Origin: Tildeniella torsiva UHER 1998/13D
GTDB taxonomy: Bacteria > Cyanobacteriota > Cyanobacteriia > Phormidesmidales > Phormidesmidaceae
Assembly: GCA_019358835.1 (NCBI GenBank)
Contig: JAHHIH010000004.1
Coordinates: forward strand, 248,001-312,000
Length of the DNA: 64,000 nt
Direction of reading: 5' to 3'
Translations under genes and position numbers: made by a program
Part shown: positions 1 to 64,000 of the stretch, in pieces
How positions within the stretch are numbered: the stretch's first letter is position 1
Layout of the letters: the number at the start of each line of letters is the position of its first letter
The notes under the pieces: generated by a model
Seen by the model: the letters and a program-made list of their open reading frames with translations, nothing else
What the model was told of the DNA's origin: nothing
Databases searched by the model: none

Positions 1-3
1 ACG

Positions 4-51
4 TTGTCCAGGGATAGACAGACTCAACCTGTTTATCCCTGGACAATTTTT
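4..51 (+). terminator. Rho-independent terminator of an upstream gene
   Basis: A perfect 13-bp inverted repeat (4-16 and 34-46) with a 17-nt loop is followed by five T residues on the + strand. It probably ends transcription from a gene lying before the window. The arms start TTGTCC and end GGACAA. Confidence 0.8.
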
Positions 52-59
52 ATTGTCGA

Positions 60-245
60 AGCTGAAAGGCCAGGGGCTCATCGATACAATTCCCCGCCCT
101 GGGCACGCGCTTGCTCAGCGCAAACGTCTTCGTCAAAGACCGCTGTCATGACTCCAGCCTACCTGGTAAGGCCTGTCCCCCAGGATGTAAGCGAGCCCTT
201 CGCACTCGGCACTGGGGGCCTCTAACCTGCCTTGATCTAGGACAC
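60..245. other. Structured non-coding stretch, candidate small RNA
   Basis: No credible protein is encoded here. The segment 165-227 can fold as one nested stem-loop: GGT (165-167) with ACC (225-227), AGG (169-171) with CCT (219-221), CCCCCAG (177-183) with CTGGGGG (212-218), and an inner CGAG/CTCG hairpin (192-195, 205-208). A second GC-rich pairing, CAGGGG with CCCTGG, sits near 73-106. The size and placement between a terminator and the psaA leader would fit a small RNA gene, but I do not recognise a family; 6S RNA was considered and could not be supported. Confidence 0.3.
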
Positions 246-709
246 CTTAATTTATTGGTGGTGGAAGAAATTGGGGAGTGTGCGATCGCGCTCAAAATTC
301 TCCGATTGCGAAAAATAGGCAGACCCAAAAGCACCGTTCTCTGCCCTAAGAAAGAGGACTGAATTTATTTTTCTCAGAGTTATTAACTTGTGAAAACTTC
401 GCTTACCAAGAGCAGCGGTGATTCTGTAGTTTGTTACTTAACCTGTCGTAGCCTTAGGAGATCTAAAGCCTTGCGGGATATTTCTCGGACTGGCTCACGC
501 CTCTCTACGGCTAGGCTGTTAAGCGCTGTAAACCCGATTTCTGAACGTAATCCTCTGGCCGACTGGGGGAGCACGCCGATGTCTTGGGTTGGCTTGTAAT
601 GCCTGAAAGGGCTTATTTAAGCTTTCTATAGACTCAGGTTATAGCCGTCTATCGAGTAGGAAGCGCCTTTATCCGCTCTGTATTTTCGAGTAGAAGAGAG
701 GAGAGTCCC
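246..709 (+). promoter_or_regulatory. Long psaA upstream/leader region
   Basis: About 460 bases before psaA hold no convincing gene. Possible -10 elements (TATAGAC near 628, TTATAGC near 638) lie about 80 bases before the start codon, and a purine-rich GAGAGGAGAG just upstream of ATG 710 serves as ribosome binding site. I did not see the paired TTACA direct repeat (HLR1) that many cyanobacterial PSI promoters carry. The exact promoter cannot be fixed by eye. Confidence 0.4.
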
Positions 710-3004
710 ATGACCATAAGTCCCCCTGAACCGGGACAAAAAGTCAGGGTCGTGGTTGATAGAGATCCGGTGCCCGTCTCATTTGAGCGATGGGGTAAGC
801 CCGGTCACTTCGACCGCACGTTGGCCAAGGGGCCCAAAACCACCACCTGGATTTGGAACCTGCACGCCGACGCCCACGACTTTGACAGTCACACCAGTGA
901 CCTAGAAGATATTTCGCGGAAGATCTTCAGTGCTCACTTTGGCCACTTAGCCGTCGTCTTTATCTGGCTGAGCGGTATGTACTTCCACGGTGCCAAGTTC
1001 TCGAACTACGAGGCCTGGCTCACCAACCCCACCGGCATTAAGCCCAGTGCCCAGGTAGTTTGGCCCGTCTTTGGCCAAGAAATTCTCAATGCCGATGTGG
1101 GCGGCGGCTTCCACGGTATCCAAATTACCTCTGGGCTGTTCCAGATGTGGCGGGCCAACGGCATTACCAACGGTTTCCAGCTCTACTGCACCGCCATTGG
1201 GGCGTTAGTGATGGCTGGTCTGATGCTGTTTGCCGGGTGGTTCCACTACCACAAGGCCGCTCCCAAGCTGGAGTGGTTCCAGAACGTGGAATCGATGATG
1301 AACCACCACCTGGCTGGGCTGCTGGGCCTGGGTTGTCTGGGCTATGCCGGTCAGCAGATCCACGTATCGCTGCCGGTGAATGCCTGCCTTGATGCGATCG
1401 ATGCCGGGCGGCCCCTGACCATCGGCGGTCGAGTCATTGACTCGGTAGCGGCTATTCCACTGCCCCACGAATGGATTCTCAACAAGGGTCTGATGGCAGA
1501 CCTGTATCCGGGTTTTGCCGAGGGTCTCAAGCCATTCTTCACCCTAAATTGGGGAGTCTATGCCGACTTCCTCACCTTTAAGGGTGGGCTCAACCCCCAA
1601 ACTGGCGGCCTGTGGCTATCGGATACGGCTCACCACCACCTGGCACTGGCCGTTCTATTTATCGTGGCAGGCCATTTCTACCGCACCAATTGGGGTATTG
1701 GTCACAGCTTTAAAGAGGTACTGGAGGCCCACAAGGGGCCGTTTACCGGCGAAGGCCACAAGGGCATGTACGAGATCTTCACGACCTCCTGGCATGCTCA
1801 GCTGGGGTGGAACTTGGCCCTTCTCGGGTCCCTTACCATCATCGTGGCCCAGCACATGTACTCGATGCCTCCCTATCCGTACCTCGCGACGGATTACCCC
1901 ACTCAGCTGTCGCTGTTTACCCACCACATGTGGATTGGCGGTTTCTTGATTGTGGGGGGAGCAGCCCACGCGGCCATCTTTATGGTGCGTGACTATGAGC
2001 CCTCGGTGCATGTCAACAACAACCTCGATCGCGTTTTGCGCCATCGGGATGCGATTATTTCGCACCTCAACTGGGTCTGTATTTTCCTGGGCTTCCACAG
2101 CTTTGGGCTGTATGTCCACAACGACACCATGCGGGCGTTGGGACGACCCCAGGACATGTTCTCTGACACGGCAATCAAACTCCAGCCAGTGTTCGCTCAG
2201 TGGATTCAAGGTATTCACGGAGCGGCGGCGGGCAATACTGCGCCCAATGCCCTAGCTGGCGTTAGTCCGGTGTTTGATGGCGGCTTGGTGGCCGTTGGCG
2301 GCAAGGTAGCCATGGCGGCAATTCCTCTGGGGACAGCCGACTTCATGGTGCACCACATCCACGCCTTCACCATCCACGTAACCGTGCTGATTCTGCTGAA
2401 AGGCGTGCTGTTTGCCCGCAGCTCCAGACTGATTCCCGACAAGGGTGATCTGGGCTTCCGGTTCCCCTGCGATGGGCCAGGTCGAGGCGGCACCTGCCAA
2501 GTCTCTGCTTGGGATCACGTGTTTCTGGGTCTGTTCTGGATGTACAACTGCATCTCGATTGTGATTTTCCACTTCAGCTGGAAGATGCAGTCGGATGTGT
2601 GGGGTACGGTCTCGCCCGATGGCGGGGTGTCGCACATTACCGGCGGCAACTTTGCGGCCAGTGCTATCACCATCAACGGCTGGCTGCGCGACTTCCTGTG
2701 GGCTCAGGCTTCTCAGGTGATTGGCTCCTACGGGTCGGCCCTGTCGGCCTACGGGCTCATGTTCTTGGGAGCGCACTTTGTGTGGGCCTTTAGCCTGATG
2801 TTCTTGTTCAGCGGTCGCGGCTACTGGCAAGAGCTGATCGAATCAATTGTTTGGGCGCACAGCAAGCTGAAGCTGGCTCCGGCCATTCAGCCCCGTGCCC
2901 TGAGCATCACCCAAGGTCGGGCCGTGGGTGTGGCCCACTATCTGCTGGGGGGGATTGCCACGACGTGGGCCTTCTTCCTAGCCAGGATAATTTCGGTGGG
3001 ATGA
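710..3004 (+). CDS. psaA: Photosystem I P700 apoprotein A1 (PsaA)
   Basis: Large PSI core subunit (764 aa) in the thylakoid membrane. With PsaB it binds the P700 chlorophyll pair, the A0/A1 cofactors, the Fx 4Fe-4S cluster and most antenna chlorophylls. The N-terminus [17 protein letters not shown], the Fx-ligating loop [12 protein letters not shown] (about residue 585) and the C-terminus [10 protein letters not shown] are all typical. The family is usually about 750-755 aa. The extra length lies mainly around residues 227-247, between the VSLPVN and PLPHEW motifs, where about 13 residues are added. It is followed after 194 nt by psaB, so they are probably cotranscribed. Identification is certain; whether this is the main or a specialised paralogue cannot be told from the window. 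Confidence 0.98.
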
Positions 3005-3027
3005 CCCGTTTGGTCATGGGATTCCCG

Positions 3028-3127
3028 TAGGGGCGCACCAATGTGTTCGCCCCTAACCCCGGCAATAACGAACCCAATGGGTTCGGCTTAGACCCTGGGT
3101 AGGACAGACACGTTGGTCTGCCCCTAC
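3028..3127. repeat. Dispersed-type palindromic repeat in the psaA-psaB spacer
   Basis: TAGGGGCG (3028-3035) and CGCCCCTA (3048-3055) form an 8-bp inverted repeat with a 12-nt loop, and a related TGCCCCTAC copy lies near 3120. GAACCCAATGGGTTCG near 3070-3085 is a further small palindrome. This TAGGGGC...GCCCCTA style of repeat recurs in cyanobacterial intergenic DNA, so it may be a repeat insertion rather than a psaB-specific element. It could still influence message processing between the genes. Confidence 0.5.
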
Positions 3128-3198
3128 ACCAACCCACACCACCGAATTTCACGAATTGCGTTTTCTGACCCATTCGTACATCAAACCTGTTTTGATTC

Positions 3199-5427
3199 AT
3201 GGCAACTAAATTCCCAAAATTTAGCCAGGACTTGGCCCAAGATCCGACCACGCGTCGGCTCTGGTACGGGATTGCCACGGCCCACGACTTTGAAAGCCAC
3301 GATGGCATGACGGAGGAGAATCTTTACCAAAAGATTTTTGCTTCGCACTTTGGCCACCTGGCAATCATCTTTTTGTGGACCTCGGGCAACCTGTTCCACG
3401 TCGCCTGGCAAGGCAACTTTGAGCAGTGGGTAAAAGACCCGCTGGGTGTGAAACCGATCGCCCACGCGATTTGGGATCCGCAATTTGGCCAGCCCGCTGT
3501 GGATGCCTTCACCCAGGGCGGGGCTAACTATCCGGTTAATATCTCATTTTCTGGGGTGTATCACTGGTGGTACACCATCGGCATGCGCACCAACGCCGAC
3601 CTCTACGGCGGGGCCATGTTCCTGCTGATTCTGTCGGCAGTGTTTCTATTCGCTGGCTGGCTGCACCTTCAGCCCAAATTTCGGCCTAGCCTGGCCTGGT
3701 TCAAAAATGCGGAATCCCGCCTGAACCACCACCTGGCTGGTCTGTTTGGGGTGAGCTCCCTGGCCTGGGCCGGTCACCTGATTCACGTGGCCATCCCCGA
3801 AGCGCGGGGTCAGCATGTGGGCTGGGATAACTTCCTGTCGGTACGGCCTCACCCCGCCGGGTTGAAGCCGTTCTTTACCGGCCAGTGGGGGGTCTATGCC
3901 CAGAACCCAGACACCGCAAACCACGTGTTTAACAGCAGCGACGGGGCCGGGACGGCGATTCTCACCTTCCTGGGTGGGTTCCATCCTCAGACCGACGCGC
4001 TGTGGCTGACGGATATTGCCCACCACCACCTGGCGATCGCGGTGCTCTTCATCGTGGCTGGCCACATGTACCGGACGAACTTCGGTATTGGCCACGACAT
4101 GAAGACCATCATGAATGCCCACCGTCCCCCCGAAGGCACCCCCTTTGGCGGCCTGCTGGGCGAAGGTCACAAGGGCATCTACGACACCTACAACAACTCG
4201 CTGCACTTCCAGCTGGCCTGGCACTTGGCCTGCCTCGGTGTGGTGACGTCGCTGGTGGCGCAGCACATGTACTCCATGCCGGCCTACGCCTTTATTGCGA
4301 AGGACTACACCACCCAGGCGGCTCTGTATACCCACCACCAGTACATCGCTGGATTCATTATGGTGGGGGCTTTTGCCCACGGAGCCATCTTCCTGGTGCG
4401 CGACTACGATCCCAAAGCTAACCAGAACAACGTGCTGTACCGCGTGCTGGAGCACAAGGAAGCGATCATCTCGCACCTGAGCTGGGTATCGCTGTTCCTG
4501 GGCTTCCACACCCTGGGTCTGTACGTGCACAACGATGTGGTGGTTGCCTTCGGCACCCCCGAGAAGCAGATTCTGGTTGAGCCGGTCTTTGCCCAGTGGA
4601 TTCAAGCGGCCCACGGCAAGCTGCTCTACGGCATGGATACTCTCCTATCCAACCCGGACAGCATTGCGACGACGGCTTGGCCAAACCACGGCAACGTGTG
4701 GCTCGGCGGCTGGCTGGATGGCATCAACAGCAGTACTAACTCGCTGTTCTTGAACATTGGCCCTGGGGACTTCTTGGTTCACCATGCGATCGCCCTGGGT
4801 CTGCACACCACCACCCTGATCTTGGTCAAGGGTGCGCTGGATGCCCGCGGTTCAAAGCTGATGCCCGACAAAAAAGACTTCGGCTACAGCTTCCCCTGCG
4901 ACGGCCCTGGCCGGGGCGGCACCTGCGACATTTCCGCGTGGGATTCGTTCTACCTGGCGATGTTCTGGATGCTGAATACCATCGGCTGGGTGACCTTCTA
5001 CTGGCACTGGAAGCATCTGACGCTGTGGTCGGGCAATGTGGCCCAGTTCAACGAAGGCTCGACCTATTTAATGGGCTGGTTCCGAGACTACCTGTGGCTT
5101 AACTCGTCACAGCTAATCAACGGCTACAACCCCTACGGCATGAATAACCTGGCGGTTTGGGCCTGGATGTTCCTCTTTGGGCACCTGGTCTGGGCGACGG
5201 GCTTCATGTTCTTGATCTCCTGGCGGGGCTACTGGCAGGAACTGATCGAGACCCTGGTGTGGGCCCACGAGCGCACTCCCCTGGCGAACTTGGTTCGCTG
5301 GAAGGACAAGCCCGTTGCCATGTCGATTATCCAGGGACGGGTTGTGGGTCTGGCTCACTTTACGGTGGGCTACATTCTGACCTACGCTGCCTTCCTCATA
5401 GCCTCAACCTCTAGCCGCTTTGGCTAG
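3199..5427 (+). CDS. psaB: Photosystem I P700 apoprotein A2 (PsaB)
   Basis: Second large PSI core subunit (742 aa), partner of PsaA in the P700 heterodimer, with the other two Fx ligands. The start [20 protein letters not shown], the [12 protein letters not shown] motif (about residue 560) and the C-terminus [12 protein letters not shown] are diagnostic. Length is normal for the family. The loop after the [10 protein letters not shown] motif ([11 protein letters not shown], about residue 305) differs from the Synechocystis form and is closer in length to the Anabaena form. It follows psaA by 194 nt on the same strand. No frameshift or missing motif was seen. Confidence 0.98.
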
Positions 5428-5809
5428 CGAGGCCCCTCGTAGGGTGGGCACCGCCCACCTTACACCCCCGGTTGCTTGTGGGATGACTTACCTCAGAAAG
5501 CCTCTTTAAAAGAGGGGCAGGTTCTCGCCCACAAGCAACGGACTACTGCTCCCCTTTCCAAGGGGGTTGGGGGATTAAACCCAAGCCACTCAGTAATTTA
5601 CTCACACCAAGAGTCTTGATTTAAGCATTTTGAAAAATCCGAGGTGCCAAGTACGTCCCTTCATTGCCCTCTGCACCTCACAGGCTTGAGACGGATGGAG
5701 ACTCTCCGCTTCTCAAGAGTCCTGGTTCTTCGGGGTAGTTGAGCCAGGACTTTTACTCTTTTCGCGTCAGTATAGACAACACCAAATCCACCTGGAGGCA
5801 AATCAACCC
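5428..5809 (+). promoter_or_regulatory. psaB-psaL spacer with nested hairpins
   Basis: This 382-base spacer has no gene. GTTGCTTGTGGG (5471-5482) pairs perfectly with CCCACAAGCAAC (5528-5539) and encloses a smaller hairpin CCTCTT/AAGAGG (5501-5515). A second hairpin, AGTCCTGG (5718-5725) with CCAGGACT (5744-5751), is followed by a T-rich run and resembles a terminator. A TATAGAC (-10-like, 5771) and an AGGAGG-like site (CTGGAGG, 5792-5798) follow before psaL. psaL-psaI may therefore have their own promoter or be fed by partial readthrough from psaAB. Confidence 0.55.
5718..5755 (+). terminator. Terminator-like hairpin upstream of psaL
   Basis: AGTCCTGG and CCAGGACT form an 8-bp stem around an 18-nt loop and run directly into TTTTACTCTTTT. 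On the + strand it could end the psaAB message or attenuate entry into psaL. Confidence 0.5.
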
Positions 5810-6292
5810 ATGACCAATCAAGTTGTCGGCCCCTACCAGGGCGACCCCCAGCTCGGACACCTGTCTACCCCCATTAGCGACTCTGCCTTTGTGCGGGCGT
5901 TTATTGGATCTTTGCCAGCCTACCGTAAGGGCATGGCCCCGATTACCCGAGGCCTAGAGATTGGCTTAGCCCACGGCTATTTCCTCGTTGGGCCAGAGGT
6001 GGTTGTGGGTGCTCTGCGTGACTTTGAGGTTGCCCCCTACCTGGGTGGGTTGGTGACTGCGATCGTCATCGTGCTGCTCGGTACCGCCGGTATGGGAGTC
6101 CACGGGCGGGTTTCTCTCAAACCCGCCAACGAATTAGACCCTGGCACCGATGCGCTAAAAACCTCTGAAGGCTGGAGTGAAATGACGGCTGGCTTCTTTA
6201 TTGGTGGCATGAGTGGGGCTTATATGGCCTATTTCTTGCTCAGCCACTTCGAAGAAATCAACGCCATCTTTAGGGGCTTTGTGAACAACTAG
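5810..6292 (+). CDS. psaL: Photosystem I subunit XI (PsaL)
   Basis: Small PSI membrane subunit (160 aa) that forms the contact between PSI monomers in trimers or tetramers. The motif GHLSTPISDSAF (about residues 17-28), the segment LPAYRKGMAPITRGLEIGLAHGY without gaps, and the C-terminal GWSEMTAGFFIGGM are characteristic. Three hydrophobic segments fit the fold. The middle part (GPEVVVGALRDFEVAPYLGG, then AGMGVHGRVSLKPANELDPG) differs clearly from the forms I remember from Synechocystis or Thermosynechococcus. Start chosen at ATG 5810 after CTGGAGG. psaI follows 95 nt later. PsaL placed directly after psaAB is not the commonest order. Confidence 0.95.
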   Translation: MTNQVVGPYQGDPQLGHLSTPISDSAFVRAFIGSLPAYRKGMAPITRGLEIGLAHGYFLVGPEVVVGALRDFEVAPYLGGLVTAIVIVLLGTAGMGVHGRVSLKPANELDPGTDALKTSEGWSEMTAGFFIGGMSGAYMAYFLLSHFEEINAIFRGFVNN

Positions 6293-6387
6293 AGAGCACC
6301 GAAGAGAAAAGCACTGACTCTTAACTAGTGCTCCACCAAGATCTAAAATCGCCAACCCACAATTAATTTGCAAAGGAGATTTCAACC

Positions 6388-6504
6388 ATGGATGGAACCT
6401 ACGCTGCCTCTTGGCTACCCTGGATTTTAATTCCTACGATTACCTGGCTCATGCCTGTGGTTTTGATGAGTTTGCTGTTTGTCTATATAGAGAGCGACGC
6501 GTAG
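6388..6504 (+). CDS. psaI: Photosystem I subunit VIII (PsaI)
   Basis: A 38-residue single-helix PSI subunit that contacts PsaL and stabilises PSI oligomers. It reads [20 protein letters not shown] and continues through one hydrophobic helix to YIESDA. The helix carries the Pro and Trp residues usual for PsaI. A strong ribosome site AAAGGAGAT (6372-6380) lies 8 bases before ATG 6388. It follows psaL on the same strand and is closed by a terminator at 6568. The gene is easily missed because of its size. Confidence 0.93.
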
Positions 6505-6567
6505 GCGAGGCTGCTCTTAACAGTGTTTGGGATGGAGGGGTAACTTTCCAGCTCAACATCACAGCTC

Positions 6568-6597
6568 AGAAGCGTGGTTTCCGCGCTTCTTTTTTTA
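6568..6597 (+). terminator. Terminator after psaI
   Basis: AGAAGCG (6568-6574) and CGCTTCT (6584-6590) form a stem followed by seven T residues. It is well placed to end the psaL-psaI transcript. Confidence 0.85.
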
Positions 6598-6856
6598 TGT
6601 AGGCGGGCCGCCCGTCGGGTGATGTCGGTTTTCTGACGTGTAGCTACAGATCTTGCTCTGGAGGTGCCACCGCGCATCTCTACAATGGTTTGTGTCGCCA
6701 AAAGGGTAGATGGGTTACCCCCGCTGACCGCCCAGATCGTTTACAGTTGCGGTGGCAAAACCGATGCTGGGCTCAGGCTCCCCAGCAGGGCGAGGGTCAA
6801 AGACTGGTTCGGAGAGCCTGAGCGCCAGGGCCAATCTGCTCTCTTTCCCTACAGCT

Positions 6857-7492
6857 ATGACTTCCCCCAACCGGATTTTGGTGCTTTTTGCCCACCCTGC
6901 CCTCAATAAATCTCGCATTAACTGTCAGCTGCTACGGGCGATCGCCGATTTAGAGGGGGTCACCCTCCACGACCTCTATGAGGAGTATCCCGACTTTCAC
7001 ATCCATGTGAAGCGCGAGCAGCAGCTGCTAGTTGACCACGATATTGTGGTGTGGCAGCACCCCTTTTACTGGTACAGCAGCCCCGCCATTCTCAAGGAGT
7101 GGCAAGACCTGGTGCTCGAATATGGCTTTGCCTACGGCCACGAGGGCACGGCCCTGCACGGCAAAAAGTGTCTCTCCGTCATTTCTACTGGCGGTACCCA
7201 GGAGGCCTATCGACGAGAGGGCAACAACTATTACACCATCAGCGAGCTGCTGGCCCCCTTTGCCCAAACCGCGCGGCTGTGCGGCATGGACTATCTGCCC
7301 CCGTTTGTTGTCCACGGTGCCCACCAGCTGAGCGACGACGCTCAAATTAACGATCGCGCCCAAGACTACCGCACCCTGCTCCAGGCCCTGCGAGATGACC
7401 ACATTAACTGGCCAGCGCTCTCTGGCCTGACCCAGCTAAACCACAATTTGAGCCAGGTATTGCTTACCCCCGAGGTAGCCCCCCATGCATAG
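6857..7492 (+). CDS. KefF-type NAD(P)H:quinone oxidoreductase / antiporter ancillary protein
   Basis: Flavodoxin-fold NAD(P)H oxidoreductase (211 aa) of the KefF/modulator of drug activity B family, a soluble FMN protein that in enterobacteria stimulates the KefC K+ efflux antiporter. Visible features are ILVLFAHPAL with SRINCQLL near the N-terminus (FMN phosphate region) and QHPFYWYSSPAILKEWQD (about residues 68-85), a hallmark of the family. ATG 6857 is chosen because homology starts there; the upstream in-frame extension lacks family sequence. It overlaps the following KefC-type gene by 8 bases, which supports translational coupling and a shared function. The functional link is inferred from the E. 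coli pair. Confidence 0.88.
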   Translation: MTSPNRILVLFAHPALNKSRINCQLLRAIADLEGVTLHDLYEEYPDFHIHVKREQQLLVDHDIVVWQHPFYWYSSPAILKEWQDLVLEYGFAYGHEGTALHGKKCLSVISTGGTQEAYRREGNNYYTISELLAPFAQTARLCGMDYLPPFVVHGAHQLSDDAQINDRAQDYRTLLQALRDDHINWPALSGLTQLNHNLSQVLLTPEVAPHA

Positions 7493-9368
7493 CGAAGACT
7501 TATTTTTTCAGGCGTTTATTTACCTGATGGCGGCGGTGCTGTCGGTGCCCATTGCCAAACGGCTGGGGCTGGGCTCGGTGCTGGGCTACCTAATTGCCGG
7601 GGTAATTATCGGCCCCTTTGTGCTGGGCCTGGTGGGGGAACAGCAGGATGACGTGATGCACTTCGCCGAATTTGGCGTGGTGATGATGCTGTTTTTGATT
7701 GGTCTAGAACTGCGACCCTCGCTACTGTGGCAGCTGCGGGGGCCGATTTTGGGGCTGGGAGGGTTGCAGGTAGCGGTGACCACCGGGGCGATCGCTCTAA
7801 TTGCCCTGCTGGTGGGCCTCCCTTTGACTATGGCCCTGGCCATTGGCATGATTTTGTCGCTCTCATCTACGGCGATCGTGCTGCAAACCCTGAACGAAAA
7901 GGGCCTGATGAAAACCGAGGCGGGGCAGGCCTCCTTCTCGGTGCTGCTGTTTCAGGATATTGCGGTGATTCCGATGCTGGCGCTGCTGCCCCTGCTGGAA
8001 ATGGGACAGACCGCGATCGGCCCCCATGGGGCGGTGCTGGTGGCCACCGCCGAGGCGAGTGGAGGCTTGCCCGCCTGGCAGCGCACCCTGCTGGTGATGG
8101 GGGCTGTGGGGGGCATTATTGTGGTCGGGCGATTTTTGATGCGGCCAGTATTTCGCTTTATTGCCGATACGCGCCTGCGGGAGATGTTTACGGCGACGGC
8201 CCTGCTGCTGGTGATTGGTATTACCCTGATCATGCAGCTGGTGGGGCTATCGCCTGCCCTGGGAACTTTCGTGGCTGGGGTGGTGCTGGCCGACAACGAG
8301 TATCGCCACGAGCTAGAAACCGACATTGAGCCGTTTAAGGGCCTGCTGCTGGGCCTGTTCTTTATCTCGGTGGGGGCCAGCATTGATTTTAATGTGCTAG
8401 CCCGTCAGCCCCTGCTGATCTTGGGTCTGGTGGTCGGGCTGATGCTGCTCAAGGGGGTGGTGCTGCTGGCCCTGGGGCGTTTCTTTCGGCAGTCGCTGAG
8501 CCAAAACCTGCTGTTTGCTATGGCCCTGGCCCAGGGGGGAGAGTTTTGCTTTGTGCTGTTTTCCTTTGCTCAGCAGAGCCGGGTCTTGCCGACGACCGTT
8601 ACCGCACCGCTGGTGGTGGTGGTGGCCCTGTCGATGGCCCTCACCCCCCTGGTGATGATTGCCAATGAACGGCTGGTGCAGCCGCGCTTTACGGGCCAAG
8701 GCGAACAGCGGGAACCCGACACCATTGACGATGGCGAAACTCCGGTGATCATTGCGGGCTTTGGCCGCTTTGGCCAGATCGTCGGTCGTCTGCTGATTGC
8801 CAACGGGTTTCAGACTACCGTGCTGGATCATGACCCGTCCACCATTGACCTGCTGCGTCAGTTTGGCCACAAGGTGTTTTACGGCGACTCATCGCGCATT
8901 GAGCTACTCCATGCGGCGGGGGCTGCCGACGCCAAGCTGTTTGTGATGGCGATCGACGACGTAGAAAGGTCGCTGCAAACCATCGACCTGGTGCAAAAGC
9001 ACTTTCCCCACCTGAAGATTTTGGCGCGAGCCATCGATCGTCGCCACGCCTACGAGCTGCTGCGCCGCGATGTTGCCGTCGTGGAGCGAGAAACTTTTGA
9101 ATCGGCCCTGAGCTTGGGTGCTGAGGCCCTAAAGCTGCTTGGGTTTCGGGCCTACCACGCCCACCGGGCTGCCCGCATCTTTCGCCATCACGACATCAAG
9201 GCCATGCGCGATATGGCCGAGATCGAGGGGGATATGCCGAAGCTAGTGGCGCGATCGCAGCAGCTCTCCGCCGATCTCAAGGACGTGCTTCAGTCCGATG
9301 TCTACGACCTGCCCCGCGAAGTCGATCAGGCCTGGGATACGACGGCGCTGAGAAAACACGGGACGTAG
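7485..9368 (+). CDS. KefB/KefC-type glutathione-regulated K+/H+ antiporter (CPA2)
   Basis: Inner-membrane monovalent cation:proton antiporter of the CPA2 family (627 aa). Residues 1-385 form 12 or 13 membrane helices, with the conserved patch FLIGLELRPSLLW (about 68-80) and the unwound-helix region SLSSTAIVLQTL (about 125-136). From about residue 420 a RCK/TrkA-N Rossmann domain begins with IIAGFGRFGQIVGRLL (GxGxxG-type nucleotide site), which in Kef proteins senses glutathione adducts or nucleotides. It overlaps the KefF-type gene by 8 bases. Role as K+ efflux during electrophile stress is inferred from the family. Confidence 0.9.
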   Translation: MHSEDLFFQAFIYLMAAVLSVPIAKRLGLGSVLGYLIAGVIIGPFVLGLVGEQQDDVMHFAEFGVVMMLFLIGLELRPSLLWQLRGPILGLGGLQVAVTTGAIALIALLVGLPLTMALAIGMILSLSSTAIVLQTLNEKGLMKTEAGQASFSVLLFQDIAVIPMLALLPLLEMGQTAIGPHGAVLVATAEASGGLPAWQRTLLVMGAVGGIIVVGRFLMRPVFRFIADTRLREMFTATALLLVIGITLIMQLVGLSPALGTFVAGVVLADNEYRHELETDIEPFKGLLLGLFFISVGASIDFNVLARQPLLILGLVVGLMLLKGVVLLALGRFFRQSLSQNLLFAMALAQGGEFCFVLFSFAQQSRVLPTTVTAPLVVVVALSMALTPLVMIANERLVQPRFTGQGEQREPDTIDDGETPVIIAGFGRFGQIVGRLLIANGFQTTVLDHDPSTIDLLRQFGHKVFYGDSSRIELLHAAGAADAKLFVMAIDDVERSLQTIDLVQKHFPHLKILARAIDRRHAYELLRRDVAVVERETFESALSLGAEALKLLGFRAYHAHRAARIFRHHDIKAMRDMAEIEGDMPKLVARSQQLSADLKDVLQSDVYDLPREVDQAWDTTALRKHGT

Positions 9369-9554
9369 TTGGAATAACAACTACTCCACTAATGAGGCTG
9401 TTTTGACGCGGTTTTTTAGGCAGTTACGAGTCAGCTAGCAGGCCAAAGCCAGGCTTTATGAGGAGAGGTTGCCCGAAAGGCGATTCGCGCAGCGTTCGGG
9501 AGCCGACTCGGAACGAGTATCCCTGTGGGAATCGCACCCTCTAACGCGCTTGGG

Positions 9555-10694
9555 TTAACGCTTAACCCCACAAAAAGCCACCCAGCTCGCATTGGTGTTG
9601 CCCTGCTGGGCCGCATAGTAGCCCGGCACATAGTGAAGGTGAAACGCATTGGGTGCAAACCCCGCCGCTAGGGCATAGGTCGGAAAGTCGGCAAAGCTTG
9701 AAGAAGCCAGATAGGGTTCTGAATTAGCCCAGACCTCGGTGTCGCGGAAGTATCGGGCGACCATGGTAGGCGGGGCCAGAAATAATTTGCTCTCCAAATG
9801 CACCATCATGCCGCCGGGCTTGAGCAGGCGATAGCTTTCGGCAAAGACTCGCTGCCTCGCCACTCCCGGAATTTCGTGCAGCAGAATGTGGCTCACCACC
9901 AAATCAAACGACTGATCGGCAAATTCGGTACTCTCGGCATTTTGCTGAGAGAAATAAACTGTCTGGTTCAAAACCCGAGCCCGCGCGATCGCATATCTCA
10001 ACAGCGACGGACTCAAATCAATTCCCCAAACCTGGGCCTGGGGATAGGCCGATGTATAGGGCAAGGTGCTGTGACCGACTGAACACCCTAAATCTAAAAT
10101 CTGCCGGGGTTTAAACTCGGGGTAGTGCTTGTTCAAGACATGGTGAATCAAGGTCTGGCCGAGTTCGTCGTTGAGGGGGCCAAACCACCCTCTGCCGTAG
10201 AGAAAAACGCCGTGGTCGTACAGCGCTCCAGACTCAAAACTGTCGGCTTCAAGGTCTCGCAGATAGCCCCCCGGCATGCGATGAATATGGGCCTTGAGCT
10301 GATGGGAAGGGATGGCTAGATCTGGATTTAGCTCTAGGCTTCCCTGGCCTTGCTGGTGGGATTGATAGACCGCTTCAAGGCGCTGTCGATCCGACTCAAT
10401 ATCGGCCAGCACCTGGCTCCACAACCGATCTTGCAGCACCCCCCGACCCCAGTGAACCGCCTGCACCGCTGGGCACGCATCTAGAACGGGGCGCACCTTT
10501 AGGTACAGTTTGTCCTGGTTTTCTTCGTGGGGATAGGCTGTGATGGCGTCATCGATCTGCTGCTGAAACAGTTGAAACATCGCCTCCCCAAATGCCTTTG
10601 CGTTGCACGCGAATTCTAGGTCAGCTGCTGGGGTATGGGCCTGGGGAATTAAGGCATGTTGGAGTTGGGGATATCGAAAAACTGTATTGTTCAT
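9555..10694 (-). CDS. Class I SAM-dependent methyltransferase with long N-terminal domain
   Basis: Predicted methyltransferase (379 aa). The Rossmann core begins near residue 196 with motif I ILDLGCSVGHST, followed by WGIDLSPSLL (acidic ribose-binding residue), the FDLVVSHILLHE motif and LLKPGGMM. The first 190 residues are an extra domain with no motif I recognise; it may bind the substrate. The substrate is unknown. The gene stands alone on the minus strand between KefC and an intradiol dioxygenase, both facing other ways or well separated, so context does not help. Start ATG 10694 gives the longest consistent frame. Confidence 0.8.
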   Translation of the reverse strand: MNNTVFRYPQLQHALIPQAHTPAADLEFACNAKAFGEAMFQLFQQQIDDAITAYPHEENQDKLYLKVRPVLDACPAVQAVHWGRGVLQDRLWSQVLADIESDRQRLEAVYQSHQQGQGSLELNPDLAIPSHQLKAHIHRMPGGYLRDLEADSFESGALYDHGVFLYGRGWFGPLNDELGQTLIHHVLNKHYPEFKPRQILDLGCSVGHSTLPYTSAYPQAQVWGIDLSPSLLRYAIARARVLNQTVYFSQQNAESTEFADQSFDLVVSHILLHEIPGVARQRVFAESYRLLKPGGMMVHLESKLFLAPPTMVARYFRDTEVWANSEPYLASSSFADFPTYALAAGFAPNAFHLHYVPGYYAAQQGNTNASWVAFCGVKR

Positions 10695-10908
10695 CCCATC
10701 ACGCTCCTACTCAACAACCGGTGTGCTCTGAGTGATCACTTAAACCCAACGGTGGCCAATGGTTCTGTCTGCGCCGCTGCAACCTGGACTATTGGCAGAA
10801 AATTTTATCGCCCGATAACTATGATTTTCCCCTGCCTGTCTAAGGTCAGGGCTACCCCTCAAACATTCTTCAAACCCAGCCGCGATTAATCCCCTTTAGG
10901 CTGACTGC

Positions 10909-11703
10909 TCAGGCCAGCTCAAGCCCGACATCGAAGCGGCCAGTGTAGCCCTCTCCATCCTGAGTAACAGCAAGTGTTAACTGCTCGCCACCCCCTTGAA
11001 AGATGCCGTCATTTGAGTTGCGGGTGGTGCGCTGCCCGCTAGTGCTGTAAGGAGCCTGGGTGTAGATGCGATCGCTCAAGGCATCGTCAAAGTAAAGCTG
11101 TGAGGTGAATTCATAGCCCTGGCTATTGCTTTGGCCATTGTTTTGGACAGAGGCTCCACTGGTGCGAATTTTGAAGTGAATGTGAACGGTTCTACCGGGA
11201 TACCAGCCGGGGTAAATGGTCAGAAACTCGACTGTGCCATCCCCACCAGTGACCTGGGAGCCGCGCAAAAATTTTTGCCCCAGGGTGCTGAAGCTGCGAT
11301 CGCTGACATCCGAATAAACGCCCGTAGCATCGCAGTGCCAGACATCGACAATCGCCCCGGCCAGCGGCGCGCAGCTGTCGCCCCCCATCTGCGAGACCTG
11401 AAACTGTAGCCTTAGGGGAACCCCCGGTTTCACGGCACCACTAGCGGGGTCAGCGCGAATATCCGAACGATTCAGCCCTTCATCGACAAAATATGGGCCT
11501 TCGGTCTGCTGGGGCCGCACCGTGCAGGCTGGCTGCCCCGCCGCTGGAGATTGGGCAGAAGCGGCGCTGAACGGAGCTGAGGCGGAGGGCCTACGAAAAC
11601 AGCCGACCAGCAAAACGGCCAGGGTGCCGCCGAGAAAGCCCAGCAGGTTTCGCCGCTTTAGGCTGACTCTAGGGGCCGGTGCAGATACATATTGTTTTGG
11701 CAT
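10909..11703 (-). CDS. Exported intradiol ring-cleavage dioxygenase-like protein
   Basis: Member of the intradiol (protocatechuate/catechol) dioxygenase family, 264 aa from ATG 11703, non-haem Fe(III). A twin-arginine-like KRRNLLGFLGG is followed by a hydrophobic run ending in the lipobox LLVGC, so it is probably exported as a lipoprotein. The catalytic part has DVWHCDATGVYSDV (Tyr ligand) and YPGWYPGRTVHIHFK (Tyr and two His ligands), so all four iron ligands are present. The N-terminal QTEGPYF is typical of the exported subgroup. ATG 11703 is preferred because the 16-residue upstream extension has no signal character. Substrate unknown; aromatic compounds outside the membrane are likely. 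Confidence 0.87.
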   Translation of the reverse strand: MPKQYVSAPAPRVSLKRRNLLGFLGGTLAVLLVGCFRRPSASAPFSAASAQSPAAGQPACTVRPQQTEGPYFVDEGLNRSDIRADPASGAVKPGVPLRLQFQVSQMGGDSCAPLAGAIVDVWHCDATGVYSDVSDRSFSTLGQKFLRGSQVTGGDGTVEFLTIYPGWYPGRTVHIHFKIRTSGASVQNNGQSNSQGYEFTSQLYFDDALSDRIYTQAPYSTSGQRTTRNSNDGIFQGGGEQLTLAVTQDGEGYTGRFDVGLELA

Positions 11704-11856
11704 GGGGTGAGGGGCATTGTTATATCGACAGCTTTCATTCAGCCAAATCAAGATGACCGTTCACGCTTAGATCAAATTACAGGTTTGTTATAGAGCAGAA
11801 GGACTAATCCCTGCTTGGCTGACAAAACTTGTTGCTTGATTTCTGGAAGCCCTCAC

Positions 11857-12129
11857 CCGAGGGGCTACTGTGTACACATAAGTCCTAAAACCCTTGCTGT
11901 CAGGGCTTTTCCCTCATCCCCCAACCCCTTCTCTCAGGGCGGGAGAAGGGGGGCCGGAAACAGCCGGAAACAGCCCGAAATGCTTGTCTTGCCTCCCCCT
12001 CTCCCATTTTTGGGAGAGGGGGACTGAGGGGGTGAGGGCCGAGATGTGTGTACACAGCAGCCCGAGGGGAGAGGGAACCGGAGGGGCGGATCGGCTCTTC
12101 TCCCAGAGGGCTAGGGGTTGGGGTGAGGG
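11857..12129. repeat. MITE-like palindromic repeat element
   Basis: The 410-base gap has no gene but a nested set of inverted repeats. An outer pair, GGGCTACTGTGTACACA (near 11864-11880) and an inverted copy (12046-12062), carries the palindrome TGTGTACACA. A second pair, CCCTCATCCCCCAACCCC (11911-11928) and GGGGTTGGGGTGAGGG (12114-12129), is near-complementary. Inside is a perfect 12-bp hairpin, CCCCCTCTCCCA (11995-12006) with TGGGAGAGGGGG (12011-12022). No transposase is present. It resembles the small mobile palindromes common in filamentous cyanobacteria. Confidence 0.65.
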
Positions 12130-12162
12130 CCATAAACTTTTGTCGGTCAACCACCCAAAACC

Positions 12163-12606
12163 TCAATCGGTCATAAGCTCGGCGTCGTTGACGTGGCCCG
12201 CCCCATCGAGCTTAATCACCAGCCATTCGTAGTCAATACTGATGAAGCTACGCTCTGGCCCCAGCATGTAGACCATGTCGTAGCCTACAAAGCCGTTTTG
12301 CGGGTCTGGTGGGCCGAGCAGCTCAATCACACCAGCTTGGGGTCTGCCCAGTAGAAGGTATTTCGCCAGCAGATCATCCACCATGCAGAGACGAACATAG
12401 GTTGGATCGGTGCTGAGCTTTGGATCGTTCCACTGGGTGGGGTTGAACTGGGTGTAGCCACGGCAGTGCTGCCACTGCTTCCAGTTGGTTTGGGCCAGTA
12501 GACCGCCCACTACCACAAACGGGAAGCTCGTTACCAAGACGCCTCCAACCGCTAAGGCGATCAGCAGGCGGCGCTTTGATTTTGAGTTTTTGGCGGCGGG
12601 CGGCAT
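12163..12606 (-). CDS. Membrane-anchored protein of unknown function, weakly BamE-like
   Basis: A 147-aa protein with a basic N-terminus and one hydrophobic segment (about residues 13-38), either a signal anchor or an uncleaved signal peptide, and an extracytoplasmic remainder. The pattern IELLGPPD...YDMVYMLG...WLVIKLDGAGHVND recalls the BamE/SmpA fold, where LLGxPD is followed by beta strands, but the match is loose. Two cysteines (about residues 49 and 74) could pair. Start at ATG 12606. No operon partner. Confidence 0.7.
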   Translation of the reverse strand: MPPAAKNSKSKRRLLIALAVGGVLVTSFPFVVVGGLLAQTNWKQWQHCRGYTQFNPTQWNDPKLSTDPTYVRLCMVDDLLAKYLLLGRPQAGVIELLGPPDPQNGFVGYDMVYMLGPERSFISIDYEWLVIKLDGAGHVNDAELMTD

Positions 12607-12735
12607 CGTGAATTGGGGCGAAGATCGCAGGTCTATGGAAACATGCTACCCACGGTCAGCCAAAAATCCCAGGTTGGGCCTCAGCCTTGGGGGCGATGGT
12701 CAAAGACCGGCCTCCTAGGGCGATCGCACCTCAAT

Positions 12736-12918
12736 CTACACGTAGCGCCGCACCATCTGCTCTAGCTTATGAACCATCTGCTGAAGCCGCTGGTTTTCTT
12801 GGCGCAGGGCATTATTTTCGGCCTGGAGGCGTTGATTTTCTTGTCTTAGGGCCTGGTTGTCTGGGTGTAGCTGCTCTGGAAGTGAGGCGTACATGGTGGG
12901 TGACAGAGAATTGTCCAT
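12736..12918 (-). CDS. Small coiled-coil (leucine-zipper-like) protein
   Basis: A 60-aa open frame whose residues 18-57 are almost pure heptad repeat, with ALRQENQRLQ occurring twice, Leu and Asn in zipper positions, and few other features. The amphipathic pattern is too regular to be chance translation of non-coding DNA. It should form a dimeric or tetrameric coiled coil. No DNA-binding basic region precedes it. ATG 12918 or the internal ATG at residue 9 could be the start. Function unknown; it lies alone between a membrane protein and murJ. Confidence 0.55.
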   Translation of the reverse strand: MDNSLSPTMYASLPEQLHPDNQALRQENQRLQAENNALRQENQRLQQMVHKLEQMVRRYV

Positions 12919-13134
12919 GAGGTCTGAGGGCGGCCAGTTGCAGGGATGACCTACCTAAAGGGGGTTGCGCTATATCTCTATTCTGGCCTGGCCCCAGGTC
13001 AGAGCCGGAAACCGTAATCAAGCGCAATAGCTCCTGCCCAGCGTCCCGATGGCGGGCTCAATTATGCAGTTAAATGGGGGATGGTTCTGGATGCCAACGG
13101 TGGCTCCGCTGCTATTCACCCCCTGTGAGGCCCT

Positions 13135-14742
13135 GTGTCAGACGCCAAACCTTCCCGTTCGTTGGCCAATATTGCGGGCATTGTGGCGATCGCCACCATC
13201 CTCAGCAAGTTTGTGGGGCTGTTTCGTCAGCAGGCGATCGGGGCGGCCTTTGCGGTGGGGTCGGTGGCCGATGCCTACAGTTTTGCCTACATCATCCCCG
13301 GCTTCTTGCTGATTTTGCTGGGGGGCATCAACGGGCCGTTTCACAGTGCGATCGTCAGCGTGGTGGCGCGGCAGCAAGACCGCAAAGATACCGCTGCCCT
13401 CATCGAAGCCGTCAATACGCTGGTGGGGCTGATGTTGATTGGCCTCTCGCTGCTGCTGATTGTGCTGGCCGGGCCGATCATCAATACCATTGCCCCTGGT
13501 CTGGCCCTAAACGACCCCGTGGCAAGGGATATGGCGGTATTGCAGCTCCGCATTATGGCACCTATGGCCGTGCTGGCAGGGCTGATTGGCACAGGCTTTG
13601 GGGCTCTGAATGCCGATAACCAGTTTTGGCTGCCGTCGATTAGCCCGATTTTTTCGAGCGGGGCGGTGCTGGTGGGGCTGGGGCTGCTCTATGGGGCGAT
13701 CGGCAGCGAGGTGACCAGCCCTGAGTTTTTTATGGTGGGTAGTGCGGTACTGGCTGGCAGCACGCTGGGCGGGGCGGTCTTGCAGTGGCTGGTGCAGCTG
13801 CCAGCCCTGTGGAAGTCTGGCCTGGGGCGACCGCGGCTGCGCTTTGACTGGTCGATGCCCGAGGTGCAAGAGGTAATGCAGGTGCTGCTGCCCGCTACGC
13901 TGTCGTCGGGGATGCTGCAAATCAACCTGTTTACCAACCTCTTTTTTGCCTCGTTTATTCCCGGTACGGCGGCGGCGCTGAGCTATGCAAACCTGCTCGT
14001 GCAAACGCCGCTAGGCATTATCTCCAACGTGATTTTGGTGCCGTTTTTGCCCATGTTTGCCCGCCTGGCCGACCCCGCAGACTGGCCCGAACTCAAGCTT
14101 CGCATTCGCCAAAGCCTGCTGTTTACGGCGTTGACTATGCTGCCCCTGGGGGCGATGTTTGTGGTGCTGGCCTTGCCCATGGTGCGGGTGATCTACGAAC
14201 GGGGTGCCTTTGACCAGGAGGCGTCAAACCTGGTGACCTCGCTCTTGATGGTCTACGGCATTGGCATGTTTGTGTACCTGGCTCGCGATGTGCTGGTGCG
14301 GGTGTTTTACGCCCTGGGCGATGGACAGACGCCCTTTCGCATTAGCCTGATCAACATTGGGCTGAATGTGGTGATGGCGTTTTGGTTCATTCGCTGGCTG
14401 GGGGCACCGGGGCTAGTGCTGGCTACCGTGGGGGTGAATGTGTTTTCGACCCTGGCGCTGACGGTAATTTTGCATCGGCGGCTGCGGGGGCTGCCGTTGG
14501 GAGAATGGGGGGGCGCGATCGCCCTGCTCACCCTGCTCAGCTTCATTGCTGGCACCGCCGCCTGGGGCACCCTTCGAGGGCTCGAAATCTGGCTTGGCAC
14601 CCAAGGCATTGGCGTGCTGCTGCTGCAACTGCTTATTCCCGGCGGGGTAGGGCTGCTGATCTTCATAGTTGGCGCATTCCTACTGCCCATACCCGAGACG
14701 AAGCAGCTCGCCGCGCGGATTCGCGAGCGGGTGAGGCGGTAA
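13135..14742 (+). CDS. murJ: Lipid II flippase MurJ (MviN family)
   Basis: Polytopic MOP-superfamily transporter (535 aa) that moves lipid II across the cytoplasmic membrane for peptidoglycan synthesis. The sequence has about 14 hydrophobic helices. The opening SLANIAGIVAIATILSKFVGLFRQQAIGAAF is characteristic of MurJ, as is RVIYERGAFD (about residues 348-357) and the cavity arginine-rich region. The start is a GTG at 13135, since homology begins a few residues later and no ATG lies in the same frame nearby. It is transcribed on its own; the region after it carries an AT-rich dispersed repeat. Confidence 0.93.
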   Translation: MSDAKPSRSLANIAGIVAIATILSKFVGLFRQQAIGAAFAVGSVADAYSFAYIIPGFLLILLGGINGPFHSAIVSVVARQQDRKDTAALIEAVNTLVGLMLIGLSLLLIVLAGPIINTIAPGLALNDPVARDMAVLQLRIMAPMAVLAGLIGTGFGALNADNQFWLPSISPIFSSGAVLVGLGLLYGAIGSEVTSPEFFMVGSAVLAGSTLGGAVLQWLVQLPALWKSGLGRPRLRFDWSMPEVQEVMQVLLPATLSSGMLQINLFTNLFFASFIPGTAAALSYANLLVQTPLGIISNVILVPFLPMFARLADPADWPELKLRIRQSLLFTALTMLPLGAMFVVLALPMVRVIYERGAFDQEASNLVTSLLMVYGIGMFVYLARDVLVRVFYALGDGQTPFRISLINIGLNVVMAFWFIRWLGAPGLVLATVGVNVFSTLALTVILHRRLRGLPLGEWGGAIALLTLLSFIAGTAAWGTLRGLEIWLGTQGIGVLLLQLLIPGGVGLLIFIVGAFLLPIPETKQLAARIRERVRR

Positions 14743-14758
14743 GGGGGGTGAAGAAGTT

Positions 14759-14826
14759 CTAAATTTTGAGTTTTGAATTACGTCTTGAAGCAGCAACTCA
14801 AAATTCAAAACTAAACATCCAAAACT
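14759..14826. repeat. AT-rich dispersed inverted repeat
   Basis: AGTTTTGAATT (14769-14779) and AATTCAAAACT (14802-14812) are inverted copies, surrounded by AACTCAAAA and CAAAACTTTC words. The same words recur at 40316-40380, so this is a member of a dispersed family in this genome. Confidence 0.6.
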
Positions 14827-14890
14827 TTCTCCCCCACCTTCCCCATCTCCCTACCCGCTATCCTAAAAAGGCAATCCCCAGAGAAGCCCT

Positions 14891-17203
14891 ATGACAACGG
14901 CAGCACCCGTCGATCGCGAGGCCGCGCTACAGGAGATTCTCGCTGGGCTGCGCCGGGGGCAGCAGGCGCTAGCTGACTGGGAAGGCGGTCGGTTAGCGGT
15001 GTCAGCAGTGCCGGGCTCGGGCAAGTCTACGGGTATGGCGGCGGCGGCGGCGATCGCGATCGCTCGCCACCAGCTCCATTTGAACCGCCAGCTGGTGCTG
15101 GTTACCTTTACGCGATCGGCGGCGGCGAACCTCAAGGCTAAGGTGCGCGGCCACCTGAAGCAATTGGGACTTCCCCAGACCAGTTTCACGGTCTCTACTC
15201 TCCACGGGTTGGCCCTCACCATCGCCACCCGTAATCCTGAACTCTCCAACCTCAACCTAGATACGCTGACGCTGGTTTCACCCTCCCAAAACAACCGCAT
15301 TCTGCGGGCCTGCGTGGAGCAGTGGATTGTGGCCAACCCCGACCTCTACTCCCACTTGATCGAAGGGCGGCAGTTTGATGGCGAAGAAACCGAGCAGCTC
15401 AGGCGGCAGTCGGTACTGCGCACCGAGGTACTGCCCAGCCTGGCCCACACCGTGATTCGCGAAGCTAAAAGCTCAGGGCTGATGCCCGCCGCCCTGCTAG
15501 ATCTGGCTCAAAACGTCAACCACTTCTTGCCGGGAGATGTAGAAGACTACGATGTGCTCACCATTGCGGCGGGTCTGTACGATCGCTACCAAACCCTGCT
15601 CTCGCAACGGGGCTGGATTGACTACGACGACATGATCTTGGGTGCCCTGCGCACCCTGGATGACCCCGACAGCCGCCGCTTTTGGCAGGGGCGTACCTTC
15701 GCTGTATTTGAAGACGAAGCGCAGGATTCGTCACCGTTGCAGACCCGGTTGTTGACCCTGCTGGCAGGCGATCCAGATAATCCCAATGGGGAGCCTAACC
15801 TGGTGCGGGTGGGTGATCCGAATCAGGCGATCAACTCGACGTTTACTCCGGCAGACCCGGTTTTCTTCAACCAGTTCTGTGACGACTGCCGCCTCCAGGG
15901 CCGCCTGGTGACGATGGATCAGGCGGGGCGCAGCAGTGGCATCATCATGGCTGCCGCCAACCGCATGCTGGCCTGGGTCAACCAGGCTCAGGTGGCTGGG
16001 CCAGAGACCCCCTTTCGCGACCAGGCGATCGCCCCCGTAGACCCCGATGATCCCCAGCTAGGAGCAAATCCAGCCCCCTTAGGAGCCGGTGTAGAAATCC
16101 TCTCGCCGCCGACCACGCTGAATACCATCAAGCTGATTGCTCAGCGAGTGAAGGATCTCTACACCGAGAACCCCGATACCAGCTTTGCCATTCTCGTTCG
16201 GGAGGGTCGGCAGGGCCAGTTTATCGGCAACCTGCTGCGCGATCCTGACCTGGTGGGGGGTGTCGATCTGCCCGCTATGGGGCTGAAGTTCTACGACGTA
16301 GGCGAGCAAGACCGACAGACCAAAGTGCCTGAAGAAATGCTCACCCTGCTGCAATTCATTGAGCGTCCTCACTCCGCCGATCGCCTCAAGGGGGCGCTGC
16401 GGGTGCTGGTCGATCGCCAGCGCATTCCTACCCAAGACCTCAACGCCCTGGCCCAGGCCCCCGAGCAGTTTCTCTACCCCGGCCCGCTGGATGCGCCGCC
16501 CGACACAGAGGCGGCGCGGACGGCGCGGCGGTACTGTGCAGGGCTGCTGCGATCGCGCCTCGAACTGCCCCCTTACAGCCTGTTTTCCTTCATTGGGCTC
16601 ACCCTGGGCTACAACCAGAGCGAGCTGGCCACCGTCGATAAGCTCGCCGCCCGCGTCAGCCAGCAAATCCGCAATGACGACACCCTGGCGGCGGCGATCG
16701 CAGTCCTCCAAGACATTGTTGGCTCCGAGCGCTTTACCGCCGTCGATACCGAAGACACCGACGATCTCTACACCCGCCCTGGCCAACTCACCCTCATCAC
16801 CATGCACAAGGCCAAAGGGCTCGATTGGGATGTCGTGTTTCTGCCCTTTCTCCACGACAAAACCATCCCCGGCACCCTGTGGGTACCGCCCCAGGGAGAG
16901 TTCCTAGGCGACTTTACCCTAGCAGAGGTGGCCCGAGCGCAGATCCGTACCCACGCTCACGCCGGTTTTGCTCCAGGGCAAGGCGAAATTCCCGACATTA
17001 TCGCTGCCTGGGAGCAGGCCAAGCACCTCAAAGCCGCCGAAGAGTATCGGCTGCTCTACGTCGCCATGACCCGTGCCAAGCGCCTGCTGTGGATGTCTGC
17101 GGCCCAGCAGGCCCCCTTTACCTGGAGCAAGCCAGAGAATGTGCAGGCGACAAACCCCTGCCCGGTGCTGCCAGTGCTAAGGGAGTGGATGGGTAAAGGG
17201 TAA
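14891..17203 (+). CDS. UvrD/PcrA-like superfamily 1 DNA helicase
   Basis: ATP-dependent DNA helicase (770 aa) of the UvrD/Rep group. Motif I AVPGSGKSTGM (about residue 40), motif Ia VTFTRSAAANLK, motif II FEDEAQDSS (Walker B, about 275), motif III/IV VGDPNQAI, motif V ITMHKAKGLDWDVVFLP (about 637) and motif VI YVAMTRAKRLL (about 722) are all present in order. No nuclease or extra domain is evident. It probably works in repair or replication restart. Start at ATG 14891; it stands alone downstream of murJ. Confidence 0.92.
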   Translation: MTTAAPVDREAALQEILAGLRRGQQALADWEGGRLAVSAVPGSGKSTGMAAAAAIAIARHQLHLNRQLVLVTFTRSAAANLKAKVRGHLKQLGLPQTSFTVSTLHGLALTIATRNPELSNLNLDTLTLVSPSQNNRILRACVEQWIVANPDLYSHLIEGRQFDGEETEQLRRQSVLRTEVLPSLAHTVIREAKSSGLMPAALLDLAQNVNHFLPGDVEDYDVLTIAAGLYDRYQTLLSQRGWIDYDDMILGALRTLDDPDSRRFWQGRTFAVFEDEAQDSSPLQTRLLTLLAGDPDNPNGEPNLVRVGDPNQAINSTFTPADPVFFNQFCDDCRLQGRLVTMDQAGRSSGIIMAAANRMLAWVNQAQVAGPETPFRDQAIAPVDPDDPQLGANPAPLGAGVEILSPPTTLNTIKLIAQRVKDLYTENPDTSFAILVREGRQGQFIGNLLRDPDLVGGVDLPAMGLKFYDVGEQDRQTKVPEEMLTLLQFIERPHSADRLKGALRVLVDRQRIPTQDLNALAQAPEQFLYPGPLDAPPDTEAARTARRYCAGLLRSRLELPPYSLFSFIGLTLGYNQSELATVDKLAARVSQQIRNDDTLAAAIAVLQDIVGSERFTAVDTEDTDDLYTRPGQLTLITMHKAKGLDWDVVFLPFLHDKTIPGTLWVPPQGEFLGDFTLAEVARAQIRTHAHAGFAPGQGEIPDIIAAWEQAKHLKAAEEYRLLYVAMTRAKRLLWMSAAQQAPFTWSKPENVQATNPCPVLPVLREWMGKG

Positions 17204-17323
17204 GGGGGTGGGATGGGTAGGGGCAGACCTGTGTGTCTGCCCTCGGCATCGGGCGATCGCAAAACCTCACTAGGGGTGAATTACAAACCCCCGCCAAAAT
17301 TCAAAATCGCAAATCTAAAACCG

Positions 17324-17605
17324 CTAGTCTATCCGCTCAATCTGCCAAAGAATTTGGTTGCCCTCACGTCGCACCCGCGACACTGACCAGTTGCGCCAGG
17401 CCCAAAATTCGCCTCGGCTAGTCACGGCGCTGGCGTTCACATCCATCAAATCGGCCAGTTCTGAACTGGTGATCAGATAGCCCTGTTTGGCGATTTCGTC
17501 GGCAATTTGCAGGGTTTCTAGAACGTTGCGGAGGTTGTCAACCCTAACCTCACGGGGTAAAGAATCAAAGTTTTCACTAATCGGAGAAGTTCCAGAGTCT
17601 GCCAT
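17324..17605 (-). CDS. Small conserved protein, possibly winged-helix-like
   Basis: A 93-aa protein with the pattern RVDNLRNVLETLQIADEIA, then GYLITSSELADLMDVNASAV and a C-terminal FWAWRNWSVSRVRREGNQILW. The middle looks like a helix-turn-helix (SSELADLMDVNASAV), and the C-terminus like a beta wing. I recall similar small hypothetical proteins in cyanobacteria but no assigned function. It is read toward the helicase gene, so the two are convergent. Confidence 0.7.
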   Translation of the reverse strand: MADSGTSPISENFDSLPREVRVDNLRNVLETLQIADEIAKQGYLITSSELADLMDVNASAVTSRGEFWAWRNWSVSRVRREGNQILWQIERID

Positions 17606-18273
17606 GATGCATGATGCCGTCCAAAGCTAAAAATCAAGCTAAATTCTACCCTCTGGCTCTGGGCTTAAGAGTAACCCAGCCCATAAATCATCTATGCTTT
17701 GCATTAAGAAAACTTATGATTGATGTAGACGCCCCTTCTTCTATGCCGAAGAAGACGGATTTTTAGTTCCTCAACAAAGACCAATTTTCTGCGCTTTAAA
17801 GTGATTCAAAGCGCACCTCAGGGGATCAGTTACTACTGCCAGCGATAGGTCGAAGGATGATATTCATCCCCAATCAGCCGACCCTATGCCTCAATTCAAG
17901 GCTTCAAGCCACTGCAACGCTTCTAGATATGGGTCAGATGATCGCGATCGCTAGCCCGACGATGGCAAAGCTGTCCGCCAGTGAGTCTAGCAGCAGGTTG
18001 CGCCACCCCAGCGTCAGCCAGACAACAGCAACCAAAATAGTGGGCGGGTCAAACAGGGTATTCATTCAGGCAATGCAAGCGAAGCATGGCTGCGCTGCCC
18101 ATTCCCACCGCTGCTGTACAGCCCCTGATGGCATGAGTTTGCGGTAATCCCAGTTTCATGCACTAAATTATCTATAGGGAGAATATTTTGGGATGTCACT
18201 TCCCAGGCTGAACTGCCGGGGTCTATGCCCTGGTCGCTCAGACTTTCTCTGTTCTTCTCACTAAGGTATCTCC
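17606..18273. other. Long spacer with a possible small membrane ORF
   Basis: No standard-size gene is convincing in this 668-base stretch. A short hairpin CTTCTTC/GAAGAAG (17735-17754) followed by ATTTTT might be a weak + strand terminator. A 43-residue minus-strand frame at 17934-18065 is listed separately. HIP1-like words (GATCGCGATCGC, 17940) are present. An AT-rich patch AAATTATCTATAGGGAGAATATTTT near 18164-18189 could be the promoter for the small gene at 18274. Confidence 0.5.
17934..18065 (-). CDS. Possible 43-residue hydrophobic small protein
   Basis: Minus-strand frame from ATG 18065 to TGA 17934 with two hydrophobic stretches (TILVAVVWLTLGW and SFAIVGLAIAII). It looks like a small membrane protein or the tail of a decayed transporter. 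No good ribosome binding site is seen upstream, and part of the frame is made of HIP1-type sequence, so it may be chance. Confidence 0.25.
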   Translation of the reverse strand: MNTLFDPPTILVAVVWLTLGWRNLLLDSLADSFAIVGLAIAII

Positions 18274-18408
18274 ATGGCCAGTAAAGACCAAATCAAGCAG
18301 CACATTGCCCTCACTAGCAAGATCAACTTCGCTGGCGTCACCCCCGCCAAGAGCGAAGACCCCCGTAAGGTGCGCATCATGCAACACCTGAAGAAGAGCC
18401 TGGGCTAA
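18274..18408 (+). CDS. 44-residue basic small protein
   Basis: ATG 18274 to TAA 18406 encodes 44 residues beginning MASKDQIKQHIALTSKINFA and ending HLKKSLG. Composition is lysine-rich and soluble with no membrane segment or cysteine; two helical stretches are separated by a Gly-Val-Thr-Pro turn. Codon use is like the neighbouring genes (CTG, GCC, CGC, AAG) and an AT-rich promoter-like patch sits about 90 bases upstream. I do not recognise the family. It lies alone, convergent with the M23 peptidase gene. Confidence 0.6.
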   Translation: MASKDQIKQHIALTSKINFAGVTPAKSEDPRKVRIMQHLKKSLG

Positions 18409-18510
18409 AAACCGTGGGGAGTAGGGGGTGAGGGGTGGATGGGTTCGGGCAGTTAAGCTTAGTCATAAACTCCTTACCCCCTACTCCCTACCCTCCTACT
18501 CCCTCACTTC

Positions 18511-19728
18511 CTACAAATACCCTGCCGGATTCACCGGATTCCCATTCTGCCGCACCTCAAAGTGCAGGTGAGGGCCGGTGGAGAGGCCAGTGGAGCCGAC
18601 AGCAGCAATGGGTTGTCCCTGCTGTACGGCCTGCCCTTCGCTCACCAGCAAGCGGCTGGCGTGGGCGTAGAGGGTGCTAAGCCCGCCGCCGTGGTCAACA
18701 ATAACGGCCTGCCCATAACCGCCATACCAGCCCGAGAAAATCACCCGGCCCGAGTCAGCGGCGCGAATGGCGCTGCCGTAGCTAGCGGCAAAGTCTACTC
18801 CGGCGTGGAATCGACCGTAGCCAAGAATGGGGTGCACCCGATTGCCAAACCCGCTTGAAATATTGGCGTTGGCCGGGAACACAAACCGCCCAGTGCCGCG
18901 AATTACCCCCGTGCTGGCGGCAATTTTCTGCCGTATCAGCCCGCCAATTTGCTCAGACTCGCGGGCTAGCTGAGATTCTGCCGCCTCCAAAGCCCCCCGT
19001 CGATCTTGCAAACGCGAGATCAGCTGCTTCTCTTCGCTGGCTTCGGCCTCATACTGTTGCTTTTGCGAGAGCAACTGCTGACGCAGCAGGGCGACCTGGT
19101 TGCGCTTTTCTTCGACGGCGGCCTTTTGCTTTTGAATGGCTTCGGCCTGGGCCTTGAGATCGGCTAGCACCTGGCGATCGGAGGCATACACCCGCTTGAG
19201 CTGGTACTGGCGGTCTAAGAATTCATTGAAATTTTGGCTTTGCAGCAGCACGGCCCAGCCTTCGCTGCCCTGCTGCCGCTGGAGATACTGAAGCCGGGCC
19301 ACGGTGCCGGTGCGCACATTTTCGTAGTCGGCTTCGGCCTTGGCCAGCTTGGCTTCAAAGTCTTTGAGCTCTTTCTCGGCCTGATTGAGGCGAAACTCGG
19401 TTTCGCTAATTTGGTTGGCGGTGTAGACAATGCTGTTCTCCAGACCCTCAAGGTTAGATTCTGAGGTGGCCTGGCGATTTTGCAGCTCGGTTTGCTGCTG
19501 TTGCAGTTCGTCGCGCTGCTGTTCGAGGGTCTTTTGCTTATTTTGCAGGTCTTGAATGGACTGGGCCATCAGCTCAGGGGGGGCTGCCTGGGCGCTGGGA
19601 ACCGCCGTAAGCGCCAGCCAGCTAACCACTACCAGGGCTAACACCAGGCTCAGCCAGCGCCTCCAGGCCACGGCGCTAGGCCGCTGGGTCGGTACCGAAG
19701 AAAACGGATGAGTTCGCAGCATGGTCAC
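18511..19728 (-). CDS. Murein hydrolase activator / M23 peptidase (EnvC/NlpD type)
   Basis: Exported protein (405 aa) with a signal peptide ending near AVPSAQA (about residue 48), a long coiled coil (about 55-260, rich in Gln/Glu heptads), and a C-terminal LytM/M23 domain. Zinc motif residues are present: RFHAGVDFA (HxxxD) and HLHFEVR (HxH), plus HGGGLSTLYAHAS. In EnvC, the coiled coil docks to FtsEX and the LytM domain activates amidases; because the zinc ligands are kept here, this one may itself cleave peptidoglycan. Probably acts in cell separation. Confidence 0.9.
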   Translation of the reverse strand: MTMLRTHPFSSVPTQRPSAVAWRRWLSLVLALVVVSWLALTAVPSAQAAPPELMAQSIQDLQNKQKTLEQQRDELQQQQTELQNRQATSESNLEGLENSIVYTANQISETEFRLNQAEKELKDFEAKLAKAEADYENVRTGTVARLQYLQRQQGSEGWAVLLQSQNFNEFLDRQYQLKRVYASDRQVLADLKAQAEAIQKQKAAVEEKRNQVALLRQQLLSQKQQYEAEASEEKQLISRLQDRRGALEAAESQLARESEQIGGLIRQKIAASTGVIRGTGRFVFPANANISSGFGNRVHPILGYGRFHAGVDFAASYGSAIRAADSGRVIFSGWYGGYGQAVIVDHGGGLSTLYAHASRLLVSEGQAVQQGQPIAAVGSTGLSTGPHLHFEVRQNGNPVNPAGYL

Positions 19729-19757
19729 AGGCAGTACCTGGAGTGGGAATCTGGAGT

Positions 19758-20402
19758 TTAGCCTTTAAGTGTGAGCGCGATTCCGGGACGGATGGCTAAG
19801 CCAATCGCAACTACCCCAAAGCCAAAAATAGCTGCACCAGCCAGCCGATTTAACCACTTAAGGCGCGATGGTGTCAGCTTTTGGCTAAAAAGCGTTACAC
19901 CCCAGCTCAGGCATAGCCACCACAGGGCAGACCCCAAAAACACCCCCACAATGAGGGCTAGCGAGGCTCCCCACGACTGACTGGTGCCCACCAGGCCCAG
20001 CCCAGCAAAAATCGCAATGAATGAAAGAATAGTGGCCGGGTTCGTCAGCGTCAAGAACAGCGTTGAGACATAGGCCCCCCAAAGCCCTCGACTGGAGATT
20101 TTTGCTGCCTCGGTGGCGGGGTCGGTTCGCAGGGTGGTGATGCCTAAATAACAGAGAAACATGCCCCCAATTAACTGCATGGTCTGCGTATGGCTGACCA
20201 GCAGATCGGCCACGGCGGTGAGGCCAAACCCGGCGATGCTGCCATAGATGCCGTCAGCGGTGGCGGCCCCCAGCCCTGTGGCCAGCCCCATGAGCTGGCC
20301 CTGGGTGAGCGACCTGCGAATGCAGAGCAACCCAATGGGGCCAACGGGGACTGCGATCGCTAGCCCTAGCCCCATGCCCTTTAGCAATGTCCAGCCTTCC
20401 AT
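19758..20402 (-). CDS. LysE family amino acid exporter
   Basis: Inner-membrane exporter (214 aa) of the LysE/RhtB family with six hydrophobic segments. The conserved opening GLAIAVPVGPIGLLCIRRSLTQG with GxGAATADGIYG (about residues 44-55) is the family signature. It starts three bases after the stop codon of the Lrp-type regulator on the same strand. This lrp-lysE order is a common arrangement in which the regulator senses the exported amino acid. The substrate is not known. Confidence 0.92.
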   Translation of the reverse strand: MEGWTLLKGMGLGLAIAVPVGPIGLLCIRRSLTQGQLMGLATGLGAATADGIYGSIAGFGLTAVADLLVSHTQTMQLIGGMFLCYLGITTLRTDPATEAAKISSRGLWGAYVSTLFLTLTNPATILSFIAIFAGLGLVGTSQSWGASLALIVGVFLGSALWWLCLSWGVTLFSQKLTPSRLKWLNRLAGAAIFGFGVVAIGLAIRPGIALTLKG

Positions 20403-20405
20403 TGT

Positions 20406-20876
20406 TTAGGACTCCTTGAGATGACCTAGCGGCGGGGTCTGGGTCTCTTTCACCGTGGACAGCACAATTAGCGTGCGGGTTTTGACGACGCCTGCGATCG
20501 CCTTAATCCGGTGAGTAATTAACGCCTCCAGGGCGCGGGTGTGGCAGCAGCGCACCTTTAGCAGGTAGTCATCGTCGCCGGTCACGTGGTGGCATTCCAA
20601 AATTTCGGCGGTGGCCTGCACCTCGGCTAAAAAGCCCTCGCGGTGGTGAGGTTGGTCGAGGGTAACGGCAATAAACGCAGTCAGAGTTAGCCCCAGAGCT
20701 TCGGCATCGAGCTGGGCGCTGTAGCCCGTGATCAGGCCGCGCTCTTCGAGGCGTTTGACGCGATCGGCCGCTGCCGGAGCCGACAGCCCCAACTGGCTCG
20801 CCAGCTCGGCCCAGGTCATGCGCCCCCGCTGGCAGAGGAGGGTCAGAGTTTTTATATCAAGGTTGTCAAGCTCCAT
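20406..20876 (-). CDS. Lrp/AsnC family transcriptional regulator
   Basis: Feast/famine regulator (156 aa). The N-terminal winged helix has WAELASQLGLSAPAAADRVKRLEERGLITGYSA (HTH about residues 19-50), and the C-terminal RAM/ligand-binding domain contains ECHHVTGDDDYLLKVRC. It is the first gene of a two-gene unit with the LysE exporter and probably controls it in response to an amino acid. The 174-base gap to the divergent DUF4079 gene would contain its operator. Confidence 0.93.
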   Translation of the reverse strand: MELDNLDIKTLTLLCQRGRMTWAELASQLGLSAPAAADRVKRLEERGLITGYSAQLDAEALGLTLTAFIAVTLDQPHHREGFLAEVQATAEILECHHVTGDDDYLLKVRCCHTRALEALITHRIKAIAGVVKTRTLIVLSTVKETQTPPLGHLKES

Positions 20877-21050
20877 GGCCTTATTTTAATAGGTGAATGT
20901 GAATATTAAGGCTATAAATAAGATTTCAGGGCTCAGGCTTGCCAGAGTTCCCTGACATAACTTTTGGTGTCGGGATGCCGATACCCTATGCCCTTCGGTA
21001 GAGAAAATATGGCACCTTAGGGATGGCGCTACTTTAGTTGGGAGATAGTG

Positions 21051-21536
21051 ATGGTTTCTAGCATTCGCGGGTTCTTGCAGCCCATTGCCGACTTTTTTGC
21101 CGGGTTTGGCACCCCCGAGCCGATTGTGCACTGGGGCCACCCCGCCATGATGGGCATCGTAGTTTTTGTGATGGGTAGCTTTACGGCCTATATGGGCTGG
21201 AAGGGCCGCATCGGCGATGATGATGCCGAGAAGAAAGCCGAAAACCGCCACACCCACAAGCGCCTGGCCCTGTGGATGTTTACCTTTATTAGCCTGGGCT
21301 ATACCGGCGGGGTGCTGTCGCTGGTGATGCAAGAGAAAGAAATCTTCCAAAGCCCCCACTTTTGGACGGGTGGCCTGGTGATCGCACTGCTAGCCATCAA
21401 CGGGGCGATTTCGTTCACTAAGTTTGGCGGCGGCAAAGATTCTCTGCGCACCGCCCACGCCTACCTGGGCAGTTTTGCCCTAGCCGTGATGTTTGTCCAT
21501 GCCTTTTTGGGTCTGCGCCTGGGCCTGTCGATTTAG
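21051..21536 (+). CDS. DUF4079 membrane protein
   Basis: Four-helix membrane protein (161 aa) of the cyanobacterial/plastid DUF4079 family. Histidines lie in or next to the helices (IVHWGHPAMM, AENRHTHKRLALW, LRTAHAYLG, MFVHAFLG), a layout like small cytochrome b561/ferric reductase-type haem proteins, although haem binding is not established here. Start ATG 21051 follows GGGAG. The gene ends just before a clear terminator. Function in the family is not defined. Confidence 0.85.
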   Translation: MVSSIRGFLQPIADFFAGFGTPEPIVHWGHPAMMGIVVFVMGSFTAYMGWKGRIGDDDAEKKAENRHTHKRLALWMFTFISLGYTGGVLSLVMQEKEIFQSPHFWTGGLVIALLAINGAISFTKFGGGKDSLRTAHAYLGSFALAVMFVHAFLGLRLGLSI

Positions 21537-21563
21537 GCCGAGTCTCCCCTGGCTTAAGATTGT

Positions 21564-21599
21564 AAAAAGCCCTGGAGGATCCTTTCTTCAGGGCTTTTT
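21564..21599. terminator. Terminator after the DUF4079 gene
   Basis: AAAAAGCCCTG (21564-21574) and CAGGGCTTTTT (21589-21599) form an 11-bp hairpin with A and T runs on either side, so it can act in both directions between the convergent DUF4079 and hydrolase genes. Confidence 0.9.
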
Positions 21600-21724
21600 G
21601 CTCTTCCCATGAGGCTTTAAAGGAATGATTTCAGCGGTTTGAAGGTCTCTATGGGGATAGAGCAGGTAAGCTGCTTTACCAGGCGCTTGCCCGACGTGAC
21701 AAAGCCGGGCGAAACGCTGTGGAT

Positions 21725-23141
21725 CTACTCGGCGGGCGCCAGCACAAACTCAGGGAACAGCTCGGTGGTGCAGCTCGAATCTGGGGTGCGATCGGGATCA
21801 TTCACAAAGGCCACGCCGATGTCTTTGGCGCACTGGGAGGCGACGATCGCCCCGTGGCCCGTACTCGAAAACTCCACAAAGGTGCCGTTGCGCAGCCCTT
21901 CCATCACGCCGATGCCCATTTCGGTGTTGGTTTGCACGTCGTAGCGGCCTTGCAGCACCAGGGTGGGAATGGTGCTGTTGATGGGGGCGTGTTCGCTGGC
22001 GGGGGCCGCCTCTACGGGCCAGAAGGAACAGAGGTTATAGGCTTGCTGGGCGGCATTTACCCGACCCGACCCGAGCTGGGGCAACAGCATGGTCTCGTAG
22101 TTGGCCTCGGTTTGGGCCGGGTCGCTAAAGGGCACTAGTTCGCGGCAGTCTAAACTGCGAAACATGCCCGTGGTGATGCCGGCATCGACCCCGGAGAAGG
22201 AGTCGGTGAGGGCCGAGACCACGTCCACATGGCGAACTTCCACCCCAGACATGGCCTGGACGGCCTTGGACAGGGTGGCGGCGGTGTCGCTCTCGAATTC
22301 TTCCGCCACAAAGGCGATCAGGGTTTCCCGGTTGCGGGGCGTCTCGGTGTAGCCCACCCCCAGGAAGTTGACCAACAGCAGCACCCCCTCCGATTCGGGC
22401 AGGGTGTTGGCAACAGCCTGGATCTGCTGTACCCAACGACTGGCGGGGCGGCTGGTTCCGGCGGCGGTCGCCCTGGCCCGCAGAATATCTTCGGCCTTGG
22501 CCTCAAAATCGCGCGCTTGTAGGCGGTAGGTCTCTGGCGAAGCTTCAAAGGTCTGTGAGTTGGCTTCGCTGCTAGACAGCGCCCCGGTAATCACCCCGGC
22601 AAAGGTGGTGGTGATACCCTGCTCCAGCTCTTGGACAATCAGCGGCACGTAGGGGGCTATCTGGCCAGGGTAGTTGTTCATCAGTGTGATCAGCGTGGCA
22701 AACTCGGCGGCGGAGACGCGCTCAATGGGGGTGGCTAGTGGCCTCAGGGGGGTGATTGGTTCGGCCAGGGGTAGGGGAGCTTGATCGAGCTGGTTGAGTA
22801 GGGCGACGGTGCGCTCCGTCAGGTTGGGGTAGGCAGCCCCGCAGGTGGCATCGGCCTCGCAATCTTCCACCAGGTTGAGGAAGCTGACCTCTATGTCGCG
22901 GACAATCGCTTCATACTTGTTGGCCTGCACAGGCACGGTGGAGTCGAGCACTGCGCTGCGTACCCGGTCGGGGTGGTTGGCCATAATCCGCTGGGCCAGG
23001 TAGGTGCCGTAGGAAATGCCGTAGAGGTTGAACGGGCCGTAGCCCAGGGCGGCGGTCAGATTCACCACATCCTGGGCGCTGTTGGGGGTGTTGTAGTTGC
23101 TGAGGTCGTTGCCGTGGTTTTCTAAAATGCGGGCACAGAGA
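21725..23141 (-). pseudogene. TAP-like alpha/beta hydrolase, N-terminus lost to an IS
   Basis: The remaining 470 or so codons match secreted alpha/beta hydrolases with a C-terminal TAP-like domain (tripeptidyl aminopeptidase group). LSNYNTPNSAQDVVNLTAALGY leads to LYGISYGTYLAQ, which holds the nucleophile Ser, and the C-terminus has VLQGRYDVQTN and the catalytic His in FSSTGHGAI. The frame runs open into the IS boundary at 23141. The usual first 130 residues, with signal peptide and the NPGGPG oxyanion motif, are not found on the other side of the element. The gene is therefore probably dead, although a GTG at 23068 could in principle start a truncated product. Confidence 0.85.
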
Positions 23142-24200
23142 GGCTTTGTTGCATGAATGAGGGTGTTACGGACGGGATCATGGCATAAGGTTAAGTACCA
23201 CCGAAAACCTGATGCCGATGCAGTATCGAGTCCGTAACTGGTCTGAGTATAACGCTGGACTCAAGCAGCGCGGAAGTCTCACGATTTGGTTGAGCGAGGA
23301 GGCTCTCAAGCAGTGGTTGGTGACTACGCCTACGGGACGGCGAGGGGCCTCTCAGACCTACAGTGATGAGGCGATTGCAACGATGGCGACCCTTAAAAGT
23401 CTCTTCCATCTGGCCAGCCGTCAAGCCCAGGGCTTTGTCGAGTCGCTGTTTGCGCTGATGGACATCCAGTTGCCGGTGCCTGACCACAGTACGGTATCGC
23501 GACGGTTAGGGGCGTTGTCGGTGGCCATGCCGGTTCAGCCTGCCACGGGGGCTCGTCATATCGTGGTCGATTCCACCGGCATCAAAGTCTAAGGGGAAGG
23601 GGAATGGAAAGCCCGGCAGCATGGCGTGAGCAAGCGGCGAACTTGGCGCAAGCTTCATCTTGGCGTCGATGAGGCGACCGGTGAGATTGGGGTCGCTGAG
23701 GTCACCACCAATGACTATCACGACAGCGAGATTCTCCCCAGTTTGCTGGATGGCATCGGTGGTGAGATTGCCCAAGTCTCCGGCGATGGGGCCTACGACA
23801 CGTTTGCTTGCAATGAGGCCATTGCCCAGCGGAGCGCTGTGGCGACGATTCCCCCGCGACACGATGCCCAGCCCTGTCGGCCCCAGGAGGCGACCCCGAC
23901 CCACCCGAGAGACCAAATCTTGCAACGCATTGACCACGTTGGCCGTTCAGCTTGGAAGCAAGAGAGTGGCTATCACCGTCGCTCGCTCGCTGAAACCACG
24001 ATGTTTCGGCTCAAGGTCACCTTTGGGGGGCAGGTGCGTTCTCGAACCTTTGACAATCAGGCCGTCGAACTCTTCTTGCAATGTGCAGCGCTTAATCGCA
24101 TGATTCAACTGACCAAGCCCGAGAGCTATCCGGTTGAGGCTTAGTTCACTGGCCTTATCGAGGAACTGCTGACGCTTCACCTAATTCATGCAACAAAGCC
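23142..24200 (+). mobile_element. IS5-family insertion sequence (about 1059 bp)
   Basis: Perfect 17-bp terminal inverted repeats, GGCTTTGTTGCATGAAT at 23142-23158 and its complement at 24184-24200, bracket one DDE transposase gene. No target duplication is visible: the left flank ends AGA and the right begins GTT. Together with the missing end of the interrupted hydrolase this suggests a deletion or rearrangement after insertion. Confidence 0.93.
23212..24144 (+). pseudogene. IS5-family DDE transposase with one in-frame stop
   Basis: A 310-codon transposase frame interrupted only by TAA at 23590-23592 (codon 127). The reading frame continues without shift on both sides: STGIKV, stop, then GEGEWKARQHGVSKRRTW. 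Related transposases have Tyr at this site, so a single TAC/TAT to TAA change explains it. The DDE residues remain: VVDSTGIK (first Asp), SGDGAYDT (second Asp) and HRRSLAETTMFRLK (Glu). Frames restarting at GTG/ATG 23626 would lack the first Asp. Probably inactive unless the stop is read through. Confidence 0.9.
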
Positions 24201-24315
24201 GTTTCTTGAAAGGAATAAACACGTAAAGACATTGACCCAGGATCACTTTATCTGGTGCTTGCACCTCCGTAGGCAGGGCTGTGACAGAACCCCATAAAAT
24301 ATTGCGATCGGCAAA

Positions 24316-24356
24316 CAAAAATTGCCCTGCTATCCATTCGTGGATAGCAGGGCAAT
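24316..24356 (-). terminator. Terminator of the desaturase gene
   Basis: A perfect 15-bp stem, ATTGCCCTGCTATCC (24321-24335) with its complement (24342-24356), has a 6-nt loop. Read on the minus strand it is followed by TTTTTGTTT, as expected 40 bases after the desaturase stop. Confidence 0.9.
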
Positions 24357-24395
24357 GAGTAGTTGATGGCTTCAGCAGCTAGCTAACTAATGCGC

Positions 24396-25256
24396 TTACT
24401 GGCCACTTTGGGCTAGGGCCTCTGCCGGGGGCCGCACCACGCGATGGGCCAAACCCAGTTTTTCTAACACTAGGATGGCGTACCAGGTGGCGTCGATTTC
24501 CCACCAGCGCCAGCCTGCGGGGGCCACGTTGGGGAAGGCGTGGTGGTTATTGTGCCAGCCCTCGCCGTAGGTGAGCAGCGCCGTCCACCACAAATTGCCC
24601 GAGTTATCGTCGATATGAAAGCGGCGCTTGCCCCACATGTGAGTTGCCGAGTTGATCAGCCAGGTCGAGTGCCACAGCAGCACAATTCTGAGGAACCCAC
24701 CGCAGATCACAAACGACCAGCCGCCAAGGGCAAAGAGGGCGATCGCAACCGGCACTTGCAGCAGCAGAAAGTTGCGATCGAGCCAGCGATAGTAGGGGTC
24801 GCGGGCAATATCCGGGGCGTAGCGACGGTAGATTTGGCCGTTAAAGACGGCCGGGTTGCGGTACACCATCCACAGCATGTGGCTCCACCAAAACCCGCGA
24901 CTGGCGGCGTAGGGGTCTTTTTCGGCATCTTCGGTGTAGAGGTGGTGCTGGCGGTGCCCCGCCACCCAAAAGATTGGCCCCCCCTGGAGCGCCATGGCGC
25001 CAATGGTGGCGATTATGTACTCTAACCAGCGGGGCACCTGCAAACTGCGGTGGGTCAGCAGTCGGTGATACCCCAGGCAAATGCCAATGCTGCCAAACAG
25101 CCAGTGCAGCGCCACCATCACCCCCAGGGCCGACCACGAAAAGAACCAGGGGGCCAGTAGGGCCACGCCGTGAATGGCGGCCAAAAAGCCTACCAATGTC
25201 CAATCCAGGTCTTTAATTCCCCGTTTTTCCGGGGCTTGTTTCAGTATTGTTGTCAT
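24396..25256 (-). CDS. Membrane fatty acid delta-9 desaturase (DesC/acyl-CoA desaturase type)
   Basis: Di-iron membrane desaturase (286 aa) that introduces a double bond into lipid-bound acyl chains. The three histidine boxes are complete: HRLLTH (about residue 64), HRQHH (about 101) and HNNHH (about 236). About four membrane segments are visible. Family length is normal. AAAAGGACGC gives the ribosome site. It is divergent from a TetR-type regulator 182 bases away, with palindromes and a leader hairpin between them, so temperature or lipid-dependent control is plausible. The exact position specificity is inferred from the box pattern. Confidence 0.92.
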   Translation of the reverse strand: MTTILKQAPEKRGIKDLDWTLVGFLAAIHGVALLAPWFFSWSALGVMVALHWLFGSIGICLGYHRLLTHRSLQVPRWLEYIIATIGAMALQGGPIFWVAGHRQHHLYTEDAEKDPYAASRGFWWSHMLWMVYRNPAVFNGQIYRRYAPDIARDPYYRWLDRNFLLLQVPVAIALFALGGWSFVICGGFLRIVLLWHSTWLINSATHMWGKRRFHIDDNSGNLWWTALLTYGEGWHNNHHAFPNVAPAGWRWWEIDATWYAILVLEKLGLAHRVVRPPAEALAQSGQ

Positions 25257-25286
25257 AGCGCGTCCTTTTTTCTTATAGGGTTAAAA

Positions 25287-25316
25287 CCCTGGATCGCCCT
25301 AACAGGCGATCCAGGG
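25287..25316 (-). promoter_or_regulatory. Strong hairpin in the desaturase leader
   Basis: A perfect 12-bp inverted repeat (25287-25298 and 25305-25316) with the 6-nt loop CTAACA lies about 30 bases before the desaturase start. On the minus strand it is followed by TTTTAACCC, so it looks like a leader terminator or structure that could gate expression. It could instead protect the message. Confidence 0.6.
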
Positions 25317-25365
25317 GAAGTCCTTGCCCGACTCCTTTGCACCCCTAAGGGACTGGCTGGAGTCT

Positions 25366-25432
25366 TTTGCAAGTGTCGCTTGCAAATTAACCTTAGCAAA
25401 CTTCTCTGATAAAATGCAAGTGTTGCTTTCTT
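25366..25432. promoter_or_regulatory. Two related operator-like sites between desaturase and TetR genes
   Basis: TTTGCAAG-TGTCG-CTTGCAAA (25366-25386) is a perfect 8-bp palindrome with a 5-nt spacer, the size of a TetR-family operator. A second, imperfect copy, TGCAAGTGTTGCTT (25415-25428), lies 47 bases further on, next to the regulator start. The shared core is GCAAGTGTYGCTT. They are likely binding sites for the adjacent regulator, controlling both divergent genes. This is inferred from position and symmetry. Confidence 0.65.
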
Positions 25433-25438
25433 TTTGCC

Positions 25439-26743
25439 ATGGCAGCTCAGCGACAATCAGCTCGGCAGCGTCTTGTAGATGCGGCATTTCATCTGTTTTC
25501 TAGCCAGGGAGTGGGCACCACTACTACACGACAGGTGGCCGACCTGGCCGGAGTGAATGAGGTCACGCTGTTTCGCCAGTTCGGTAGCAAGCATGGCTTG
25601 CTTGCAGCGGTGATGACGGAAGCTGAGGTGTTGACTGGCCCAGGGCAAGGCTTTGATTTAGAGGCCTTAGCTCAAGCCCCAGCCGATCAGGCTCTGAGGG
25701 AGTTTCTGAGCCAGTGCCTAGCCACCCTCGATCGGCTCTCAGAACTGGTGCGATCAGTGATTGGCGAGGGGGGGCAGTTCTCCGCAGACAATAGCCAAGC
25801 CATAGGGCGCGGTCTGCAAACCATTCGCGACTTCATGGCTGAGTACCTGGAGGCGCATCTGCCCCCTGGGGAGGCCGCTGGCCTGCCCCCTGAGGAGGTG
25901 GCGGGGTTGGTGATGGCGCTGCTGCTTGGCTATGCTGCCATCGACGGCACGACCGATGGAGCCAGTGAGGGCAACGTAGGATTTCACGGTCTGTGGCCCA
26001 GCCGGAGCGCGTTTATCGACAGTGTGGTGAGCTGGCTTCTCAGCCTGCGATCTCAAAACGTTGGAGGCGATCTTGCCCCAGATCAGCCCGGCCTTCCTCC
26101 CCTCAATACAGGCACCTGGATCGATCTACCCGCTCCAGTGGTGCACGAGATTATGCAGGCGGCCCGCAAGGCTGGCAATCAGACTCATGCTCTGGTCTAT
26201 GTGCTGCTGGGAGCGGGCGTGGCCGCCGCCGAGGTGCCGCTCTTAACGCGTGCCAGTGCGCTTTACGATAACAGCCAGCACATTTTGCTGGTGGGCTCTC
26301 AGCAGCGCCAGGTGCCCCTGAACCAGTGGATTATGGGCAAGCGCTACGGTACCTACACCAAAAACCCGCTCACCCGCTGGCTCAAAAGCCGCAGCGATGC
26401 CTCACCCGCCATGTTTTTGGGGCCAGACGACCAGCAGATCACTCCCCTGAGGGTGCGGCAGCTGTGGAATGAGGTCACAACCGGCATCATGCCACCCATC
26501 AGCGAACCGTTTGGGGTTGAGCAGGCCCGCGCCACGTGGTGCGTAGAGATGCTGCTGAGGGGGTTAACCCGTCAAGAACTGAGCCTGCTGAGCGGACTCT
26601 CGGTGGAGCAGCTCGACCCACTAGTGCAAAAGGCCCAGGCGCGATCGGCTTTGATTCAGGCCCTGCGGCTCGATCAGCAGCCTGGTTCAGCGCCAGCCAA
26701 CCTCGATAAGCCTGTTGATAGCAGCGCTGGGCTTAAAGACTAG
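25439..26743 (+). CDS. TetR-family regulator fused to an inactive tyrosine-recombinase-like domain
   Basis: A 434-aa protein, about twice the usual TetR length. Residues 8-60 form the TetR DNA-binding domain (AAFHLFSSQGVGTTTTRQVA, then VNEVTLFRQFGSKHGLL). Residues 70-205 are the helical ligand/dimer domain. Residues 230-400 follow the order of a phage-integrase catalytic domain: ALVYVLLGAGVAAAEV (box I, Arg replaced by Ala262), QRQVPL, MFLGPDDQQITPLRVRQLW, and ARATWCVEMLLRGLTRQEL with LLSGLS (box II, Arg364 kept, His replaced). No Tyr nucleophile is present. It is probably a regulator using the extra domain for DNA or protein contact. It is divergent from the desaturase. Confidence 0.85.
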   Translation: MAAQRQSARQRLVDAAFHLFSSQGVGTTTTRQVADLAGVNEVTLFRQFGSKHGLLAAVMTEAEVLTGPGQGFDLEALAQAPADQALREFLSQCLATLDRLSELVRSVIGEGGQFSADNSQAIGRGLQTIRDFMAEYLEAHLPPGEAAGLPPEEVAGLVMALLLGYAAIDGTTDGASEGNVGFHGLWPSRSAFIDSVVSWLLSLRSQNVGGDLAPDQPGLPPLNTGTWIDLPAPVVHEIMQAARKAGNQTHALVYVLLGAGVAAAEVPLLTRASALYDNSQHILLVGSQQRQVPLNQWIMGKRYGTYTKNPLTRWLKSRSDASPAMFLGPDDQQITPLRVRQLWNEVTTGIMPPISEPFGVEQARATWCVEMLLRGLTRQELSLLSGLSVEQLDPLVQKAQARSALIQALRLDQQPGSAPANLDKPVDSSAGLKD

Positions 26744-27159
26744 CGCTGTGGCAAAAGAGCGAAAACAGAAGAGCAAAACATAAAAGTAAGCGTCCCCAAT
26801 TCTACGCTGGCTGAGCGAAGTCGTTCGTGGATCGTCTCCTGGAGGGCGAAAGCCAAAAACGAGATGTCTCCTTCGACTCCGCTCAAGGGACGGTTGCCAA
26901 TGAAAAAATGCCGGATAGGTTTAACTCCTGGTAGCTTGGGCTGTTCTGACTCAAACTTCACCTGCTCAATGCCGTGTGATCTAGATGACGCCAGGCGTTA
27001 CTTAGTCGAATACCGTGGGGAACGCAGGATGGTAGAGATTTCCGTCATGATTTTGCCCCTGCCATAAGGGAAAGCCGCACATCTTTGAGTATGAAATAGC
27101 ACGAAGTAGGTCTGTAGTTACGGAGGTGATAATTTGTCGCTACAGGCAGTTAAGCAACT
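26744..27159. other. Spacer without a convincing gene
   Basis: The 416-base gap contains a fragment reading CTCCTTCGACTCCGCTCAAGG near 26870, typical of dispersed cyanobacterial repeats. A short frame ending YLVEYRGERRMVEISVMILP (about 26995-27066) could be a gene remnant but is too short to name. No hairpin terminator stood out. Confidence 0.4.
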
Positions 27160-27495
27160 ATGGCATTTCCGCAAAGTTTGTCAGCGTTTTCCTCAATGAA
27201 TCAGCTGTTAGAGGCCATTGAAAGTCTTTTTGCGGCTGAGTTAGAGCGCACGGGTTCACCGTGGGTAAGTAGCCACCAGCTAGGGGAATTATTTTTGGCG
27301 GCCTATGGATTGGATCTGGAGAGGCTAATTGAGCAGCGAGGCTATGGCAAAGACCTGAGGTATTTTTTGACGACCACCAGAAGATTCTCGATCTATAGCC
27401 ATCAGCCGCCCCAAAAATATTATTTCGCTCCGCTCAAGCTGGTTATGCCGGGCGTTTTGAAAAGTGGTCGGCCTGCGCCAAAGCTGCGCCGTTGA
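27160..27495 (+). CDS. Unknown 111-aa protein with an OST-HTH/LOTUS-like pattern
   Basis: A soluble basic protein. The central part, SSHQLGELFLAAYGLDLERLIEQRGYGKDLRYFL followed by TTRRFSIYSH and a final YYFAPL strand, follows the winged-helix spacing of OST-HTH/LOTUS modules (helix, conserved Gly-Tyr-Gly, helix, then two strands). These modules bind RNA in other proteins. The match is judged by eye only. Start may be ATG 27160 or the in-frame ATG 27196 (MNQLLEAIE). It is convergent with the EAL gene. Confidence 0.6.
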   Translation: MAFPQSLSAFSSMNQLLEAIESLFAAELERTGSPWVSSHQLGELFLAAYGLDLERLIEQRGYGKDLRYFLTTTRRFSIYSHQPPQKYYFAPLKLVMPGVLKSGRPAPKLRR

Positions 27496-27527
27496 GGAAA
27501 ATTTGTTTTGCCAGAGAGCTTTCCTGA

Positions 27528-28271
27528 TTATTGACAATCGGCGTGGAACTGCATGAACGCTGCCGCTGAGAGCGGTGGTGAAAAGTACCAGCCCTGGCCC
27601 TTGGTAATGCCGATTTCGCGCAGTATATTGACCTGGGCCTCGTGTTCAATGCCCTCGACGATGACGTCAATGGTGCTTGCACGGACTAGGGCCGCTAGCC
27701 CGTCGAGATGGAGAGAGTTGCGATCGCCAGATATCAAGCTATCGGCAAATGACTTGTCGAGCTTAAGCACATCTAGATTAATTTGCGAATAGAGGATTAA
27801 TTTGGCAGCCGTGATGCCTGCATCGTCTAGGGCTACTCTGACCCGTTCAGACCGACAGTTGAGTTCGTCGATGCCCAGCTTGTCAGGCAGGCCGCGCTCG
27901 GTTAGCTCAAAGACGATTTTTTCTACGATGTCTACTAGATTGGCCTTGGTAACGGCGTACTCAATGCCACCCCGGCCCAGCAGTTCAGGGGGAATGTTGA
28001 TATGCACCGAAACGTTGTCGGTGGTGCGCAGCCAGTCACCCAACTCGGCGGCTACCTGGTCGATGACCCAGTAGGTCAGCATGCCCGAGGCGGGGGTGTT
28101 TTCGATGTCTTCGATAAAGTCGTTGGGCATGCGCAGCTGACCCTCGTGGTGCCAGCGCACCAGCGCTTCTGCCCCCAGGCAGCGATTGTCGAGAAACGAC
28201 ACAGTGGGCAAGTATTCTAAAAAAAACTCACCGCTGGCCAGCCCACGGCGAATAATGGCCGGGTCAATCAT
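27528..28271 (-). CDS. Stand-alone EAL domain protein (c-di-GMP phosphodiesterase type)
   Basis: A 247-aa protein made almost only of an EAL domain, which hydrolyses or binds cyclic di-GMP. Motifs are GAEALVRW (residues 33-40), HINIPPELL (metal Asn), FELTERG (Glu), VALDDAGIT (Asp pair, in place of the usual DDFGTG), VLKLDKSF (catalytic Lys), EGIEHEAQ (Glu) and KGQGWYFSPPL. Most catalytic positions are kept, but loop 6 after the Asp pair is altered, so activity is uncertain. No sensor, GGDEF or membrane part is attached. Confidence 0.88.
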   Translation of the reverse strand: MIDPAIIRRGLASGEFFLEYLPTVSFLDNRCLGAEALVRWHHEGQLRMPNDFIEDIENTPASGMLTYWVIDQVAAELGDWLRTTDNVSVHINIPPELLGRGGIEYAVTKANLVDIVEKIVFELTERGLPDKLGIDELNCRSERVRVALDDAGITAAKLILYSQINLDVLKLDKSFADSLISGDRNSLHLDGLAALVRASTIDVIVEGIEHEAQVNILREIGITKGQGWYFSPPLSAAAFMQFHADCQ

Positions 28272-28534
28272 GCAAAAGACACCCCGCTACCGTATCAAAT
28301 GTTGCGGCCAATGCGGCTTAACCTACGCAAAACCAATCTAAGGCTAAACGCAAGTTGGCGTTTTGGCTAGCGATTTGCCGCGCTCATTAGCTCCACTGGT
28401 TATAGCAGGCTCATGGTGCAGAAGGAGGTGGAATCGTTCGTCGGGTTAGGGTTTGATAGGCAAAAGCAGGCTAACGATAGGAATGACGCTAGCAGCACGG
28501 ATCATTCTTCCGTCATGAACTGCCCACCGTTCCT
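28272..28534. other. Spacer, nothing recognised
   Basis: About 260 bases between the EAL and GNAT genes, both on the minus strand. It should contain the EAL promoter. I see no gene, RNA or strong repeat here. Confidence 0.4.
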
Positions 28535-29065
28535 TCACCAGGGGCCGGGCGGTTCATCGGGCAAGTCTTTGCAAGCGACCTTGGTGTCGTAGCGGGTGAA
28601 CCCGCGCGACTCGTAGTTTTTGTAGGCAAAGGGGCCATCCAGGCGACAGGTGTGTACCCATACGCGGCTGGTTCCCCTGACCCAGGCGCGCTGCACGCCC
28701 ACCGTCAGCAGGTGACCGCCAATGCCCTGGCCAATAAACTGAGGCAGCAGGCCAAAATAGGCGATTTCTACATTGCCCTCGGGCTGCGCCTCTAGCTCAA
28801 TGTAGCCCGCTGGGGTGTCTGCGACGTAGGCTACCCAAGTCTCGATCTGGGGCCGGTCGAGGTAGGTGAGCCAGCGATCGCGGCTCCAAGCGAGGCGATC
28901 GCACCAGTACCACGGCCCCCCCACGCTGCTGTAGAGAAAGCGGCTGAACTCCGGGCAGGGCACCCTGGCGTGGCGAATTTCTAGATCGGGGCGATCGCTG
29001 AGCCTGGGCCGCAGCTGGGCCGGGGCGAGCATTTCTAAATACCAGGTGGTGACTTCGACCGGCAT
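28535..29065 (-). CDS. GNAT family N-acetyltransferase
   Basis: A 176-aa acetyltransferase. The acetyl-CoA loop PQFIGQGIGGHLL (about residues 108-120, the Q/RxxGxG/A motif A) follows the strand VEIAYFGLL, and motif B appears as FAYKNYESRGF. The substrate is unknown. The start overlaps the stop of the upstream PhzF-type gene by one base, so the two are translated together and may act in the same pathway. An N-terminal tail of about 30 residues precedes the core. Confidence 0.85.
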   Translation of the reverse strand: MPVEVTTWYLEMLAPAQLRPRLSDRPDLEIRHARVPCPEFSRFLYSSVGGPWYWCDRLAWSRDRWLTYLDRPQIETWVAYVADTPAGYIELEAQPEGNVEIAYFGLLPQFIGQGIGGHLLTVGVQRAWVRGTSRVWVHTCRLDGPFAYKNYESRGFTRYDTKVACKDLPDEPPGPW

Positions 29066-29853
29066 CAGTAGAGCAAATCTCCCTTAAAGATGGTGATGGC
29101 CTGGCCGCTAAGCAGAATGCGATCGCCCTCTTCTTGCACCTTGACTACGCCGCCCCGCGCCGACGACTGGTGGGCGAGGAAGGTCGTTTTGCCCAGCTTT
29201 TCGCGCCAGTAGGGGCCGAGGCAGCAGTGGGCCGCCCCGGTGACGGGGTCTTCGTCAATGCCGAGGGCGGGGGCAAAAAACCGAGAGACAAAATCGTAGG
29301 GCGCGTCGCCCAGGCTGGTGACAGTCACGCCGTGGACGGGGAACTGCCCGAGGGCCGCAAAGTTGGGCCGCAGGTCGCGCACCGCCGCCGCCGATTCTAG
29401 CTCGACTAGATAGCCTAGGGAATTTTCAACGATGGCCTTGGGGGTTGTGCCGAGGGCGTTGGCTAAACCGTCGGGCTCAGCAATGGGGTGGGACGGGTTC
29501 GCCGGAAAGTTGAGCTCAATCCAATCGCCGAGGCGGCGGGCGGTGAGCACTCCGCTGCGGGTATGGAAGGTGGCGGGCTGCTCGTTGCTCAGATGGCCTT
29601 CGCTCCACAGCACGTGGCAGGTGGCCAGGGTGGCGTGGCCGCAGAGGTCAACCTCAACGGTGGGGGTAAACCAGCGCAGTCGGTAGCCGTCGGCCTCGGG
29701 GTAAAAAAAGGCGGTTTCTGAGAGGTTCATCTCCTGGGCCACCTGCTGCATCCAGCGATCGGGGGGGGCCTCGGGCAGGGCGCACACCGCTGCCGGGTTG
29801 CCGCCAAAGGCGGCGTCGGTAAAGGCATCAACCTGGGTCAGCGAAATGGTCAT
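29065..29853 (-). CDS. PhzF family isomerase/epimerase
   Basis: A 262-aa member of the PhzF/diaminopimelate epimerase-like fold. Conserved parts are QVDAFTDAAFGGNPAAVC at the N-terminus, NLSETAFF with the catalytic Glu (about residue 45), VDLCGHATLA (about 71-80) and EDPVTGAAHCCLGPYW near the C-terminus. No substrate can be assigned; most family members outside phenazine clusters are uncharacterised. It is the first gene of a coupled pair with the GNAT enzyme (one-base overlap). Confidence 0.92.
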   Translation of the reverse strand: MTISLTQVDAFTDAAFGGNPAAVCALPEAPPDRWMQQVAQEMNLSETAFFYPEADGYRLRWFTPTVEVDLCGHATLATCHVLWSEGHLSNEQPATFHTRSGVLTARRLGDWIELNFPANPSHPIAEPDGLANALGTTPKAIVENSLGYLVELESAAAVRDLRPNFAALGQFPVHGVTVTSLGDAPYDFVSRFFAPALGIDEDPVTGAAHCCLGPYWREKLGKTTFLAHQSSARGGVVKVQEEGDRILLSGQAITIFKGDLLY

Positions 29854-29880
29854 GGGACTCTACCCTCATCGTTAAAATAG

Positions 29881-30705
29881 TCAACTCATCGCAAAAGCCT
29901 GCCGAATTTGCTCGGCGGTCATAAAGCAGCGGTCGGCAGGAAAGACTTCAGCCATTTCTTTGGCCACCTCGGGTAGGGTAGCGGCTGACTTCCCTTGAAA
30001 ACGCCCTAGGCCAGCATAGCTAACCAGCCCCAGATATTCACGGATAGCTAGCAGCGATCGCTCACGTTTGCCCACCTCGGCTGGCAGCGGCTCACTGTGG
30101 GGCACCACGGCAAACCCCAGCCCCTTAAAGGTGAGCCAGGCCCGCAGCATGTGGGGCGTATCGGTAATTAAAATAATCCGCTTTAACCCCCTGGTCCCTA
30201 GAGCGGCTGCGGCTGACTCGGCCTCTTGCTTAGTGGTTTCTACACAGACGGCGCTGAGCATTAGATTGGGCGAGAGATCGCGCTGATCGAGGGCTTTGAG
30301 CACGTCGCCCCCCTGGGAGCGCCCCATAATTAACAGATTTGGCGATCGCCCCTCGGCCACCATATCTAGAGCCGTATTGTAGCGATCGCCCTGAACACGA
30401 CGGGTGCGGGCCAGCACCACAATGGCATCGGCCGACCCCCCGGTGTCTGGGGGCACAAAACTCGACAGCAGCGCCGTCGCCGGGATCGAAAACAGCGGCG
30501 ACAGTACAAACAAATAGGTCATCAGTAACGTCAGACTCGCCAAAACCATGCGCCGCCGATACCTGGGTTTGGCGGCGATTAGCGCTACTGCGGCTACCAC
30601 CAGCAAAGCCAGCGTGACTTTTGTAGGGCTAAAAAACCAGTAATACAGTTTCCAGGTGAGTTGTGGCCAGTATTGGCCAAACACACTCCGAAGTAGCTCT
30701 AGCAT
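29881..30705 (-). CDS. YdcF/ElyC-like DUF218 membrane protein
   Basis: A 274-aa protein with two N-terminal membrane helices (about residues 28-45 and 54-75) followed by a DUF218 domain: ADAIVVLARTRR (about 91-102), the LLIMGRSQGGD strand-loop, and RIILITDTPHMLRAWLTFKGLGF. ElyC in E. coli affects peptidoglycan precursor metabolism and related proteins are implicated in envelope work. The typical serine/threonine-rich catalytic loops seem altered, so the activity is uncertain. It is read in the same direction as the phzF-GNAT pair, 27 bases upstream, so it may be the first gene of that unit. Confidence 0.85.
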   Translation of the reverse strand: MLELLRSVFGQYWPQLTWKLYYWFFSPTKVTLALLVVAAVALIAAKPRYRRRMVLASLTLLMTYLFVLSPLFSIPATALLSSFVPPDTGGSADAIVVLARTRRVQGDRYNTALDMVAEGRSPNLLIMGRSQGGDVLKALDQRDLSPNLMLSAVCVETTKQEAESAAAALGTRGLKRIILITDTPHMLRAWLTFKGLGFAVVPHSEPLPAEVGKRERSLLAIREYLGLVSYAGLGRFQGKSAATLPEVAKEMAEVFPADRCFMTAEQIRQAFAMS

Positions 30706-30937
30706 GGCGGCGTCCTGGGCAATGGGTAAAGCGGGTTCCCGAGAAAATTCTCAAATCCAGCCTACTCATCGGTGCGCTCAAGTCGGCACATATACTGCGT
30801 CGTCAAGCAAAGTTTATAGATCTATGTAGTCACCGCAAACCCTGGGCCAGCCTCCCTTCACCGGTTTAGTTCCCAATTTTGTGAGGAAGATAGCTAGGGC
30901 CATCTTCCCCACCAGAATCGATGAGGGAGTTCTGCCA

Positions 30938-31234
30938 CTATTGGTAATAGCGTTGGTCAACCCACACCCGCAGCTCTTGCTCTGAGCTGAAGGTATGGCG
31001 CTGCTGAGTCACCGGGTCGTAGGCAACAAACAGGGTATTACCCCGGTGATTGCGCTTCACAGTCACACTGAGGTCTGTGGAGCCGCAGAGGTAGGTCAGC
31101 AGGGCGGTGCCCACAATGCTGAGGCGCTGCTTGGCCTCAGCCCAAACCCGCGCAATGGAGTAATCGGTTTGAACTGAGCGCTCAAGCGGCTCTGGAATGA
31201 GCTCTAGCTGAGCGTACAAACTATTGGGTTTCAT
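30938..31234 (-). CDS. Conserved small protein of unknown function
   Basis: A 98-aa protein. An N-terminal amphipathic part (SIARVWAEAKQRLSIVGTALLTYL) leads to a beta-rich half (LSVTVKRNHRGNTLFVAYDPVTQQRHTF) ending in WVDQRYYQ. I recall similar proteins only in cyanobacteria and no function. It is separated by 230 bases from YdcF. The start ATG 31234 lies after GGACAGCTCC. Confidence 0.75.
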   Translation of the reverse strand: MKPNSLYAQLELIPEPLERSVQTDYSIARVWAEAKQRLSIVGTALLTYLCGSTDLSVTVKRNHRGNTLFVAYDPVTQQRHTFSSEQELRVWVDQRYYQ

Positions 31235-31518
31235 GGAGCTGTCCTCTAATACAGGCGAAGGGCAACGGGAACAGCGCGAATCGATTCGGCCTAGGTAAAG
31301 TTTCTGCGATCTACCCCTATCGCAACAGAGGCAGTTAGCGTAAATTGTGTTGGTAACAGTTTGAGTTTTTGCAACTGTTCTGATCGATTCGCCCCAAAAC
31401 TGTTCCCAGCCACCCCAAAATTTAACTCACTACAGCATCCTCGCTCGCCCTTCGCCATCTCCCCAAGCTCCTCATCGCCCCTACCCCTTAACCCCCTACC
31501 CTCTACCCTGCCACCCCC

Positions 31519-32991
31519 ATGCCCCTCTCGCCCGTCACCCTCGCTCCCCACCAAGTTCTCTACGAACAGGTTGCCGATCGCCTGCACCGGCTGATTACCG
31601 ACGGTACCCTGCAACCGGGCGATCGCCTGCCTTCGGTGCGCAAGCTGCGGGCACAGCTGTCGGTCAGCACCTCCACGGTGATGGAGGCATATCGCCTGCT
31701 CGAAGACCGGGGTCTGATCGTGGTGCGTCCCCAGTCGGGCTATTACGTCAAACAGACAACCCTGCAACTGCCCCAGGAACCGGCCCCTACTGCCCCACCC
31801 CGCCAGGCCACCGACATCGACATTTCCCTGGCCTTTGAGGTGATTAGCCTGATGCGCGAGCCAGGGTTGATTCAGCTGGGGGCCGCGCTGCCCGCCCTAG
31901 AACACCTGCCCCTGGCCCAGCTCAACCGCCTGATGGGTAAAATCTTGCGCGACAACACCCATGCGGCCCACTCCTACGGCACGCCCCTGGGCTGCCCCGA
32001 ACTGCGGGCCGAGCTGGCCAAACGCATGCTGGATGCGGGCTGCTCGGTGCACCCCGACCAGATGGTGATCACCAATGGGGCCAACGAGGCGATCTATTTT
32101 TGCCTACAAGCGCTCACCCAGCCCGGCGACACCGTGGCGATCGAGTCGCCCACCTACTTTGCCATGCTAGAGGCGCTGAAATGTCTAGGGCTGAAGGCGC
32201 TTACCCTGCCCACCCACCCTCGGGACGGCCTCAGCCTGCCCCACCTCGAAGAAGCGCTGCAAACCGGCGAAGTCAAGGTGGTGCTGCTGGTGTCAAACTT
32301 CAGCAATCCCCTGGGCAGCTGTATGGATGACCGCAAGAAAAAGCGCCTGGTGGATCTGCTCAACCAGTACGACACGCCGCTGATTGAAGACGATGTTTAC
32401 GGCGACCTCTGCTTTGAGGGGGCTCGCCCCAAGGCGATCAAAGCCTTTGACAGCGAAAACCGCGTGCTCTACTGTGCCTCGGTGAGTAAGACTTTGTCGC
32501 CGGGGCTGCGGGTGGGCTGGTGCACCGGGGGCCGCTACCACAGCGAAATTGCCCGCATGAAGTCCATTCTCAACCAAAATACGGCGATCGCCCCGCAGCT
32601 GACGGTAGCGGCCTTTTTGGCCAACGGCGGCTACGATCGCCACCTGCGCCACCTGCGCCGCGCCTACTCCGACCAAATGGCGCACATCCAGCAGGCGATT
32701 CGCGACTACTTTCCCGTCGAAACCTGCGTGACGCGCCCCACCGGAGGCCATGTGCTCTGGTTAGAGATGCCCGAGGGCTTTGACTCGATGCGTCTGTACC
32801 AGGAGGCGCTAGGCCAGGGCATTGCGATCGCCCCTGGCGTCATGTTCTCAGCCTCGGGCCAGTGCTACACCAACTGCTTTCGGCTGAATACGGCGGTGTC
32901 GTGGTCTGACCAGGTCGAGCAGGCCATGCAAACCCTGGGTCTGTTTGCCAAAAAGCAGCTGGCCGAAAATTTTCTGCGCGACGATAGGTAA
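31519..32991 (+). CDS. MocR-type GntR/aminotransferase fusion regulator
   Basis: A 490-aa PLP-dependent protein of the MocR/PdxR class. Residues 10-78 are a GntR winged helix (LYEQVADRLHRLITDGTLQPGDRLPSVRKLRAQLSVS in parts). The rest is a fold-type I aminotransferase domain, with VVLLVSNFSNPLGSC, LIEDDVYGDL (PLP Asp) and the Schiff-base Lys in YCASVSKTLSPGLRVGW (about residue 326). Such fusions either regulate adjacent genes in response to amino compounds and PLP or act as aminotransferases. No neighbouring gene is obviously its target. Confidence 0.9.
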   Translation: MPLSPVTLAPHQVLYEQVADRLHRLITDGTLQPGDRLPSVRKLRAQLSVSTSTVMEAYRLLEDRGLIVVRPQSGYYVKQTTLQLPQEPAPTAPPRQATDIDISLAFEVISLMREPGLIQLGAALPALEHLPLAQLNRLMGKILRDNTHAAHSYGTPLGCPELRAELAKRMLDAGCSVHPDQMVITNGANEAIYFCLQALTQPGDTVAIESPTYFAMLEALKCLGLKALTLPTHPRDGLSLPHLEEALQTGEVKVVLLVSNFSNPLGSCMDDRKKKRLVDLLNQYDTPLIEDDVYGDLCFEGARPKAIKAFDSENRVLYCASVSKTLSPGLRVGWCTGGRYHSEIARMKSILNQNTAIAPQLTVAAFLANGGYDRHLRHLRRAYSDQMAHIQQAIRDYFPVETCVTRPTGGHVLWLEMPEGFDSMRLYQEALGQGIAIAPGVMFSASGQCYTNCFRLNTAVSWSDQVEQAMQTLGLFAKKQLAENFLRDDR

Positions 32992-33075
32992 TGTCAGGGC
33001 GCTATCTAGCCGTTAACCCTGGGGTTTAGAACAGCCAAAGACAGTACTGCTAGCGTAGCGATGGCTAGTGCCGAT

Positions 33076-33411
33076 CTATTGGGGCGATCGCTTCGGCGAT
33101 TTGGGCTTGGGGGCAGGCAGCTCTAGCGAGGTTTGCCGAATCAGCTGGGCCATAAAGCTGCGATCGTCTAGCTCATCGCCAATCAAGAAGTAGGGCTTTG
33201 CGCTTTTATAGGGAGGTGCTTCTGTAACGCTGCCTAGGCAAGAACGGCCACTGGCGGTGGGTTTGACAAAGAACTGGTTATTGCAAATCAGGCCCACTAT
33301 TTTGCCGTCGCAGTAGATGCCATATTCCCCAAACATTTTCTTGGCCGTGACCTCTCCTGCATCCCGAATCTGCTCACAGACAAACTCGACAAAGCTAGTG
33401 TCTGAAGCCAT
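33076..33411 (-). CDS. TfoX/Sxy N-terminal domain protein
   Basis: A 111-aa protein matching the TfoX N-terminal domain: MASDTSFVEFVCEQI, then AKKMFGEYGIYCDGKIVGLI and FFVKPTASGR, with PYFLIGDEL following. In gamma-proteobacteria this domain is part of the competence regulator Sxy, but stand-alone versions are widespread and without known function. ATG 33411 is preferred over the upstream ATG because homology starts there. It ends about 70 bases before the treS end. Confidence 0.85.
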   Translation of the reverse strand: MASDTSFVEFVCEQIRDAGEVTAKKMFGEYGIYCDGKIVGLICNNQFFVKPTASGRSCLGSVTEAPPYKSAKPYFLIGDELDDRSFMAQLIRQTSLELPAPKPKSPKRSPQ

Positions 33412-33482
33412 AGTTGATACCACAGATACTCTTGGAACGACGCCTGAGAAATAGAAGCACCGAACTTCACAATGTCTTTGGA

Positions 33483-37013
<3,531 letters not shown>

Positions 37014-37438
37014 GCAATGTCCGCCACCACGCTAGCGAAAACGGCCTAGATCGTCATCGTCCGAAGGTAAGAGCGATCGCGCGATCGCGCCCAGTCCAGG
37101 GCGTTGAATTTGACCTATTGTCGATCGCTGAAAGCTTTGATCCCCAGTAGCATGAGCACGGCCTACCATCCTCAACTACGGCGCATCACACTGAGCTATG
37201 GCACGCTCCATACAATTCATGAGAACGCCAAGAACGTAAACAGAAGGTAAGCATTCAGCATCCATCCAGCTATTCGGGAACTCGCCACACCCAACCCTTA
37301 GGAGGATGTATTCAATAGACCTTTGCCTGTACCAATAGCATTGCCGATGGTGTGGCAACATACCGTTCAGCTTGGCTGCCCGACGCAACCTAAACTATTC
37401 TTTTGCTGCTCTCTTACAAGCGCGATCGCCGAATCCCT
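37014..37438. other. Divergent promoter region between treS and malQ
   Basis: The 425-base gap holds the promoters of both alpha-glucan genes. HIP1 words (GCGATCGCGCGATCGCGC, about 37074-37091) lie in the middle. A frame of about 70 residues on the minus strand looks fortuitous. I saw no convincing riboswitch or strong hairpin. Neither promoter could be pinned down. Confidence 0.4.
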
Positions 37439-38947
37439 ATGAGTTTTCCCCGTGCCAGTGGCGTTTTACTGCATCCCACCTCGTTCCCCAGCCGCTACGG
37501 CATTGGCGATTTGGGGCAAGCCGCCTACACCTTTGTCGATTTTTTGGCGAAGAGTGGACAGAAGCTGTGGCAGATTTTGCCCCTGGGGCCGACGGGCTAC
37601 GAGCATTCGCCCTACATCATGAACTTCAGCACCTTTGCGGGCAACCCGCTGCTGATCGACTTAGAGCAGCTTGCCGCTGAAGGGTTGCTCAAGGAGGATG
37701 AACTGACGCCCTTGACGGACGTTGACCCCGAGAAGGTCGATTTTGATAGGGTAATTGCCCACAAAACTCAGTTTCTCAAGCAGGCCCACGATCGCTTTTT
37801 GACAGCGCGATCGCCCGAGCAGCAGGCTAGTTTTGACCAGTTCTGTGAAGAACAAAATTCCTGGCTGGATGACTTTGTGCTGTTTATGGCGCTCCTAGAA
37901 GCCAACGACGGCAAAAGCTGGAATTTTTGGGAAGCTGCGATCGCCCGCCGCGAACCGGAGGCGCTGCAAGCCCAGCGGGAGGCTTTAAAAGCCCAGATTC
38001 AGTACCACCAGTTTGTGCAGTTCAAATTTTTTGAGCAGTGGCAAAATTTGCGCCGCTACGCCAACGACAAAAACATCCAGATCGTGGGCGATATCTCCAT
38101 CTACGTGTGCCACAACAGCTCTGACGTTTGGGCTGATCCCGAGCTATTTAAGCTCGACCCCAACACCTTTGAACCCGCCTTTATCGCTGGGGTGCCGCCC
38201 GATTACTTCAGCGAGACGGGGCAGCTCTGGGGCAACCCGGTTTACAACTGGGAGAAAGCCGAAAACACCAATTTTGCCTGGTGGATTAAGCGCTTTCAGG
38301 TGACATTGCAGTACGTCGATATTGTGCGGGTTGACCACTTTCGCGGCTTTGAAGCATACTGGCAGGTGCCAGCGGGGGAAGAGACGGCCATCAACGGCGA
38401 GTGGATTGAAGCCCCCGGCGAAAAGTTTTTCACTGCCCTCGGCGAGGCGTTAGGGACGCTGCCGATCATGGCGGAAGACTTGGGCATTATTACGCCCGAA
38501 GTGGAGGCTTTGCGCGATCGCTTTGATTTCCCCGGCATGCGCATTTTGATGTTTGCCTTTGGCGACGACCCCGACAACGCCTACCTGCCCCACAACTACA
38601 CCCGCAACACGGTGGTTTACCCCGGCACCCACGACAACGACACGGCGATCGGCTGGTGGCAGCAGGCCAGCGACACCGAAAAACAGTTTCTGGCCCGCTA
38701 TGCTGGCTACAGCTCGCCCGAGGCGATCGAAGACATCAACTGGCTGCTGATTCGCACGGCGCTTGCCTCGGTGGCCGATCTGGCGATTATTCCGCTGCAA
38801 GACCTGCTGGATTTAGACGGGCGATCGCGCATGAATGACCCCAGCCACAACGATGGCAACTGGCGCTGGCGCTACCGCAGTTCGGCGCTGCTGACCAATG
38901 CGTTGAGCGATCGACTGCGATCGCTGACCCAGCTTTACAGTCGTTAA
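37439..38947 (+). CDS. malQ: 4-alpha-glucanotransferase (amylomaltase)
   Basis: GH77 enzyme (502 aa) that transfers alpha-1,4-glucan segments between chains and acts in glycogen turnover and maltose use. It has SGVLLHPTSFPSRYGIGDLG at the start, VDIVRVDHFRGFEAYW (nucleophile Asp, about residue 296), the acid/base Glu in MAEDLGIITPEV (about 345) and YPGTHDNDT (Asp, about 395). Length is normal for bacterial MalQ without an N-terminal extension. ATG 37439 is preferred because an upstream in-frame extension of 12 residues lacks homology. Divergent from treS. Confidence 0.94.
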   Translation: MSFPRASGVLLHPTSFPSRYGIGDLGQAAYTFVDFLAKSGQKLWQILPLGPTGYEHSPYIMNFSTFAGNPLLIDLEQLAAEGLLKEDELTPLTDVDPEKVDFDRVIAHKTQFLKQAHDRFLTARSPEQQASFDQFCEEQNSWLDDFVLFMALLEANDGKSWNFWEAAIARREPEALQAQREALKAQIQYHQFVQFKFFEQWQNLRRYANDKNIQIVGDISIYVCHNSSDVWADPELFKLDPNTFEPAFIAGVPPDYFSETGQLWGNPVYNWEKAENTNFAWWIKRFQVTLQYVDIVRVDHFRGFEAYWQVPAGEETAINGEWIEAPGEKFFTALGEALGTLPIMAEDLGIITPEVEALRDRFDFPGMRILMFAFGDDPDNAYLPHNYTRNTVVYPGTHDNDTAIGWWQQASDTEKQFLARYAGYSSPEAIEDINWLLIRTALASVADLAIIPLQDLLDLDGRSRMNDPSHNDGNWRWRYRSSALLTNALSDRLRSLTQLYSR

Positions 38948-39048
38948 CCTCTGGGCCATCTTGCCGTTCACAGGTATACAGGTATATAACCCTTGGTGGG
39001 TAAAGTCTATTCGGCTCAGCCGACAGATAGCAAACCTAGGTAAACCCG

Positions 39049-39465
39049 ATGGCCGGAGAAACCAATCTCAACCAGCTACTCACCTCTATGCAGCCGGTGC
39101 TGATGGAAGGGGACTATGTTTTTTGCAGCATTCCCCAGGGGATGGGCTATGGCGCTGCTCTAAACCCTGTCGGATGCTTTAAAGAAGAGGAGGGGCTAAC
39201 GCTGATTTTGCCACGGCAGCAGGCTGAGGCGGCGAGTCTGCCCTACTCAGCCGTTTTTGCCCTGATTACGCTCTCGGTGCACTCTAGCCTGGAGGCGGTG
39301 GGGTTTTTGGCGGCGATCGCTACCAAACTCGCTAGCCACGGCATTAGCGTCAACCCCGTTTCAGCCTTTTACCACGACCACCTGTTTGTGCCCGTTGCCC
39401 AGGCTGAGACTGCGATCGCCCTACTCCACAAACTGGCGGCAGAAAGCAGTACCAGCAGCCCTTGA
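39049..39465 (+). CDS. ACT domain protein (ACT_3/DUF2241 type)
   Basis: A 138-aa protein with an N-terminal DUF2241-like part (LLTSMQPVLMEGDYVFCSIP) and a C-terminal ACT fold: FALITLSVHSSLEAVGFLAAIATKLASHGISVNPVSAFYHDHLFVP. ACT modules usually bind amino acids to control enzymes; this one stands alone. Its target is unknown. Confidence 0.85.
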   Translation: MAGETNLNQLLTSMQPVLMEGDYVFCSIPQGMGYGAALNPVGCFKEEEGLTLILPRQQAEAASLPYSAVFALITLSVHSSLEAVGFLAAIATKLASHGISVNPVSAFYHDHLFVPVAQAETAIALLHKLAAESSTSSP

Positions 39466-39544
39466 ACATCGGATTGTCGGCTTCGGGACAAAAGTGCTAG
39501 TCTTATGTCAGATAGTTCTAGTTAAAACTATCTAGATTAAAACT

Positions 39545-40315
39545 ATGGCTTCCCTACCCAGTCTGTTTGTTTCGCACGGGGCACCCGATCTGCCCCTGCG
39601 GGTTGGCCCAACCCAGGATTTTCTGCGATCGCTCTTGCAGACCCTGCCAAAGCCCAAGGCAATTCTCGCCATTTCGGCCCACTGGCTCACGGCCCAGCCC
39701 ACCGTCAGCGCCGCCGAGCAGCCCAAAACAATCTACGACTTTGGCGGTTTTTCCCAGGCGCTCTACGAGTTGACTTACCCCGCCCCAGGGAATCCAAAGC
39801 TGGCGGAGCAGGTGGCGTCCAGGCTCACCGAAGCCGGGTTCTCGGCCCACACAAATCGCAGCCGAGGCTTTGACCACGGCGTTTGGACGCCGCTGATTTT
39901 GGCAGCCCCAGAGGCCACCATCCCCGTAGTGCAGCTGTCGCTTCAGCCCCACGAAACACCGCTGCACCACTACCAACTCGGCAAAGCCCTCGCCCCCCTG
40001 CGAGACGAAGGCGTGCTGATTTTCGCCAGCGGTGCCGCCACCCACAACCTGGGAGCCTTCGATGGCAACTACAGCGCTGTTCCCCCAGATTGGGCAACAG
40101 CCTTTGATGACTGGTTGGCTGAGGCCATTGGCATCAACGATATCCAAGCCCTACTCAACTATCGCCAGCATGCCCCCCACGCCTCCCAAAACCACCCGAG
40201 CGAAGAGCACCTGCTGCCCCTATTCGTCGCCCTCGGTGCCGGTGGCCCCGGCCAGCAAATTCACCACGGCTTTACCTACGGAGCGTTCAGCATGGTCGCA
40301 TATCAATTCAACTAG
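39545..40315 (+). CDS. DODA-type extradiol ring-opening dioxygenase (LigB family, YgiD-like)
   Basis: A 256-aa Fe(II)/Zn-dependent dioxygenase of the class III extradiol group, which includes DOPA 4,5-dioxygenase and E. coli YgiD. VSHGAPDLPL (His ligand, about residue 10), ISAHWLTAQP (His, about 43), RGFDHGVWTPL (His and acid, about 110) and ASGAATHNLG (His) carry the metal and catalytic residues. Physiological substrate is unknown. The start ATG 39545 follows an AT-rich stretch (AAAACTATCTAGATTAAAACTATG). Confidence 0.9.
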   Translation: MASLPSLFVSHGAPDLPLRVGPTQDFLRSLLQTLPKPKAILAISAHWLTAQPTVSAAEQPKTIYDFGGFSQALYELTYPAPGNPKLAEQVASRLTEAGFSAHTNRSRGFDHGVWTPLILAAPEATIPVVQLSLQPHETPLHHYQLGKALAPLRDEGVLIFASGAATHNLGAFDGNYSAVPPDWATAFDDWLAEAIGINDIQALLNYRQHAPHASQNHPSEEHLLPLFVALGAGGPGQQIHHGFTYGAFSMVAYQFN

Positions 40316-40462
40316 TTTTGAGTTCTAAGTTTTGAGTTTTGAATTCCCTCCAAACTCAAAACTCAACATTCAAAACTTTCCCTACCCCCTTACCCCCTAC
40401 TCCCTACCCCCTTACCCCCTACTCCCTACCCCCTTACCCCCTACTCCCTACTCCCTACCCAC
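40316..40462. repeat. AT-rich dispersed repeat followed by a C-rich tandem tract
   Basis: Bases 40316-40380 repeat the words AGTTTTGAATT, AACTCAAAA and CAAAACTTTC found at 14759-14826. They are followed at 40385-40450 by three perfect head-to-tail copies of a 22-bp C-rich unit (C5-TTA-C5-TA-CTCCCTA). The tract runs to 15 bases before the next gene. Such tracts vary in copy number between strains. Confidence 0.75.
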
Positions 40463-40472
40463 AGGAATCCCC

Positions 40473-41465
40473 ATGGCCCTCGGCAGACTGATCAACGGCA
40501 AATGGTCTACAGAATGGACAGAACGCAGCGAATCGGGCGAATTTCAGCGCATGCCGACTCTGTTTCACGACTGGGTGACGGCGGATGGCTCCAGTGGCTT
40601 TAGGGCCGAGCCGGGGCGCTACCACCTGTATGTGTCGCTGGGCTGCCCCTGGGCGCACCGCACGGTGCTGCTGCGATCGCTCAAAGGGCTACAAGATGCG
40701 ATCGGCCTCTCCATCGTTGATCCGGTGATCAGCGACCAGGGCTGGAAGTTCTCAGAACGCTTTGGCAGCATTCCCGATAGCCTCTACGGGGCGGAGTATC
40801 TGTGGCAGCTCTACACCCGCGCCAAGGCCGACTACACCGGGCGCGTCACCGTCCCCGTGCTGTGGGATACGCAGACCCAAACCATCGTCAACAACGAGTC
40901 GCGGCAGATCATTCAAATGCTGAACTCTGAGTTCAACGAGTTTGCGGGATTTCCCCAGCGCGACTTTTACCCTGAGGCGCAGCGCCCCCAGATTGACGCG
41001 GCGATGGATGCCATCTACCAGCCGATTAACAACGGCGTCTACCGCAGCGGCTTTGCGGCTTCCCAGGAAGCCTACAACGGTGCCGTGACGGAGCTGTTTG
41101 AGGCGCTGGATCATTGGGAGGGTGTACTGAGTCAGCAGCGCTACCTGGTGGGCGACCAGATCACCCTAGCCGACTGGTGTATGTTCACCACCCTGTTTCG
41201 CTTTGATTTGGCCTACTACGGGCTATTTAAGACCAACCTCAAGCGCCTGGTTGACTATCCCAACCTGTGGGGCTACTGCCGCGAGCTATATCAGCAGCCG
41301 GGGGTGGCCGAGTGGTGCAGCGCGGAGCACGTCAAACAGCTCTACTACGCCGGTCTTCCCGAACTCAACCCCAGCGGCATTGTGCCCGCTGGGCCAGCGC
41401 TCGACTACGGGGCACCCCACGGGCGAGAGCACCAGACCGCGCCTGTGCAGGGGATGGCAGCCTAA
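40473..41465 (+). CDS. Glutathionyl-hydroquinone reductase (GST Xi class, YqjG-like)
   Basis: A 330-aa enzyme that removes glutathione from glutathionyl-hydroquinones. LGCPWAHRTVLLRSLKG (about residue 60) holds the catalytic Cys of the CPWA motif. ESRQIIQMLNSEFN is the thioredoxin-fold end, and the C-terminal helical domain has DQITLADWCMFTTLFRFD. The length is normal. ATG 40473 is chosen since the upstream frame is only a C-rich repeat. Likely role is protection from quinones; it lies near a ring-opening dioxygenase, though a pathway link is speculative. Confidence 0.92.
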   Translation: MALGRLINGKWSTEWTERSESGEFQRMPTLFHDWVTADGSSGFRAEPGRYHLYVSLGCPWAHRTVLLRSLKGLQDAIGLSIVDPVISDQGWKFSERFGSIPDSLYGAEYLWQLYTRAKADYTGRVTVPVLWDTQTQTIVNNESRQIIQMLNSEFNEFAGFPQRDFYPEAQRPQIDAAMDAIYQPINNGVYRSGFAASQEAYNGAVTELFEALDHWEGVLSQQRYLVGDQITLADWCMFTTLFRFDLAYYGLFKTNLKRLVDYPNLWGYCRELYQQPGVAEWCSAEHVKQLYYAGLPELNPSGIVPAGPALDYGAPHGREHQTAPVQGMAA

Positions 41466-41525
41466 GTTTCGCCGCTAGTCGCCCAACTCTCGTAGGGTGC
41501 ATTCGCGAAGCAATGCACCGCAGAG

Positions 41526-42353
41526 CTAGTCGCCCAGCGCTAGGCGAGCATTGGTTGCTAGAACCTTCAGGGCAGCTAGATCAGGCGTTGCCGATCGCAC
41601 GTCATTCGCCTCGGTCTGGCTCAGCCACAGCAGATATTCGATGTTGCCCGCCGGGCCGAGCAGGGGCGACCAGGTGAGCCCCTGGTAAACCCATCCGAGA
41701 GATTTAGCCGAGGCCAGCACGCTGGCGATCGCATCCCCCTGATCCCCAGGGTCGCGCACCACGCCCTTTTTGCCGACGCGATCGCGCCCCACCTCAAACT
41801 GGGGTTTCACCAGCAGCACCACCTCGCGCGGCGGCACCAGCAGCGCCCAAAAGGCGGGCAGCACCTTGGTCAACGAAATAAACGACACATCCATCACCCC
41901 CAGGTCAGGGCGAGGATCATTCTCGCCGTAGAGCTGCTCGGGGGTAAGGTGACGCAGGTTGGTGCGCTCGCGGAGGATGACGCGGGGATCCTGCCGTAGC
42001 GCCCAGGCCACCTGACCGTAGCCCACATCAATGCCGTAGACCTGCGCGGCCCCAGCTTGCAGCAGGCAGTCGGTAAAGCCCCCGGTCGAAATTCCTCCAT
42101 CCAGCGCAATCCGTCCCTTGGGCTCGATTGGGAATTCGGCCAGGGCTTTGGCCAGCTTTTCGCCGCCGCGCGAGACGTAGGGCGATCGCGCCTTCACCAG
42201 CAGTTCCACATCCTCGGCAAAGGCCGTGCCCGGTTTATCCACCACGGCGTGGTTCACCTGCACTTCCCCAGCGCGAATCAGCCGCTGGGCCTGCTGCCGC
42301 GATTCGCACAAGCCCCGATCTACCAGCAGGGCGTCTAAACGCTGTTTAGCCAT
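41526..42353 (-). CDS. tlyA: TlyA family rRNA 2'-O-methyltransferase
   Basis: A 275-aa enzyme with an N-terminal S4 RNA-binding domain (MAKQRLDALLVDRGLCESRQ and LIRAGEVQVNH) and a FtsJ/RrmJ-type methyltransferase domain: VSRGGEKLAKAL (catalytic Lys), ALDGGISTGGFTDCLLQAGA (SAM-binding), LGVMDVSFIS (catalytic Asp) and LLVKPQFE (Lys and Glu). TlyA proteins methylate 16S and 23S rRNA cytidines in mycobacteria; some act as haemolysin-like factors by old naming only. The TPR gene lies 9 bases upstream. Confidence 0.93.
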   Translation of the reverse strand: MAKQRLDALLVDRGLCESRQQAQRLIRAGEVQVNHAVVDKPGTAFAEDVELLVKARSPYVSRGGEKLAKALAEFPIEPKGRIALDGGISTGGFTDCLLQAGAAQVYGIDVGYGQVAWALRQDPRVILRERTNLRHLTPEQLYGENDPRPDLGVMDVSFISLTKVLPAFWALLVPPREVVLLVKPQFEVGRDRVGKKGVVRDPGDQGDAIASVLASAKSLGWVYQGLTWSPLLGPAGNIEYLLWLSQTEANDVRSATPDLAALKVLATNARLALGD

Positions 42354-42362
42354 GATTGCTCC

Positions 42363-42866
42363 CTAGGCAGCGGTGCTGGGTTTGAGGCCCCGGCGGCTGG
42401 CGATTTGTTCGAGCTGCTGCTTGACGAGATCGAGCCGGGGCTTGGTGCTTTGGCGATCGTACAGCTCGCTGGCTTTGAGCAACGCCTGCACCGCCTGCCC
42501 GTCGGTGCCCATGTTGGCGTAGGCCAGGCCACCGTTGTGAAAGGCTTCGGCGCAGCTGGGCTCAGCCACCATCACAGCGGTGAACTGATCAATAGCAGCC
42601 GGGTAGCGGCCCTTCGCAAAGGCCGCACAGCCTGCCTCAAACTGGGCTCTAGCGCCTTCACTGATGGGCATAGAAAGCTCCATCACCGGAGTCGGAAACA
42701 GGGCGCTGTTGCCCAGGGGACGGCGATAGGCCCACACCATCACCCCCATGCCAAAGCCCAGAACCGCTAGCACCACCGATAGCCAAATCACCAGTTCCAC
42801 AGGGTTCAATCTCCGCGTAAGTAAACCAAAAACCGTTTTGACGCGCCTGCCAAGGGCCGAGGTCAA
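42363..42866 (-). CDS. Membrane-anchored TPR-like protein
   Basis: A 167-aa protein with one membrane segment (about residues 23-48) and a C-terminal TPR pair: ARAQFEAGCAAFAKGRYPAAIDQFTAVMVAEPSCAEAFHNGGLAYANMGTDGQAVQALLKASEL (about 73-137, in two repeats). Likely a scaffold for other proteins at the membrane. It is 9 bases upstream of tlyA in the same direction, so the two form an operon, but no functional link is known. Confidence 0.82.
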   Translation of the reverse strand: MTSALGRRVKTVFGLLTRRLNPVELVIWLSVVLAVLGFGMGVMVWAYRRPLGNSALFPTPVMELSMPISEGARAQFEAGCAAFAKGRYPAAIDQFTAVMVAEPSCAEAFHNGGLAYANMGTDGQAVQALLKASELYDRQSTKPRLDLVKQQLEQIASRRGLKPSTAA

Positions 42867-42938
42867 CCCGACGATAGCACCGACTTGCTGCCCTACCTTG
42901 CCGGAAAATCAGCCTCTTAAACTGAATAACCTAAAGGT

Positions 42939-43802
42939 ATGACCTCGCACTCTGACCTTAGCCCCACCCTAACTATGCAACATGTTTTAAGGGGAATCGC
43001 GCTGGCTCTTGAGGGCCGATCAAAAACCATCTCCCTCAGGGGGCAATCTCTCACCATCGCTCTGTTGGTTGCAGGGGGCATGGCCCTGGCGGGCTGCGAT
43101 TCGCAGAGCGATCCGTTCCGGAATCGCGCCTCTACCTCCAATCCCCCCGTTGAACCAGCCCAGGAAGCCCCATCGGCAACTGCCCCGGCAGATCAGACGG
43201 CGATCGCCACCATCCAAGCCATTGTCGCCAACCCCGTATCGGTCACCCTCGGCCAGGGAGAGCCTGAGCCAGCCCAAGTCAAGCAGACCCTGGCCTACGG
43301 CGATCAGATTCGCACCGATGACCAGGCCCTGGCTGAGGTTGGCTTAGTCACCGGGGCGATGTTTCGCATCGGCGGCAATGCGGCCCTCACCCTGCAACCC
43401 AACCAGCTCAAGCTTGATGCCGGGCAGATGATCACATGGGTTGTGGGCAAATTGCCAGAACCCGTGGAAATTGTCACCCCCGTAGGCATTGCTGGGATTC
43501 GAGGCACCACGGTGTTTGTCAACATCGACGACGACCCCAATGCCCCGGTCGAAATCTTTTCCTGGGAAGGGGAAGTGGCCTTTCGGTTAGCTGACGGCGG
43601 AGATGAGGTCGTTTTGAACAGTGGGCAACAGCTATTTGTCTCCCCAGGTGAGCAGGATATCGAGGCGTTGCGGCAGCAAGTACAGCCCCTCGATCGCGCC
43701 GCCGCCCAGAAGCGCTTAGAGGAAAGCCGCCTTGTCAATGGCTTTGATCGCCCGCTGCCGACGCGACCTGAGCTTGAAGCCACCGTTGAGGCTCTGGAAT
43801 AA
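42939..43802 (+). CDS. FecR domain lipoprotein
   Basis: A 287-aa exported protein. A hydrophobic segment (about residues 36-48) ends in the lipobox MALAGC, and a Pro/Ala-rich linker follows. The FecR-type domain comprises LAEVGLVTGAMFRIGGNAALTL and VTPVGIAGIRGTTVFVNI, then EIFSWEGEVAFRL. Members bind glycans, chelates or sensor partners in the envelope; no anti-sigma or TonB partner lies nearby, so iron-citrate control is unlikely. Start could be ATG 42939 or one of several later Met codons. Confidence 0.82.
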   Translation: MTSHSDLSPTLTMQHVLRGIALALEGRSKTISLRGQSLTIALLVAGGMALAGCDSQSDPFRNRASTSNPPVEPAQEAPSATAPADQTAIATIQAIVANPVSVTLGQGEPEPAQVKQTLAYGDQIRTDDQALAEVGLVTGAMFRIGGNAALTLQPNQLKLDAGQMITWVVGKLPEPVEIVTPVGIAGIRGTTVFVNIDDDPNAPVEIFSWEGEVAFRLADGGDEVVLNSGQQLFVSPGEQDIEALRQQVQPLDRAAAQKRLEESRLVNGFDRPLPTRPELEATVEALE

Positions 43803-44210
43803 CCAGCAGATCTCCCAACGGTTTGATCAACTGCTGAGGCTGGTGGTCTAGCGCTGCTCAGCAGCGATCGGCTGTGGCTATGGTCTCTGACCAACCAAAC
43901 CGCTCAACGTGAAGGATAGTGGAGCCCGTTCAACCGAACCGGTAGGTACTGCTAAAATCGTCGCTATTAAAGCAACAGCGAGGCTGAATGGGCAAAATCT
44001 GGTCTTGAGGCAAGCTGTTCAACTTCTATAGCGGTATTTTTATGAAAATTCAAGTTTATTTTGCAGACAATTGCTCTGCGATCTAGGGCAAATCAGGCAA
44101 ACAATCTCCAGGCCAATCCAGCAGTATTAGCTATTTCAGCCCAGACAACCCACATCCAAATCGGCTTCTTCTGCCCCTTTGGAATCACTCAAGTGCCCCC
44201 GGAGACAATC
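43803..44210. other. AT-richer spacer
   Basis: The 408-base gap includes TATTTTTATGAAAATTCAAG near 44035, a possible promoter area. Base composition falls here compared with the flanking genes, in line with the following gene. No RNA or repeat was recognised. The in-frame upstream extension of the next gene (from 44061) is open but looks non-coding. Confidence 0.4.
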
Positions 44211-46598
44211 ATGAGTGCATCGCTACTTTTCATTCAAAAACTCAAGCATTCAGACAAATTCCCAGGCTATTTTGTCGCCAGCACCGCCCCCCACAACGTC
44301 GAAGACGACCCCCTCGACTACAACACCTCATCTGATGTCACTATCCCGGCAAGCCCTGAGTCCTATGTTCAAGAGATGGCTAGCTATCTCAAAGAACATA
44401 AGGGCAATGCAGAAATCCTTGTTGTTATACACGGCTACAACACTAACAAAGATTCCGTCAGAGAATGGTTTGACAGCATTCAAGAACATATTGCTCTCCA
44501 CTACCAAAGCCGACCCAAAGGCTTTGTGCTGATTGGCTACCGCTGGCCCTCAGAGCAAATTGTCCCCAACGAGTTAACAAAATCGGGAGAAAACAAGCTA
44601 AAGATCTTAAGTACTCAGCTAAAGAACTACAGAAACGCACTACCTTTCGTGCCGGGTCTGCTTCTGCTTGTGGGCTTTGTAGGCTTTCTAATCAGCCTTG
44701 TATCTTGGTTGTTTGGTCTCGTTGCAACTGCCGCTCAAATTCAGGGCACTGTACTTTCTTTAATTATTGCTGGCCTGGCAACGGCTGTTGCCCTGTTGTT
44801 TTTTGCACCCATATTTACCATTATCCTGCTGCGTTTCGTTGTCTACTTTCGAGACAACTATCGGGCCAACAACTTTGGCACCCCAGACCTAGTAGAGCTG
44901 ATGCGTCAGATTGACTACACTCTAACCAAAGATGTCCCTGAGTCAGACAAAGGCTGGGGCAAAGACCGCATCAAGCTATCATTCATCGGGCACAGTATGG
45001 GGGGCTTCGTCGTCACCAATGCCGTTCGCATTCTGTCGGATGTGTTCGATTCAAAATCTGTCGGCACCATGAATACAGCCGACCCTCAGAAAAAACCCTC
45101 GCCTGAGGTCGGTAACGTATTTTGCCTCAGTCGTTTAGTGTTGGTTTCGCCAGATATTCCTGCCGAAACCATTATTTCCGGCAGAGCTAACTTTCTCCAG
45201 TCTTCCCTGCGCCGATTTGAAGAGGCCTATCTGTTCAGCAATGAAGGCGACATGGCCCTACGTTTGGCCTCTACAGCGGCCAACTATTTTAGCTATCCTT
45301 CGAGAACTCAAGATGGCGGCTATCGCCTCGGCAATGTGACGGTTAGAAGCTCTGGCATAGAGCGAAAAGAAGAGGGCAAAGAACAGCCCGAGGACTACGG
45401 TATTTTGGCAAGACTCCCCAATGGACTGTTAGTCAAACTGCAAGACCAGCTAACCAGTCAAGGTCACGTGCAAAGCGCTATCTATGGCGGGCAACTGGCA
45501 AAAGTTGAGGGAGGTGCGATCGCCAACCTTCAAGGCGAGATACTTAATTATTCTGAGTACGGCGAAACGACTCCTCTCTACGAAGTACTTCACAACTTTA
45601 TTGAGCCCCCAAATCTTCAATTCAGTAAAATTGACTGTTTGCAGCAGGGACAGATCGTCAAGCTTCCCAGCGGAGAAATCGTTTCACTTCAAAACAAAGC
45701 TAATCGCTACTGGTATTTTGAAGCAGTTCAAGAAAACTATCTTTGCCGGATTCAAGGAAATAAATTATTTGATTTTGACGATGACCAATTTGTCATGTTT
45801 GAGCGTGGACATATCGCCAGAATCAAAGGCGAAAAATTAGAGATTCTCGATAAGGCCGAGAATCAATCCTGGGCCTCGTCCTACGGAGATCTACTCAAGA
45901 TCAGCGGGGATCAGCTAGCCATATTTAAAGAGGGCAAATTTGTCAAATATCAGCACCAGGAGGAGATTGCTGGAGAACCGCTAGCGATCGCAGGCAGAGT
46001 CTCCATTACCTGGCGCTTTCCTCTCGACTACCTCTATATTCGCGAAAAAACTCCGCTGTCGGCGCGACAAAGAAGCGTTTCCTTAGCACCCGGAGAAACC
46101 CCCATCGGCGAATTGTTTAGCTTCTTTGACTGCACAGACTATGTCGAACACAACGCAGACCAAAAGCCCGTAGGCGTACTCAGCCACGCAAAGCGAAAAA
46201 AATCGTTGAGCATTGGAGATTACTTTTCGTTGACTAAAGACTACTTTGGCGGACGCATTGACACCCACGGCGGATACTTTAACAACTTTGACCAACAGCG
46301 CCCTTACAAACCCGAGGCGATCTCTTCTAAATTCGTCATCTATGGTTTGGCCTGCGTAGGCTTTGAGAAGCTTTTAGATGAGCTCAGCGAGCAGAATGCC
46401 TTTAAGCAAGATCCAAATCTCACTGCTCTTTATACCCAGACCTTGACAGATTTGGCAGAGCATTGCCCCAGCTCCTCGGCAGAACAGCGCCGGAGAATTG
46501 CGCTCACTCAAGTACTGTCTAGCATTTGTCAACGGAAGCAAATTCAGGTGATGCTATCGAGAAAATGCTACGAAGAAAACGTTTTGGGGCTTGAATGA
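44211..46598 (+). CDS. Large membrane alpha/beta hydrolase with beta-repeat C-terminal part
   Basis: A 795-aa protein from ATG 44211, supported by GGAG 6 bases upstream. Residues 50-110 give the first half of an alpha/beta hydrolase (LVVIHGYNTN, GFVLIGYRWPS). Two hydrophobic helices (about 147-170 and 180-212) interrupt it, and the nucleophile elbow SFIGHSMGGF follows at about 257-266, with LVLVSPDI after. Residues 400-585 contain many short strand repeats (GLLVKLQ, QLAKVEGGAIANLQGEI, QIVKLPSGEIVSLQ, HIARIKGEKLEIL, QLAIFKEGKFVKY). The rest is unknown. Base composition is lower in GC than neighbours. A lipase or esterase role is inferred; I know no named homologue. Confidence 0.85.
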   Translation: MSASLLFIQKLKHSDKFPGYFVASTAPHNVEDDPLDYNTSSDVTIPASPESYVQEMASYLKEHKGNAEILVVIHGYNTNKDSVREWFDSIQEHIALHYQSRPKGFVLIGYRWPSEQIVPNELTKSGENKLKILSTQLKNYRNALPFVPGLLLLVGFVGFLISLVSWLFGLVATAAQIQGTVLSLIIAGLATAVALLFFAPIFTIILLRFVVYFRDNYRANNFGTPDLVELMRQIDYTLTKDVPESDKGWGKDRIKLSFIGHSMGGFVVTNAVRILSDVFDSKSVGTMNTADPQKKPSPEVGNVFCLSRLVLVSPDIPAETIISGRANFLQSSLRRFEEAYLFSNEGDMALRLASTAANYFSYPSRTQDGGYRLGNVTVRSSGIERKEEGKEQPEDYGILARLPNGLLVKLQDQLTSQGHVQSAIYGGQLAKVEGGAIANLQGEILNYSEYGETTPLYEVLHNFIEPPNLQFSKIDCLQQGQIVKLPSGEIVSLQNKANRYWYFEAVQENYLCRIQGNKLFDFDDDQFVMFERGHIARIKGEKLEILDKAENQSWASSYGDLLKISGDQLAIFKEGKFVKYQHQEEIAGEPLAIAGRVSITWRFPLDYLYIREKTPLSARQRSVSLAPGETPIGELFSFFDCTDYVEHNADQKPVGVLSHAKRKKSLSIGDYFSLTKDYFGGRIDTHGGYFNNFDQQRPYKPEAISSKFVIYGLACVGFEKLLDELSEQNAFKQDPNLTALYTQTLTDLAEHCPSSSAEQRRRIALTQVLSSICQRKQIQVMLSRKCYEENVLGLE

Positions 46599-46660
46599 AG
46601 CCCAGCGACCCTAGGACGGCTGTATTATGAGTACAGTCACACTTCGTTACATCTCTGACC

Positions 46661-47569
46661 ATGGTTGCTGAACTGGTTTCCCTCTCACTGGCGTCGATCG
46701 AAAAGCACACCTGGACTTGGCGGGGCCATGCGATCGCCTACACCGTAGCCGGAGAGGGCACTCCCATCGTCCTCATCCACGGCTTTGGCGCTTCCCTTGG
46801 CCACTGGCGCAAGAACATTCCCGCTCTGGCGACGGCGGGGCACCGGGTCTATGCGATCGATCTGCTGGGCTTTGGCGATTCCGATCAGCCCGAAATTCCC
46901 TACACCCTCGACCTCTGGCAAGACCTGCTGGCCGACTTCTCGGCCGAGTTCATCCACACCCCAGCGGTCTACGTCGGCAACTCCATCGGCGGCCTGCTGA
47001 CCCTGATGATGCTGGCCAACCACCCCGACAAAGCCAGGGCCGGAGCCATGTTCAACTGCGCCGGGGGCCTCAACCACCGCCCCGAAGAACTCTACCCACC
47101 GCTGACCTGGCTCATGGGAGCCTTCACCTGGCTGGTGAGTTCGCCCCGAGTCGGGCCACTGGTGTTTAATCAGGTGCGCCGCAAGGGACGCATTCGCAGT
47201 TCGCTCCGGCAGGTCTACCGCAACCCCGCCGCCATCACCGATGAGCTGATCGAGATGATCTACACCCCCGCCTGCAAGCCCACAGCGCAGAAGGTATTTG
47301 CGGCGATCGTCACTGCACCGCCGGGGCCAAAACCCGAGGAACTGCTGCCCAAGATTACCCAACCGCTGCTAGTGCTCTGGGGCGAAAACGACCCCTGGAC
47401 GCCGATCAAAGGTGCCGATGTCTACCGCAAGCTGGCCGAAGATGTAGCTCGCCCCAGCCTGGTCACCTTCCACAGCATCGCCAATACCGGCCACTGCCCC
47501 CACGACGAGCGCCCCGAGGTGGTCAATCCCCTGCTGATCGAGTGGTTAGATACGCTGCCCAAGGGTTAG
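46661..47569 (+). CDS. Alpha/beta fold hydrolase
   Basis: A 302-aa cytoplasmic hydrolase. The oxyanion motif HGFGASLGHW is at about residue 45, AIDLLGFGDSDQP at about 70, the nucleophile elbow VGNSIGGL at about 105, the acid in LWGENDPW (about 243) and the catalytic His in NTGHCPHDE (about 283). It resembles the cyanobacterial/chloroplast group related to haloalkane dehalogenases and pheophytinase-like hydrolases. Substrate unknown. Stands alone. Confidence 0.9.
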   Translation: MVAELVSLSLASIEKHTWTWRGHAIAYTVAGEGTPIVLIHGFGASLGHWRKNIPALATAGHRVYAIDLLGFGDSDQPEIPYTLDLWQDLLADFSAEFIHTPAVYVGNSIGGLLTLMMLANHPDKARAGAMFNCAGGLNHRPEELYPPLTWLMGAFTWLVSSPRVGPLVFNQVRRKGRIRSSLRQVYRNPAAITDELIEMIYTPACKPTAQKVFAAIVTAPPGPKPEELLPKITQPLLVLWGENDPWTPIKGADVYRKLAEDVARPSLVTFHSIANTGHCPHDERPEVVNPLLIEWLDTLPKG

Positions 47570-47602
47570 CTGTAAGCTAGGACTGTAACCGAACAGTTCT
47601 CT

Positions 47603-47896
47603 ATGCGTATTTTGTCTCGTAGTACTCTGCGAAACTTTTGGGAATCTCATCCTGACGTTGAAGAAGCACTAAAAGCTTGGTATTACGAGGCCTCTCACGC
47701 TAGATGGCAAAGCCCTGCCGACATCAAAAGCGCCTATAGAAATGCCAGTATTCTTAGGGGCGATCGCGTTGTTTTCAACATTAAGGGCAACAAGTATCGC
47801 CTGATTGTGTCAATTAGATATGACATCGGCGTCATTTTCATTCGTTTTATTGGCACCCATGCGGAATACGACCAAGTCAACGCTGAAACAATCTAG
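47603..47896 (+). CDS. higB: HigB-type mRNA interferase toxin
   Basis: A 97-aa RelE-superfamily toxin of the HigB group that cleaves ribosome-bound mRNA. Conserved parts are LRNFWESHPDVEEALKAWY at the N-terminus, SAYRNASILRGDRVVFNIKGNKYRLIVSI (central strands) and FIRFIGTHAEYDQV at the C-terminus, with the usual final His and Tyr. It is followed 15 bases later by HigA. The toxin-first order is normal for this family. Confidence 0.92.
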   Translation: MRILSRSTLRNFWESHPDVEEALKAWYYEASHARWQSPADIKSAYRNASILRGDRVVFNIKGNKYRLIVSIRYDIGVIFIRFIGTHAEYDQVNAETI

Positions 47897-47910
47897 ATAA
47901 AGGTTGTCTT

Positions 47911-48288
47911 ATGGATCTACGTCCTATCAAAACAGAGGCAGACTACCAAAACGCTCTCCAAGAAATTGAGTTGCTGTTTGATGCCGCTCCTGGTACTGCA
48001 GAGTCTGATCGGCTAGAGGTGCTGAGCACCTTGGTAGATGCCTATGAGAAGGTTCATTTTCCCATTGAGCTGCCGGATCCCATTGAAGCCATTCACTACT
48101 ATATGGAAGCTCGTGGCTGGTCACCGCAGGATCTAGAACCCTGTTTAGGAAGCCGGGTAGGGGTTGCTGAGGTGCTCTCGCGCCAGCGCTTCCTTACCCT
48201 GGAGATGATCCGCAAGCTCAACCAGGAGTTGGGTGTTCCAGCCGAAATTTTGATTCAACCCTACAGCGCATTTCAGACCTCCGCCTAG
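47911..48288 (+). CDS. higA: HigA-type antitoxin with helix-turn-helix
   Basis: A 125-aa antitoxin that neutralises HigB and represses the pair. The N-terminal part (IKTEADYQNALQEIELLFDA) binds the toxin; the helical region EAIHYYMEARGWSPQDLEPCLGS is followed by the HTH core VAEVLSRQRFLTLEMIRKLNQELGVPAE. It starts 15 bases after higB on the same strand. Confidence 0.92.
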   Translation: MDLRPIKTEADYQNALQEIELLFDAAPGTAESDRLEVLSTLVDAYEKVHFPIELPDPIEAIHYYMEARGWSPQDLEPCLGSRVGVAEVLSRQRFLTLEMIRKLNQELGVPAEILIQPYSAFQTSA

Positions 48289-48414
48289 TAATGCCCCATG
48301 CTCGATCATCAGAATTCCGTAATCTCCATGACTATTCCCTGGCCGATCGCCCCTAGAGTGGGTTAAAACCCGATTAACTTGCACTGTCTGTTGTCGTTCC
48401 TATCGCCACTGTCT

Positions 48415-51400
48415 ATGTCCTCAGCTTCCCTTCAGGAGCGGCTCGATCGCTACTACCAGCAGGTCAAAATCGTGATTTTGTCGCGGCAGCACCCGGTTAG
48501 CGGCCTCTTGCCCGCCAGCACGGCAGTGAATGTCCACGGCGACTATACCGACGCCTGGGTGCGCGACAACGTCTACAGCATTCTGGCGGTGTGGGGGGTA
48601 GGGCTGGCCTACCGCCACCTCGATGACGACCGAGGCCGCACGGTGGAGCTAGAGCAGAGCGTCGTCAAGCTGATGCGCGGCTTGCTTCAGGCCATGCTGC
48701 GCCAGGCCAAGAAAGTTGAGCACTTTAAAGAGCGGCAAGATCCACTTCAGGCGTTGCACGCCAAGTACGACACGGGCACGGGGCTACCCGTGGTCGGCGA
48801 CGGCGAGTGGGGCCACCTGCAAATCGACGCCACCTCGGTGTTTTTGCTCATGCTGGCTCAGATGATAGCCTCGGGGCTGCAAATCATCTACACCCAGGAT
48901 GAAGTCAACTTTGTGCAAAACCTGGTCTACTACATTGGCCGCGCCTACCGCACCCCCGACTACGGCATTTGGGAGCGGGGCAACAAAATCAACCACGGCA
49001 AGCCCGAGCTCAACGCCAGCTCCGTGGGCATGGCCAAGGCCGCGTTAGAGGCGCTACGGGGGTTTAACCTGTTTGGCATGCGCGGGGGGCAGTCCTCCAC
49101 GATTCACGTGCTCACCGATGAGATTGCCCGCGCCCGCATTACCCTAGAGTCGCTGCTGCCCCGTGAGTCAGGATCCAAAGAAATTGACGCGGCGCTGCTC
49201 AGCGTAGTGGGCTACCCGGCCTTTGCCATCGACGACGAGCAGCTGGCCCAAAGGACCCGGCAAAAAATTATCGACAAGCTGCAAGGCTCCTACGGCTGCA
49301 AGCGGTTTTTGCGCGACGGCCACCAGACGGTGATTGAAGACACTCACCGACTGCACTACGAGCCGGAGGAACTGCGGCAGTTCGAGCACATCGAGTGCGA
49401 GTGGCCGCTGTTTTTTACCTACCTGTGGCTAGATAGTTTGTTCGCGGGCGATCGCGACCAAATCCAGTTCTACCAGGAGCGCCTAGCGGCTCTCACCGTC
49501 GATCGCAACGGCCATGGCCTGCTGCCCGAGCTCTACTACGTGCCCGAAAACAGCCTGGAGGCCGAGCGGGCCAAGCCCGGCAGCCAGCCCCGCCTACCCA
49601 ACGACAACCTGCCCCTAGTGTGGGCCCAGAGCCTCTACCTGCTGGGGCAACTGCTGCAAGACGGGCTGCTCAAACCTAGCGACATCGACCCTCTGGGGCG
49701 GCACCGCGCCCTGGGCGACCACCGCTACCCGGTGGTGCAGGTGGCGCTACTAGCTGAAGACAAGGCCCTGCAAACGGAGCTGGCCACCTACGGCCTGCCC
49801 ACCCAAACCCTCGAAGAGATTGACCCGGTGCAGGTGTTCCCCGCCACCGAGCTGTCGTCGATCTATGCCGAAATTGGCAAGAACGACAAGCTAGACCTCA
49901 GCGGTCGTCCGGTGCGGCGGCTGCGCAGCCTGACCACCTCCCGCATTTTTCGCATCAAGGGTACGTCGGTGGTGTTTTTGCCGTCGTTCTTAGACCAGCA
50001 GCGGTTTTATCTCACCCTCGACTACCACTTTCTAGTCGCCCAGGTTCGCAGCGAGCTGGCCTACATCTACGATCACTGGCGCGAGCCGGGGCGGCCCACC
50101 GTGACGCTGCTGCTGACCCACGCCATGTTTGAGCTGGGTCACAAACCCATTTACGATTCGCCATTGATGGCACTGATGCACGAGTTGCAGGACGATCGCT
50201 GCGATCACGTCCCCGTCAAGCTCGGCCCCCTGCACCAGCTGATGATGACCACCAGCCTGGAGCGCATCGACAACGTCAACGGCTACCAGCTAGGCAGTAC
50301 CTCCGTGGGCTACACGCCTCTGTGGACGGCCTACCTGGGCTTTGAGCCCGATCGCGACGGCCCCCTATCGCTGCTCGAAGAGTACACCCTGGAGAACGAA
50401 ACCGACCTCGACAACCTGCTCAGCCAGCTGCGCGAGTCAAACAACATCTACGAGCAAATTGAGCTGCTCAGCACCCTCAAGCATTTGCACGGCAGCGGCT
50501 TTAACACCGGCTTTGGCGGCCCCAACCACGCCATCACCGTCGCAGACCTGCTAGATGAGGTCTACGCCAAGGCCAGCCAGCTAGAGCAGTGGGGCATCTT
50601 GCGCCGCGCCGCTGGTCTGCTAGAGAAGGCCGATATCACCCTGTCAGATGCGGTAACTGAGCTGCTAGTGCGCCAGAAGCAAATTTCCGTGGGCAAATCC
50701 TACAGTGAGGAATCGCTGATTAGTGAGCCCATGGGTCACAGCGAAATTGTCGATAAAATTCGTACCTTCTGCGGCGACGATGTGCGCGACCACGTGCTCA
50801 CCCAGGAGGTGCTGATCGACCTCAGCATTCTGATCAAAGCCGAGCCTTCCCTCTTTAAAGGACTGATGACCCTGCGGGTGGGCTACCTGCTGCTGCTGAT
50901 CACCAGCGAACTGGCCCGCGAGCGCGGTATCACCCAAGACGAAGCCTACGGTCAGCTGATCGACCTCAGCCCCTTTGAGCTTAAGACTCGCCTGCGCCAG
51001 GTGCTAGCCGGGTTCGACGGGCTCAACCAGTCGATCTTTCGGCGGGAGTCGCTGCACGTTAAGCCCCACAATCCGATCAACTGGCAGGTGGTGCCCGACG
51101 ATATTGAACCAGCCGCCGAAGAAGCCGAAACGCCTACTTCCCACGACTGGTGGCGCAAGCGGGTGATTGACGGCGAAATCGCCCGCATCTCGGAGGAGTT
51201 TTACACCCAAGTGTGGGAGGTGCTGAAGCACTCGAAGGGCATCGTGATCGGCAATAAGTTTGATCGTAAGAACCGGTTGGATAGCGATCGCATCCTCTCC
51301 GAAATGACTCCCGGCGAGCAAAACTTTGAGCGCCGCATCACCCACCTGCTAAACAAGATTCAGGCTCCCGAATACCGCCATGTCAACCTCGAAGCCCTGC

Positions 51401-51669
51401 GCGAAATGGGCGAAATCTTTAAGGTCAACCCCGATCTATACTTTGAAGACCACATCTATCTCGATGTGCTGATTGGCCACGCCGTGCGCCTTGGCTGGCT
51501 CGACCAACAGCCCGATCGCGCCGCCTTCTACGAATCCGAGAAAGCCGCCGCCTGGCAGTCGTTCTATCGGCTACCGCCGACCCAGTGCGCCACCTACATC
51601 GCCATGGGGCTTCAGTTTCTCACGGTGCTGGGCGAAGCTGAGACAGAGCTTTTAAACGGGGTTGCATAA
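48415..51669 (+). CDS. Glycoside hydrolase family 15 / phosphorylase kinase alpha-like protein
   Basis: A very long protein (1084 aa) of the GH15-related family that includes eukaryotic phosphorylase kinase regulatory subunits. The (alpha/alpha)6 toroid spans roughly residues 5-430, with SGLLPASTAVNVHGDYTDAWVRDN at the start and GDGEWGHLQIDATSVFLL (about 130). The C-terminal 600 residues follow the PhK-like extension, with DDRCDHVPVKLG near 600. In cyanobacteria such proteins probably act on glycogen or its regulation, but the activity is not established. ATG 48415 follows the longer frame that lacks homology. Cofactor binding cannot be judged. Confidence 0.88.
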   Translation: MSSASLQERLDRYYQQVKIVILSRQHPVSGLLPASTAVNVHGDYTDAWVRDNVYSILAVWGVGLAYRHLDDDRGRTVELEQSVVKLMRGLLQAMLRQAKKVEHFKERQDPLQALHAKYDTGTGLPVVGDGEWGHLQIDATSVFLLMLAQMIASGLQIIYTQDEVNFVQNLVYYIGRAYRTPDYGIWERGNKINHGKPELNASSVGMAKAALEALRGFNLFGMRGGQSSTIHVLTDEIARARITLESLLPRESGSKEIDAALLSVVGYPAFAIDDEQLAQRTRQKIIDKLQGSYGCKRFLRDGHQTVIEDTHRLHYEPEELRQFEHIECEWPLFFTYLWLDSLFAGDRDQIQFYQERLAALTVDRNGHGLLPELYYVPENSLEAERAKPGSQPRLPNDNLPLVWAQSLYLLGQLLQDGLLKPSDIDPLGRHRALGDHRYPVVQVALLAEDKALQTELATYGLPTQTLEEIDPVQVFPATELSSIYAEIGKNDKLDLSGRPVRRLRSLTTSRIFRIKGTSVVFLPSFLDQQRFYLTLDYHFLVAQVRSELAYIYDHWREPGRPTVTLLLTHAMFELGHKPIYDSPLMALMHELQDDRCDHVPVKLGPLHQLMMTTSLERIDNVNGYQLGSTSVGYTPLWTAYLGFEPDRDGPLSLLEEYTLENETDLDNLLSQLRESNNIYEQIELLSTLKHLHGSGFNTGFGGPNHAITVADLLDEVYAKASQLEQWGILRRAAGLLEKADITLSDAVTELLVRQKQISVGKSYSEESLISEPMGHSEIVDKIRTFCGDDVRDHVLTQEVLIDLSILIKAEPSLFKGLMTLRVGYLLLLITSELARERGITQDEAYGQLIDLSPFELKTRLRQVLAGFDGLNQSIFRRESLHVKPHNPINWQVVPDDIEPAAEEAETPTSHDWWRKRVIDGEIARISEEFYTQVWEVLKHSKGIVIGNKFDRKNRLDSDRILSEMTPGEQNFERRITHLLNKIQAPEYRHVNLEALREMGEIFKVNPDLYFEDHIYLDVLIGHAVRLGWLDQQPDRAAFYESEKAAAWQSFYRLPPTQCATYIAMGLQFLTVLGEAETELLNGVA

Positions 51670-51789
51670 AATTGGCTCATCTTATAAAAAACCGAATTGA
51701 TTCATACGGGTAGGTGAGAGCTTGCCCGCGCGAGCAGGACGCTTGCCCTACAGATTTTCACGATTCATGAAGGATTGCTAGAGAGGAAA

Positions 51790-52785
51790 TCACAATAACT
51801 GAGAGATCAGCTTTTGATATTGCTGATCTGCGTCAAAAGCATCCGCTCCTATCTGAGTAGTGCATGTGATGTCTGGAGGGATACCAATACAAATTGGTGA
51901 GATCACGATTTGCTGCTGTTCCAAGTTCCAATCATTTGATCCCACGTTTCGACATTTTATGAGCTTGCCGAAGCCATTCCAAATTCCATGCTCTGAGAAA
52001 TGTATAAACGATGAATCCGAATACATATAATTTGAATCTAGCACCATACAAGTCTCAATAATGCACTCGCTCGACTCGTTTTTTACTTGCCTTCGCATAG
52101 TTGGGGATGGGCCTAGAATCTGGCCACCATGCTCAACCAGATCCTTTTGATAAGGAATATCCTGCCCAATAAACTGACAAGAGTAACTAACCAACTGCCC
52201 AACCTTCTCTTTAGGTGATATTGCACCAACCTCGAAAAGATTTATGTCATACATTTTTAATCCATCTACCACTGCAAACAAGCATTCTTCAAAGAAAGAT
52301 CTATTCTCTGCAAGCTTGATCCAATCCAGACTATTTTTGTGGTTAGGCCAAAGTGTATTGTAAGCACCAGCTTGGCTAGGATACTCATGTGGAGTACCAC
52401 TCAAAAATGAAAATGAAAAGCAATTTTTGTATAAGGCTTCGAGACGATGAACGTTTAGATAGTAAATACTTCTATACTTGTTTGCATTTTCTCTTAGAGA
52501 AATGTCAAGGTTGCTGCATTTGCCAATCCACTCTTGTTTATAAGCGCGAATTTGATTTTGAGTAATGTTACGCCGCATGGTTGACGAAGAATGTACATCA
52601 AGATGACATTCTCCACACAGCCCTACTGCATTTTCTTCAATACTTCTAGAATGATCTCCATCAATATGGTGGATATTGGCAACTCTCCTATGCTCTGGAC
52701 AAATACAGCATCTGTGATGGCACTCAGTTAAAATTTTGTCTGCTACTTGCTTAGGCCAAGGCTTACGCTTCATCATTTTGGACAA
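51790..52785 (-). CDS. HNH endonuclease domain protein, AT-rich, probably acquired
   Basis: A 331-aa protein. Residues 20-66 form an HNH nuclease with two zinc-type Cys pairs: CCICPEHRR and CGECH, with the core IHHIDGDHSRSIEENAV. The remaining 260 residues have no domain I recognise; they contain a beta-rich C-terminal half. The coding sequence is clearly AT-richer than every neighbour and uses TTT, AAA and AAT codons more often, as expected of recent transfer. Such HNH fusions are often found in defence systems, but no partner gene is adjacent. It lies between GH15 and an exporter. Confidence 0.85.
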   Translation of the reverse strand: MSKMMKRKPWPKQVADKILTECHHRCCICPEHRRVANIHHIDGDHSRSIEENAVGLCGECHLDVHSSSTMRRNITQNQIRAYKQEWIGKCSNLDISLRENANKYRSIYYLNVHRLEALYKNCFSFSFLSGTPHEYPSQAGAYNTLWPNHKNSLDWIKLAENRSFFEECLFAVVDGLKMYDINLFEVGAISPKEKVGQLVSYSCQFIGQDIPYQKDLVEHGGQILGPSPTMRRQVKNESSECIIETCMVLDSNYMYSDSSFIHFSEHGIWNGFGKLIKCRNVGSNDWNLEQQQIVISPICIGIPPDITCTTQIGADAFDADQQYQKLISQLL

Positions 52786-52806
52786 GTCACAGTAGTCTGG
52801 ATAGAC

Positions 52807-54024
52807 TCATCCTAATTTAGCGGTGCCACGCCCCGATAGCGTTATGGCAAACCAGGCGGTTAGCAGCGTTAGCGCTCCAGCGATCCAAAACGGAAAGCTG
52901 TAGCTGACGCTGACCAGCAGCCCCGCTGTCGCCGGGCCGATCGCATTGGAAATACTCAGGTACGACGCGTTCAGCCCCATCACTTCCCCCTGTTCTCGGG
53001 GGCCGCTGTTGAGCGATAGCAGCGCATCGATCAGCGGCATGGGGAACGAGTTGACGGCGCTAAAGACGACGGCGATCGCCACAAACGCCACAATATTCGG
53101 AAACGCGGGCATCAGCAAAAACAAAATGCCTCGCGCCGCCAGCGCCCCCGCCAAAATCTGCACCAGGGCAAACCGCCGCCGCAGTGGCTCCAGGGCAAAC
53201 ACCTGCGTCACAAAGCCGATGATCCCCACCGCTGCGAACATGATCGCCAGATTGCGGGCGTCTTGCCCCAGCACCTTGAGAAAGAAGGGCTGAAAGGCAA
53301 AGGTAAAGATCGTGAAGGTGAAGCCGCTAAAGAAGGTCAGCCAGAAGATGCGGCCAAAGCGGCGATCGGTAGCCGATCGGGCCAACCGACCAAAGCCAAA
53401 ATCGCGCCAGGAAATGCGAAAGATTGGAGAGTGGTTTTCTAGCGTCTCCGGCAGCAGCACCAGGCAGAGCAGAGTGGCAAACAGGGCGATCGCCGCCGAA
53501 AACAAAAACCCCATACCCAAACTGGTAAACCCCGGCAGCGGCGGCACCAGCTGCGCCACATAGCTCAGGGGCGGCCCCACCACAAACCCCAGCCGAAACA
53601 CTGCTCCAAAAATGCCGTAGGCCCGCGCCCGCTGTTCCACCGTCGTAATGTCGCTAACGATGGCCTGGGCGATCGATGTGTTGCCACCAGTAACGCCGTC
53701 CAGTAGACGCGCGGCAAACAGTACCCAGGCCACCGAGGCCAGCCCCGCCATCAAATTCGCCGCTACGGTGCCCAGCAGGCTAATAATTAGCAGCGGCTTG
53801 CGACCCATACGATCGGAGAGCCGTCCTAGGATTGGCGTGGCAATGAACTGCGCTGCGGCATAGGCCGTAGTCAGCAAACTGGCCTGAAAATCGCTGAGGC
53901 CAAATTCCACTGCATAGGGGTAAATTAGCGGAATAATCAGCGTGAACCCCACCGCATTGATAAACGCTACCAGAGCAGCAATCCAAAACCGCAGAGGCAG
54001 GCGTGAGGAGTCAGCTGAGGTCAT
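52807..54024 (-). CDS. MFS transporter (drug-exporter type)
   Basis: A 405-aa major facilitator with 12 membrane helices. The loop 2-3 signature GRLSDRMGRKPLL (about residues 62-74) and TGGNTSIAQAIVSDIT (about 111-126, motif C-like) match the drug:H+ antiporter and tetracycline-resistance group. Substrate unknown. It is divergent from the EEP gene 12 bases away, so they share a short promoter region. Confidence 0.92.
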   Translation of the reverse strand: MTSADSSRLPLRFWIAALVAFINAVGFTLIIPLIYPYAVEFGLSDFQASLLTTAYAAAQFIATPILGRLSDRMGRKPLLIISLLGTVAANLMAGLASVAWVLFAARLLDGVTGGNTSIAQAIVSDITTVEQRARAYGIFGAVFRLGFVVGPPLSYVAQLVPPLPGFTSLGMGFLFSAAIALFATLLCLVLLPETLENHSPIFRISWRDFGFGRLARSATDRRFGRIFWLTFFSGFTFTIFTFAFQPFFLKVLGQDARNLAIMFAAVGIIGFVTQVFALEPLRRRFALVQILAGALAARGILFLLMPAFPNIVAFVAIAVVFSAVNSFPMPLIDALLSLNSGPREQGEVMGLNASYLSISNAIGPATAGLLVSVSYSFPFWIAGALTLLTAWFAITLSGRGTAKLG

Positions 54025-54035
54025 AAAATCAATCT

Positions 54036-55028
54036 ATGAAAAATGTTTTCGTCACTGTATCGCTGGCGCTGGGGCTGCCGGTGGCCGCGCTGGTAGGCAC
54101 CTTTGTCTATATCAGCTCTCCCAACGGTCAAGCCGCTGACTACGACAACCTGGTTACCTACGAAGCCTATGCCCCTGGCACCGCCAACCCTGAGCAGCTT
54201 AGCGTAGTCAGCTACAACATTGGCTACCTGTCGGGGTTGACCAACCAGCAGGCGGTGGAACGCGATCAGGCGCTGTTCGAGAGCAATCAGGCCACCGCCA
54301 TCAAAGCCCTGGGCGAGCTAGAGCCCGACATTGTGGCGCTGCAAGAAATCGACTTCGACGCCTACCGATCGTTTAACCTCAACCAGCAGTATGCAGTGGC
54401 AGCGGCGTTGGAGATGGCGTTTGGGGCGATCGCTGTCAACTGGGACAAACGCTACGTGCCCTTCCCCTACTGGCCACCCCAGGCTCACTACAAGCAGGTG
54501 ATCTCGGGGCAGGCCGTGCTCAGCCGCTACCCCATTCGCCGCAACGAACGGCTGGTGCTAGAGAAGGTGCCGACGAATCCGTTTTACTACAATGCGCTGT
54601 ACCTCGATCGCGTCGCTCAAGTTACCGAAATCGACGTATCCGGCCAACTGCTCATTGTCATCAACATTCACCTCGAAGCGTTTGATGCCCCTACTCGGAT
54701 CCGCCAAACTCAGGTGGTGCGCGAGCTAGCTGAGGGCTACGCTGAGGACTACCCTGTTTTGCTGTTGGGCGACTTCAACAGCAGCCTCAACCGCGACGAA
54801 GGCGACGATCCGCGTTCGATTGGTATCCTGCTCGACTCTCCGGTGCTGGCCTCGGCACTGCCCACAGCCCCGTCGTCGTTTACCTTTCCGTCTGACCAAC
54901 CCCAGTACGTGCTCGACTACATCTTCTACACCCCCGCCACCCTAGAGATCATTGACGCGGCAGTGGTGAATGAGGCGGCCCAGGCATCAGATCATCTGCC
55001 GATTCAGGCCCAGGTGAGACTGCGCTAA
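54036..55028 (+). CDS. Exported endonuclease/exonuclease/phosphatase (EEP) family protein
   Basis: A 330-aa metal-dependent enzyme with an N-terminal membrane anchor (residues 4-27). EEP motifs are all present: LSVVSYNIGYL (Asn), IVALQEIDFDAYRS (Glu), LLLGDFNSS (Asp, Asn) and SDHLPIQAQV (Asp, His). The family includes sphingomyelinases, inositol phosphatases and nucleases; the substrate is not evident. The extracytoplasmic location suggests phosphate or lipid substrates. Divergent from the MFS gene. Confidence 0.9.
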   Translation: MKNVFVTVSLALGLPVAALVGTFVYISSPNGQAADYDNLVTYEAYAPGTANPEQLSVVSYNIGYLSGLTNQQAVERDQALFESNQATAIKALGELEPDIVALQEIDFDAYRSFNLNQQYAVAAALEMAFGAIAVNWDKRYVPFPYWPPQAHYKQVISGQAVLSRYPIRRNERLVLEKVPTNPFYYNALYLDRVAQVTEIDVSGQLLIVINIHLEAFDAPTRIRQTQVVRELAEGYAEDYPVLLLGDFNSSLNRDEGDDPRSIGILLDSPVLASALPTAPSSFTFPSDQPQYVLDYIFYTPATLEIIDAAVVNEAAQASDHLPIQAQVRLR

Positions 55029-55118
55029 GGGGGCAGCCCCAGTGGTCGTTTTGGCTTAGTCGAGTGTTACTTCGTAATTTCACTTAAGGCTTTGTACCGT
55101 CGCTGTCTCAGCAGTGGA

Positions 55119-55787
55119 TTAGGGAGTGGCCTGGGCGACGCCCACCTGAGCGCACATTTCCACCAGGGGGCAGCGCCCACATTTAGGCCGATCGCCCGTG
55201 CAGATGTGTTTGCCAAAGGGCACCAGCAGCCGATTGATCTCTACCCAGTAGGGCTGCGGTAGTTTGGCTTCCAAGGCCGTCATGGTCTTTTCGGGAGACT
55301 TGGTTTGCACGTAGCCCCAGCGATTGGTGACCCGGTGCACGTGCACATCGACGCTGATGCAGGGGTAGCCTAGCGCCACCCCCAGCGCCAGATGGGCACA
55401 CTTCGGCCCCACCCCTTTGAACTGCATCAGCACCTCGGGGTCGGCAGGCAGGTTGCCACCGAATTCAGCCAGAATCTGCTGGGATATCTGATGGATCTGT
55501 GGAGCCTTGTTCTCGGCAAAGGTGGATCCGTCAATGAGGGTTAGAATCTCGTCTACTTCTAGCCCCACCATTTGCTCAGGTGTACGCGCCCTTGCAAACA
55601 GCCGCTGCGACACCGGCACACTCACCTCGTCGTAGGTGCGAATGGAAATGATGCAGGCGACGAGCTGCTCGTAGAGCGTGTCGAAGCCCTCTTCCGCCAG
55701 CTGAAACATAGCGGCTTTGGGAAATGGGGCCACCGCCTCGCGCAGCAGGGCGATCGCCCGGTCGATATCAAACTCCTTGGCAGTCAC
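55119..55787 (-). CDS. nth: Endonuclease III-like DNA glycosylase (HhH-GPD, 4Fe-4S)
   Basis: A 222-aa base-excision-repair glycosylase/lyase. The helix-hairpin-helix LMQFKGVGPKCAHLAL (about residues 123-138) carries the catalytic Lys, and CISVDVHVHRVTNRWGY the catalytic Asp. The C-terminal FCL cluster is C-x6-C-x2-C-x5-C (CTGDRPKCGRCPLVEMC), so the Fe-S site is complete. Differs somewhat from classical Nth at the K-helix, so the name is used in the broad sense. It overlaps no neighbour; cysK begins 30 bases away on the same strand. Confidence 0.87.
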   Translation of the reverse strand: MTAKEFDIDRAIALLREAVAPFPKAAMFQLAEEGFDTLYEQLVACIISIRTYDEVSVPVSQRLFARARTPEQMVGLEVDEILTLIDGSTFAENKAPQIHQISQQILAEFGGNLPADPEVLMQFKGVGPKCAHLALGVALGYPCISVDVHVHRVTNRWGYVQTKSPEKTMTALEAKLPQPYWVEINRLLVPFGKHICTGDRPKCGRCPLVEMCAQVGVAQATP

Positions 55788-55817
55788 TACGCTACAGAGA
55801 TGCAGGACTCAGTGAAA

Positions 55818-56780
55818 CTAGGTCATTACCAGGGGAGCCATCAGCTCAGGGTCTTGGAACAGCGGCGTGCTCAGGTAGCGCTCGCCAAAGCTGGGCTGGA
55901 TGATCACAATCAGCTTGCCGTCGTTTTCGGGGCGCAGGCCCACCTCAACGGCGGCTTTGACGGCGGCTCCGGTGGAAATGCCCGAGAGCAGGCCTTCTTC
56001 GCGGGCGAGGCGGCGACCGTAGGCGATCGCATCCTCATCGCTAACCTGCACCACCTCGTCGATCAGAGCTACGTTCAGCACTTCGGGCACAAACCCTGCC
56101 CCAATGCCCTGAATTTTGTGGGAGCCGGGCCGCCCGCCCGACAGTACTGGGCTGTTGATAGGTTCAACGGCGATCGCCTTAAACCCCGGCTTGCGCTGCT
56201 TCAGCACATCGGCCACGCCGGTTATGGTGCCGCCCGTGCCTACGCCCGCCACCAGGATATCGACCTGGCCATCGGTGTCGGCCCAGATCTCTTCGGCAGT
56301 GGTGCGGCGGTGAATGTCGGGGTTGGCTGGGTTGCGAAACTGTTGCAGCATGTAGGCGTCGGGCAGGCTATCGAGAATATCCTGCGCCCGCTGAATGCAG
56401 CCCGACATGCCCGCCACGCCAGGGGTCAGCTCTAGCTCGGCCCCGTAGGCCCGCAGCATGGCCCGCCGCTCAGAACTCATGGTTTCGGGCATGGTGAGAA
56501 TCAGGCGATAGCCCTTCGCTGCCGCCGCCATAGCCAGGGCAATGCCGGTGTTGCCCGAGGTGGGCTCGACCAGGGTGGTTTTGCCGGGGGTGATCAGCCC
56601 TTCGGCTTCGGCGGCCTCAATCATGTTGATGCCAATGCGGTCTTTGACCGAGGCCGAGGGGTTCATGCCCTCCAGCTTGATCACCAGCCGGGCTAGGCAG
56701 CCGGCCTCTTGGGGAATGCGGTTGAGCTGCACCAGGGGGGTGCGGCCAATGAGTTGAGTCACGTTTTCGGCAATTCGCAT
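55818..56780 (-). CDS. cysK: Cysteine synthase A (O-acetylserine sulfhydrylase)
   Basis: A 320-aa PLP enzyme that makes cysteine from O-acetylserine and sulfide. PLP-Lys lies in [12 protein letters not shown] (about residue 45), the [10 protein letters not shown] loop binds substrate carboxylate, and the phosphate loop [10 protein letters not shown] is at about 177. The length is normal. It follows the Rrf2 regulator by 9 bases in the same direction. In Bacillus, CysK also acts as a co-regulator of the Rrf2 protein CymR, so this pair may share that logic; it is inferred. Confidence 0.94.
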
Positions 56781-56789
56781 GGGCCTGGC

Positions 56790-57224
56790 CTAGATGTAAT
56801 ACATAATGTCGACTTGCTGTTGGGCGTTGCGCTTTTCGACCATGTCTTGCAGGGTGTACTTTTGCAGCACCCCCTCGGCGGCTTGGCGCACCTCTCCCCA
56901 CACGCCCTGAATCACCTGCGCTTCGGGCGTGTTCGATGTCCGCGCTGGGTCAGCCTGGGGCTCAAACCCTTCTATGCAGCTCACCACATCATAGAGGGTA
57001 ATCTTCCACGGATCGCGGGCCAGCAGATAGCCACCCCGCGCCCCCCGCTGGCTCTTGACGAGGCCCGCCCGGCGCAGGGTGGCCAGCAGCTGCTCCAGAT
57101 AGCGATCGGGAATATTCTGCTGGCTAGCAATCTGCCGAATTTGCAGCGGTTCGCCGCTGGCATAGTGGGGGCTCAGCTCTAGCAGCGCTAGCAGAGCATA
57201 TTCACTTTTAGAAGACAAATCCAC
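56790..57224 (-). CDS. Rrf2 family transcriptional regulator (CymR-like)
   Basis: A 144-aa winged-helix regulator from GTG 57224. The N-terminal SSKSEYALLALLELS, then QIRQIASQQNIPDRYLEQLLATLRRAGLVKSQRGARGGYLLAR, are the HTH and wing; the C-terminal half ends in VEKRNAQQQVDIMYYI. Only one Cys (VVSCIEGF) is present, so it is not an Fe-S IscR. The longer frame back to 57275 would place its N-terminus over a TATAAT promoter box (57261-57256), so GTG is preferred. Probably controls cysK, 9 bases downstream. Confidence 0.9.
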   Translation of the reverse strand: MDLSSKSEYALLALLELSPHYASGEPLQIRQIASQQNIPDRYLEQLLATLRRAGLVKSQRGARGGYLLARDPWKITLYDVVSCIEGFEPQADPARTSNTPEAQVIQGVWGEVRQAAEGVLQKYTLQDMVEKRNAQQQVDIMYYI

Positions 57225-57249
57225 AGGGCGGGCAAGGTAAAGAGCGATA

Positions 57250-57265
57250 CGGTTTATTATACTCC
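57250..57265 (-). promoter_or_regulatory. Promoter -10 box of the Rrf2-cysK operon
   Basis: On the minus strand GGAGTATAATAAACC contains a consensus TATAAT (57261-57256). It lies 31 bases before GTG 57224. A -35 element upstream is weak, so an activator or extended -10 may help. Confidence 0.55.
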
Positions 57266-57489
57266 GGTTCTCCACTGGGGTTTGCAGGATTATGCGATCG
57301 CCAAAAAACTGCTGGATTTGTATTGGGCTTCACTAAACGCCACAGGGCTTCGGAGTAGTGTTCTGGAAGGTGTTCGGGGATACATAGATATAGCGGCGAT
57401 CGCACTTACTCCCCAGGCCGTCGCCCCAGCGTCACCCCTCCCAGTCACGGCTTCAGCACCGCAGGCAAACCTCTGGCAGGCCCTTTTCT

Positions 57490-58611
57490 ATGAGCCCACT
57501 GAACCTGGTTGTTGATCAACTCGTTGGCCCCGCTGCGGCTGCCCAGGCTGGTTTAGCCACTGCCCCAGCGCCCTTAGAGGGCTTAGCCGACTTTCTTGAA
57601 ATTCTGCAATTCCTGATTCGCGAACCCTCGGTAGTGGGTAGCGAAGACTCGTTTTTTCGGGTGCTGCGGCGCGAGCTAGACGAAGTGGGGGCCGAGGTCA
57701 GCTACTACCACGGTGTCTTAGTGGCCCAGGGTCGTCGCCCCCACGACCTGATGCTGTCGGCCCACATCGATCGCCACGGCCTGCTCTGCACCGGCCCTAA
57801 CGAATTTCAGTACGCCGCCTTTATTGCGGGCAACCAGGGCGAGTTGACGGGCGACTCGGTGTCGGAGCAAATGCTGCACACCATTGAGAACCGCTTTCAG
57901 GGGCAGCGGGTGCAGGCCCACCTGCCCTACACCGGCACCTACATCGGCCAGGGGATCATCACCAACTCCTACATTTGCCCCGAGCGCAAGAACCTGATCT
58001 TTGAGGTCGATGGGCTCGACTACCTTCAGCCCGGCACCCCAATCTCGTTTTTAGACCGCCTGCAATTTAAGGATGGCTACATTTCGGCCCAGCTCGACAA
58101 TGTGATTAGTGCCGCCATCATTATCTTTCTATTTCGCTGCGGGTTTGAGGGTACTGCCCTATTCACCGCCCAGGAAGAGTCGGGCCGCAGCTGGCGCTAC
58201 GCCCTGTCGTGGTTTCAGCGGCAGCGGATTGCGACCCAGCGGCTGGTGGCCCTCGACACCAGCCCTTACCACAGCCGCGAGGCCGCCGACGAGCAGCTCG
58301 TCACCCTGCGCCGCAAAGACGCCAGCGCCGACTTTGCCACTGAAATCACCCAGGAATTGGCCGATCGCTGCGATCGGCTCGGCATCGCCTACAGCTACAA
58401 AGACGACTACATCGCCGCCCAAAACCTGAGCCGCCCCAAGCCCTATTCCCTGGGCCGCACCGAGATGGGTCGCCTCACCGCCGCAACAGAGGGGTCGGTA
58501 ACAGGCACCACGCTGCAAATTCCCACCACCGAATACCACACCGCCACGGAGACGGCATCGCTGGCCTCGGTAGCAGCGGTAATTCGCCTATTGCAGACCT
58601 ATCTTGACTAA
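57490..58611 (+). CDS. M42-like/M20 family metallopeptidase
   Basis: A 373-aa zinc aminopeptidase-type protein. Metal ligands are visible in family order: LSAHIDRHG (first His, Asp), the bridging Asp in SAQLDNVISA (about residue 198), TAQEESGRS (Glu pair, about 228), LDTSPYHSR (Asp, about 257) and EYHTATE (C-terminal His, about 352). Start ATG 57490, after an earlier overlapping reading frame that looks fortuitous. Probably cytoplasmic peptide turnover; specificity is unknown. Confidence 0.87.
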   Translation: MSPLNLVVDQLVGPAAAAQAGLATAPAPLEGLADFLEILQFLIREPSVVGSEDSFFRVLRRELDEVGAEVSYYHGVLVAQGRRPHDLMLSAHIDRHGLLCTGPNEFQYAAFIAGNQGELTGDSVSEQMLHTIENRFQGQRVQAHLPYTGTYIGQGIITNSYICPERKNLIFEVDGLDYLQPGTPISFLDRLQFKDGYISAQLDNVISAAIIIFLFRCGFEGTALFTAQEESGRSWRYALSWFQRQRIATQRLVALDTSPYHSREAADEQLVTLRRKDASADFATEITQELADRCDRLGIAYSYKDDYIAAQNLSRPKPYSLGRTEMGRLTAATEGSVTGTTLQIPTTEYHTATETASLASVAAVIRLLQTYLD

Positions 58612-58808
58612 CCCAGGGGCGTTAAGGTTGATACAAAACCTCGGTCTTTAGGGTAAAACGCGGGTCATGCTATTAGAACAGCGTCCAAGAAACCAGGTTT
58701 GTCCCCACAGGCCGCCAGGTCATAATGGGGCAAGCCGTAACCGTTCCCTACCTAGGGTCGATGAGAACAGTTGCCTCAACATTAGCAGAGCTTGGTAAAG
58801 CCACAATC
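58612..58808. other. Spacer before the VapBC pair
   Basis: Nearly 200 bases with no gene. A longer in-frame extension of vapB back to 58725 exists but lacks homology; the promoter of the toxin-antitoxin pair should lie here. Confidence 0.4.
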
Positions 58809-59003
58809 ATGAAAACGAATATCGAAATTGATGAGAATCTGGTTGCCGATGCTTTGCGGGCGACCGGGCTAGAAACAACGGATAAGGTGGTCGAACTCGC
58901 CCTCCAGCTGTTGCTTCAAATCAAACGGCAGGAAGCTATCAAAGCCTTTCGGGGACAGCTGCCTTGGGATGGTGACCTAGATGCCGCAAGAACCGACGCA
59001 TGA
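58809..59003 (+). CDS. vapB: VapB-type antitoxin (DUF2191)
   Basis: A 64-aa antitoxin beginning MKTNIEIDENLVADALRATG. The ribbon-helix-helix-type pattern NIEIDENLVADALRATGLETTDKVVELAL binds DNA, and the C-terminal tail FRGQLPWDGDLDAAR binds the toxin. The gene overlaps vapC by 4 bases (ATGA). ATG 58809 is chosen as the start because the family begins MKTNIEID. Confidence 0.9.
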   Translation: MKTNIEIDENLVADALRATGLETTDKVVELALQLLLQIKRQEAIKAFRGQLPWDGDLDAARTDA

Positions 59004-59401
59004 TTTTAGTCGATTCCAGCGTGTGGATTGACTACTTCAACGGTCACAACACCCCCCAAGTCGAGCTACTTGATCAGCTGCTCAGCACACAACCTTTAGC
59101 GATTGGCGACATTATTCTCACTGAGGTTCTGCAAGGATTCCGCCAAGATGCCGACTATGTTACGGCTAGGCAACTCCTGACCTCACTGACTATATTTCAG
59201 CTAATTGATACTGACTTGGCCATCATCAGTGCCAATAACTTTCGTACCCTCCGCAAACGAGGTATCACAGTGCGAAAAACCGTCGATGTGATTATTGCCA
59301 CCTTTTGCATTGAAGCGAAGCACGCCCTCTTATTCTCCGATCGCGACTTTATTCCCTTCGTGCAGCATCTTGGCCTCAGTGCAGTACGAATGCCCGAATG
59401 A
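59000..59401 (+). CDS. vapC: VapC-type PIN-domain ribonuclease toxin
   Basis: A 133-aa PIN nuclease. MILVDSSVWIDYF holds the first Asp, ILTEVLQGF the Glu, KTVDVIIATFCIE the second Asp and FSDRDFIPF the last Asp, so the four-acid site is intact. VapC toxins cleave tRNA or rRNA. Overlap with vapB shows coupled translation. Confidence 0.93.
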   Translation: MILVDSSVWIDYFNGHNTPQVELLDQLLSTQPLAIGDIILTEVLQGFRQDADYVTARQLLTSLTIFQLIDTDLAIISANNFRTLRKRGITVRKTVDVIIATFCIEAKHALLFSDRDFIPFVQHLGLSAVRMPE

Positions 59402-59435
59402 CGAAAAGCCAGCGTCGGGGTTGGCTATCCAGCCA

Positions 59436-60314
59436 CTAGCCAGGGGATCCATCGCTGTCAATGCCGAGGGAAAGCTGGTAGATCGCTTTCTTAGGTTGTC
59501 CGGTGGCTTTGGCGAGCTGACGGCTGGCATCGGCGCGAGACATGCCTTGGCGCAGCAGCTGTTCCAGTTCTGCCCTGATGGCTTCATTTGAAAGGACGGG
59601 CGCTTCGCGCGGTGCGCCCTGAATCACGACGGTGAACTCGCCCTTGGGGGCTTCAGTCTGGTAGTGCGCTAGGGCGCTACCCAGGGTGCCGCGCCAAAAT
59701 TCCTCGAAGCGTTTGGTGAGTTCGCGACCCAGAGTAACGGGGCGATCGCTCCCCAGAGTCGCCACCAAATCCTCTATGGTTTTGAGCAGCTTGTGGGGCG
59801 CTTCGTAGAGCACAATGGTGCGATCTTCTTGGGCGATCGCCTCTAACCGCGCGGTTCTTTCTTTACCCTTGAGCGGTAGAAATCCCTCGAAAACAAAGCG
59901 ATCGCTGGGCAACCCCGCCACACACAGCGCCGTAATTGCCGCCGTTGGCCCCGGAATGGGGATCACCGGAATCTCTGCCTCCACGCAGGCTGCGATCAGC
60001 TCATAGCCAGGGTCAGAGATGCCTGGCATCCCCGCATCCGATACCAGCGCTACGGCGTGCTGGCGGGCTTGTAGGTGGTGCAGCACCTCGCCAATGCGGC
60101 TGTGGCGATTGTGCTCGTGGTAGCTAATCTGCGGCGTCGTGATTTGAAAATGCGCCAGCAGCTTGCCCGTGTGGCGGGTGTCTTCGGCGGCGATTAGATC
60201 GACCGACTGCAACATTCGCACCGCTCGAAAGGTCATATCTTCGAGGTTGCCCAACGGCGTGCCCACCACGTAGAGATGGCCAGGTTTGGGGTCAGAGTCG
60301 GGGGCCGGGGGCAT
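59436..60314 (-). CDS. rsmI: 16S rRNA (cytidine1402-2'-O)-methyltransferase RsmI
   Basis: A 292-aa SAM-dependent methyltransferase of the tetrapyrrole methylase fold, which modifies C1402 in the ribosomal decoding centre. YVVGTPLGNLEDMTFRA at the N-terminus, DLIAAEDTRHTGKLL, SDAGMPGISDPGYELI (about residues 92-107) and YEAPHKLLKTIEDL are hallmark motifs. C-terminus ends near a HIP1-type site. Convergent with vapC. Confidence 0.94.
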   Translation of the reverse strand: MPPAPDSDPKPGHLYVVGTPLGNLEDMTFRAVRMLQSVDLIAAEDTRHTGKLLAHFQITTPQISYHEHNRHSRIGEVLHHLQARQHAVALVSDAGMPGISDPGYELIAACVEAEIPVIPIPGPTAAITALCVAGLPSDRFVFEGFLPLKGKERTARLEAIAQEDRTIVLYEAPHKLLKTIEDLVATLGSDRPVTLGRELTKRFEEFWRGTLGSALAHYQTEAPKGEFTVVIQGAPREAPVLSNEAIRAELEQLLRQGMSRADASRQLAKATGQPKKAIYQLSLGIDSDGSPG

Positions 60315-60529
60315 GGGTGGTGGCAGTGTGGGCTAAGAGGTTTAGTGTAGCGTTGGCAAGTTAGAAGGTTGGCAGGTTAGAGGGTTCTTGCATTAAAGCG
60401 TGATCCTGCAACGGCAGGAGATCTGCTGGAAGGATGATGTTCCAAGACCTGCCCGCAGGGCAATCGCCCCCGGCCTTTGGTGAGCCATACTAAACAGCAG
60501 TGGTTGAGTCAGTGCAAAGGAGAGTCGTG

Positions 60530-61105
60530 ATGAAACACCTGAAAACCTGGGGATTGGTCTTTGGCGCAGCGGTCTTGACGGTGGGGTTATCCCCAGCTCT
60601 GGCACAGGTACCTGACGCTTTGGTAGCGGCTGAGAGCGCTCCGGCGGCTGAGGCGGCCCCGGTGTTAGAAACGACCACCTATGCCGATTTATTCTCCATC
60701 GCATTTCCGGCGGGGTGGCAGGTGAGCGAACAGACCGAGGCTCCCCAGCTTGTCGCCGATAGCGCCGGGGCCAGCGGCAGCCTACCCGCCATGCGCACCG
60801 AGGTCACCTGGCAGGAGGCTCCCCCGCGCGAGGTGGTGGGTGCATCGCTAGAGGCTCTGCGCGCCAAAGGCTACACCGTTACCCGCTACGATGCCGTCGC
60901 CATCGACGGGGTGACGGCTGTGCGCCTGTGGATTAGCGAAATTCCTGAGGAATTGCCCAACGCGTTTATCACCTATGTGGGCTATCCCACCGCCACCGCC
61001 ACCATTACCAGCTACTACGGCGACACCACGGGCAATATTGACCCGGTGCTCAATGCGATTCATCAGTCGTTTGCGCGATCGCAATCGACCAGCACGGCTC
61101 CCTAG
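60530..61105 (+). CDS. Exported PsbP-like/unknown cyanobacterial protein
   Basis: A 191-aa protein with a signal peptide ending at GLSPALA-QVP. After an Ala-rich linker, YADLFSIAFPAGWQVSEQT, MRTEVTWQEAPP and AVAIDGVTAVRLWISE suggest a small beta-rich domain like those of PsbP-fold or DcrB-like exported proteins (the phrase FSIAFPAGW is common in such proteins), but this is tentative. ATG 60530 overlaps GTGATG in an in-frame extension without signal character, so the ATG is preferred. Confidence 0.7.
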   Translation: MKHLKTWGLVFGAAVLTVGLSPALAQVPDALVAAESAPAAEAAPVLETTTYADLFSIAFPAGWQVSEQTEAPQLVADSAGASGSLPAMRTEVTWQEAPPREVVGASLEALRAKGYTVTRYDAVAIDGVTAVRLWISEIPEELPNAFITYVGYPTATATITSYYGDTTGNIDPVLNAIHQSFARSQSTSTAP

Positions 61106-61285
61106 GACAATGGATGGCTGCGGGGAGTATGAGGCTTAGGGTGCGAGGTCTAAGACAAAAACCGGCAACGCTAGATCTGAAACTCTAAGCCCTAGATCAC
61201 AATGCTTAACCCTGGGAGGGCACACTAACCCATACCCTATTTTTGGGGCGTGTTGCCCTGCGATCGCCACTAGCCAGGCAGTGTT

Positions 61286-62347
61286 ATGCAAATTGATTTT
61301 CACCACGGGGTCACCTATGTGTGCGCCCGGTTGGCCGGCTTTGAGCACCGAGAGGCCGACATTGTGGCCCACAGCGCTCAGTACGTCGATGACTCCACCC
61401 AGGCGGGGCTGATTCGCTTTGACAACGGGGCGATGTTTGACCGCATCAGCTCGGCCCACAAGCTGCTCGACTACCGCAACTTCAAAGAGCTAGCCAACTA
61501 CAAGGTGTGGATACCGTTTCACTTTTTGCCGGGCAACGGCGGGCTACCACCGGGGCAAGACCCACCCGGCAGCTTTATCGAAAAACTGATCTGTCGGCCC
61601 AATAGCCCCGTGGCCCAGGCGATGGTGCGCGAATGCATCGATCAGCGCTATCGCAGCTACGGTCTGCACCGCCTGGGCATTACCATGCATGTTTTTGTCG
61701 ATACCTGGGCCCACCAGGGGTTTGCGGGCGTGAGCCACGAAATCAACAGCGCTCGCGATCTAGTCGATGGCAATAATCAGCCCGACCAAAACCTGCGCAA
61801 TCGGCTGACCAACTTTTTTATTGGCGGGGCGCTGCCCCTGGGCCACGGCACGGTGCTCAGCAACCCTGACAAGCCCTACCTGCGATGGGGTTATACCAAT
61901 GGGCGAGGCGAAAAAATTCAGCGCGATAACCCTAGAGATTTTCTCGCAGCCACCAACGAAATGTGCCGGGCCCTGCAGCGGTACAGGGCGGGCGACCCCA
62001 ACGCCTCGGTTCCCGGCCTCCCCGAAGACGACCGGGCCAAAATTGCGGCGCTGTTTACCAGTCTGCAGGGCGAAGGCCCCGATCGCCATCAGCAGTGGCT
62101 CAGCCTCATTGCCCAGGGGCACTTTAGCTTTGGCCCGGCCCAGGTCAAGTACATTGCCAAGGGGCCGGGGTCTTGGAAGCAGATTGCCCTGGGCCTCGAT
62201 TGGGAGAGCGATCGCAAAGAGACCCGCCTGGCCTACTCGCCCGCATTTCTCACCAGTAACTGGAAGCTGTTTCACGACGCACTGCGGGCACATCACTTTT
62301 ATGTCGTCCATGATCTGCTGCCGCAGTATGGGATTTGTGTGGCGTAG
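61286..62347 (+). CDS. DUF6765 protein, possibly phospholipase C-like
   Basis: A 353-aa protein with repeated metal-ligand-like motifs: MQIDFHHGVTYVCARLAGF at the start, IVAHSAQYVDDS (HSxxxYxD) at about 28, and ITMHVFVDTWAHQGFAGVSH at about 132 (HxxxDxxxH). This pattern matches the DUF6765 family and also recalls zinc-dependent phospholipase C/P1 nuclease enzymes, in which similar residues bind three zincs. Whether it is an enzyme is not known. No signal peptide, so it is cytoplasmic. Confidence 0.8.
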   Translation: MQIDFHHGVTYVCARLAGFEHREADIVAHSAQYVDDSTQAGLIRFDNGAMFDRISSAHKLLDYRNFKELANYKVWIPFHFLPGNGGLPPGQDPPGSFIEKLICRPNSPVAQAMVRECIDQRYRSYGLHRLGITMHVFVDTWAHQGFAGVSHEINSARDLVDGNNQPDQNLRNRLTNFFIGGALPLGHGTVLSNPDKPYLRWGYTNGRGEKIQRDNPRDFLAATNEMCRALQRYRAGDPNASVPGLPEDDRAKIAALFTSLQGEGPDRHQQWLSLIAQGHFSFGPAQVKYIAKGPGSWKQIALGLDWESDRKETRLAYSPAFLTSNWKLFHDALRAHHFYVVHDLLPQYGICVA

Positions 62348-62349
62348 GG

Positions 62350-62430
62350 GAGTGGGGAGTCGATGGGTGAGGAAGGTGGGGTAGGTGAGGGAGTGGGGCG
62401 TGGGGCGTGGGGCGTGAGGGGCTGGAGCTT
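62350..62430. repeat. G-rich short-repeat tract
   Basis: GGGGAGT, GGGTGAGG and three copies of GGGGCGT in a row make up this stretch. It belongs to the same class of simple C/G-rich intergenic tracts as 40385-40450 and 18410-18510, and encodes nothing visible. Confidence 0.5.
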
Positions 62431-62517
62431 TTAGTTTTCCTGCGAAAACGGGCCTAAGATAAGGGGGGCAGGCTATGCTAAGCCTTGACCGATCGCGCCT
62501 ATTAGCAACAATTTCCT

Positions 62518-63540
62518 GTGGTTTCTCCCGTTATTTCTCGCCCTGCTCTGGATGTCTCACCGTCGCCATCGCCGCGCCCCAAGTCGGCGCTGCTAAGGCA
62601 GGGGTGGTGGTCATCGCTGCCGCGCCCCAAGCATCCCAAAATTTGGGGATTGGGTGTGGGCAGTTTAACCCTGGGCCTGATCAACGGTGCTTTGGTAATC
62701 TCGGCGGGAATTGGCCTGGTGGCCTATCAGCAGATTTTGCAGCTCTCGCCGCGCCAGCGCAAAGGGCTGATGCAGCGGCTTCAGCAGGGGCTGCCGCTGC
62801 CTGCGACTCCGCAGCAGCAGGCGTTGATGTTGGGTTTGGTCACGGGGGTTAGCACCTATACCTTTAGCGCCCTGTGGCACAGCACCCACTCGCTGCTGAT
62901 GGCGCTGCTGCTCACCGGGCAGGGGGCGCTGGCGCTGTTTGCGGTGGGGGCGCTGCTGCGATCGTCCCGCTCGGCAGAGCGTAGCGATGACCTGTGGGAT
63001 GCTGCCCCCGTCGCTCAGGTGGAGCACAATTTGGGGTTGCTGAGCCATCCCGACCCGCTGAAGCGGCTGGTGGCGGTGCGGCGGCTGGTGCGACTGGCCC
63101 AGGGGAATGAGGAGTATTTAGCGGGAATGTCGGTGCGATCGCACCTCCTCGACTGCTTTGCGATCCGGCTGGGGCAAGAGAGCGATGCGATCGTGCGATC
63201 GGCCTTAGAAGAGGGGCAGAGCTTACTGCGATCGGCCAAACCGCTACCGCCCAGTTCCGCTGCGGCCTTCGTTGTAGACTCCGCACCCAACGCCACTGAG
63301 CTGAAGCATCCAGCATTAGAAAATCAATGGGTTGCAGAACCAAGTCTTTCAGATTCCCTCAACCCTTCAGAATTGGGATATTTAGAAGCATTACCAGAGA
63401 AAATCAGCCTGGAGCAGGCTTCAGCGATCCCTTCTGAAGAACCACTAGCGGCATCTACAACCGCAGCACCGACTCGTGCGTCTGAACCCACTCCCAAAGG
63501 ACGGCGCACGGTCGAATACGTGGAATACTTAGACGTTTAA
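62518..63540 (+). CDS. Membrane protein with HEAT/armadillo-like region
   Basis: A 340-aa protein starting at GTG 62518. Two membrane segments (about residues 47-70 and 105-146) are followed by a helical soluble part, NLGLLSHPDPLKRLVAVRRLVRLAQGNEEY and CFAIRLGQESDAIVRSALEEGQ, which resembles HEAT/ARM repeats. The last 100 residues are low-complexity and end in RRTVEYVEYLDV. I know such proteins as cyanobacterial hypothetical ones only. It runs into thyX, 18 bases later. Confidence 0.75.
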   Translation: MVSPVISRPALDVSPSPSPRPKSALLRQGWWSSLPRPKHPKIWGLGVGSLTLGLINGALVISAGIGLVAYQQILQLSPRQRKGLMQRLQQGLPLPATPQQQALMLGLVTGVSTYTFSALWHSTHSLLMALLLTGQGALALFAVGALLRSSRSAERSDDLWDAAPVAQVEHNLGLLSHPDPLKRLVAVRRLVRLAQGNEEYLAGMSVRSHLLDCFAIRLGQESDAIVRSALEEGQSLLRSAKPLPPSSAAAFVVDSAPNATELKHPALENQWVAEPSLSDSLNPSELGYLEALPEKISLEQASAIPSEEPLAASTTAAPTRASEPTPKGRRTVEYVEYLDV

Positions 63541-63558
63541 ACCCTAGAAATCTGCGCT

Positions 63559-64000
63559 ATGGATCGCTTCACCGTTGAGGTCATTTCCCAGACCCCAAAC
63601 CCTCAACAGACCATGTACGCCGCCATGCACCAAGACTACGCCGAGGGCTTTGTGGCGCACGATCGCGACGCATGGCCCAGCGAAGAGCGCTGCGGCGAAA
63701 TCTTAGTCACTAGTCTGCTCAAGGGCGGACGTGGCCACTACGGCCCGCTAGAGCACCCGCAGATCGTGTTTAATGTGGGCTGGTTTCCCCACAGCACCAT
63801 GCAGCAGATTCGTACTCATCGGGTGGGTGTCAGCTTCGATGTGCAGAGTTTTCGCTACACCGGGCAGCGCATTCTCGATGTGGTAGATGGCAAGCGCGAG
63901 GTTGAAGAGGTGTTTTATCTGCGGCCCCTGGGCTTCTACAGCGATCGCCAGGGCAAGAAGTACGAGTACACCGCCGAAGCGCGCCAGCAGGATGTTGACT
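63559..64000 (+). CDS. thyX: FAD-dependent thymidylate synthase ThyX (cut at window end)
   Basis: The first 147 codons from ATG 63559, running past the end of the window. ThyX makes dTMP using FAD and NADPH. The family motif is present as QIRTHRVGVSFDVQSFRYTG (RHRxxSxxxxS region), preceded by GHYGPLEHPQIVF and FVAHDRDAWPSEER. It lies 18 bases after the preceding membrane-protein gene in the same direction, so they may be cotranscribed. Not listed as a complete frame because the stop codon is beyond the window. Confidence 0.95.
   Translation, partial: MDRFTVEVISQTPNPQQTMYAAMHQDYAEGFVAHDRDAWPSEERCGEILVTSLLKGGRGHYGPLEHPQIVFNVGWFPHSTMQQIRTHRVGVSFDVQSFRYTGQRILDVVDGKREVEEVFYLRPLGFYSDRQGKKYEYTAEARQQDVD

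Follow-up and report, generated by a model that had tools for sequence, protein, structure and literature searches.

Within the 64,000-nucleotide stretch of Tildeniella torsiva UHER 1998/13D analysed here (the window), an open reading frame at 25439-26743 on the plus strand encodes a protein of 434 amino acids in which a TetR regulator is joined to a C-terminal tyrosine-recombinase fold, and orthologues of the same architecture occur across cyanobacteria. We consider it very probable that the protein is a TetR-type regulator of the fatty acid desaturase gene transcribed divergently from it, with a dead recombinase domain attached. The desaturase (24396-25256, minus strand, 286 aa) matches Pfam PF00487 at 2.2e-21, is DesC-like by its histidine boxes and represents the conserved partner of the regulator. 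The closest named relatives of the regulator belong to Nodosilinea and related cyanobacteria. Adjoining the desaturase, a DDE transposase at 23212-24144 (plus strand) is split over two reading frames (PF13737 then PF01609) and is therefore probably a decayed insertion sequence. Downstream of the regulator lies a 111-aa reading frame (27160-27495, plus strand), which is without Pfam match and appears OST-HTH/LOTUS-like by eye.

The N-terminal part of the regulator is a clear TetR protein. The TetR_N helix-turn-helix (aa 12-58, 25472-25612, plus strand) matches PF00440 at E 1.4e-12 with 47.7 bits, above the curated cut-off of 24. The following ligand and dimer part (aa ~60-202, 25616-26044, plus strand) is entirely helical in the AlphaFold model and matches many TetR structures in Foldseek, among them FadR and DesT; with the full-length model the best matches include XerA, B. 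subtilis FadR and DesT-palmitoyl-CoA. A flexible linker of variable length in the alignment (aa ~206-224, 26054-26110, plus strand; pLDDT below 50 at 206-221) leads to the recombinase domain at aa ~229-413 (26123-26677, plus strand). Beyond about residue 205 the window protein on its own has no match in Pfam or NCBIfam. Since PF00589 is not matched by this protein alone, the recombinase homology is visible only through its relatives, 39 of 59 of which possess the domain.

A profile of 36 C-terminal relatives was used to search PDB sequences and returned archaeal XerA first (4a8e, E 3.8e-10) and the Tn1549 integrase next, XerD being weak. PF00589 was matched individually by 16 of the 36 relatives (best 1.6e-11), and several relatives matched the NCBIfam models for XerC, XerD or XerA. 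Comparison by hhalign gave 96.4% (E 1.2e-9) against six integrases and 0.1% against the desaturases as an unrelated control family. The isolated domain was modelled by AlphaFold with a pLDDT of 88.8 and a pTM of 0.83; Foldseek matched this model to XerA 5hxy (E 9.1e-9, TM 0.65), and all 50 PDB matches listed were tyrosine recombinases. The domain is an Xer/integrase-type catalytic domain whose chemistry has been destroyed. Pfam, profiles and structure thus confirm the combination of a TetR regulator and a tyrosine-recombinase fold with a ruined active site that a sequence-only reading of the window had proposed, and the possibility that residues 215-410 adopt an unrelated fold fails since sequence and structure results both point to a tyrosine recombinase. 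That the resemblance is an artefact is hardly credible: the missing PF00589 match of the window protein could be cited for it, but independent sequence and structure results are concordant and the negative control is clean. Neither a standalone or phage source of the domain nor any copy free of TetR was found in viral contigs, phages and 146 cyanobacterial genomes; the next-best matches in these genomes were Xer-like genes (L123-L125).

In the profile-profile alignment the box I Arg of recombinases corresponds to Ala262 in the window protein, the HxxR His to Glu361, the later His to Leu387 and the Tyr to Leu395, so that of the catalytic set R, K, H, R, H/W, Y only Arg364 is retained. These are the same positions that had been assigned from the sequence-only reading. 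Its statement that Tyr is missing holds for the nucleophile position; the domain as a whole does contain tyrosines (e.g. Tyr254 and Tyr303). A complete catalytic set is present in none of 68 members: box I retains its Arg in 2, the HxxR motif its His in 1 and its Arg in 28, and the later H/W position is kept in 11, always as Trp, with R-S-R-W-Y in L093 as the most complete combination. The nucleophile position is Leu in all 21 members of the Nodosilinea group and outside this group Tyr (44/47) or Phe (3/47). Conserved in place of the catalytic residues is a family signature from R290 to D320, R290-QVPLNQWIMGKRYG...NPLTRWLKSR.D320 (26306-26398, plus strand), which forms the most conserved stretch of the domain (columns at least 90% conserved, 68 members). 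The N-terminal core-binding domain of tyrosine recombinases is absent, its place ahead of the catalytic-like domain being taken by TetR part and linker. The domain is near charge-neutral, K+R about equalling D+E, with a pI of 6.1-9.5 compared to 9.4-9.9 for six integrase domains. In one member (L063) the domain is interrupted by a long low-complexity insertion that follows the ALFI segment.

A TetR orthologue was detected in 197 of 390 Cyanobacteriia genomes (E<=1e-40), and among the orthologue matches listed nearly all reading frames have a length of at least about 400 aa. When non-redundant loci with both regulator and desaturase readable were considered, the same desaturase was divergent from the regulator in 93 of 94, the exception being L061; the desaturase neighbourhood pointed out for the window alone thus extends through the family. 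This fusion is an ancient one and is bound to a single target. On a 29-kb plasmid of Gloeothece citriformis PCC 7424 (pP742403, L177) the desaturase-regulator pair is found together with the same two operators described below, 47 bp apart, beside genes for an orange-carotenoid-protein N-domain, a light-harvesting-like and a fasciclin protein, neighbours that hint at a light-stress setting. In two draft genomes (L179, L180) the TetR part and recombinase domain are out of frame with each other, by sequencing error or as a split gene. One contig labelled Candidatus Gracilibacteria (L053) is probably mis-binned, since its regulator and desaturase group with those of cyanobacteria.

The intergenic regions between regulator and desaturase carry palindromes TGCAAGTNNNACTTGCA, two per fused locus. 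In the window, candidate operator A (TGCAAGTGTCGCTTGCA, 25368-25384) has one mismatch to the family consensus, and candidate operator B (TGCAAGTGTTGCTTTCT, 25415-25431) has three and lies 7 bp before the tetR start codon; both fall within 25366-25432, a stretch singled out already in the sequence-only reading. The right arm of B is degenerate in Nodosilinea. Taken alone, a match with three mismatches such as B does not exceed chance expectation in the window, and B draws its support from conservation across relatives. Sequence conservation thus places a palindromic operator near the regulator's own gene, as in the TetR family, with binding putative. Since TetR-only relatives retain the same palindrome, it is presumably the TetR part that reads it. 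At a score of at least 11, two or more sites were found in 81 of 82 fused loci; in the exception (L063) the second site is just below this score and the operators are 70 bp apart. In 63 of the 72 loci that have exactly two scored sites, these are 46-48 bp apart (47 bp in 44, 46 bp in 14 and 48 bp in 5), the remainder showing 44, 49-52, 70 or 85 bp. Of 386 cyanobacterial genomes, 38 contain the double-site pattern, by coordinate comparison at this locus in every case, and the reversed control gave 0. With regard to a wider regulon, the own genome holds a single other operator-like site with one mismatch (G000:C35:44988-45004, L127), which may be chance or a second target.

Between the operators, 72 of 74 loci have a TA[AG]C[AT] element at 15-16 bp from B; its distance from A is 7-16 bp. 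Shuffled spacers place TARCW at such a distance from B in 1.7%. Read on the desaturase strand, the element provides TGnTA, a candidate extended -10, for which TTGCAW in the arm of B would be the -35 at a distance of 17-18 bp. The desaturase promoter of the window would then have its extended -10 at TGCTAAGGT (25390-25398, minus strand), as suggested by the TARCW-B distance, and its -35 at TTGCAT inside operator B (25414-25419, minus strand), 17-18 bp away. We also considered TARCA as a recombinase half-site, or as the desaturase -35 with a -10 in A. Both were rejected because the distance to B is fixed and that to A variable, and because the element persists in loci with TetR-only forms; an extended -10 appears to suit it better than either. 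In many loci (e.g. L068, L083, L036, L096) a TTACAGT/CTACAGT element is seen about 10-20 bp left of operator A; it is absent from the window and occurs also with a TetR-only form.

Relatives without the domain offer a natural experiment. Ten TetR-only relatives were counted: L097, L098 and L183-L187 (family f5), L190 (f23), and L096 and L178 (f24, one genus). L181, scored as such by the script, was set aside because the contig ends within this locus and the beginning of the domain is present. Each of the seven loci with a single operator is of the TetR-only type. The three other TetR-only loci (L096, L178, L187) retain both sites, so operator pairing does not need the domain. In a first tree L097 and L098 were unresolved and L096 was nested among fused forms. 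On a tree of concatenated TetR and desaturase sequences (quick search, midpoint root) three changes of architecture and two of operator number are counted; the two losses of an operator both belong to TetR-only lineages and accompany domain loss in two of three lineages. The simpler reading of this tree appears to be repeated domain loss, given that L190 clusters with fused members of its own family and L096/L178 lie among fused forms. We therefore did not keep the TetR-only form as a clear ancestral state: the three changes suit repeated loss, on a root that is midpoint only. That domain and operator are lost together fits a bridging role and is suggestive, with too few events, as two independent operator losses cannot bring a sign test to significance.

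Taken as a whole, our best explanation, which we hold tentatively as falling a little short of probable, is a DesT-like repressor acting on paired operators, with the dead recombinase domain coupling its dimers and a ligand in the TetR pocket. The TetR part would bind A and B between the divergent genes. With B overlying the inferred desaturase -35 immediately ahead of the regulator start codon, and A immediately downstream of the inferred -10, binding should repress both the desaturase and the regulator itself. A ligand, probably acyl-CoA, acyl-ACP or a fatty acid, as suggested by DesT, FadR and MadR, would release or re-set the repressor. The dead domain would serve as a protein-protein self-association module and reuse the recombinase habit of assembling multimers; such coupling of the dimers on A and B is plausible, though not quite to be called likely. 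Possible but doubtful is the bolder version, a recombinase synapse turned gene switch, in which dead Xer-type domains touch across operators about 47 bp apart in the manner of former recombinase protomers and bridge the repressors into one complex on the desaturase promoter, and domain loss frees the second operator to decay. The spacing corresponds to 47/10.5 or about 4.5 helical turns, so the two operators face opposite ways. An in-phase DNA loop was rejected on this half-integer number of turns, and the half-turn phase together with the paired operators of domain-less loci disfavours a simple obligatory loop; looping between two operators, as the sequence-only reading had suggested, is thus only a possibility. 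The spacing could also be set by promoter geometry instead of coupling.

The main rival to coupling is DNA binding by the domain itself, one of the roles proposed in the sequence-only reading; as a second DNA-binding unit, it would clamp or bend the DNA between the operators or next to them. Recombinase catalytic domains do contact DNA, basic residues (R290, R302, K316, R318) are part of the conserved signature, and in TnsF a dead recombinase already serves DNA targeting (PMC10293859). Yet the charge of the domain is near neutral, unlike that of active integrases, half of the recombinase clamp, the core-binding part, is missing, and no conserved DNA element is exclusive to fused loci, since loci of TetR-only forms likewise have spacer element and operators. 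We therefore regard this role as unlikely and so far unsupported. Rather unlikely, too, is a second sensor input, the domain recognising a small molecule or a further protein and taking no part in operator pairing. Neutral charge, a strongly conserved family-specific signature and the three domain-less loci with paired operators would agree with it, but the gene context suggests neither partner nor ligand, and it leaves unexplained why single operators are confined to TetR-only forms. Finally, the domain might be a passive leftover of the fusion with little function, given that catalysis is gone and that the tree shows about three losses of the domain with the desaturase partner retained. This is very improbable in view of 18 invariant columns among 36 relatives, of an identity to the window protein in distant members that is about the same for the domain as for the whole protein, and of a fused frame retained in nearly all carriers listed.

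Several known systems come close to the regulator proposed here. With DesT of P. aeruginosa, FadR of B. subtilis and MadR of mycobacteria it has the TetR fold in common; these are ordinary TetR-size proteins and, unlike the window regulator, have no recombinase domain. DesT and MadR regulate desaturase genes and sense acyl-CoA (PMC8872791). Linkage to a desaturase or fatty-acid gene of this type is present in the window family, a response to acyl-CoA being putative. XerA, XerC, XerD and XerH (PF00589) share with the domain the catalytic fold and detectable sequence homology, whereas the 68 members of the window family lack a complete catalytic set and a core-binding domain and were always found joined to TetR. 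In bacteria, TnsF of Tn6022 combines an inactivated tyrosine recombinase domain with a further DNA-binding region (PMC10293859). TnsF selects targets for a transposon, has zinc fingers and both recombinase domains, and does not regulate metabolism; in place of its N-terminal zinc fingers and Tn7-like context, the window protein has a TetR N-terminus and a desaturase as conserved partner. Catalytically dead tyrosine recombinase domains are also found in animal transcription regulators with Crypton-derived DUF3504, e.g. ZMYM2 (PMC3212892). These are eukaryotic and separate from the window family, in which none of 36 members scanned against Pfam matched DUF3504 (E<=1). In the one literature collection searched, no description of a fusion between TetR and a dead recombinase was found.

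Dead tyrosine recombinase domains are thus already known from animal regulators and, in bacteria, from the transposon target selector TnsF. Within the literature searched, no counterpart was found for such a domain in a chromosomal bacterial metabolic regulator, whose TetR orthologue is present in about half of the sampled Cyanobacteriia genomes. With fused and domain-less orthologues, candidate operators and one clear target gene, the family provides a natural system for finding out what a recombinase fold does without its chemistry. In many cyanobacteria a membrane-lipid desaturase gene is accompanied by the gene for a TetR-type repressor, which retains a non-cutting recombinase fold for another job, perhaps that of holding repressors together on paired sites.
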